The notes below the pieces were generated by a model. It saw nothing but the letters and a program-made list of their open reading frames with translations. It ran no database searches and was not told where the DNA came from. 36,002 nucleotides of DNA from Magnetococcales bacterium (GTDB lineage Bacteria > Pseudomonadota > Magnetococcia > Magnetococcales > UBA8363), in NCBI GenBank assembly GCA_015228925.1, contig JADGCQ010000032.1:1-36002 (forward strand), in the 5' to 3' direction. How positions within the stretch are numbered: the first letter of the stretch is position 1; every line of letters begins with the position of its first letter. Made by a program: the position numbers and the translations under genes. Positions 1 through 36,002 of this stretch are shown here, piece after piece.

Positions 1-741
1 GGTTATTTTCTGTCTGGGAAAAAATCTGAAAACTTGATTTATCTCCAAGGTGAACACCCCTTGAGGAAAGAAGATCAGGATTTGCTGAATATTTTTTCGC
101 TCAATATTGCCGCCGCTTTTGAGAATCTGGCATTGAACCAGGAGATTATCAATACTCAGAAGGATATCATTTTCATTCTTGGTGAGGTCATCGAGGCGCG
201 GAGTGGTGAGACGGGCCATCATGTGCGCCGTGTGGCGGAGAGTTCCCGGCTCATGGCCCGTCTGTTGGGGCTTTCGGCGCACGAAGTTGATGTACTCTGG
301 ATGGCCTCACCCATGCATGATCTGGGGAAAATTGGAATTCCTGATCATATTTTGAACAAACCGGGAAAATTGAACGATGAGGAGTGGAGAATCATCAAAC
401 ACCATCCCGAAATTGGTCACAGGGTTCTCCAAGGGCAGGAACGGGAGGTGGTGAAGGCGGGGGCTATTATTTCCATACAGCATCATGAAAAATGGGACGG
501 GTCGGGTTATCCTGAGGGGTTGAAGGGGGAGGAGATTTATATTTTTGCGCGGATCACCGCCATCATTGATGTCGTGGATGCTCTTTATCATGCGCGGGCT
601 TATAAGCCTGCTTGGCCGATGGAAAAGATCATCGCCTTGTTGCAGGAGGAACGAGGCCGACATTTTGAACCGAAGCTTGTGGATCTGTTCCTTGCGCATC
701 TCGACGATTTTTTGTTGATTCAGACAAAATACGCTGGATGA
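1..741 (+). CDS. HD-GYP domain cyclic-di-GMP phosphodiesterase, C-terminal part (5' end outside window)
   Basis: The reading frame is open to the left edge, so only the last 246 residues are seen. After about 45 residues that resemble the end of a GAF-like or DUF3369 sensor region comes a complete HD-GYP domain. It shows GHHVRRV (about 72-78), the metal-binding MHDLGKIG (about 105-112), HHEKWDGSGYPEG (about 161-173) and the late GRHFEP motif. Canonical HD and GYP signatures in this family mark active hydrolysis of cyclic-di-GMP in the cytoplasm. The sensor-plus-HD-GYP order is typical of response-regulator proteins whose receiver domain would lie upstream of this window. The following gene is 200 bases away and is probably transcribed separately. 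The domain call is firm; the full architecture and signal are unknown. Confidence 0.9.
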   Translation, partial: GYFLSGKKSENLIYLQGEHPLRKEDQDLLNIFSLNIAAAFENLALNQEIINTQKDIIFILGEVIEARSGETGHHVRRVAESSRLMARLLGLSAHEVDVLWMASPMHDLGKIGIPDHILNKPGKLNDEEWRIIKHHPEIGHRVLQGQEREVVKAGAIISIQHHEKWDGSGYPEGLKGEEIYIFARITAIIDVVDALYHARAYKPAWPMEKIIALLQEERGRHFEPKLVDLFLAHLDDFLLIQTKYAG

Positions 742-930
742 CACGAGACAAATTTCTCGTAACTCTCCTGGCCTAATTTTAAAATGCGATTACCCTGGTT
801 TGTATCCGTCGTTGGACTATCCAAGACGCCCGATGCTATTTTTACCAAGTCTTGACTGCTATTGTCGTTTCTTGGAGAATGCGCTCCGCACTGGGGGGGA
901 CATGTGCCCATTGCCTTTTCATCATAATGA

Positions 931-941
931 GGGGGGGGGGG
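931..941 (+). promoter_or_regulatory. G11 homopolymer in the translation start region of the LuxR-type gene
   Basis: Eleven consecutive G lie two bases before the ATG at 944 and follow a GA, so the tract also forms the purine-rich ribosome-binding site. Runs of this length are prone to slipped-strand mispairing. A change in length would alter the strength or spacing of the Shine-Dalgarno site, or the frame of any upstream start at 800 or 902. That it switches expression is inference; the tract itself is seen directly. Confidence 0.6.
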
Positions 942-943
942 AC

Positions 944-2092
944 ATGCTAAGCTTGTCTCAGGAAAGACTTTTAGGAATTATTGAGGAAATCCATGCGTCG
1001 GCTTTGCTCGCGGATGGCTGGATCGCCATTGCCGATTGTTTTAATGGCCTGTTTCACAACCAATATGCCGCACTCCTGGAGCGGGATAGTCAACAGAGAA
1101 CCAAAATCTATTCTTTTAGTGGGGAACTTATCGGTCACTCCAATACGGACTACACCTCCCGTTACAGCCAGAAATCGGTAACGGGGAAAGTTTGTTTCAA
1201 TCTACCCGCAGGAGAAATCTTTATCGATCTCATGCTCCCCAACCATTCCGAATATATTAAAAGCGAGGCATATCAAGATTTCTTCCGGCCCACCCAAGCC
1301 GAGCATCTGCTCCAGGTCAACCTGGCCAGGGGGACAGACCGGATTTTATCTTTCATCATGCGGCGTGGCGGTGGCCCTGCCGCAGCCTACACCCTGGAAG
1401 AGGGGCGTTTACTAAAAATTTTGTTTCCGCATTTGCGGCAAGCGGCACAGGTATGGCAACGGTTGGCAGCAGCCAAAGCCCTTGAAGATGGTTTTCAACA
1501 CGCCATGGATGCTTTTCCGTTTGGTGTTTTGCTGTTTGACGCCGAGGGTCGTCTCATCTCGATGAACCGGGTTGCCGAAAGTATCATGCAACACAACGAC
1601 GGTCTCTCCCTGGATAGGGATGGAAAACTCCGAGGCCGCACCCCAGCCGTGACCCATGCATTGCATCGCCTGCTGGCGCGGATAACCCACATGTTCGATG
1701 AAGTAGGGCTTTCTGCCGATCATACCCTGATGGTGAAACGCCCCTCCGAAAAACGTCCCTTTTCCCTGCTGGCCTTTCCCCTGGGGGAAAAACAGAGTTC
1801 ACCCTGGTTTCGTCAACCCAGGATTGGTCTGTTGCTTCTGGACCCAGATCGCTCCGGGGAACTCTCCGAATCGGTTATGGTCAACCTGTTCGGCCTCACC
1901 CCAGCCGAGGGACGATTGATGAGTACTTTGGTTTCGGGCGTTTCCCTCAGGGAGTGTGCGGAACGTTTCAAGGTTTCCGAACACACGGTGCGTACCCAGT
2001 TGAAAACCCTGTTCCAGAAAACCGACACCAATCGGCAGTCCGACTTGGTGCGTCTGGGGTTGACATCGGGAGGGTTATTTTTGGGCGGTTGA
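944..2092 (+). CDS. LuxR-family transcriptional regulator with PAS-like sensor domain
   Basis: Predicted 382-residue cytoplasmic regulator. The C-terminal 66 residues, from LTPAEGRLMSTL through VSEHTVRTQLKTLFQKT, form a LuxR/FixJ-type helix-turn-helix that binds DNA. A PAS-like segment (GVLLFDAEGRLISMNR, about 195-210) lies in the middle, and the first ~150 residues are an unrecognised alpha/beta sensor region. There is no receiver domain, so it probably responds to a ligand rather than to phosphorylation. I chose the ATG at 944 because it has a G-rich ribosome-binding site directly before it. Upstream starts at 800 and 902 would give a 430- or 396-residue protein whose added N-terminus is low in quality. 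The G11 tract just before the start is unusual. Ligand and targets cannot be read from the sequence. Confidence 0.8.
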   Translation: MLSLSQERLLGIIEEIHASALLADGWIAIADCFNGLFHNQYAALLERDSQQRTKIYSFSGELIGHSNTDYTSRYSQKSVTGKVCFNLPAGEIFIDLMLPNHSEYIKSEAYQDFFRPTQAEHLLQVNLARGTDRILSFIMRRGGGPAAAYTLEEGRLLKILFPHLRQAAQVWQRLAAAKALEDGFQHAMDAFPFGVLLFDAEGRLISMNRVAESIMQHNDGLSLDRDGKLRGRTPAVTHALHRLLARITHMFDEVGLSADHTLMVKRPSEKRPFSLLAFPLGEKQSSPWFRQPRIGLLLLDPDRSGELSESVMVNLFGLTPAEGRLMSTLVSGVSLRECAERFKVSEHTVRTQLKTLFQKTDTNRQSDLVRLGLTSGGLFLGG

Positions 2093-2187
2093 ATGTGGTT
2101 GACCGCAGAAAAGTCGAGATGATTCTTTTGATAAAATCAAGTAGACTAGAACGTGACGCCATTCCATTTTCGCACATGGAGTTCCCG

Positions 2188-2811
2188 ATGCCTGTAGCAC
2201 CAACCTTTGATGATGTCTGGAGAATGTTCCAGGAAACCGCCGCTCAAATGCGGGATACTGATCGAAGATTCAAGGAAACCGATCGGAAGATGCAAGAAAC
2301 TGATCGGAAAATCCAGGAAGGCTTTGCCCGAACCGATGCCCAAATGCGGGAAACAGACCGGATCGTCAAGGAGGTTTCCAAAAAAATCGGTGACCTGGGG
2401 AGCCGCTGGGGGGAATTTGTGGAAGGGTTGGTTGCTCCTGCCTGCGAAACCATTTTTGCCGAGCGTGGCATTCCGATCCACAAGGTGAGTCGGCGGGTCA
2501 AAGCAAAACTATCTGGCGGTCGCCACATGGAAATCGATGTGCTTGTCGTCAATACCGACGCCGTCGCACTGGTGGAGGTCAAGAGCGTCCTGACGGTGGA
2601 AGCTGTTCGGGAACATCTTGTACGTCTGTCGGAGTTCAAGGATTTTTTCCAAGAATACGCCAATAAAAAGGTTCTTGGTGCCGTGGCGGGGATTGTTATC
2701 GACAAAGATGCGGACCGCTTTGCCATGAACAAGGGGTTGTTCGTCCTGGTACAGTCGGGGGATACCATACGTATCACCAATGAACCAGAGTTCCAACCAC
2801 GCGCTTGGTAG
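2188..2811 (+). CDS. Coiled-coil protein with PD-(D/E)XK nuclease-like domain (DUF3782-type)
   Basis: A 207-residue protein. Residues ~18-65 carry a repeated heptad-like motif (ETDRKMQ, ETDRKIQ, ETDRIVK) that should form a coiled coil. The C-terminal half has the layout of a PD-(D/E)XK nuclease fold: EIDVLVV with D117, then LVEVKS with E130 and K132. This matches the DUF3782 group, in which a TDR repeat precedes a nuclease-like domain; the function of that group is not established. The ATG at 2188 is preferred because GGAG lies six bases upstream. An ATG at 2176 and longer extensions into the preceding gene are possible. It stands alone, without a methylase or helicase partner, so a restriction role is not supported. 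Confidence 0.7.
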   Translation: MPVAPTFDDVWRMFQETAAQMRDTDRRFKETDRKMQETDRKIQEGFARTDAQMRETDRIVKEVSKKIGDLGSRWGEFVEGLVAPACETIFAERGIPIHKVSRRVKAKLSGGRHMEIDVLVVNTDAVALVEVKSVLTVEAVREHLVRLSEFKDFFQEYANKKVLGAVAGIVIDKDADRFAMNKGLFVLVQSGDTIRITNEPEFQPRAW

Positions 2812-2856
2812 TGTTTATGCCGACCGACCCGTTACCTATCATGGTGAAATGACCTC

Positions 2857-3690
2857 ATGGAACCCAAATTTATCGACATCCTTGGACAGCGGATGGGCTA
2901 TCGGGAGAGTGATGGCCAAGGGCCGGAACTATTTTTCGTTCACGGTAATTCCCAAAGTGGCGAGACCTTTTTCAACCAGTTGGAAGGGCCTTTGGGCCGT
3001 CGTTTTCATCTGTTTGCCATGGATCTTTCCGGGCATGGCGCGTCGGGTTCCCCCATGGATGTCGTGTCTCAATGTTCCTTTCCCGGCCACCGGGAAGCCA
3101 TCGTGCAAATGGCGCAGGCATTGCTCTCCGGGCCTACCCTTTTTGTTGGCCATAGTCTGGGGGGACATCTGCTCATCGAATCCTCGCCAAGGCTGGAACA
3201 CATGGCTGGCCTGCTGGTGTTCGGCACCCCCCCTCTTGCCTTGCCACCACGGTTGGATCTGGCCTTTTGCGCAGACGGAGCGGTTACGACACGTATTTTT
3301 TCAGGTTCTCTGCATCCTGATGAAATCAAGGATTGGGCGTCCCGTCAGTTTTGGAAACAAAACTCGGATGCGATAACCTTGGTGGAACGGATGATCTTGG
3401 AAACCCATCCCATGGCCAGACCCACGCTTGGAAAATCGGCTGAAAAAGGGGATTTTGTGGATGAGATGAAAATTTTGAAATCCCTCTCCGTGCCACTGGC
3501 CATACTCCATGGCGAACACGACGCCTTGATCAATGGCGACTATTTCAAAGGTCTTTCCTTCCCAACCCTTTGGAACGATGCCGTCACGATTCTGCGCGAT
3601 GTGGGCCATTGCCCCCACCTGGAAGACCCGGAAACCTTCGACGGTATCATCGTGCAATTTGCCCGGCATTGCGGGCTTTTTACCCCCTGA
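2857..3690 (+). CDS. Alpha/beta hydrolase
   Basis: A 277-residue cytoplasmic hydrolase with no signal peptide. It has an HGN oxyanion motif at 29-31, the nucleophile elbow GHSLGG with Ser100, an acid in HGEHDALI (Asp222) and the catalytic His in VGHCPH (His251). Length and spacing fit single-domain esterases or lipases of the alpha/beta fold. The substrate cannot be deduced. It begins 45 bases after the nuclease-like gene on the same strand, so co-transcription is possible but there is no functional link. A MITE-like repeat element starts 27 bases after its stop codon. Confidence 0.85.
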   Translation: MEPKFIDILGQRMGYRESDGQGPELFFVHGNSQSGETFFNQLEGPLGRRFHLFAMDLSGHGASGSPMDVVSQCSFPGHREAIVQMAQALLSGPTLFVGHSLGGHLLIESSPRLEHMAGLLVFGTPPLALPPRLDLAFCADGAVTTRIFSGSLHPDEIKDWASRQFWKQNSDAITLVERMILETHPMARPTLGKSAEKGDFVDEMKILKSLSVPLAILHGEHDALINGDYFKGLSFPTLWNDAVTILRDVGHCPHLEDPETFDGIIVQFARHCGLFTP

Positions 3691-3717
3691 CACCCCATCC
3701 ATATACCCCCGTTGTAA

Positions 3718-3866
3718 GGGTCGCAAAAAGAATCAATCATTCCATCTCGCTTGCCTTTTGGCCCGCCACTCGCGTTGCGCAAAGGGTTACTACAGCCCGT
3801 AGTAGCACCTTGTCGGCGAACCAAAATTCGGCGCGATTCTGGGATAATTGATTCTTTCCGCGACCC
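3718..3866. mobile_element. MITE-like element with 26-bp terminal inverted repeats
   Basis: The left end (3718-3743, beginning GGGTCGC) and right end (3841-3866, ending GCGACCC) are inverted copies, with the AAAGAATCAAT core conserved in both and about four mismatches. The 149-bp unit is flanked on each side by TAA (3715-3717 and 3867-3869), which would fit a short target duplication. A small internal hairpin, TACTAC/GTAGTA, lies at 3788-3804. No coding capacity is seen. The structure suggests a non-autonomous miniature transposable element. No transposase is present here, and the family cannot be named. Confidence 0.5.
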
Positions 3867-3886
3867 TAAGACACCTTTTGGTTCTC

Positions 3887-3920
3887 CACGCACCCTTTGA
3901 CCCGAAGCATTTTTCACGCG
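3887..3920. repeat. Fragment of the CCCGAAGCATTTTT repeat, fused to the 3' end of brnA
   Basis: This stretch aligns closely with 18186-18219 inside the large palindrome (shared CACGC, CCC, CCGAAGCATTTTT and CGCG). It supplies the premature stop codon of the brnA gene on the minus strand. It therefore looks like an inserted or recombined piece of a dispersed repeat family. Confidence 0.55.
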
Positions 3921-4114
3921 ATTCCGAAATGCACCGTGGTGGAAACCTTCGTACCGCTTTCAGCGGGATGAACCAGTTGACCACCGATTCGCACATCAGC
4001 GGCTTCAAACATATCATCCGTCCATTCTGGAAGTTCTTCATATTCCTCCGGTTGGATGACATGTGTATCAACTTTGGACCAGTCGGTTCTGATAGCGAGC
4101 GATTTCCCGTTCAT
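3914..4114 (-). pseudogene. brnA: BrnA-type antitoxin, 3'-truncated by repeat sequence
   Basis: The 66-residue frame has the N-terminal half of BrnA antitoxins: DWSKVD, then PEEYEELPEWTDDMFEAA and a GG turn followed by a basic/polar link. Known BrnA proteins continue with an Arc/MetJ-like ribbon-helix-helix ending in a conserved GWQTRIN-type segment. Here the frame stops at VHFGIA, exactly where the dispersed repeat begins, so the DNA-binding part is missing. The start codon lies inside the 3' end of brnT (47-base overlap), the normal brnT-brnA arrangement. Such a fragment may still bind toxin but should not autoregulate. The family call rests on remembered motifs, not a database search. Confidence 0.65.
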
Positions 4115-4345
4115 TGGCCTTCCTCATCGAAAAAACGTGGCGTGCTTCGTCTCGTTGCACGTATCCGACAACCACCATGCGTCCGTCCAATTCACCAAAA
4201 CACATGATGCGGTGTTCGCCATAGTCCCGGCGGATGTCTTCGATCTCGTCAATGCGCCCGGAAACACCTCAGCGGCACTTCTAAAATCAAGCCCCCGTTC
4301 TTCAAGGGTTTTATCCCGTTTGGCCGGGGTGTAGGTAACCTTCAT
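4068..4345 (-). pseudogene. brnT: BrnT-type toxin gene with one-base frameshift
   Basis: Read from the ATG at 4345, the protein begins MKVTYTPAKRDKTLEERG and LDFRSAAEVF, the start of BrnT ribonuclease toxins. After codon ~28 the frame is lost, but the neighbouring frame continues with GRIDEIEDIRRDYGEHRIM, then ELDGRMVVVGYV and RHVFSMRKANERE, and stops at 4068. Restoring one base near 4263 would give a complete 92-residue BrnT, the usual length. The family cleaves RNA to halt growth and is held by BrnA. Because the paired brnA is also broken, a decayed module is more likely than a sequencing error, though an error cannot be excluded. No slippery heptamer for programmed frameshifting is visible. 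Confidence 0.75.
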
Positions 4346-4410
4346 CGTCCCCATGGTAGTTACGTTTATTTGGAATTGCAACCCTGAAATCCCACGGTAA
4401 ATTCGTTCCG

Positions 4411-6492
4411 TTATTTGACCAGTTTCATGACCAAGCGGTCATGTTCGGTCAGTGCCGTCTCAAAGGTAGCACTGGAACTTGTCAAGGCGGCATTCTTTGT
4501 AAATACTACGGAAATCATCCCTGGCCCGGCGGTGGTATCGGAAACGCCCCAGGTCAGGTTGTCGGAGGTGTCGTTCAAGACCGTCGAGAGTGTCAGACCA
4601 TCGGTCATGTTTTGATATTTCAGGTTGAGATAGCGTTTGTCCTCGGTCGTCGGGACCGGGGTATCGGTGACGACAACAGGGGCGGCGCGTAAGGCATCCG
4701 ATAGGTAATACAATTGATCCACGCGCACCAATGGGTCGTAAATCATGAGTTGAAAGCCGATATACCCGTTCAACGGGATGGGGACGTTTTTATTGTTCCA
4801 GGTGGAAGAGTCCGAAATCAGTTTTAAATTGGTCCGGTTGGGTGAAAGTTGACTATAGGCCCCAGTGGTCCCGGAAAGTTCGGCAACCATCTCCTGATTG
4901 GTGTATCCAATGCCATAGAGTTCCCACGACCGGACATCGGCTTTGGCACTCAGACCGCGATACATCTCGTTAAAAATAATGTTGTGATCGCTCTCCCGGC
5001 TCCAGGTACCGAACACCGAATTCAGATTTAAATCCTTTTGCCAAGTGCTGTTGGCAAACTGGATGGAAAATTTGGATTCGCTGAGTGTTCCAGTCTCCAG
5101 ATCCACGGTGGCCTTGATGGCCAGCGAGGTGATTTCCGAAGTCGGAATGGAAACGGTCGCGGTCGATGTGGCGTCCGGCGTAAATGTGGCGGTATTGCTG
5201 GTAGAGCTTTTCAAAATTTCAATATTGAGTTGTCCTTGATCTTTGCCATTGGAGCCGGTCTTGGTGGTCATGGTGACTGTTGCGCCGGTAAAATTCACGG
5301 TCAGATCGCCGGTCACTGTGACATCTTTTATTGTTGTGACTGCCGTTGGTGTGGTGGTCGTGGCGGCGGTAGTCGTGGTTGTTGTCGCCGCCGTTGTGGT
5401 ATCCGTGGCGGTGGTGGTGGTTGTTTCCTGGGTTACGATACTGACCCCTGGAAAGGTAAGTTTCCCGTCAGCCAAAGGGTTGAGGTTGGGGTCGTAATAA
5501 TGGAAATCTGAGGTGGTTTGGGAACTGGAGGTTGTCGTGGTCGTTGTGGCCGTCGCGGTGTCGGTGGTACTGGTGGCTGCGGGATAGTAGACGGTGAGGC
5601 TGGCGGTCCCCGGTTTGGTGACGGTGCTGGCGGCTGTGGTGGTGGTTGTGGTCGATATTTGCATGGGGGCACTGGGATAAATCACCGTCGGGGTCAGGGT
5701 TACGGCCCAGCTTTCCGTCTGTTTTTGGATGGTTCCACGCAAATGGTTGATGGCAAATGTTTCTGGCACCAAAAAGCCTGAGATGGTGTCATATTCGATC
5801 CAGTTGCTTTTTTTATAGCGGAAAATATTGGCATCTTTGAAGAACCGTTGCAGTCCATCGGTGGCGAGAGTGTCATCGATGGGGCTGGTAGAACTGGCAA
5901 ACCCTTGGACGTGGCCGTCGGTCTTGAAAAAGTTGGCATAATCGACGCCATTGTGAAAATGAATCGTGGCCGCTTTGATCGCTTTTTCAGAAATGGTAAT
6001 CCCTGCACCGGCTGCCGTCGAGGTTGCCGTCGTGGTCGTATCCGTCGCCGTGGTTGAGGAAGAACTGGTTCCTGTTTTGCTGTCGGGGTTTCCGTCTTCA
6101 TCCAAGGTTTGGAGAAAACGGGCCAGGTTAACCACCTGATCGTCGTTGATATGCCCTCCAGGGACCAGATCAATGGGGGTAATGATCCCTCGGGCCGTGG
6201 TGGACCCCAAGGGCAATCCACCAAGGTAGAAGGTGATGGTTTCCCCTTTGGCATAGGTAAACTGCCCTTCGGCATCTGTGGATCCGGTATCATTACTGCT
6301 GGTGCGGTAAACCAACCCATCGGTGGGACCGTCAAGAAACTTGCCTACCAGGGTTGTGGTAGGAATGCTGGGTGTGGAGGAACTGGAGCTGGAATCACTC
6401 TTCTCACCCATACACCCGCCTACCCATGCGGACAGGCACAACACGCTCATCAGGGGCAGAATACGCCGGTTCGTGTGGAGTTTCATCGCCAT
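4411..6492 (-). CDS. Thr-rich lipoprotein, surface or periplasmic, function unknown
   Basis: A 693-residue protein. A type II signal peptide ends in the lipobox VGGC, with Cys27 as lipidation site, followed by a Ser-rich tether. Residues ~50-135 (FLDGPTDGLVYRT, TDAEGQFTYAKGETITF, TPIDLVPGG, NLARFLQTLDEDGNPD) form a module seen in other secreted lipoproteins of marine and aquatic proteobacteria, with no established role. Three long Thr-rich stretches (about 145-160, 280-325 and 355-387) interrupt the rest. A ribosome-binding AGAGG stands six bases before the ATG at 6492. The low-complexity tracts explain the Gly-rich open frames on the other strand. It is isolated, so adhesion or envelope roles are only guesses. 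Confidence 0.8.
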   Translation of the reverse strand: MAMKLHTNRRILPLMSVLCLSAWVGGCMGEKSDSSSSSSTPSIPTTTLVGKFLDGPTDGLVYRTSSNDTGSTDAEGQFTYAKGETITFYLGGLPLGSTTARGIITPIDLVPGGHINDDQVVNLARFLQTLDEDGNPDSKTGTSSSSTTATDTTTTATSTAAGAGITISEKAIKAATIHFHNGVDYANFFKTDGHVQGFASSTSPIDDTLATDGLQRFFKDANIFRYKKSNWIEYDTISGFLVPETFAINHLRGTIQKQTESWAVTLTPTVIYPSAPMQISTTTTTTAASTVTKPGTASLTVYYPAATSTTDTATATTTTTTSSSQTTSDFHYYDPNLNPLADGKLTFPGVSIVTQETTTTTATDTTTAATTTTTTAATTTTPTAVTTIKDVTVTGDLTVNFTGATVTMTTKTGSNGKDQGQLNIEILKSSTSNTATFTPDATSTATVSIPTSEITSLAIKATVDLETGTLSESKFSIQFANSTWQKDLNLNSVFGTWSRESDHNIIFNEMYRGLSAKADVRSWELYGIGYTNQEMVAELSGTTGAYSQLSPNRTNLKLISDSSTWNNKNVPIPLNGYIGFQLMIYDPLVRVDQLYYLSDALRAAPVVVTDTPVPTTEDKRYLNLKYQNMTDGLTLSTVLNDTSDNLTWGVSDTTAGPGMISVVFTKNAALTSSSATFETALTEHDRLVMKLVK

Positions 6493-6629
6493 TCAAAGCC
6501 TCTTGACAACAAGGTTGATATCGCATCCGCTCCAACTGGAAACCGAATGCTCGAAAGGCGAATAAGCAAGTATCATACCAGCGATATGTTTTTTTCTATC
6601 TGGCAAATATTCGTTAATGAATAGTTTTT

Positions 6630-9600
6630 CTAAAGATGATGGACCCCGAACGATCCTGGAGCTAACTTTTCCTGCGCCAGATTGAGGATGTGGGGATGAT
6701 GGGTGAAATAGATGACCTGGCGTCCGAGACTGGCCAATAGATTCAAGGTGGCGGCGGCGCGATGATCATCAAAGTGGATGAGAATATCATCCAAAATCAT
6801 GGGGATCGATTGTTGCCCCTGGTGCAAGACCTCCATGGCCGCCAACCGGAGGGCCAAAAATAATTGGTCTCTGGTCCCCGCGCTCATCCCCTCTACGCGC
6901 ACCTTCTGCCCCTGGGGGCGCTCGCCGTAAAAAAAAGTTTTGGCCCCAACACAATCAATTTTCAGGTCGTTCAAGGAACCGTCTGTCAATCTACGAAAAA
7001 ATTCTGCGGCACGGCTTAATACCGGCCCTTGATTTTGTTCCTGAAAACGAGAAATAACCTGCTGCAACAGCATCGTCCCAAAATGCAAATGGATATAGTT
7101 TTCGGCGTGCCGTGACAGCTCATTGTGGATATCCTCCAGTTCCTGCTGTGTCTGGGCCGCTTCATCGCCCCCTGCAAGATTGTCCAATGCTTGGGTAACC
7201 CCTCCCAAAGATTGATCCAGGGTGCGCCGTTCCCTTTCCAGGGTCTCAATCTCCTCCCGGACTTGGGAGAGCGTTTCCTGGGCCTTCTCCATCTCCTGTC
7301 CCTGAATCTCGGTCAGAAGAGCCGCCAGCGTCCGACCTTCGGCACTGCTAAGAATTTCCCCCTCGCACTCGATGATCTTTTTCGCTATCTCCCCTTTGAG
7401 CCTGACCCGTTCTTCCACGGCATCCATCTCTTGGGGATCATCGGTGCCATACCGGGCTTCAATCTCACGCATCCGCGAAGCGTCGGTTTGCCGTGTGATC
7501 TGACCATGGCGTTGCAGCTCTCGATACTCATCCCGTTGCTTTTCATGAACCTGGCGTTGATTGTTTTCCAAAACCGCTTGATCCAACCGCACCTTGAGCG
7601 TTTCCAACCAGGAAAAAGGGCTGCCCGGTTCCTGCGTGTTCCAGGTTTCGCCCAACTCTGAGGATAATTCTTGCAGTCGCGCCATGAAGGCATCGCGCTG
7701 GTGGATGATTTCCTGAATGTTGGCGAGCAGTGCCTCCCGTTGACGGAAAATATCTTTTAATTCGCTGAATAACTCAAGAAATTCACCGCTGGACTCGACA
7801 TCCATCCCCCCTTCATGGCCAAATTGCCCAAGCAGATTTTTCCAACGCCGATCATCGTCTTGCACTATGCGCTGCTTCTCTTCCAGTTTTTCCTGGTTAC
7901 TCTGAATGGTTCGCGCAATTTCTGCCAATCGTTCTTCGGCAATGCGGCGCGTCTCCATCTGTTTGGTGCAGGCGGTCAGAAAATTTTGCCATTGGTGGAT
8001 GGTGACCGACAGGTTGCCCCCCGGTTTGATCGCAGGTCCACCCAAGGAAGCGACAATCTTTTGGACTTCTTCGACGGCAACGGTCAATGCATTATGCAGG
8101 GAATTTCCTTTTTGTAACCAATCTTCCGCTTCGGCCTTGAGGCGGAGTATGTCCGAGCGCAGTATCGGCCACCCTTTCATTTCCAGCGGGGTGCCTGGCT
8201 GCGATATCCCCAGGGAATGCCATAATTGCCGCCATGATGTCAGTAATTCCTCTTGCCGGATGGTCACCGCCCTCGACTGTTCCAAGCGGTGACTTTCTCG
8301 CTGTGATAGACCAAGAATTTTGACCTCCAATTGCTGCCATTCGGCCAACCGCTTGGCTTCGCGCAGACGACCATCGGCCAATTGGTCGGAGCGCACCATG
8401 AGGGCTTCAAAGGTATCACCAGGCGTTGCATCGGCTTCCCATGCGACCGGTTGATCGTCAAGCCAATGGTGGCGGATGCGTTGCCATAATTGATCGCGTT
8501 TGGCGCGTGCCTCGCGGATAGCCGCCTCCGTCGGTGGCGCACCCCCAAAAGCTTGTTGCAACTGCTGGCGTCGCTCCTGAAGCTGCGCCAAGTCGGACCG
8601 TATCCGCGCCAATTCCTCGGTGATGTTGCGCTGCTCGTCTTCCCCCTGGTGATGGTCGCGGATAAACCGTTCCATCATGGCTTCCGTTGGCGGACGACAT
8701 GCCGCCAATTCTTCCAACGTTGCTTGCCACAGCGGCAGCAAAAGCCGTTTTTCTTCCGCCTGTTTGCTGGCACGGGTGCTGTTCTCAAAGGCAAGATGCA
8801 TTTCCCTTTCACGTTGCATGAACAGGGGTAATTCCGCGAGCCGTTGTCGGAAGGGAGGAAGATCGATCGGATCTCCAAGTGCGGCGATTTCCTCTTGTTT
8901 TTTTAGGGCCTCATGGTGCAGCGTCTTGATTCCCAGGTGTAATGCCTCCATCTGGCCGAGAAGCTTGGGTCTGGATTCCATTAACTTACGCAAAATACCC
9001 AAACGAGTTTTATCGGGAATGTTCTTTTCGTCCACGATGGCCGATTGTCCACCCGCTTCACGCCAAAGGTCGGTTTGTTTTTGATTGAGTAGAGAAAGTT
9101 TTTGTTCCAGGGCGGGTAATTTTTCGGCATTTTCCCGAACGAATTGCCCCTCTTTGTGCAAGGCATTGATGCGGGAGGTCCGTTGAATCAAGGATTCTTC
9201 TGGAAGAAGTTGTGCAAGCTTGGATTCCAGGGATGACAAGGAACTTTGGTAAATTTCCAGGGCTTGATCCATTTCGGCCCGGCGTTTCGTCAATGCAGCG
9301 CGTTCGCGGATGATCTCCTCCCCCAGGGATGGGGTCTCCTGGTGTCCTTGTTGTTGGAGGCGGAGATGTTCCAAACGCCGGATCATGGGGCCGATGGTGA
9401 CCATTTGGCGCAGCTTGGTTTCCTGGCGGCGTTTTTCCAGGAGATGTTCCCCGTTGGTAGCACTCTCTTTTTGGAGTCGCTCCTGGGCTTGACGATGTTG
9501 TAACCATTGGTCGCGGGGCAATGATGCTTGTTTGAGTCGGTCGCGGACGGCAAGCAGGCGATGGTGTTGCAGCGTGATGATTTGCGCTTTGCCTCTGGGT

Positions 9601-10121
9601 TTGTAGAAGGTTTCCGCCTCTTCGCGCATCTGATCCATGATCTGGCGCACTTTGGAAATCCCAGAACCCGCCTCAAATAATAATTCGCCCACTTCCCCCT
9701 TACCTTCGAGGACCGCTTCCCCCCCCTTGCGCAACCGCTCATGATCCAGGCCATAGAGCAGTTCGAAGCGGGTACGGTCCAAAGTTCCCAAGAATGGTTG
9801 CAAGCGGTTGGCATCCAGGGGGTAACCCTGTTCGTCCAGGAGGGTATCTTTGTTGCCTTTGCGTCTGAACGCGGTCAGGGAATCGCCATGATCATGACGG
9901 AGGGTCGCCCCAATGCGGAGGTCGGTATTGTCGTGTTGAAAATTGTAGGGGGTATCCTTACCGAATCCAAACAAAAAATCGGTGATGGCCGCGAGGGCGG
10001 TACTTTTTCCCGCTTCATTGTTGCCGTGGATGATCCAAAGGGATGGCCCATGGGGGGTGAAATCTAGGGTTTTCTGGGTAAAATGGCCGTAAGCCTGAAG
10101 GTACAGGGTGGTGATGAACAT
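6630..10121 (-). CDS. YhaN-like SMC-type ATPase (AAA domain, long coiled coil)
   Basis: A 1163-residue protein built like the SbcC/Rad50 group. It has an N-terminal ATPase half with Walker A GNNEAGKST (33-41), about 900 residues of Glu/Gln/Arg-rich coiled coil, and a C-terminal half with the signature GMSAGTRDQLFLALRL (~1078), Walker B PMILDD (~1107) and the switch histidine YFTHHPH (~1138). The N-terminus (MFITTLYLQAYGHF) and AGTRDQ signature match YhaN (COG4717) rather than canonical SbcC, and no CXXC zinc hook is evident. Its ATG follows directly on the stop codon of the SbcD-like gene, so the two are surely translated together. They probably form an ATP-driven nuclease complex that handles DNA ends. 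The exact DNA substrate is unknown. Confidence 0.88.
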   Translation of the reverse strand: MFITTLYLQAYGHFTQKTLDFTPHGPSLWIIHGNNEAGKSTALAAITDFLFGFGKDTPYNFQHDNTDLRIGATLRHDHGDSLTAFRRKGNKDTLLDEQGYPLDANRLQPFLGTLDRTRFELLYGLDHERLRKGGEAVLEGKGEVGELLFEAGSGISKVRQIMDQMREEAETFYKPRGKAQIITLQHHRLLAVRDRLKQASLPRDQWLQHRQAQERLQKESATNGEHLLEKRRQETKLRQMVTIGPMIRRLEHLRLQQQGHQETPSLGEEIIRERAALTKRRAEMDQALEIYQSSLSSLESKLAQLLPEESLIQRTSRINALHKEGQFVRENAEKLPALEQKLSLLNQKQTDLWREAGGQSAIVDEKNIPDKTRLGILRKLMESRPKLLGQMEALHLGIKTLHHEALKKQEEIAALGDPIDLPPFRQRLAELPLFMQREREMHLAFENSTRASKQAEEKRLLLPLWQATLEELAACRPPTEAMMERFIRDHHQGEDEQRNITEELARIRSDLAQLQERRQQLQQAFGGAPPTEAAIREARAKRDQLWQRIRHHWLDDQPVAWEADATPGDTFEALMVRSDQLADGRLREAKRLAEWQQLEVKILGLSQRESHRLEQSRAVTIRQEELLTSWRQLWHSLGISQPGTPLEMKGWPILRSDILRLKAEAEDWLQKGNSLHNALTVAVEEVQKIVASLGGPAIKPGGNLSVTIHQWQNFLTACTKQMETRRIAEERLAEIARTIQSNQEKLEEKQRIVQDDDRRWKNLLGQFGHEGGMDVESSGEFLELFSELKDIFRQREALLANIQEIIHQRDAFMARLQELSSELGETWNTQEPGSPFSWLETLKVRLDQAVLENNQRQVHEKQRDEYRELQRHGQITRQTDASRMREIEARYGTDDPQEMDAVEERVRLKGEIAKKIIECEGEILSSAEGRTLAALLTEIQGQEMEKAQETLSQVREEIETLERERRTLDQSLGGVTQALDNLAGGDEAAQTQQELEDIHNELSRHAENYIHLHFGTMLLQQVISRFQEQNQGPVLSRAAEFFRRLTDGSLNDLKIDCVGAKTFFYGERPQGQKVRVEGMSAGTRDQLFLALRLAAMEVLHQGQQSIPMILDDILIHFDDHRAAATLNLLASLGRQVIYFTHHPHILNLAQEKLAPGSFGVHHL

Positions 10122-11381
10122 TCAATGGTCTCCCTGATCTTGTTCCAGCAATCGTTGCCGAACCAGGGTTTGGGCATGTTCCAGGGCCTGATGGAGCTTT
10201 GGAATCTCTTGGATGGGAAAGAGGTGACCGCCCAGAAGACTACGTAATGGTTTGAGTTGGGCAGTCAGGCTTTTCATCGCCTCATCGCTGTGCTGCCATT
10301 CCTGGACGATTTGCTGGAGCATGGTCAGGGGATCGAGATGGGGGGTGTCGTGTTGCGGGGCGAGAGGGTTTTCGGTGGGGTGCGGGCGGCTGGTGATGAC
10401 CACTTTTTCCAGCCACAGGGCATCACCGCCTGTGTTGATGGTTTGCAGTCGTAAGGCGTCTTCCAATTCGATCCCTTTGGCGACCAGGGGGTCATGCAGG
10501 GGGGTGTGACCGACCAAGTTCAGTCGCACCACGGTCAGCACGTCGGGGTTGATCACCGAGTGCAGTTGGGTATCGACCCGTTCCAAAATGTCATCTAAAG
10601 ATGCGATGGCATCCAGTGTGATTTCCAAAGTTTTCCAGCGGACCTGATCCAAAATCAGGGGTTGCGCATGAATGTGGCCTGACGGATCGACTGCGACGAG
10701 GGTTGCCCCTTTTTCACCCGATTCACGGATATGGCGTCCCTGAAGGGTGCCGGGAAAAAGAATCATCGGGTCTTTGGCGCGGACGATTTCTCGTTGGTGG
10801 ACATGACCCAAGGCCCAATACTGGTAACCGTGGGTCAGAAGATCCTGTTCACTGCATGGGGCATATGTTTCGTGGCCATCGCGGCCAACGAGCGAGGTAT
10901 GGAGCAGGCCGATATTGAAGGCCCCAGGGATGCATGGGGGATAATCGGCGGCAAGGTTGCGTTTTTCTTTTTGATGGCTGTGGGACTGACCATGGACGGC
11001 CAATCCCAGGTGTTCTCGATGAATGGTGTGGGGTCGGTCTGAGGCAAACAGATGGATGTTGGTCGAAAAAGGGTTGGTTTGCAGAAGGGCGTGTTCGGCG
11101 TCATGATTACCCAGAACGATGAAGACTTCAATGTTGTCTTCCTTGAGGCGGCGCAGGTGGGTTGCCAGATACAGGACGGTTTGATAATCCCGTCCCGACC
11201 TGTCGAGAAGGTCACCGGCCAACAATAAAAAATCGACGCGATGATGGCGACAGGCATCCATCAACCGTTCAAAGGCTTTGCGACTGGCTTGGCGGATCCG
11301 TTCCAGGGGTGCCCCTGAATAGCGCGTCAAACCTCGGAGGGGGGCATCCAGGTGCAAATCGGCGGCATGGATAAATTTCAT
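10122..11381 (-). CDS. SbcD/YhaO-like metallophosphoesterase (DNA repair exonuclease family)
   Basis: A 419-residue protein with the full calcineurin-like metal-binding series: HAADLHLD at the N-terminus, LLLAGDLLDRSG, VLGNHDAEH and GHVHQRE. This set defines the Mre11/SbcD nuclease fold with two metal ions. The C-terminal ~170 residues would hold the capping and ATPase-binding region. I prefer the ATG at 11381, since the protein then begins MKFIHAADLHL as family members do; a TTG at 11396 would add five residues. The stop abuts the start of the YhaN-like ATPase, its expected partner. A dispersed hairpin repeat lies just upstream (11401-11456). Confidence 0.88.
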   Translation of the reverse strand: MKFIHAADLHLDAPLRGLTRYSGAPLERIRQASRKAFERLMDACRHHRVDFLLLAGDLLDRSGRDYQTVLYLATHLRRLKEDNIEVFIVLGNHDAEHALLQTNPFSTNIHLFASDRPHTIHREHLGLAVHGQSHSHQKEKRNLAADYPPCIPGAFNIGLLHTSLVGRDGHETYAPCSEQDLLTHGYQYWALGHVHQREIVRAKDPMILFPGTLQGRHIRESGEKGATLVAVDPSGHIHAQPLILDQVRWKTLEITLDAIASLDDILERVDTQLHSVINPDVLTVVRLNLVGHTPLHDPLVAKGIELEDALRLQTINTGGDALWLEKVVITSRPHPTENPLAPQHDTPHLDPLTMLQQIVQEWQHSDEAMKSLTAQLKPLRSLLGGHLFPIQEIPKLHQALEHAQTLVRQRLLEQDQGDH

Positions 11382-11400
11382 CGTATCGTGTTGCAATCGA

Positions 11401-11456
11401 TTGAAAGAAAAAAGGGGTCTGGGGGATTGCCCCCAGGGTTTTGACCTTAAACAAAA
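11401..11456. repeat. Dispersed hairpin repeat, copy 1
   Basis: An A-rich lead, then GGGGTCT, a stem CTGGGGG/CCCCCAG with loop ATTG, then GGTTTTGAC. The core is identical to the copies at 18090, 18522 (inverted) and 35950. It lies between the divergently placed ends of acr3 and the SbcD-like gene region. On the minus strand it lies between the start of the SbcD-like gene and the acr3 stop codon. It is not followed by a clean T tract, so it is a repeat rather than an ordinary terminator. Confidence 0.8.
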
Positions 11457-11478
11457 AGATTACCATGCCCTGTTTTTT

Positions 11479-12519
11479 TTATGAAGATCTTTTTTCCGTC
11501 AACCCCGCTTCATACCAGAACTTTGAAGCGTTGACCACCTTGACAACCAGCAACATCACCGGCACCTCAATCAGAACGCCAACAACCGTCGCCAGTGCTG
11601 CCCCGGATTCAAAACCAAAAAGGCTGATGGCTGCGGCGACCGCCAGTTCAAAAAAGTTGGATGCACCGATGAGGGCTGACGGACCCGCGACGGTATGTTT
11701 TTCACCCACGGCGCGGTTGAGCAGGTAGGCCAGTGCAGAGTTGAAAAAAACTTGGATCAGGATGGGGACGGCCAGCAATCCGATCACGATGGGCTGTTGA
11801 ATAATGGCCTTTCCTTGGAAAGCGAACAGCAATATCAGGGTCAGCAGCAGTGCCGCGACGGACCAGGGGCCGATTTTTTCCATCACAGCATCGAACGCTG
11901 GCTCTCCTGCCGCCAATAAGTGTTTACGCCAGATTTGGGCGAGAATCACCGGGATGACGATGTAAAGACCCACCGAGACAAACAGCGTATCCCATGGCAC
12001 CGTAATGGCTGAAATTCCCAACAACAGCCCGACAATGGGTGCGAAGGCAAAGACCATGATGGTATCGTTGAGTGCCACCTGGGACAGCGTGAACAGGGGA
12101 TCTCCATTCGTCAGCCGACTCCAGACGAATACCATGGCCGTACAGGGGGCGGCTGCCAGCAGGATCAGTCCGGCGATATAACTGTCCAGTTGCTCAACCG
12201 GCAGCATGGGGGCGAATAGGTTGCGGATGAACAGCCATGCCAAAAATGCCATGGAAAACGGCTTGATGAGCCAATTGACGAACAATGTGATCCCGATGCC
12301 GCGAATATGCGTCTTGACCGTGTGCAACGCACCAAAATCGACCTTGACGAGCATGGGGATGATCATCACCCAGATGAGAAGGCCAACGGGAAGGTTGACT
12401 TGAGCCACCTCCATCCGCCCGATAGCCTGGAACAGTTCCGGGACCACTTGGCCTAGTGCGATGCCGAGAACGATGCAGAGAAATACCCAAACTGTCAGAT
12501 ACCGTTCAAAAACGCTCAT
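11479..12519 (-). CDS. acr3: Arsenite efflux permease Acr3
   Basis: A 346-residue inner-membrane protein with about ten hydrophobic helices. It begins with the family-typical FERYLTVWVFLCIVLG and contains AAPCTAMVFVWS, which carries the conserved Cys needed for arsenite transport in Acr3, followed by NDTIMVFAFAPI. Length and motifs match the bile acid:arsenite/riboflavin transporter superfamily. Acr3 extrudes As(III) using the proton motive force. It begins 23 bases downstream of the ArsR-ArsC fusion gene on the same strand, has an AGGGG ribosome-binding site, and completes a sense-reduce-export operon. Expression is therefore expected to be induced by arsenic through the fused ArsR domain. 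Confidence 0.93.
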   Translation of the reverse strand: MSVFERYLTVWVFLCIVLGIALGQVVPELFQAIGRMEVAQVNLPVGLLIWVMIIPMLVKVDFGALHTVKTHIRGIGITLFVNWLIKPFSMAFLAWLFIRNLFAPMLPVEQLDSYIAGLILLAAAPCTAMVFVWSRLTNGDPLFTLSQVALNDTIMVFAFAPIVGLLLGISAITVPWDTLFVSVGLYIVIPVILAQIWRKHLLAAGEPAFDAVMEKIGPWSVAALLLTLILLFAFQGKAIIQQPIVIGLLAVPILIQVFFNSALAYLLNRAVGEKHTVAGPSALIGASNFFELAVAAAISLFGFESGAALATVVGVLIEVPVMLLVVKVVNASKFWYEAGLTEKRSS

Positions 12520-12542
12520 TGAGTAGCCCCTGTTCTTGGTTT

Positions 12543-13277
12543 TTACGGCAGATTCAGTGCCTTGCGGATGGCGGGAACCAGACGGGTGCGAATGTCGTCA
12601 CGCACACCGATAAAACTTTCCAACGGTTCGCCATGGGGATCGTGGAAAGGGATGTGAAGGTGGGGAATCGGGCGCGGGAAGATTGGGCAAGCCTCTTTGG
12701 CGTTGTCACAGACGGTCACAACCAGATCGACCGGTGCATCCATGACGGAATCGACATCTTTTGGATACAGATTATTGACGGGCAGCCCCGCCTGTTTCAG
12801 GGCTTCGATGGCACCATTTGCAACGTGCGGTTGTGGTTTGGTTCCTGCGGACAGGGCGTGGATTTCTCCAGCCATATCATGATTGATAATAACCTCCGCC
12901 ATTTGTGATCGACAGGAATTCCCTGTGCAGAGGACGAGAACCGTTTTTTTTGTGTGCATGGTTTTCTCCAAAAACCTGTCAGGCAGACATGGGCGGCCTT
13001 GACAACAATTGTGCGTAAGAAAAGTCAGCAGACGATCCATCGCCTCATAGTCGGCGGAATAAAATATGAAACGACTTTCATGCCTTCCCCGGATGAGTCC
13101 AACGCGGCTCAGATGGGCCAAGTGAAAGGAGAGGGTTGCCGGGGCAAGTGCCAACTGCTCGCCGATGGCCCGTGCATGGACGCCATCCGCCCCCGCCTCG
13201 ACCAGCAGCCGAAAAACGGCAAGACGGGATTCGTGTCCCAATGCGGCCAGGAGTTCCGAAGCCTTTAATGTATCCAT
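12543..13277 (-). CDS. ArsR repressor fused to thioredoxin-type arsenate reductase ArsC
   Basis: A single 244-residue frame. Residues 1-~100 are a winged-helix ArsR/SmtB repressor (recognition region LAPATLSFHLAHLSRVGLI), with a CC-x4-C cluster at C91, C92 and C97 that could bind As(III). Residues 107-244 are a low-molecular-weight phosphatase-type ArsC with P-loop CTGNSCR (C117-R123) and relay cysteines in VVTVCDNAKEAC (C190, C197). This is the thioredoxin-coupled class that reduces arsenate to arsenite. The ArsC part begins MHTKKTVLVLC at its own ATG (12959), which keeps a GGAG site. The gene may therefore yield both the fusion and free ArsC. It heads the operon with acr3 and should repress it until arsenite binds. 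Confidence 0.92.
   Translation of the reverse strand: MDTLKASELLAALGHESRLAVFRLLVEAGADGVHARAIGEQLALAPATLSFHLAHLSRVGLIRGRHESRFIFYSADYEAMDRLLTFLTHNCCQGRPCLPDRFLEKTMHTKKTVLVLCTGNSCRSQMAEVIINHDMAGEIHALSAGTKPQPHVANGAIEALKQAGLPVNNLYPKDVDSVMDAPVDLVVTVCDNAKEACPIFPRPIPHLHIPFHDPHGEPLESFIGVRDDIRTRLVPAIRKALNLP
12957..12969 (-). promoter_or_regulatory. Internal ribosome-binding site and start codon for ArsC within the fusion
   Basis: On the minus strand GGAG (12969-12966) stands six bases before an in-frame ATG (12959-12957), exactly where stand-alone ArsC proteins begin. This arrangement looks like the remnant of a separate arsC gene and could still start translation of an unfused reductase. Confidence 0.55.
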
Positions 13278-13283
13278 ATTTCC

Positions 13284-13312
13284 AGAATTGTCGAATTATT
13301 GCCCGACGTCAA
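13284..13312 (-). promoter_or_regulatory. Possible ars promoter/operator
   Basis: Minus-strand TTGACG (13312-13307) resembles a -35 box. Seventeen bases downstream is a weak AATTCT. An imperfect dyad AATTCGACAATT overlaps the spacer, a plausible ArsR site. The -10 candidate is so close to the ATG at 13277 that the leader would be extremely short, so the assignment is weak. Confidence 0.3.
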
Positions 13313-13360
13313 GGGGGCATCGACCCATGAGAGTGATTTTCTAACGTGAATGGCTATCGG

Positions 13361-14419
13361 TCAGCGCGGGGGAGGTTTGATGATGACGGGAGATTGACCA
13401 TCGGTTGGCAAGGCTTCCATAGCAACTTTTGCGTCCGCCATCGAGGGATACGGCCCCGTTCGGACACGGTAGACCGGACCGGATGCCCCATCGCTGTGGA
13501 CCATGTGTGCGACGCGCCCTTTGCGCTGCAACTGCGACACCATCTGCGCTGCGCGGTCATAATTGGAAAAAACCGCCAATTGTACCATATACGGTCCCGC
13601 ATCGGATCCCGGACTGTTTTTCGACGACTTCGCAGAGAGCGAACCTTCAATCAGTGCGGAAATATCTTGAATCTTTTTTTGTGTCGTCGGGCTGGTTGCA
13701 GCGACCGGACTGGCCGATACCCCTGTTCGGGTTTGCATCCCCGGCAATTGAGGTTTTACAGGGGGATTCGCATGGCTGGCTGAGTAAACGACCTGTTCAC
13801 GATTATCCAGGGGCAATATGACCTTGCGATTGGCCAAGGCATCATAAAAAGTCAACTCCACCTCGGGAGGCTTGACCTTTGGGGTCAAATCCTGGGGTAG
13901 GGGTGGCAGATCCCGGAGCTTCTTTTCTTTGACTGCCTCGTCTATGACCGCCTCGTCCGTAGATTCGGTTTTCTCAGTGATACCCACTGGGACACCTACA
14001 GGCTTTGGTGCGACCGGTTGCAGAGCGGAAGCGGTACGGGCAGGTGTTGCCATGGCCTCGGACGTTTTTAAGGCCAGATGACGGTTACCTGCTTCAAGAA
14101 CTGCCGTCAAATCAACTCTTTCCTCAATCGTCTGCTTTTTTCCTTTCTCTGGATTGCTGTCACTTGCTTTTACTTTTATCTCTTTCTTGGGTTCTTTCTC
14201 CAAGATATGCTGGATCTTTTCCGCAACCGCATCCGACGAACCCGTTTTTTCGGGGAGAGCGGCTTTGGGGGCTATGGTTTGCACGACCGGCTTGCTGCTA
14301 TGGTCGCCAAACAACAGATAGCCGCCTCCGCCGGCCACGAGACCGAGAAGAACGACGGTAACCGGCGATTTGTTCGTGCGCCGACGATACCGATTATGGG
14401 TGGGATAACGTGGTGTCAC
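13361..14419 (-). CDS. SPOR-domain inner-membrane protein
   Basis: A 352-residue protein: a short basic cytoplasmic N-terminus, one membrane helix (about 19-38, VTVVLLGLVAGGGGYLLF), a long Lys/Pro/Thr-rich linker and a C-terminal SPOR domain (about 275-350, MVQLAVFSNYDRAAQ to YRVRTGPYPSMADA). SPOR domains bind peptidoglycan glycan strands lacking stem peptides, mostly at the septum, so a cell-division role in the periplasm is likely. The start is a GTG that shares four bases (GTGA) with the argS stop codon. An argS-SPOR gene order is common in alpha-like proteobacteria, which supports the start and suggests coupled translation. Confidence 0.88.
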   Translation of the reverse strand: MTPRYPTHNRYRRRTNKSPVTVVLLGLVAGGGGYLLFGDHSSKPVVQTIAPKAALPEKTGSSDAVAEKIQHILEKEPKKEIKVKASDSNPEKGKKQTIEERVDLTAVLEAGNRHLALKTSEAMATPARTASALQPVAPKPVGVPVGITEKTESTDEAVIDEAVKEKKLRDLPPLPQDLTPKVKPPEVELTFYDALANRKVILPLDNREQVVYSASHANPPVKPQLPGMQTRTGVSASPVAATSPTTQKKIQDISALIEGSLSAKSSKNSPGSDAGPYMVQLAVFSNYDRAAQMVSQLQRKGRVAHMVHSDGASGPVYRVRTGPYPSMADAKVAMEALPTDGQSPVIIKPPPR

Positions 14420-16152
14420 ATTCGCTCAGGCGCATTAACGCCCATCAGTTGAAGGCCATTGGCAATGACTTGGCGTACCGCCTGGCACAATGCCAAACGG
14501 CCACCGCGCACCTTGGGATCATCTTCCAAAATCCGGGTCGCATTGTAATAATTGTGAAACTTTGCTGCAAGATCCTGTAGATAAAAGGCAATTCGATGCG
14601 GCTCCAGGTGGGCAGCCGCCGACTCTACCGTTTCTGGAAAGGTATCCAAAAACCGTATCAAGTCCAACTCTACCTCTAAGCTCAGCGCATTCGCGTCCAA
14701 GGGGCACTCCTCTATTCCCTTTTCCTGCATCTGACGCCAAATGGAACAAATCCGGGCATGGGCGTACTGCACATAAAAAACCGGATTGTCATTACTGCGA
14801 GCCACCGCCAGATCCAGGTCAAACTCCAGTTGACTCGCAGAAGCGCGTGTCAAAAACCAAAACCGAACCGCATCGGCTCCCACCTGTTCAACGACATCAC
14901 GCAACGTTACAAAATTTCCAGCCCGTTTGGACATCCGTACCGGCTGGCCGTTCCGGGTCAGATTGACCATCTGCACCAACAAGACGTGCAACAGCCCCTT
15001 TTTCCCGGTCAACCCCTCCAACGCCGCCTCGACCCGTTTGATGTAACCGCCATGATCAGCTCCCCAAATATTGACGAGGCTGTCAAAACCCCGTTCGTAT
15101 TTATTGAGATGATAGGCGATATCCGCAGCAAAATAGGTGAATTGGCCATCCGGTTTTTGCAATGGACGATCCACATCATCCCCAAAAGCGGTGGCCCGAA
15201 ATAAGGGTTGCGTGCGTGTTTCCCACTCATCCTGCAACCGTTCACCACCCCCTTTGGGTTTTTCCAACAACCCGTCATGGATCAAATCCTTGACGCGCAA
15301 TACTTCTAAAGCATGATCGATGCCACCTTGTTCATGGAGCTGACGTTCAGAAAACCAATGATCGAAATGAATGTCCAATTTGCCCAGATCTTTGCGAATA
15401 TCTTCCAATACCCAGTCTACCGCAAACCGTGTTATCGCCCCCAATAGAGCGGTCTCTTGTTCAGGTTGATCTGGATTGGCAAGCCACTCCTGAAGGGATT
15501 GTTGCAGCGGGGTAGGGATGGCATCGAGGATATCGAAGACATATTCGCCGGGATAAAAATCGGTTGGTTGTGGTAACTCGGAACCCTGTATCCGTTCACG
15601 ATAACGGTGGAGTACCGAACGGCCCAGGACATCAATTTGACGCCCCGCATCGTTGATGTAATATTCCCGATGGACTTGGTGACCCGTTGCGTGCAACAAA
15701 CGGCACAAAACATCGCCGGTGACGGCACCACGCCCATGTCCCACATGCATGGGGCCGGTGGGATTGGCGGAGACAAATTCAACCATGATCTTTTTCCCAT
15801 GCCCCAGGGGGGAAAAACCATACTTGGGGCCGGCGGTGAGGATATCATGCACCTGGCGTCGCAACCGTGTGGGGGAGACGAAAAAATTAATAAAACCAGG
15901 ACCAGCCACCTCCCAGCGTAGGATATCGGTCTGGTCGGTTGGCATGGCGGCCAGCATCCGCTCCGCCAGATCCCGTGGTTTCATCCGTGCCACCCGTGCC
16001 ATGACCATGGCGGCATTGGTGGAAAAATCGCCATGATCATGTTCCTTGGGACGGTCAATTCTGAACTGAGGCAGTGCCATTGTCGGCAATACACCTTCTC
16101 CACGCAGTGTGTCGATCATGCCATTCACGCAGTGTTTCAATGACTCTTTCAT
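14416..16152 (-). CDS. argS: Arginyl-tRNA synthetase
   Basis: A 578-residue class I aminoacyl-tRNA synthetase that charges tRNA-Arg. The N-terminal additional domain (1-~115) is followed by the Rossmann fold with the HIGH-type signature PTGPMHVGHGRG (131-142), the arginine pocket region including YYINDAGRQIDVLG, and the degenerate KMSKS-type VRMSKRAG. The C-terminal anticodon-binding domain includes NPVFYVQYAHARICS and ends MGVNAPERM, as the family does. The start is preceded by CTGGAGAAACC, a good ribosome-binding site. It overlaps the SPOR gene by four bases. Essential housekeeping gene; no oddities seen. Confidence 0.97.
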   Translation of the reverse strand: MKESLKHCVNGMIDTLRGEGVLPTMALPQFRIDRPKEHDHGDFSTNAAMVMARVARMKPRDLAERMLAAMPTDQTDILRWEVAGPGFINFFVSPTRLRRQVHDILTAGPKYGFSPLGHGKKIMVEFVSANPTGPMHVGHGRGAVTGDVLCRLLHATGHQVHREYYINDAGRQIDVLGRSVLHRYRERIQGSELPQPTDFYPGEYVFDILDAIPTPLQQSLQEWLANPDQPEQETALLGAITRFAVDWVLEDIRKDLGKLDIHFDHWFSERQLHEQGGIDHALEVLRVKDLIHDGLLEKPKGGGERLQDEWETRTQPLFRATAFGDDVDRPLQKPDGQFTYFAADIAYHLNKYERGFDSLVNIWGADHGGYIKRVEAALEGLTGKKGLLHVLLVQMVNLTRNGQPVRMSKRAGNFVTLRDVVEQVGADAVRFWFLTRASASQLEFDLDLAVARSNDNPVFYVQYAHARICSIWRQMQEKGIEECPLDANALSLEVELDLIRFLDTFPETVESAAAHLEPHRIAFYLQDLAAKFHNYYNATRILEDDPKVRGGRLALCQAVRQVIANGLQLMGVNAPERM

Positions 16153-16335
16153 GGTTTCTCCAGAATTGTTGGCCCATCAAACCGCTGATACCCGTATCCG
16201 GGTTATGGATGGACGATCGAATATTTGCAAGGAATTGCGGTAACATTGTGTGTTCCCTGTCATCCGGTTGAAACAATGGGGTATATTCCATCGAAAGGGT
16301 GGATAACAGGATGTTGGAAGAAAAATAGGTGTGAA

Positions 16336-17484
16336 ATGGTTCCTCCTGGTTCGACTGTCGGTTGCCCAAACCCATGGTATTACCGTGTGTGGATGATCGG
16401 GTTGGTCGGTGTGTTCTTTTGGGGACTCGTAGGGTATCGGCAACAATGGCAGCGGGGACTTGCCGTGACCGCCCTGAGTGACCAAACCCCTTGGGGGTTG
16501 TATATTGCCAATTTTTTGTTTTTGGTGGGGATCGCCGCATCGGCAGTCGTCCTTTTGGCAGCGGTCCAATTGTTTCACCGTCAGGATTTGTCGCCAACCC
16601 TTCTTCCCGCCAAAGCTTTGGCGATCACCGCCGTTTTGATGAGTCTGCTGTTTGTCACCGCAGATCTGGGACACCCGGAAAGGATCTGGCATGCCTTACC
16701 GCTCCTGGGTTCCCTGAATTTTCCCACATCCATCCTTGCTTGGGATATTTTGGCTCTTTCGGCCTATCTGTTGCTCAACATGGGTTTGGTATGGCGTCAA
16801 TCCAGAACCATGACCCCATCGGCACCCCCATCCCAACATACCGTCGGCATGGGTTCCATCCTCGCCATCGTCCTGGGTCTTTCCATTCATACCATTACCG
16901 CCTTCATGCTTGCCGGCACCCCCTCCCGCCCCATGTGGTTCAACCCTCTTTTGGCACCACGGTTTATCGTGTCCGCATTTGCTGCCGGTTCCGCTTTGAT
17001 GATCATCCTGTTTTTGATCTTAAACCGCTGGGGTGTATTTTCCCTGCCCCAATCGGCTATCCGTTTTCTTTCCCAGGTGCTGACCGCAACCCTTCTGATC
17101 CATCTTTTTTTGTTGGGTGTCGAATCTTTTTCCCATGTTTATCCTGTTGTCCACCAAGGTGGTGTTGACCATCATGCAACTCCTTGGACCCTTTGGACCC
17201 AGGTTGCCATCGGATTGAGCGTCCTGGCAACCCTCATCATGATTTATCCCCGTTGGCGGATGAATCGGCAAATGGTTGCAATTGCTTGCGGCTTTGCTTT
17301 GACGGGAATATGGATGGAGAAGGGGTTGGGGTTGGTGATCGCAGGACTCAATCCGACACCATTGGGCGAGTGGGTTGTCTATATCCCATCAGCGGTTGAA
17401 ATTCAAATTTCTCTGGGTATCTGGGCGTTTGGGGCCTTGCTTTTGACAGAACTGTTGCGGTGGATTGTTCGTCACCGTTCATAG
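16336..17484 (+). CDS. NrfD/DsrP-like polytopic membrane subunit (quinone-interacting), orphan
   Basis: A 382-residue integral membrane protein with roughly nine to ten hydrophobic helices. The region TALSDQTPWGLYIANFLFLV and the later ADLGHPERIWH fit the NrfD/PsrC superfamily, membrane anchors of polysulfide, tetrathionate, nitrite and DsrMKJOP-type complexes that exchange electrons with quinone. The ATG at 16336 is chosen because AGGTG precedes it; ATG 16276 or an earlier start would add unlikely N-terminal sequence. No iron-sulfur or catalytic partner gene lies nearby, which is unusual. It converges on a DsrE-like gene, with stop codons overlapping by six bases. A sulfur-metabolism role is inference from those two families. 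Confidence 0.8.
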   Translation: MVPPGSTVGCPNPWYYRVWMIGLVGVFFWGLVGYRQQWQRGLAVTALSDQTPWGLYIANFLFLVGIAASAVVLLAAVQLFHRQDLSPTLLPAKALAITAVLMSLLFVTADLGHPERIWHALPLLGSLNFPTSILAWDILALSAYLLLNMGLVWRQSRTMTPSAPPSQHTVGMGSILAIVLGLSIHTITAFMLAGTPSRPMWFNPLLAPRFIVSAFAAGSALMIILFLILNRWGVFSLPQSAIRFLSQVLTATLLIHLFLLGVESFSHVYPVVHQGGVDHHATPWTLWTQVAIGLSVLATLIMIYPRWRMNRQMVAIACGFALTGIWMEKGLGLVIAGLNPTPLGEWVVYIPSAVEIQISLGIWAFGALLLTELLRWIVRHRS

Positions 17485-18057
17485 TCGGATGATGGCGCGG
17501 GAATCCTGGTGGTCCAGATCGGGTAGCGGCATGTTCTTCTTGAAAACATTCATGGCGATCAAGGCTTCCATGATGGCCATGGTGTTTGCGTTTAGGCTGG
17601 CCAAATCGGCCAGGGATTTCCATTTTCTATTCGATACGGCGAAGAGGGTCACGGACAGATCACATCCGGCCAGCCCTGTGGCGATGCGCAACCCTTCCTG
17701 TGCCAGTTCTGGATCGCCATCCAGATGAATACCGAAACCGGCGACGGGGCCACATGTGCCGTTGGGCCAGCAGGCGACCTTTTCGCTTTTGTGGAGGAGT
17801 TGGCCCAGGGTTGCGAGACTGCCCGCTTGGTTGGCGGGGGCGGGGAGTGGTCCTCGATGGTTTTCATGGTCAAACGCGCAATAAACGCGCTGTCCCTGGG
17901 GAAGTTTTGGGAACTTTTGATCGACCAAGCCAACTCCGTGATGGAGGAAAAACAGGTGGCAACTTTCCAGTCCAGGAAATGGCTGTAGAATCGCCATGAT
18001 ATCGTCCATGACATGGCCACGTTGCGTGATGATGAGTGTAAGACTTTTGGTGGACAT
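17479..18057 (-). CDS. DsrE-like protein, two half-domains
   Basis: A 192-residue cytoplasmic protein. The first half (MSTKSLTLIITQRGHVMD to PLPAPANQAG and KVACWPNGTCG) and the second (PELAQEGLRIATGLAGCDLSVTLFAVS to LNANTMAIMEALIAMNVF) each resemble the beta-alpha pattern of DsrE/DsrF-type proteins. Those proteins are usually ~120 residues and act as sulfur carriers through a conserved Cys. Candidate cysteines are in ACWPNGTC. A duplicated or fused form is the simplest reading. Family membership is judged from pattern only; it could be a more distant relative. Its start lies 33 bases from the edge of the large palindromic element. The convergent NrfD-like gene suggests a shared sulfur context. 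Confidence 0.6.
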   Translation of the reverse strand: MSTKSLTLIITQRGHVMDDIMAILQPFPGLESCHLFFLHHGVGLVDQKFPKLPQGQRVYCAFDHENHRGPLPAPANQAGSLATLGQLLHKSEKVACWPNGTCGPVAGFGIHLDGDPELAQEGLRIATGLAGCDLSVTLFAVSNRKWKSLADLASLNANTMAIMEALIAMNVFKKNMPLPDLDHQDSRAIIRL

Positions 18058-18128
18058 GCGCGAATCTTTGTTACCCCCCTAGAAAATTATTAAAAGAAAA
18101 AAGGGGTCTGGGGGATTGCCCCCAGGGT

Positions 18129-18180
18129 TTTGACTTTGACTTTGACTTTGACTTTGACTTTGATTTTGACTTTGACTTTG
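18129..18180. repeat. TTTGAC tandem hexamer array
   Basis: Eight full hexamers and a partial one: five TTTGAC, one TTTGAT, two TTTGAC, then TTTG. The opposite arm (about 18459-18486) has about half as many, mixed TTTGAT and TTTGAC when read on the minus strand. Unit number thus differs between arms of the same palindrome, which indicates slippage after the inversion arose. Confidence 0.85.
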
Positions 18181-18338
18181 TTTTTCACGCGCCCCTTATC
18201 CCGAAGCATTTTTTTTCGCGCTTTTTGTTTTTGCGAAAAAAAATGCGCAGGGCGCGCGCCTTGGTTTGCCTTTTTTCGCGGTTTTTGCGCAAATATGGCA
18301 AACACACTGCAATGTTTAAACGCCAACCCTGGCATGAT

Positions 18339-18377
18339 GCTTAAGGTTTTTCGCAAAAGACGCGAAAAACCTTAAGC
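18339..18377. repeat. Perfect 16-bp stem hairpin at the core of the palindrome
   Basis: GCTTAAGGTTTTTCGC at 18339-18354 is the exact reverse complement of 18362-18377, with a seven-base loop. It lacks a T tract on either side. It may be a terminator-like or cruciform structure, and it marks the centre of the larger inverted repeat. Confidence 0.75.
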
Positions 18378-18568
18378 TAAGGTGCGCGCCCTGCGCATTT
18401 TTCCCTTGAAAAGAAGAGGCGCGGGAAAAATGCTTCGGGATAAGGGGCGCGTGAAAAAAATCAAAATCAAAATCAAAGTCAAAACCCTGGGGGCAATCCC
18501 CCAGACCCCTTTTTTCTTTTAATCATTTTATCGAATGTCAATACGCCCTGGGGCCAACGAATGGATAA

Positions 18569-19360
18569 TCAATCTTTTTCACGCATCAAGTTGGGATTGG
18601 CCGGGTCAATAATTTCATCATCCAAAGATTTTCCCGACAACAGGCGCATCATCCCTGCAACGGGAGAAATAGTTCCCTTGGCCACAGCGGATGCCGAAAC
18701 TTGTTTCCGAGCCATTTCACAACCGCCCGCCCCATCCAAGGCAATTCCTGTCCCCCCCAGACCACAATATCCCCCAGGGTTCTTGGCCAGATATTGCTGG
18801 TGGTAGCCCTCGGCATAATAAAATGTGGGGAGTGGAACGATCTCTGTCGTTATTGTGCCCTGTCCTGCCAAAGTAAGATTGTCCTGGTAGCGTGATCGTG
18901 TCGATAAGGCATGTTGGTGCTGTTCTTCGTTGGCGTAATAGATCCCAGAGCGATATTGGGTTCCGACATCGTTGCCTTGACGCATCCCTTGGGTGGGATC
19001 ATGCGCTTCCCAAAAGTGTTTCAACAGGTTCTGATAACGGATGACACGGGGATCAAAGATGACAAGTACCACCTCATTGTGTCCCGTCCTTCCAGAACAA
19101 ACCTCTTCATAGGTGGGGTTTGGGGTGATTCCACCCGCATATCCCACGGCGGTGGCATACACCCCTTTTTGTTTCCAGAACAACCGCTCGGCCCCCCAGA
19201 AGCAACCCAATCCCAACAGGGCCGTTTCCACGGGGGCAGGGAAGGGGGGGGTGATGGAATTTCCGGTCACATAATGCCGTGAAGGGATGGCCAGAGGGAC
19301 CGTCCGTCCTGGAAGGGCTTCCGCTGGTGCAGGCAACGTCATCTTATGATTCAGAGCCAT
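18569..19360 (-). CDS. msrA: Peptide methionine sulfoxide reductase MsrA
   Basis: A 263-residue protein that reduces methionine-S-sulfoxide in proteins. The catalytic motif [11 protein letters not shown] holds Cys53. Downstream are [26 protein letters not shown] and the [10 protein letters not shown] region, and the resolving Cys199 in [12 protein letters not shown]. No signal peptide, so cytoplasmic. It carries ~55 residues beyond the usual end, including [19 protein letters not shown]. This extension is not typical of E. coli-type MsrA and is not recognised. No MsrB gene is nearby. It lies downstream of ppk2 on the same strand, but a hairpin separates them. Confidence 0.95.
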
Positions 19361-19394
19361 GGCGACGGATCACTATCTTAAACGATTATGGGAG

Positions 19395-19417
19395 TCCAGG
19401 GGATTATTCCCCCTGGA
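19395..19417. repeat. Hairpin between ppk2 and msrA
   Basis: TCCAGGGG (19395-19402) pairs with CCCCTGGA (19410-19417). It has no T tract, so it is not a clear terminator. Its CCAGGGG stem resembles a divergent member of the dispersed hairpin family. Confidence 0.5.
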
Positions 19418-19431
19418 CCTTCGCAAAAAGG

Positions 19432-20352
19432 TTATGTGACAAACTTTCCTTCGGAAATCCGTTCCGCTTCCATATATTCCAACTCACGGAAACCCGATAT
19501 GACAATATTGGAGTCGGTGGTCATATCCAGTCCCGGTGTTTTCTTGAAGGGGACGGCATTGAGGACCGTTTTAATGGCGTTGAGTCGGGCAAAGTGCTTG
19601 TTGTCCGAGCGAATGATCGTCCACGGTGCCTCCAGGGTATGGGTACGGCGGAGCATGGCATACTTCATCCGGGTAAACTCATCCCATTTATCCTGGGCCT
19701 GCATGTCCACCTCACTGAGCTTCCAGTGGCGTAGGGGATCGTGGCGGCGGCGGTCAAAACGATACTTTTGTTCCCTCTTGGAAACGCTGAAATAAAGCTT
19801 GAGCAAAATCGTCCCTTCCCGGACGATATCCTTTTCAAAGGCGGTGACGCCGACCATAAAATTTTCGTATTGTTCCGGGGTACAGAAATTAAACACCGGC
19901 TCCACCATGGCACGGTTGTACCAACTGCGGTCAAACATGACAACCTCACCCCCGGTGGGGAATTGTTCCACATAACGCTGGTAAAACCATTGCGTCCGCT
20001 GAACATCGGTGGGTTTACCCAACGCCACGACACGATAATGTTTTTCGTTCATGTAGCGCGTCATGCGCCGGATAGTTCCACCCTTGCCGGCAGCGTCTCG
20101 CCCTTCCAACAAGATGATCATTCTGCGATCATCATCTTCAAGATACTGCTGCATACGGATCAATTCCGCCTGATAGGGCTTTAATTCTTGTTCCTGACGC
20201 CGTTTCAGAACAGCCTTGGTATGTTCCGTTTCCAACTTGCCATACTTGCCTTTTATCTTGGCAAGTTCTTCGTCGATTTTTTTTCGTTCTTCCAGAAGTT
20301 TTTGATAGGAAGGTGTTTTTTCTTCACTATTCTCAGGCTCTTGAATCGTCAT
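19432..20352 (-). CDS. ppk2: Polyphosphate kinase 2 (PPK2)
   Basis: A 306-residue cytoplasmic kinase that transfers phosphate between polyphosphate and nucleotides. An N-terminal coiled coil (about 15-55) precedes Walker A LEGRDAAGKGG (82-92), the VVALGKPTDVQRTQWFYQRY segment and the lid/Walker B DRSWYNRAMVEPV (141-153). This single-domain length and the QEQELKPYQAELIRMQQ region fit class I PPK2 enzymes. The nucleotide preference (ADP or GDP) cannot be read safely. It stands between the M15 peptidase gene and msrA, all on the minus strand, with no clear operon link. Confidence 0.95.
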   Translation of the reverse strand: MTIQEPENSEEKTPSYQKLLEERKKIDEELAKIKGKYGKLETEHTKAVLKRRQEQELKPYQAELIRMQQYLEDDDRRMIILLEGRDAAGKGGTIRRMTRYMNEKHYRVVALGKPTDVQRTQWFYQRYVEQFPTGGEVVMFDRSWYNRAMVEPVFNFCTPEQYENFMVGVTAFEKDIVREGTILLKLYFSVSKREQKYRFDRRRHDPLRHWKLSEVDMQAQDKWDEFTRMKYAMLRRTHTLEAPWTIIRSDNKHFARLNAIKTVLNAVPFKKTPGLDMTTDSNIVISGFRELEYMEAERISEGKFVT

Positions 20353-20422
20353 TGCCGATCCTGTTCGTCACAATCATAGTAGGTAGGGTGGATTACCGGC
20401 TAGCCAAGTCTCTTGATTGTGG

Positions 20423-21274
20423 CTAGCCAATGACGCGGATATGCCAGGGTTCAAACCGAACCCCATAGGCATTGTCACGGGTGTATCTGAGTTTCAGGTA
20501 TCCCAGTTCTTTGATACGGTTGAACACCCTGGACTCGGTAAATTGCGCGGTAAAATTCAGGGCACCAAAACCGACCTGTCCCACATCGAAGTCACCAATG
20601 CCATGAAACGAATAACCGGGCGGGGCCAAAGACCGGGAGGCCATGGAGAGATTCCCGCCAGAATCAAGGGCTTTTGTCAGGAACAGCAGATATTGTTTGA
20701 CGATGCCCCGAATACCCGATGTCAATTGCAGATCGGCCCCCACAGCGGTTTTTACGCGATGATAAACCTCTTCAGCGGGGCCTTTAAACAGGAAGTTGCC
20801 GGTACCCGGAATTTTGACAACCTTGTGTTTTGGTACGGCATCCGTCAACTGCGTGATGGGTTTTTCACCGAGGAACCCGTAGTCATTGGCGGCGGCAAAA
20901 AACATGCTTTCCAGAAAAACGACTTCCGGTCTGGTGAAAGGACCGATGGTGACAGAATTTTTGGCGGTGTTCAGGGCTTCATCAAAGGAGATGAGGTGAA
21001 AATTGGCATGTCCGATAACCCGCTCCATCCGCTGAAGTCGGCTGACGGTTTCCTTCAGGGTGACACGTTGCGCCTCGGGCAGGTAGACATCTTTGGGATG
21101 AACCTTGTTGAAATTTTTTATTTTTTGAAAATAATCTTCAAGAAACTGATCGGTGATGTCTTGCTCATCTTCCTGCTGCTTGGCTGCTTCGGCCAAGCGA
21201 GCAGGCCAACTGAGGCCAAGGCTTGCGCCAAGCGCGGCACACACGGAAAACTGGATCGCTTGCCTTCTATTCAT
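20423..21274 (-). CDS. Exported D,D-carboxypeptidase-like peptidase (M15/VanY-type)
   Basis: A 283-residue protein. The N-terminus MNRRQAIQFSVCAALGAS with a later AEAA looks like a signal peptide with a twin-arginine pair, so Tat or Sec export is expected. The C-terminal third has SGIRG, SFHGIGDFDVG and EPWHIRVIG, which fit the metal-binding His-Asp-His pattern of M15 (VanY/DacB-type) peptidases; ligands would be His224, Asp228 or Asp230 and His278. The His-to-Asp spacing differs slightly from the textbook SxHxxGxAxD, so this is a variant family. A role in trimming peptidoglycan peptides is inferred. It follows pgm on the same strand, after a 112-base gap with a hairpin. Confidence 0.75.
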   Translation of the reverse strand: MNRRQAIQFSVCAALGASLGLSWPARLAEAAKQQEDEQDITDQFLEDYFQKIKNFNKVHPKDVYLPEAQRVTLKETVSRLQRMERVIGHANFHLISFDEALNTAKNSVTIGPFTRPEVVFLESMFFAAANDYGFLGEKPITQLTDAVPKHKVVKIPGTGNFLFKGPAEEVYHRVKTAVGADLQLTSGIRGIVKQYLLFLTKALDSGGNLSMASRSLAPPGYSFHGIGDFDVGQVGFGALNFTAQFTESRVFNRIKELGYLKLRYTRDNAYGVRFEPWHIRVIG

Positions 21275-21344
21275 CCGAGTCGTTCTCTAAAATGGAGATC
21301 TGCACCATCCCATTGGAAAGCCAGGGCGGCGAAGTTTTTTTTCA

Positions 21345-21375
21345 GGTTGGCCCTTCAAAAAACGAAAGGCCAACC
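21345..21375 (-). repeat. Inverted repeat between pgm and the M15 gene
   Basis: GGTTGGCC (21345-21352) pairs with GGCCAACC (21368-21375), twelve bases past the pgm stop. Read on the pgm strand the hairpin is followed by A rather than T residues, so it is not a standard intrinsic terminator. It may slow transcription or protect the mRNA end. Confidence 0.45.
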
Positions 21376-21386
21376 GGTGATTAAAG

Positions 21387-23036
<1,650 letters not shown>

Positions 23037-23272
23037 TTATGATTTCGGATAATGGTCCTAAAGCGTCTTAACAAACGTTCCCAATTGTATGTCATGGCGG
23101 CGTGCAGTGGTAGTTATTGAATGAACAAAACGATAAATTCCCGTTTTCGACTCACGTTAATGGATGTTAAAATTGCGTTAACTTGGTTATCGTAAATAAA
23201 GAGCCTCCTCCCTTTATCCTGAAATGCACAAAAATAACGGAATAATCATGTAGAAATATGCGAGGATGGCTG

Positions 23273-23677
23273 TTATTTCTTGTCCGAAAAAACACCATCC
23301 AGGGATTGGGCATCCAGAACTCGGTCGGTCCATGCTTCGATCTCTTCCAAGGCAGCAACCTCCAGTTTTTTACCCACCCAGTTGGGGATGTTGGATCCCA
23401 GTTTTTTTTGGAGAAGACGAAGAAGGGTGTGAACGGCTTCTTCCTGTCGCCCTTCCTGCAACCATTGGGGTTTACCCTTGGAAATAATATCTTGTGCAAA
23501 TTGTGACATCATAGTTTCCTCCTCCTCCGGTCGAACTTGCCGGATGATTTCGCGGACTGTTTGCTCGTCGTAGCTTCCGTAGGTCTCCACGATATACCGC
23601 ATGATGATGTACTGGTCTTCTGGTACTTCCAGAAGGGCCTCGACCAGCAACTTCTTGGCTTCCAACATCAAGACCAT
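23273..23677 (-). pseudogene. C-terminal remnant of an Rpn-type nuclease/transposase-like protein
   Basis: A 134-residue frame matching only the C-terminal half of the Rpn (YhgA-like, PD-(D/E)XK) family. It has the DISKGKPQWLQEGRQEEA-like hinge, then LLRLLQKKLGSNIPNWV, and ends with the characteristic AWTDRVLDAQSLDGVF tail. Full-length proteins are near 250-300 residues and carry the nuclease domain in the missing N-terminal part. An in-frame TGA lies five codons upstream of the ATG at 23677, so no longer protein is possible. Either a decayed gene or a stand-alone regulatory fragment; Rpn genes are known for internally started C-terminal products. The nearby 254-base gap (23019-23272) shows nothing else. 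Confidence 0.6.
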
Positions 23678-23831
23678 TTCTCGACATTCTCAATGGAGTT
23701 CTATATCCATTGATGACAGTCTGTCAGTGGGAGATGATACCGATGTTAATGGTTCAAGAAGTTTCAGGAAAGCCGTTTCCTGATCCATTCCCACGTCATT
23801 TACCACGATTCTATAGGGATCCTCCTTGAAA

Positions 23832-24623
23832 ATGAATACCTCATCCTTGATCGATCATCCGCAGGTGACGCAAATATTGTTTCATCCCAGAGGGGAATGG
23901 GGTTATGCCCCGTCCCAGGTCGCCGTGGAACTCCATTTTCCCGTCGAGAATGGCGTGACCCTGGGCGGACGTCTCTATCGCACGGCTACACCCCATGGTC
24001 CATGGCTCCTCTATTGGCACGGCAATGGCGAAATTGCCGCCGATTACGAAGATATCGCTACGTTGTACACGGAGATGGGTTTCCATTTTCTTGTGGTCGA
24101 TTTTCGCGGATATGGCTTGAGTACGGCAACCCCTTCCGGCACAACCCTGTTGCAGGATGCGGTCGCGGTCGTCGATCTCCTGGAGTCTGTCGCCGGTCAT
24201 CATGCCCCAGGTCTGGATAACCTTTTTGTGATGGGGCGTTCTATGGGGAGTGCCGCTGCTATCGAAATCGCCGTGCGCCGACCGGAAAAAATCAAAGGGT
24301 TGATTCTTGAGAGCGGATTCGCTTTTTCCATCGCACTGATTGAACGATTGGGCGGTTTATCCCTGGAGGGTGTCCAGGAATCGGAGGGGTTTGACAGTTT
24401 GGAAAAAATGCGCACCATTCGCACACCATCCCTCCTGATCCATGGAGAAGAGGATGTCTTGATCCCGGTTACCGATAGCCAAGCGTTGTTTGATATCTGC
24501 CCGGCGGAAAATAAAAAATTGGTCAGAATCCCAAATTCTGGCCATAACGACTTGATGATGAATGGTATTTCTATTTATTTTGAGTCTATTGCACAGTTTG
24601 TCGCTTCTATTTACACACAGTGA
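23832..24623 (+). CDS. Alpha/beta hydrolase (serine aminopeptidase/BEM46-like)
   Basis: A 263-residue protein with the alpha/beta-fold triad. It has YWHGNGE oxyanion region (~62-68), VVDFRGYGLS, the nucleophile GRSMGS with Ser137, the acid in HGEEDVLIP (Asp208) and the base in PNSGHND (His238). RGYGxS plus GRSMGS is the usual pattern of BEM46/YfhR-type hydrolases. No signal peptide. The ATG at 23832 is chosen; a TTG six bases upstream is less likely. Ribosome-binding site is poor. It precedes glgC by 197 bases, probably without functional link. Substrate unknown. Confidence 0.85.
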   Translation: MNTSSLIDHPQVTQILFHPRGEWGYAPSQVAVELHFPVENGVTLGGRLYRTATPHGPWLLYWHGNGEIAADYEDIATLYTEMGFHFLVVDFRGYGLSTATPSGTTLLQDAVAVVDLLESVAGHHAPGLDNLFVMGRSMGSAAAIEIAVRRPEKIKGLILESGFAFSIALIERLGGLSLEGVQESEGFDSLEKMRTIRTPSLLIHGEEDVLIPVTDSQALFDICPAENKKLVRIPNSGHNDLMMNGISIYFESIAQFVASIYTQ

Positions 24624-24820
24624 GACGGGGTTTAAGGTGGTTGCGCTTTTGAGTTGTGTTGTATAAAGTTTAACGGGTTGGTAGCCGGTGAGGTCCGTGA
24701 GGTCTTTCGTCTCATGCCGATGGCAAACTTTCGCGTTTGCTGTTCCAATCCTTATGCGAGATGCCAGATGTCCACCTTCGCTAAAGATCAACCGCATTGA
24801 TTTTAGGAAAGTCCCTGAAT

Positions 24821-26107
24821 ATGTCTGTGAACCATAGCAAACAACACATTAATGAATCCTTGAGAAAAACACTCGCTCTGGTCTTGGCCGGAGGTCGGGG
24901 GACGAGACTTAAGGATTTAACCGACAACGAAGCGAAACCCGCTGTCCATTTTGGAGGTAAATACAGGCTGATCGATTTTCCACTGTCCAACTGCGTCAAC
25001 TCCGGGATCAGGCGAGTGGGTGTGGCCACACAATATCGGTCTCACAACCTGATTCAACATGTCCAACGGGGATGGAGCTTTTTCCGTTCCGAGTTGAACG
25101 AATACATCCAGGTATGGCCTGCGCAACAGTCGGACACACAATCCTGGTATGTCGGTACTGCCGATGCCGTCTTCCAGAACATGGATCTTATCAGCAACCA
25201 AAAAGCCGATTATATTTTGATCCTGGGTGGTGACCATATCTACAAACAGGATTATTCCATCATGCTGGAGGAACACATCGAAAGTGGTGCCGATGTTTCG
25301 GTGGCCTGCGTCGAGACCCCACGGGAGTTGGCCAGCGAATTTGGGGTCATGGGGGTGGATGGCACCGACCGGGTTGTCAGCTTTACCGAAAAACCCAGCA
25401 ACCCCCCCGGCATTCCTGACAGGCCCGATCAGGCATTGGCCAGCATGGGGATCTATATCTTCAATGCCTCCGTCATGCGTGACCAGTTGCTTCGGGATGC
25501 CGAGACTAAGGGATCCCATCATGATTTTGGCAGGGATATTATCCCTTACATGGTGGATAATGGGTTCCATGTTCAAGCGAGCCGTTTTTCCAAGAGTTGT
25601 GTGCGGGAGTCTCGCGACGTGGAAAACTATTGGCGGGATGTCGGAACGTTGGATGCCTATTGGGAAGCCAATATCGATCTGACCCAGGTGACACCCGCTC
25701 TGAATCTCTATGATCCCAACTGGAGTATCTGGACCTATCAGGTCCAAAGGCCAGCGGCTAAGTTTGTTTTTGACGATAATGATCGTCGTGGTATGGGGTT
25801 GGATGCGGTGGTTTCCAGTGGGTGTGTTGTTTCTGGTTCTACGGTCCGTCGCTCCCTTTTATTCAGCGATTGCCGCGTCAATTCCTATGGCTTGGTGGAA
25901 GACGCAGTTATCCTTCCCAGGGTCGATATCGGTCGCCGCTGTCTGCTGAAGAAGGTGGTGGTCGCCAAAGATTGCAAAATTCCCGATGGTTTCGTCGTTG
26001 GGGAAGACCCTGTCGAAGATGCCAAATGGTTTTATCAAACCAAGGGGGGGATTTGTCTGATTACCCAGCCCGGAATTGATAAATGGATTCAAGGGAAAGG
26101 ACGCTGA
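24821..26107 (+). CDS. glgC: Glucose-1-phosphate adenylyltransferase
   Basis: A 428-residue enzyme making ADP-glucose, the first committed step of bacterial glycogen synthesis. It shows LALVLAGGRGTRLKDLT (nucleotide loop), EAKPAVHFGGKYRLIDFPLSN, GTADAVFQN, ILGGDHIYKQDY, the sugar-site SFTEKP and DVGTLDAYWEAN, then a left-handed beta-helix C-terminus. The start at 24821 gives a normal N-terminus; an in-frame TTG lies eight codons earlier. Family members are allosterically controlled by fructose-1,6-bisphosphate or similar. No glgA or glgB lies in the window, so the pathway is split. A strong terminator follows at 26145-26189. Pgm (minus strand, 21387) provides its substrate. Confidence 0.96.
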   Translation: MSVNHSKQHINESLRKTLALVLAGGRGTRLKDLTDNEAKPAVHFGGKYRLIDFPLSNCVNSGIRRVGVATQYRSHNLIQHVQRGWSFFRSELNEYIQVWPAQQSDTQSWYVGTADAVFQNMDLISNQKADYILILGGDHIYKQDYSIMLEEHIESGADVSVACVETPRELASEFGVMGVDGTDRVVSFTEKPSNPPGIPDRPDQALASMGIYIFNASVMRDQLLRDAETKGSHHDFGRDIIPYMVDNGFHVQASRFSKSCVRESRDVENYWRDVGTLDAYWEANIDLTQVTPALNLYDPNWSIWTYQVQRPAAKFVFDDNDRRGMGLDAVVSSGCVVSGSTVRRSLLFSDCRVNSYGLVEDAVILPRVDIGRRCLLKKVVVAKDCKIPDGFVVGEDPVEDAKWFYQTKGGICLITQPGIDKWIQGKGR

Positions 26108-26144
26108 ATTACGGTGCTAAGGTTTTGATTGCATATCCGCTTTT

Positions 26145-26189
26145 CCAAGGAGGGTAATGGTTTCTTTTACCCTCCTTGGATGTTTTTTT
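26145..26189 (+). terminator. Rho-independent terminator of glgC
   Basis: CCAAGGAGGGTAA (26145-26157) is exactly complementary to TTACCCTCCTTGG (26167-26179), with a nine-base loop and a run of T at 26183-26189. The perfect 13-bp stem plus T tract, 37 bases past the glgC stop, is a textbook intrinsic terminator. It also separates glgC from the convergent HAD gene. Confidence 0.92.
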
Positions 26190-26202
26190 GTTGAACTCTG
26201 TC

Positions 26203-26859
26203 TTACTTTCTCAGAGTTATCGTCGGCCATCCCCGTTTCTGGGCGATGGCTCGGAAACGGTCATCGGGGTCAACGACCCGGGGGTTGTCCACCTGTTCCA
26301 ACAGGGGAATATCGTTTAACGAATCAGAATAAAACCAACTACCATGCCATGTTTCATGATGGTCTAACATCCATTCTCGCAGCCGTTGCACCTTTCCATG
26401 TTGAAAACAGGGGATCCCTTGGGGGCGTCCGGTGAAGCCGTGTTCATTGGTTTCCACATCGGTCGCCAGCAAAATATCCACGCCCAGGAGTTTGGCAATG
26501 GGTTCGGTAACAAAACGGTTGGTGGCGGTAATGATGATTAACGTATCCTGGCGTTGGCGGTGAAATTGCAAAAGGTCCGGGGTTCCGGGTGCGATGATGG
26601 GTGTGATGGTTTCTGCAACAAATTGGCGGCGCCATGTCTCCAGGGTGGAGCGGTCGAAACGGGCCAATACCGAAAGTTGAAATTCCAGGTAGGCGGCCAT
26701 GTCGAGGGTTCCTTGGGAATAGTCCTCATAGAATTGTTTGTTTTTTAGTTCATAGATATCCTTGTCCATAATCCCCTGTTCCACCAGAAAACAGCCCCAT
26801 AAATAATCGCTGTCACCCGTTAATAGCGTATGATCCAAATCAAAAAGTGCCAAAGCCAT
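26203..26859 (-). CDS. HAD-IB family phosphatase (phosphoserine phosphatase-like)
   Basis: A 218-residue hydrolase of the haloacid dehalogenase superfamily. Motif I is LFDLDHTLL with nucleophile Asp7 and acid Asp9. Motif II is IITATN, and motif IV is YSDSLNDIPLL. A four-helix cap lies between motifs I and II, which places it in subfamily IB with SerB and related phosphatases. Members hydrolyse phosphoserine, phosphoethanolamine-like or histidinol phosphate, and the substrate is not decidable here. A GGGGAAAAAAGAA stretch precedes the ATG. It is convergent with glgC and alone in its transcription unit. Confidence 0.88.
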   Translation of the reverse strand: MALALFDLDHTLLTGDSDYLWGCFLVEQGIMDKDIYELKNKQFYEDYSQGTLDMAAYLEFQLSVLARFDRSTLETWRRQFVAETITPIIAPGTPDLLQFHRQRQDTLIIITATNRFVTEPIAKLLGVDILLATDVETNEHGFTGRPQGIPCFQHGKVQRLREWMLDHHETWHGSWFYSDSLNDIPLLEQVDNPRVVDPDDRFRAIAQKRGWPTITLRK

Positions 26860-27074
26860 TTCTTTTTTCCCCTATGGTTAAACCTGCCTTGCATTGTTGC
26901 ATTGTTTCAACGAAAATAAATGGTGCGTATGGTTGTCTAAGCGATTGGCGTGTTTTTGAAATCATTCAAGTGGACGCCGTAAACGACCGAAGCAGGTCGT
27001 AGTGCTGTCGTCTCATGGAAAGATTTCCAAATGATGCCCATCAATGATGCTGTGTTCCCAAGTGGGAGGGGACC

Positions 27075-27482
27075 ATGTTTAACGCGATTCCAGTATCCAA
27101 TGCGCTTGTGCTTTCCACCCCCATGACGCAGCAGACGGCATTGGCCAACGCTTCTCAGGAAATTCGTACCAATAACCAGGAACAATTAGAAGCCCGAAGC
27201 GTGGCCAATCTCAAGGAAATACGCAAGGGACGTCAACTGCGTGACCAGGAGGACGACGAGGAACCGGAAACTGGGGAAAAACGGAGGGAGCCTTCGTCTG
27301 GATCGCCCCCTTTTGACGATATGGTCAAAAAAAAGCAACAGCAGCTTGCAAAAACGGCGCAAGGGGTTTCCTCGTTTTTTCTGGATATTACGGGAACTCC
27401 TCCCGCTGCCGATCAAAGAAAAGCGGGGAGTGCAACATACAGGGTCGCGTCTCGTCTGAAGTCCGTTGATTTGATCGCTTGA
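27075..27482 (+). CDS. Hypothetical protein, charged and largely disordered
   Basis: A 135-residue protein with no recognised domain. A strong GGGAGGGGACC ribosome-binding site precedes the ATG, which supports it as a real gene. After an Ala/Asn/Gln-rich N-terminus it has a very acidic-basic middle (RDQEDDEEPETGEKRREP, about 56-73). The rest is a helical segment and a short conserved-looking tail ending VDLIA. No signal peptide or membrane helix. Composition suggests a disordered adaptor or scaffold. The 215 bases upstream (26860-27074) hold no other gene, only its presumed promoter. Confidence 0.6.
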   Translation: MFNAIPVSNALVLSTPMTQQTALANASQEIRTNNQEQLEARSVANLKEIRKGRQLRDQEDDEEPETGEKRREPSSGSPPFDDMVKKKQQQLAKTAQGVSSFFLDITGTPPAADQRKAGSATYRVASRLKSVDLIA

Positions 27483-27556
27483 TTGGGCAGATTGTGTGTT
27501 CGATCACCTCCATATGGTTTTATCGGCGGATTTGCGGTTTTTGATGTGACAATGCC

Positions 27557-27829
27557 ATGGCCCATCGCCCTGAAAAAACGGATTCCCTTGTGCTGTGTCT
27601 GCGGTGCCGACATTTTCGGATTACTTGGCAGGCGGCTTTTCCAAGGTCGTGCCAGGTCATGGGATTTAAAACCAAGGATTGGCCCTGTCTTGAGGTGCAA
27701 CGCAGTTCCGGGTCTCCGTGTCTGGCTTTTGAGGAGAAAAAAAACTTTGTCCCTGCGGAGAAGGGGGGCGGGGCGGACGATGCGTTGGATTCTTCGGAGT
27801 CCCCAAAGGGGTTTTCCAGAATCGTGTGA
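27557..27829 (+). CDS. Small Cys-rich protein
   Basis: A 90-residue protein. The first ~60 residues carry a compact pattern of LCLRCRHFRITWQAAFP, then SCQVMGFKTK, and SGSPCLAFEEK, with cysteines at 14, 17, 32, 44 and 55. A similar pattern, Cys-x2-Cys followed by F-x-TW, a second CxxxGFK and SG-x-PC, occurs in small hypothetical proteins of delta-like proteobacteria and Firmicutes, as I recall them. A zinc ribbon is likely but unproven. It ends 25 bases before crcB. The larger overlapping frame at 27483 is rejected because it lacks this pattern. Function unknown. Confidence 0.6.
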   Translation: MAHRPEKTDSLVLCLRCRHFRITWQAAFPRSCQVMGFKTKDWPCLEVQRSSGSPCLAFEEKKNFVPAEKGGGADDALDSSESPKGFSRIV

Positions 27830-27854
27830 ATAACCTGTCTTAACTTTCTTTCTG

Positions 27855-28241
27855 ATGGAAAACATGGTCAAAACCATTTTTGCTGTTGCCTTGGGGGGAT
27901 CCGTGGGGGCCGTTGCCCGGTATTTGATTTCCAACGCCGTATACGCTTGGTTGGGGCGCGGCTTTCCGTGGGGAACCCTTTTTGTCAATGTTGGCGGCTC
28001 CTTGATCATGGGGATATTGTTTCAGGTTTTTTCGGAACGGTATGCCGAACACGATGTTTGGCGTGCGGCGTTGCTTGTTGGGGTCTTGGGGGCACTGACG
28101 ACGTTTTCTTCCTTTTCCCTGGAAACGTTGCAGTTGATCCAAAATGGGGAATTCAGGTTGTCTCTGATGAATATCGCCGCAAGCGTTATTTTATGTCTTG
28201 TGGGTGTTTGGGGGGGATTGGTGCTGGCGCGCACGATCTGA
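27855..28241 (+). CDS. crcB: Fluoride ion channel CrcB/FluC
   Basis: A 128-residue, four-helix membrane protein that exports fluoride as a dual-topology dimer. It contains the family motifs [27 protein letters not shown] and [13 protein letters not shown], which include the conserved Asn, Phe and Ser/Thr residues lining the pores. Length matches single-gene FluC proteins (about 125), so it should form a homodimer. I looked for the crcB riboswitch core upstream and did not see it. Lies 25 bases downstream of the Cys-rich gene and 41 upstream of the dehydrogenase, which may belong to the same transcript. Confidence 0.95.
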
Positions 28242-28282
28242 ACCTAGGTCTTTACTGTTGCCATGGACAAGGAAAAGTTTCC

Positions 28283-29590
28283 ATGAAATCAACATTTCTG
28301 GATAAGTTGAAAAAACGGGAAATGGTCGTTGGCGTGATTGGACTGGGTTATGTTGGTTTGCCCCTGGCACATCGTTTCCTCGAAGAGGGTTTTGTCGTCG
28401 CCGGTTTTGATATTGATCCGGTCAAAATCGACAAACTGGAACGGGGCATCCGCTATATCGAACATCTCCCCGCGCAACCGTTCCAGGAGGCCATTCAAGC
28501 AGGAAAATTTTGGGGAACAACCGATTTCTCCCGCGTCAGCGAGGCCGATGTCATTATTTTGTGCGTCCCCACGCCGCTCAATCGCAATCGGGAACCGGAT
28601 ATTTCCTTCATTACCCGTTCTATGGACGCCATTTTACCCTATTTGCGTCCGGGGCAACTTCTCTCCTTGGAGAGTACAACCTATCCAGGGACAACCGAAG
28701 AGCATATTGAACCGCGTGTTCGGGAAAGGGGATTGGTGATTGGCAAAGATTTTTTTGTGGTCTATTCTCCCGAAAGGGAAGATCCGGCCAACGCCGAATT
28801 TTCTACCCGGACCATCCCCAAGGTATGTGGGGGTACGACCCCCGATTGCTTGGAGGTTGGGGGTGCCTTATACGGGGCCATTATCGATCAGATCGTTCCG
28901 GTCTCCTCCACAGCGGTGGCGGAGATGGTCAAAATTTTGGAAAATACCTATCGTTCGGTGAACATCGCTTTGGTGAATGAGCTTAAACTGGTGGCCGACC
29001 GGATGGGAATGGACATTTTTGAGGTGATCCATGCGGCCTCAACAAAACCGTTTGGCTTCAAGGCATTTTTCCCAGGGCCGGGTCTGGGTGGACATTGTAT
29101 TCCCATCGATCCCTTTTATTTGACCTGGAAAGCGCGAGAATACGGCGTCAATACGCGCTTTATCGAATTGGCTGGCGAGGTCAATGCCGCGATGCCGGAC
29201 TATGTGATCGGCAAGGTCATCGATGCGTTGAATGATCATGGCAAAGCGTTGCGCAATGCCAAAATATTGGTGTTGGGTTTGGCGTATAAAAAAAATGTGG
29301 ACGATGTTCGGGAATCCCCAAGCTTTGTTTTGCTGACACGGCTGATGGCCAAGGGGGCCGTCGTTGACTATTCCGATCCGCATGTGGCCTCCATTCCACC
29401 CATGCGTGCTTACGCCATCAAAAAAATGAGTGTTCCCATCACCCAGGAAACTTTGGAGAGTTATGATTGCATCATCGTTGCGACAGACCATGATCGATTT
29501 GATTGGAAGTTGATTGAACGACATGCCATGTTGATCATCGATGCCCGTGGACGATTTGGCACGGTTAAAGGGAAAATCATCCGGGCATGA
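28283..29590 (+). CDS. Nucleotide-sugar dehydrogenase (UDP-GlcNAc 6-dehydrogenase-like, WbpA/TviB group)
   Basis: A 435-residue enzyme that oxidises a UDP-hexose or UDP-HexNAc C6 to the uronic acid, using two NAD. The N-terminal Rossmann motif is [14 protein letters not shown]. Then come [22 protein letters not shown] and the catalytic cysteine in [16 protein letters not shown], followed by the C-terminal [17 protein letters not shown]. The pattern is closest to WbpA/TviB-type UDP-N-acetylglucosamine dehydrogenases, but UDP-glucose is possible. The ATG at 28283 with AAGGAAA upstream is preferred to a much longer frame that overlaps crcB. It precedes manC, suggesting precursor supply for surface polysaccharide. 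Confidence 0.9.
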
Positions 29591-29641
29591 GTCATCGTGT
29601 AACATCGCATTGGTTTATTTTGTTTCTACAAGGAGTATTGC

Positions 29642-31060
29642 ATGGCGATTATTCCCGTGATCTTGTCGGGTGGTTCGGGGACGCGACTTTGGCCCCTTTC
29701 CAGGGAGGCCTATCCCAAGCAGTTTTTACAACTGTTTGATCACCATTCCTTGTTTCAATCGACCCTCCTCCGTTTGAAGGGGATGGAGGGTGTTGGGGCA
29801 CCGTTGATCATTTGTAACGATCAACATCGGTTTGTGGTCGCCGAACAGGCCCAGGGGGTTGGTGTTGCCCTGTCGGGTATTATTTTGGAACCGGTGGGGA
29901 GGAATACCGCTCCGGCGGTTGCGGCGGCTTGCGCTTTTGCCATGGAAACACACCCCGATGCCGTCCTGCTGATACTCCCGGCGGATCATCTGATATTGGA
30001 CTTGGTGGCGTTCCAACAGGCGATTGGGCAAGGCTTGGGGTATGCGCAATCGGGGCATGTCGTCACCTTTGGCATCGTTCCCAAAACGCCTGAGACCGGA
30101 TTTGGTTATATCCATAGGGGTGCTGGGAATGATGGGGCTGGTTTTGCGATCCAACGTTTTGTTGAAAAACCGGACGTGGTTACCGCACAGTCCTATCTGG
30201 ATTCGGGTGCGTATTACTGGAACAGTGGCATGTTCATGTTCGCTGCCCAAGTGATGATGGCCGAACTCAATACCCATGCACCGGAAGTGGCCTATTCTGC
30301 CCAAGAGGGGTTGGCGCAAGCGATCAAAGATTTTGATTTTATCCGCCTGGATTTGGCGTCTTTTTCAACAAGTCCCAAAATTTCCATCGATTATGCGGTG
30401 ATGGAAAAAACCAATCTTGGGGTTGTTTTGCCGCTGGATGCGGGCTGGAGTGATGTGGGATCATGGGCGGCACTTTGGGGGGTTGGGGAAAAAGATACTG
30501 CCGATAACGTGATTATCGGCGATGCTTTGCTTCATAATGTCGATCATTGTTACATACGCTCCGAAAGCCGCTTGGTCGCGGGGGTTGGGCTGTCCAACCA
30601 TGTGGTCATCGAAACGGCGGATGCTGTTTTGGTGGCTGCCAAAGATAGCGTTCAGGATGTTGGCTCCATTGTGAAACAATTGCAGCAACTGGGACGGCGC
30701 GAGCATCAGAATCGACAACGGGTTTTCCGCCCGTGGGGCAGCTATAAATGCTTGAATATAGAAGACCGGTTCCAAGTCAAACGGATACGGGTGAACCCTG
30801 GGGCGACGTTATCGTTACAGATGCACCATCATCGGGCGGAGCATTGGATTGTGGTTCGCGGTACGGCGCAGGTGATACGGGGCGATGAATCCTTTTTGTT
30901 GACGGAGGACCAATCGACCTATATCCCCTTGGGTGTGCGCCACCGTTTGGCCAATCCCGGAAAAATCCCTTTGGACATCATAGAGATTCAGTCGGGTAGC
31001 TACCTTGGCGAAGATGATATTCTTCGGTTTGAGGATGACTATGGACGGTCATCGGACTAG
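29642..31060 (+). CDS. manC: Bifunctional mannose-1-phosphate guanylyltransferase / mannose-6-phosphate isomerase
   Basis: A 472-residue enzyme. The N-terminal domain (1-~340) makes GDP-mannose: PVILSGGSGTRLWPLSREA, YPKQFL, and FVEKPD. The C-terminal cupin (about 360-465) is the type II isomerase: FRPWGSYKCLN, ISLQ-like LSLQMHHHRAEHWIVV and the ITR-type box. Length and order match ManC/AlgA proteins. The gene starts with a clear AAGGAG site, 51 bases after the dehydrogenase. Product GDP-mannose feeds exopolysaccharide or LPS sugars. Whether both activities are retained is inferred from intact motifs. Confidence 0.95.
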   Translation: MAIIPVILSGGSGTRLWPLSREAYPKQFLQLFDHHSLFQSTLLRLKGMEGVGAPLIICNDQHRFVVAEQAQGVGVALSGIILEPVGRNTAPAVAAACAFAMETHPDAVLLILPADHLILDLVAFQQAIGQGLGYAQSGHVVTFGIVPKTPETGFGYIHRGAGNDGAGFAIQRFVEKPDVVTAQSYLDSGAYYWNSGMFMFAAQVMMAELNTHAPEVAYSAQEGLAQAIKDFDFIRLDLASFSTSPKISIDYAVMEKTNLGVVLPLDAGWSDVGSWAALWGVGEKDTADNVIIGDALLHNVDHCYIRSESRLVAGVGLSNHVVIETADAVLVAAKDSVQDVGSIVKQLQQLGRREHQNRQRVFRPWGSYKCLNIEDRFQVKRIRVNPGATLSLQMHHHRAEHWIVVRGTAQVIRGDESFLLTEDQSTYIPLGVRHRLANPGKIPLDIIEIQSGSYLGEDDILRFEDDYGRSSD

Positions 31061-31088
31061 AATCGGCGGTTTGGGAAGGTGTTGCTGG

Positions 31089-31289
31089 TTATCGTTTTCG
31101 ACCATGGACCAGCCACACGGAAAACGTCCCCAGTTCTCCCCGCAATTGTTGGACCTGGGGTGAGTTCATGATGATGTTGGGATCCAGGTTTAAATCGAAG
31201 TCGGCATCCAGTTCCTGGATGAGTTTTTGGATGGCATCGTTAATGGATTTGCTGGATTTTTCAAGAATATCATCGATTCCACAGGTCAT
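31089..31289 (-). CDS. Small hypothetical protein
   Basis: A 66-residue protein starting MTCGIDDILEKSSKSIND. The CAGGAGAAAAGTC just before the ATG is a good ribosome-binding site, which is why this internal start is chosen over a frame extending 30 codons upstream. It contains an amphipathic helix followed by an acidic stretch (ELDADFDLNLDP) and no membrane segment. It is divergent from mobA. No family recognised. Confidence 0.55.
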   Translation of the reverse strand: MTCGIDDILEKSSKSINDAIQKLIQELDADFDLNLDPNIIMNSPQVQQLRGELGTFSVWLVHGRKR

Positions 31290-31449
31290 GACTTTTCTCC
31301 TGGAATGCAAACGGATGGAGGGACAGGTTTTGGGGTGGTCTCTTGGGGAAGATGGACAGTGTTGTGTGTCAAGGACCATCCTACGGCCATGTTATCATCA
31401 ATCATGATCTGGCACGACTTTTTTTGACGACAACCATAAGGTTTCTGCA

Positions 31450-32079
31450 ATGTTCCCGGGTCGTGATGGCATCACAGGTTTGATCCTTGCCGGGGGCGAT
31501 GGCCAGCGCATTGGCGGGGGTGGGAAGGCGTTGCTGTCTTTGGACGGTCGTTCACTGTTGGAACATGTTCGGCGTCGTCTGGAACCGCAAACCTGTGGTA
31601 TCATGCTTGCGGTTCATGGTGATCGGGAGGCCTTGATTCCTTTTTGCGGGGACTGCATGGTCGTTGTGGATTCCCGTATGCCGAGGCAGGGACCTATGGC
31701 GGGATTGGAGGCGGCCCTCAAGACGGTCACGACCGACTGGTTGTTATCGGTGCCGGTGGATGTTCCATTTTTCCCGATGGATTTGGCACAACGTCTTTTT
31801 TCGGAAGCCAAAGGGGGTGAATCCCCGGTCATTGCCGTGAATCGGGGGAGAGAACATCCCGTGATTGCGCTCTGGCCAAAAAACATTGTGGGAAAAATCA
31901 CCATGGCCCTGGACAATAATGATCGCGGTCTGAAATACTTCCTGCGCCACGTCTCTCATGTCGCGGTAACTTTCTCCGACGAAAATAACGGAGTCGATCC
32001 ATTTTTTAATATCAATACACGGGAAGACCTGCAATGGGCGGAACAATGGCTGCATGGGGTGACAGTGAAGCCGGGTTGA
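31450..32079 (+). CDS. mobA: Molybdenum cofactor guanylyltransferase
   Basis: A 209-residue protein that attaches GMP to molybdopterin to give the MGD cofactor. It begins TGLILAGGDGQRIGGGGKALL, the GTP-binding loop. It then has MPRQGPMAGLEAAL, SVPVDVPFFP with the metal-binding Asp, and a C-terminal FFNINTREDL typical of MobA. AAGG lies nine bases before the ATG. MGD cofactor serves DMSO-reductase-type enzymes, the class usually paired with NrfD-like subunits, though none is encoded here. Cytoplasmic. Confidence 0.93.
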   Translation: MFPGRDGITGLILAGGDGQRIGGGGKALLSLDGRSLLEHVRRRLEPQTCGIMLAVHGDREALIPFCGDCMVVVDSRMPRQGPMAGLEAALKTVTTDWLLSVPVDVPFFPMDLAQRLFSEAKGGESPVIAVNRGREHPVIALWPKNIVGKITMALDNNDRGLKYFLRHVSHVAVTFSDENNGVDPFFNINTREDLQWAEQWLHGVTVKPG

Positions 32080-32124
32080 TATCCATTTCATTGTGACGGT
32101 AGTACCTTGAGTTTGGGGAGCGAA

Positions 32125-32469
32125 ATGGCTGAGAAGGAAAGGGTTGCCCAGCCTCTGGATGGGGAGGGGGAGTTGGAGCGGAGGATTTTGATCCTTGAGG
32201 AGGAGTTGCAGTCGATCAAGGCGACCATGGTGGCTTTGCCGTCCATTTTGGAAAAGGAAAAAGCGGAAATCATGAAAAAATTGGAGGCGGTGGATGGGGT
32301 GAAAAAAACGCTCCAAGATGTTTCCCACACCGCAGAACAATCCAGCAAGGTGGTCAATCATTTAGAACGGCGGGTGGAAGTGGTCAAAAAAGATGCCATC
32401 AACGGATTTGTTGTCAGTACAATTATTTTTTCCCTACTCATGATTCTTTCCATTTTTGTGCGAGTCTGA
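32125..32469 (+). CDS. Coiled-coil protein with C-terminal membrane anchor
   Basis: A 114-residue protein: a long helix-forming segment (ELERRILILEEELQSIK to LERRVEVVKKDA) likely to be a coiled coil, and a single C-terminal hydrophobic helix (FVVSTIIFSLLMILSIFV). GGGGAG precedes the ATG at 32125; a TTG six codons earlier is less likely. The stop codon is immediately followed by the ATG of the CheW gene, so the two are co-translated. The pairing suggests it anchors or organises the CheW-like protein at the membrane. No named family. Confidence 0.7.
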   Translation: MAEKERVAQPLDGEGELERRILILEEELQSIKATMVALPSILEKEKAEIMKKLEAVDGVKKTLQDVSHTAEQSSKVVNHLERRVEVVKKDAINGFVVSTIIFSLLMILSIFVRV

Positions 32470-33447
32470 ATGTTATTCCTCTCTCTGAAGTTGGCGTCCG
32501 AGCTGTATGCGGTTGAGTCGCTCCATGTCAAGGAGGTCTTGCAGTTTGTCAAGATCACCCGGGTTCCGCGTACAGGATCCGAAGTGTGTGGTGTTGTCAA
32601 TTTGCGCGGTAGTATTGTCACCGTCTTTGATTTGCGTAGCATCTTGGGGATGGCTAAAACGGAAGCGACACCCTTATCCAACATTGTGGTGTTGGAGTAT
32701 CCCGATGGGGGGGTGATGTCGGTTCGCGCTATTTTGGTCGATGGGGTGCAAGAGGTGGTGGAACTGGACCAGAAACAATTGAATCCTCCCCCTGCAACAC
32801 GACGTAATGGCAAAAAACACTTGCAGCATTTGGCCAAACATGGGGATGGATTTATCCTGATCCTCAATGTTGCAAGCCTGTTTGGATTGGAGGCCGTTGA
32901 TACGTCGGAGTTTACGACCTCCGATGATTCTATGGATATTGGCGGCCATGAACCGTCAACGGAGACAGCCTCTTCACAACAGTCGGTCATTGATGGTGCG
33001 AGAGCGCGGGTCGTCGATGTGGACGACGCTCATGTCGGTCAATTGGTTATTGCAGCCGAAGTCGAGGTTGAAAAAAATATGGACAGGGTTGTAGAGCAAG
33101 GGGGTATGGATGATTCCGAGGAGGAGGTCGGTGTCGTTGATGCGGGGTGTGTTGTTGAACCTGCCGCTGGGGATGAGGCTTCCCGCATGGATGAAAACCT
33201 TTCCGATGAGCGGACCAGAATGTTGGTCGATGGTGGATTGGCGGCCATTGCCGAGGTGTTGGAAAACGAGGAAACCCTTGTGGGCGTTTCATCTGCGGTG
33301 GGTGAGGTCACGGGTTTGGAGGAAACGGGTGTGCCCGATAGGGGACAGGACGTGAAGAAAAGTTCTGGTGAGAATGGGGCGTTGAGAAAAGAATCTGGGA
33401 AGGCCAGATCGAAGAGAAAAGGGAGTAGAACAAAGGAAAATATGTAA
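32470..33447 (+). CDS. CheW-domain protein with long acidic C-terminal extension
   Basis: A 325-residue protein. Residues 1-~145 form a CheW domain (LFLSLKLASELYAVE, VKEVLQFVKITRVPR, GVVNLRGSIVTVFDLR), the coupling fold that links chemoreceptors to CheA. Residues ~146-290 are a Glu/Asp/Val-rich, presumably disordered tail, and the last ~30 are Lys/Arg-rich (KSSGENGALRKES, SKRKGS). Typical CheW is ~160 residues, so this is a fusion-like variant. No CheA, receptor or other che gene is in the window. Directly adjoins the membrane-anchored coiled-coil gene, probably its partner. May act in a signalling pathway other than flagellar chemotaxis. Confidence 0.8.
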   Translation: MLFLSLKLASELYAVESLHVKEVLQFVKITRVPRTGSEVCGVVNLRGSIVTVFDLRSILGMAKTEATPLSNIVVLEYPDGGVMSVRAILVDGVQEVVELDQKQLNPPPATRRNGKKHLQHLAKHGDGFILILNVASLFGLEAVDTSEFTTSDDSMDIGGHEPSTETASSQQSVIDGARARVVDVDDAHVGQLVIAAEVEVEKNMDRVVEQGGMDDSEEEVGVVDAGCVVEPAAGDEASRMDENLSDERTRMLVDGGLAAIAEVLENEETLVGVSSAVGEVTGLEETGVPDRGQDVKKSSGENGALRKESGKARSKRKGSRTKENM

Positions 33448-33617
33448 TGTCGTCGTGTTGGAAATCTCCGCAGTTCGGCACCATGCGGATTAAAATCCAT
33501 GGCGCGGGTTGGACGAAACAAAGTAGAATCCTAAGAAGATAAAATGTCGGCCTTTGGGGGGGATATTGTGGTCTCGCCCGGCCCTTTTCGATCACCTGCT
33601 GACCTGAATGGATACCC

Positions 33618-34469
33618 ATGAAACGTGTTGGTGCCCATGTATCCGCCGCTGGTGGTGTTTTCAATGCCCCCCTCAACGCCCAAGCCATCGGGGCGAAAGC
33701 GTTTGCTTTGTTCACCAAAAATCAGAAACAATGGGCCGCAAAACCGCTGACATCCCAGGAAATCGATCAATTTCATGCCAATATGCAGGCTGGTGCATTT
33801 CGACCCCAGGATGTTCTCCCCCATGATGGTTATTTGATCAATCTGGGCAATCCCGATGAGGACGCTCGGGAAAAATCATTGCAATCGTTCATTGTGGAAT
33901 TGAACCGGTGCCATGATTTGGGGCTTGTCCTGCTCAATTTTCACCCTGGAAGTCACCTGAAGAAAATCTCCGTGTCCGACTGCTTGGCGCGTATTGCCGA
34001 ATCGGTCAATAGAGCTTTGGAAGCCACTCAGGGGGTCATGGCGGTCATCGAAAATACGGCAGGTCAGGGAACCAACTTGGGCCATACATTTGAACAGATT
34101 GCGCAAATCATCGATTGGGTAGAAGACAAATCCCGTATCGGCGTTTGTCTGGATACCTGTCATGCGTTCACTTCCGGCTACGATTTGCGTACCCCGGAAG
34201 CCTATCGCGAAACCATGACTCAATTCGATCATACTGTAGGATTCTCCTTCCTCAAGGGGATGCATTTAAACGATTCCAAACCTGATTTTGGCAGTCGTGT
34301 GGATCGCCATGAGAGTCTGGGTAAAGGAAAGCTGGGTCTTGCCCCTTTCCGCCAGATCATGAATGATCCCCGGTTGGATGATATTCCCCTCATTCTTGAA
34401 ACCATCGAACCGGAACTTTGGCCCGATGAAATCGCTATGCTGTATGGCATGGTGGGGGAAAACGGATAA
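33618..34469 (+). CDS. nfo: Deoxyribonuclease IV (endonuclease IV)
   Basis: A 283-residue AP endonuclease that cuts 5' to abasic sites in base excision repair. The TIM-barrel start [18 protein letters not shown] is followed by the metal-binding motifs [35 protein letters not shown] and DRHESLGKG, which hold the three-zinc ligands. Length is usual (about 280). It stands between CheW and an exported protein on the same strand, but a 170-base gap (33448-33617) makes separate transcription likely. No anomalies. Confidence 0.96.
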
Positions 34470-34492
34470 CGGTTCATCGGGATTGACTTACC

Positions 34493-35068
34493 ATGAAACT
34501 TGATGGGCGATTGCGGCGGTTTGTGGTTCTAGTCCTGGGTTGTTTGGGGGGGATGTTTTGGGCATCGGCGGTCCAGGCGGCTGAAGTCCTTCGCATGGAC
34601 GTTGTTCACAAAAACGGGCGTTATGGAATCCAGGCTGAGGCACTCGTCTCGGTGTTACCGGACCAAGTTCAAAGCGGTATCGTTGATGTGAACAAACTGA
34701 ATCGGTTGAGTTCGGATATTTTGGAAAGTCGGTTGCTGTCTCGTCAATCTCCGAACAGGTTCATGGTCCGTATGGATTTACGTTCTTGTGTGTTGGTGTT
34801 TTGTCTGGAGCGGACGTTAACCGAGACGGTCATTGTAAAAAACCGGGAGGTTGTGTTTGTTCTGGTCCCTGGCAGGGGTAGCTTTCGTTCTGGTTGGGTT
34901 CGCTGGAAGCTTTTCCCAGCGGGGGCGGGAACCCGTGTCGTTTATACTTCGGAATTGGTGCCTGATTTTTGGGTTCCTCCCATGATCGGTCCTTTTTTAC
35001 TGACAGGCAAGTTTCAAGATAACACCATTGAGGTCTTGGAAAATCTGGAAAAACAATATGCCAGATAA
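34493..35068 (+). CDS. Exported SRPBCC-like protein
   Basis: A 191-residue protein with a clear signal peptide (charged start, hydrophobic FVVLVLGCLGGMFWASAV, cleavage after AVQA). The mature part has the alternating strands and C-terminal helix (IGPFLLTGKFQDNTIEVLENLEKQ) of the SRPBCC/START-like fold, here a guess from overall pattern and the GSFRSGWVRWKLFPAGAGTRV motif. Such periplasmic proteins can bind lipids. Begins 23 bases after nfo. Function unknown. Confidence 0.65.
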   Translation: MKLDGRLRRFVVLVLGCLGGMFWASAVQAAEVLRMDVVHKNGRYGIQAEALVSVLPDQVQSGIVDVNKLNRLSSDILESRLLSRQSPNRFMVRMDLRSCVLVFCLERTLTETVIVKNREVVFVLVPGRGSFRSGWVRWKLFPAGAGTRVVYTSELVPDFWVPPMIGPFLLTGKFQDNTIEVLENLEKQYAR

Positions 35069-35207
35069 ATGCAGTTGCTGAGGCGTCTTGATAGGCAACC
35101 CGATATTTCGCACCCCTCGAACACGTTCTAAGAATAGACGGCCTCGTGGCGTTTCTTGCCAACGGCACGCGCCCCTATGGGATAGGACGCATTGGCACTG
35201 CGAAAGA

Positions 35208-35900
35208 TCAGAGCAGTTTTACCAGCGCAGCCATGGCCCCGACGGCCACGAACATCAGGCTCCCAAGCTTGATGACCATGCGCTGTTCGAGTTCTTTGAG
35301 ATCCCGCTTCAAGTTTGACTGGACCAACTCGATCTTGGCATCCAGTTCCTTGAACCGGATATCAACTTCTTTGAACCGGACTTCAATCTTTGCGTCTATT
35401 TCCTTGAACCGGACTTCAAATTTTGTGTCCATCTCCTTGAATTGGACTGCAACTTTTGTGTCCATCTCCTTGAATTGGACTGCAACTTTTGTGTCCAGTT
35501 CCTTGAACTGGACTTCAACCTTTGTGTCCAGTTCCTTGATATCCCGCCGCAACTCTGATCGGACCGTCTCGACCTTGATATCAAGTTCCTTGATGTCTCG
35601 CTTCAATTCCGACCGGATCGACTCGATTTTGACATCCAGTTCTTTGATGTCCCGCTTCAAGTTTAATTGGAGCGACTCGCTCTTAACATCAAGTTCCTTG
35701 ATGTTCTGCTTCACATCGGCCCGGGATGACTCGATATCCCGCTTCAAGTCTGCCCGGACATGTTCCAGTTCCAGTTTGGTGGCCAACCGGTCTTCCATCC
35801 ACTCGACGAGGGTCTCCGCCTGTATTTCCGCCTGGGCCTCGGGCACGCCAGCAGCTTTTAATTTTTTGGTATAGGCCAGCGAGTCAAACATGAGCGACAT
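35208..35900 (-). CDS. Coiled-coil membrane-anchored protein (DUF1640-like)
   Basis: A 230-residue protein. The N-terminus FDSLAYTKKLKAAGVPEAQAE resembles the start of DUF1640/CCDC90-type proteins. From ~45 to ~200 there is a long coiled coil of repeated RDIKELDVK and 11-residue MDTKVAVQFKE units, the latter duplicated almost perfectly at DNA level (35430-35495). A single C-terminal hydrophobic helix (LGSLMFVAVGAMAALVKLL) anchors it. The family is common in repeat-rich genomes and has no proven bacterial function. It is flanked downstream of its start by the dispersed hairpin repeat (35950), fifty bases away. The Ser/Thr-rich frame on the other strand is only a mirror of these repeats. Confidence 0.8.
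   Translation of the reverse strand: MSLMFDSLAYTKKLKAAGVPEAQAEIQAETLVEWMEDRLATKLELEHVRADLKRDIESSRADVKQNIKELDVKSESLQLNLKRDIKELDVKIESIRSELKRDIKELDIKVETVRSELRRDIKELDTKVEVQFKELDTKVAVQFKEMDTKVAVQFKEMDTKFEVRFKEIDAKIEVRFKEVDIRFKELDAKIELVQSNLKRDLKELEQRMVIKLGSLMFVAVGAMAALVKLL
35430..35495. repeat. 33-bp in-frame tandem repeat in the coiled-coil gene
   Basis: Two 33-base units containing TTGAATTGGACTGCAACT sit head to tail, encoding two identical 11-residue MDTKVAVQFKE blocks. More diverged units flank them, so the coiled coil appears to lengthen or shorten by whole 11-residue steps. Confidence 0.75.
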
Positions 35901-35949
35901 GGTAAGTTTCCCTTATTTTTCTAGGGCGTGTTGACATTAAATAAAAGTA

Positions 35950-36002
35950 TTAAAAGAAAAAAGGGGTCTGGGGGATTGCCCCCAGGGTTTTGATTTTGTT
36001 TT
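35950..36002. repeat. Dispersed hairpin repeat, copy at window end
   Basis: It begins TTAAAAGAAAAAAGGGG and carries the same CTGGGGG/ATTG/CCCCCAG hairpin as 18090, followed by GGTTTTGATTTTG. It runs off the window, so a larger palindrome like that at 18090-18522 may continue beyond. Confidence 0.8.

What the first reader, a model, noticed from the sequence alone, without database searches (positions are those of the whole stretch)
18090..18522. Large nested palindrome built from several repeat modules
A 433-bp non-coding unit has at least four layers of inverted sequence: outer GGGGGATTGCCCCC hairpins, unequal TTTGAC arrays, a CCCGAAGCATTTTT module, and GC-rich inner arms around a perfect 16-bp hairpin. 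Modules recur separately elsewhere (11401, 35950, and 3887 for the GAAGCATT module), so this looks like a composite mobile palindromic element. It could extrude as a cruciform or be transcribed into a highly folded RNA.
Basis: partly seen in the sequence, partly recalled or inferred. Interest (0 to 1): 0.65.

Follow-up and report, generated by a model that had tools for sequence, protein, structure and literature searches.

The report
Giant nested-palindrome transposon family (Magnetococcales)
The 447-base palindrome is one of roughly 165 copies of a gene-less jumping-DNA family in a magnetotactic-coccus (Magnetococcales) genome, and it is unusual because the same palindromic core travels inside the end sequences of at least two unrelated transposons, apparently borrowing both their enzymes.

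Summary
The palindrome is real. It spans 18083-18529, lies between msrA and an unknown gene, and folds far better than chance (z about -24). The genome is a Magnetococcales MAG holding about 327 half-modules (lower bound), i.e. about 165 palindromes, most resolved ones intergenic; many contigs end inside one. All copies share a near-invariant ~50-nt inverted terminal core. Inside sits a multi-hairpin 'A' interior (as here) or a shorter 'B' interior. Outside sit different transposon ends. One set matches an ISAs1-family IS in the same genome (CAGGG ends, 10-bp target duplications, one clean empty site in a sister species). Another matches IS66-family ends (GTAA, 8-bp duplications). This copy carries a third, unassigned outer arm; its locus is occupied in two sister species and empty in five congeners. 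So it is a non-autonomous palindromic element (MITE-like), probably mobilised in trans. Interior types combine freely with outer ends and seem to be exchanged and inverted. Stems covary without sense-strand G-U bias, pointing to DNA-level maintenance. RAYT mobilisation is not supported: two RAYT-like genes exist but lack flanking copies. The core also looks like a bidirectional terminator (inferred).

The parts
18067..18082 (+). left outer arm (eroded end of the third, unassigned 'F2' outer type: TTTGTT-ACCCCCCTAG)
   Evidence: comparison with other ends, e.g. L059/L038 ...CGATAATTTGTTGATACCCCCCTAG
18083..18132 (+). left conserved terminal core AAAATTATTAAAAGAAAAAAGGGGTCTGGGGGATTGCCCCCAGGGTTTTGA, nearly invariant in 101 ends of this genome
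18129..18182 (+). left hexamer array (TTTGAC/TTTGAT/TTTGTT, about 9 units), variable in length between copies
18181..18213 (+). left arm of inner stem P1 (33 nt, 100% complementary to 18426-18458)
18206..18246 (+). hairpin a1
   Evidence: (I11)
18246..18263 (+). left strand of stem P2 (GCGCAGGGCGCGCGCCTT)
18264..18303 (+). hairpin b1, tip CGCGGTTTTTGCG
18306..18338 (+). weak central hairpin c, asymmetric, gives the interior a direction
18339..18377 (+). hairpin b2 (perfect 16-bp stem)
   Evidence: (I9)
18379..18397 (+). right strand of stem P2
18395..18433 (+). hairpin a2
18426..18458 (+). right arm of inner stem P1
18459..18484 (+). right hexamer array (about 4 units)
18480..18529 (-). right conserved terminal core (reverse complement of the left one)
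18530..18550 (-). right outer arm, F2 type: CAGGGCGTATTGACATTCGAT
17479..18057 (-). flanking gene, 192 aa, no family assigned; conserved neighbour of msrA in the genus
18569..19360 (-). flanking gene msrA (peptide methionine sulfoxide reductase)
11394..11449 (+). truncated half copy of the family (core plus start of a B-type interior)
35923..36002 (+). half copy (F2 outer arm plus core) cut by the contig end
3878..3920 (+). isolated fragment resembling the A-type P1 arm

Best explanation
The palindrome is one copy of a high-copy, gene-less palindromic transposable element family (MITE-like) of Magnetococcales. A ~50-nt inverted terminal core encloses a DNA-hairpin interior (type A here, type B in other copies). 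The core is in turn enclosed in the terminal repeats of resident insertion sequences: ISAs1-type in some copies, IS66-type in others, and an unassigned third type in this copy. DDE transposases of those IS act in trans on the outer ends and move the whole palindrome, mostly into intergenic DNA. Because every copy shares the core arms, recombination or gene conversion exchanges the interiors between copies and flips them in place. Shown: copy number, anatomy, matching IS ends with family-typical target duplications, the resident ISAs1-family IS, empty sites, and free combination of interiors with outer types. Inferred: trans-mobilisation itself, exchange through the arms, the mobility of the third and 'bare' classes, and a side effect as bidirectional transcription terminator.
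For: About 327 core half-modules in the genome, control pattern 2+2. The core is near-invariant in 101 ends and conservation drops outside it. Resolved pairs converge, 27 complete in the 1.06-Mb sample. A 1.4-kb IS at L206:2123-3538 has CAGGGCAATCGCATTTGAAATT ends, a 374-aa ISAs1-family transposase (NF033564, 404 bits) and a 10-bp duplication ACTGGTTTTG. Palindromes with the same ends have 10-bp duplications: ACTGGTTCGG 10/10 in L061, CGRTGTCCCC 9/10 in L040. The A-type insertion at L036 has an empty orthologous site in G004. IS66-type ends (GTAA...) carry 8-bp duplications ACGCCTGG (L183) and ACAATATA (L185), and CTTCAATG (L066, read); an IS66 transposase C-terminus with such an end is in the genome. 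Family-typical features are documented in PMC11946415. This locus: element in G000 and G004, 26-106-bp gaps in five congeners. Interiors: A in G000 but B in G004 at one site; interior here 95% identical to G004 only when inverted, 173/182, score 304 against 114. 39 of 90 stem pairs have changed on both sides; G-U 36 against A-C 38 on the sense strand.
Against: The parent transposon of this copy's own outer arms (F2) was not found and no target duplication was detected for this copy. Nearly half of the sampled ends (47 of 101) are bare, without recognisable IS ends or duplications. The ISAs1/IS66 link is therefore shown for part of the family only. The inversion rests on a contig end inside a palindrome and could be misassembly; the A/B difference lies next to an assembly gap on one side. 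The genome of the sister species is only 78% complete.
Confidence: 0.72

Rival explanations
1. A host-beneficial element: a bidirectional intrinsic terminator/insulator (or nucleoid/cruciform site) that the host keeps and spreads; mobility is incidental.
For: The terminal core has A-tract, GGGGTCTGGGGG stem and T-tract on both strands; terminator-like sites are 8 against 1.3 expected in the region. Copies are enriched between convergent genes (9 of 26, against 41 of 317 gaps >100 bp) and rare between divergent genes (2 of 26 against 81 of 317). The core is near-invariant.
Against: Presence differs between sister species at the same loci and between congeners; target duplications and IS ends mark insertion; avoidance of promoters alone explains the placement. 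msrA and its neighbour have kept their order without it in five congeners.
Confidence: 0.15
2. A REPIN/RAYT-type system: two inverted REP-like hairpins moved by a Y1 tyrosine transposase.
For: Inverted pair of hairpins around a spacer, high copy number, intergenic, bare copies without duplications; two RAYT-like genes in the genome.
Against: Neither RAYT gene has the core or a GC-rich hairpin of this type within the sequence held around it; no GTAG or CGTC tag at the core hairpin; 8- and 10-bp duplications belong to DDE transposases; the unit is 150-450 bp, longer than usual for REPINs.
Confidence: 0.08
3. A structured non-coding RNA gene family whose fold is under selection at RNA level.
For: Very stable, conserved multi-branch fold with covariation.
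Against: No Rfam match; no excess of G-U over A-C on the strand of co-directional flanking genes (36 against 38); occurs in both orientations to transcription; type B shares the core but not the fold.
Confidence: 0.04
4. An assembly artefact (hairpin chimeras at contig ends).
For: Many contig ends lie in the palindromes (37 of the first 100 listed places are within 70 bp of a contig start); N runs in some copies.
Against: Complete copies inside contigs in four separately assembled species genomes, with unique flanks, duplications and orthologous empty sites.
Confidence: 0.01

Closest known systems
MITEs derived from ISAs1-family insertion sequences (nearest annotated IS: ISAzs12, Azospirillum, 70% aa)
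   Same: CAGGG terminal repeats, 10-bp target duplications, no genes, autonomous IS in the same genome
   Different: The inside is not a deleted IS but a nested palindrome shared with elements that have other IS ends
MITEs with IS66-family ends
   Same: GTAA-starting ends with 8-bp target duplications; IS66 transposase remnant with a matching kind of end in the genome
   Different: Same foreign core inside; the exact parent of the G000-type end GTAACCGTTCAGACCCCC was not found
REPINs / BIMEs (inverted REP hairpins with RAYT)
   Same: Inverted pair of GC-rich hairpins, high copy, mostly downstream of genes
   Different: No RAYT linkage, no GTAG/CGTC tag, longer, DDE-type duplications on part of the copies
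TIMEs (Tn3-derived miniature elements forming mosaic transposons, PMC4133298)
   Same: Non-autonomous elements with modular, exchangeable contents
   Different: TIMEs keep one Tn3-type end set; here one core occurs inside end sets of unrelated IS families

Membership tests
MITE of the ISAs1 family (subset of copies) | Terminal inverted repeats matching a resident autonomous IS of the family | tested here: met
   CAGGGCAATYGCATTTGRAAT ends, 107 places genome-wide at up to 2 mismatches; IS at L206:2123-3538 with the same ends
MITE of the ISAs1 family (subset of copies) | 10-bp target duplications | tested here: met
   L061 10/10, L040 9/10, IS itself 10/10; L067 and L175 8/10; feature documented in PMC11946415
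MITE of the ISAs1 family (subset of copies) | Empty orthologous site | tested here: met
   L036 against G004
MITE of the ISAs1 family (subset of copies) | Trans-mobilisation by the IS transposase | not testable with these tools
   needs a transposition assay
MITE with IS66-family ends (subset of copies) | GTAA-starting ends and 8-bp target duplications | tested here: met
   L183 ACGCCTGG, L185 ACAATATA; L066:8821 CTTCAATG; family features in PMC11946415; 2 of 5 two-sided cases show no exact duplication
MITE with IS66-family ends (subset of copies) | Autonomous parent with the same end | tested here: inconclusive
   Partial IS66 at a contig end with GTAACTGCCCAGGTACCCCC, like the ends used in G006 but not the G000-type end
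MITE (this copy, 18083-18529) | Target duplication and identified parent IS | tested here: not met
   No duplication detected; outer arm type F2 without identified parent. Insertion itself is supported by five congeners with a short gap
REPIN/RAYT | Repeat flanks a RAYT gene | tested here: not met
   criterion from PMC3116915
REPIN/RAYT | GTAG or CGTC tag at the foot of the hairpin | tested here: not met
   consensus core; criterion from PMC3733652
Known RNA family (Rfam 15) | Score above a family's gathering threshold | tested here: not met

The most novel reading that the evidence does not exclude
A palindromic 'passenger' that is not a derivative of any one insertion sequence but has acquired the terminal repeats of two or three unrelated transposon families, so that several transposases spread the same core, while its hairpin interiors are exchanged and inverted through the shared arms.
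Probability: 0.4. Interest if true: 0.72.

Novelty: new variant of a known kind. Interest (0 to 1): 0.5.

Why it matters
Bacterial MITEs are usually derivatives of one parent transposon. Here one palindromic core sits inside the ends of at least two unrelated DDE transposon families, with interchangeable interiors. That makes it a natural test of how non-autonomous elements change transposase, and of how about 165 long palindromes, which are usually unstable in bacteria, persist in one genome. It also explains much of the fragmentation of this genome assembly: many contig breaks lie in the palindromes. Long reads would resolve them.

Tried and rejected
RAYT mobilisation: Y1 genes present but without the core nearby. 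Rfam: no match. RNA-level selection: G-U 36 against A-C 38 on the sense strand of co-directional copies. The covariation alone cannot separate RNA from DNA, because arm-to-arm conversion gives the same pattern. Ectopic recombination between elements as cause of chromosome rearrangements: left and right flanks were located in G004; most informative pairs are colinear or end at contig ends, so not supported; several right flanks were not found in that incomplete genome, and one copy with mismatched ends (L218, ISAs1 left, IS66 right) keeps the idea open. Target duplications for bare copies: none convincing; the search over both flanks of all copies gave only a modest excess of good matches over permuted pairs, and the clear ones belong to copies with IS-type ends. 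An autonomous element between two core ends: L066:3540-5890 turned out to carry a HaeII-type restriction-modification pair, not a transposase. Spread on plasmids or phages: no matches. My order-wide pattern search was mis-specified, with five instead of four loop bases, and says nothing about the core's distribution; the 61-genome BLAST is used instead. The own-genome count used the same loop length and is a lower bound.

Full report
OBSERVATION. Outer arms 18083-18155 / 18457-18529 (73 nt, 95% complementary), inner arms 18181-18213 / 18426-18458 (33 nt, 100%), 18239-18293 / 18348-18402 (55 nt, 82%) and a perfect 16-bp hairpin at 18339-18377 are nested. The fold is about 24 standard deviations better than shuffles, both as ssDNA and as RNA. 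It lies in the gap between msrA (18569-19360, minus) and a 192-aa gene of no known family (17479-18057, minus).

GENOME AND COPY NUMBER. The window is a whole contig (C145) of a 4.25-Mb, 219-contig genome. A pattern for the core hairpin matches 161 + 166 times, against 2 + 2 for the reversed control. Because the pattern allowed one loop base too many, this is a lower bound; about 165 palindromes follow if each has two ends. 37 of the first 100 listed places lie within 70 bp of a contig start, and the window itself ends inside a copy. In 1.06 Mb fetched from this genome, paired core ends converge and 27 complete palindromes of about 150-450 bp were resolved. All eight genomes of the genus matched by BLAST, 28 of 61 genomes overall, none outside the order among those tested. 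No match in plasmids, phages or viral contigs.

ANATOMY. From outside to inside: (1) an outer arm of variable type; (2) a core, AAAATTATTAAAAGAAAAAAGGGGTCTGGGGGATTGCCCCCAGGGTTTTG, near-invariant in 101 ends; (3) a hexamer array (TTTGAC and variants) of variable length; (4) one of two interiors. Type A, as in the window, has stem P1, hairpins a1 and a2, stem P2 and a top of three hairpins b1-c-b2. The tips of b1 and b2 are conserved (CGCGGTTTTTGCG and its complement) while the stems differ. Type B is shorter and unrelated in sequence. In 15 A-type copies from three species 39 of 90 pairs have at least one change on both sides that keeps the pair. On the strand of co-directional neighbouring genes, non-Watson-Crick transition pairs split evenly, G-U 36 against A-C 38, so nothing favours RNA over DNA as the level at which the arms stay matched.

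OUTER ARMS ARE TRANSPOSON ENDS. Extending the flanks shows families with sharp outer limits. One family begins CAGGGCAATYGCATTTG. The same sequence bounds a 1.4-kb IS on C194 (L206:2123-3538) coding for a 374-aa ISAs1-family transposase, with duplication ACTGGTTTTG on both sides. The nearest annotated IS, ISAzs12 (70% aa), also has CAGGG ends and, in the Azospirillum plasmid copy read here, a 10-bp duplication. Palindromes with these ends carry 10-bp duplications (10/10 in L061, 9/10 in L040, 8/10 in L067 and L175). The second family begins GTAACCGTTCAG or GTAACTGCCCAGG, as IS66 elements do; duplications are 8 bp, ACGCCTGG, ACAATATA and CTTCAATG. A partial IS66 transposase with end GTAACTGCCCAGGTACCCCC lies at a contig end. 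Both rules (CAGGG with 10 bp, GTAA with 8 bp) are described in PMC11946415. A third type (F2, TAGGGCGTGTTGACATTCGATAA), which flanks the window's own copy, has no identified parent. 47 of 101 sampled ends are bare. A- and B-type interiors occur with each of the three outer types.

INSERTION AND TURNOVER. At the window's locus, G000 and G004 carry the element between msrA and the 192-aa gene; G001, G002, G005, G006 and G007 have the same gene pair with gaps of 26-106 bp. At L036 an ISAs1-ended A-type palindrome is absent from the colinear site of G004. At L066:8821 the two sister species have IS66-ended B-type palindromes in the same convergent gap, about 20 bp apart, in opposite orientation and with different duplications (CTTCAATG; CGCTGATR), i.e. 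two independent insertions. At L069 G004 keeps the outer arms but lacks core and interior. Copies are enriched between convergent genes (9 of 26 against 41 of 317) and scarce between divergent ones (2 of 26 against 81 of 317).

EXCHANGE AND INVERSION. At L032:2718 G000 has an A-type and G004 a B-type interior between orthologous flanks. In the window's copy the interior matches the orthologous G004 interior over 173 of 182 positions only when inverted (score 304; 114 in the direction of the flanks; best of all copies compared). Caveat: the G004 copy ends at a contig end, and a palindrome can mislead an assembler; the L032 case has an assembly gap on one side.

MECHANISM. Shown: a dispersed, gene-less palindromic element with IS-type ends and duplications on part of its copies. 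Inferred: DDE transposases of ISAs1 and IS66 type recognise the outer ends and move the palindrome; shared core arms let copies exchange and flip interiors; bare copies are eroded or moved by an unknown route. The core reads as a terminator on both strands, so insertion between co-directional genes, as here, may uncouple them; untested.

COMPARISON. By ends and duplications, subsets of the family are MITEs of ISAs1 and IS66 type. The copy in the window belongs to the family by its core and interior, but not by tested ends. It works like a REPIN in being a dispersed hairpin pair but fails the RAYT-linkage and tag tests. What I did not find described, in a limited literature search, is one palindromic core inside the ends of unrelated IS families.

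Noticed in passing
L066:3540-5890 (G000:C162): Between proB and proA lies a family copy, then a C5 cytosine methyltransferase and a HaeII-type restriction endonuclease gene, then another family end; a restriction-modification pair bracketed by palindrome ends.
   Followed up: partly
G025 and G007 (other Magnetococcales genomes): Other dispersed GC-rich hairpins: 156 matches, mostly GGGTCTGGGGGCNGCGCCCCCAGCG-like, in G025 and 75 matches in G007, many of them GGGTTTGGGGGCGAAGCCCCCAAGG; possible unrelated REP families.
   Followed up: no
window 35287-35759: Direct repeats with 54- and 33-base spacing inside the ORF 35208-35900 (minus), suggesting a repetitive, perhaps coiled-coil protein.
   Followed up: no
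window 3717-3744 / 3840-3867: A separate imperfect inverted repeat (28 nt, 86%) next to the isolated A-type fragment at 3878-3920.
   Followed up: no
L064:10467 and L078:3715 against G004:C156 and C11: Where G000 has a palindrome, G004 has about 10.5 kb and 2.2 kb of extra DNA between the same flanks.
   Followed up: partly
L218:1490-1693 (G000:C184): A copy with mismatched ends, ISAs1-type on the left and IS66-type on the right; possibly a recombinant of two elements.
   Followed up: partly
L034:12615-13067, L076:6931-7339: Hexamer arrays of many units (about 20 in L034), so array length varies strongly between copies.
   Followed up: no
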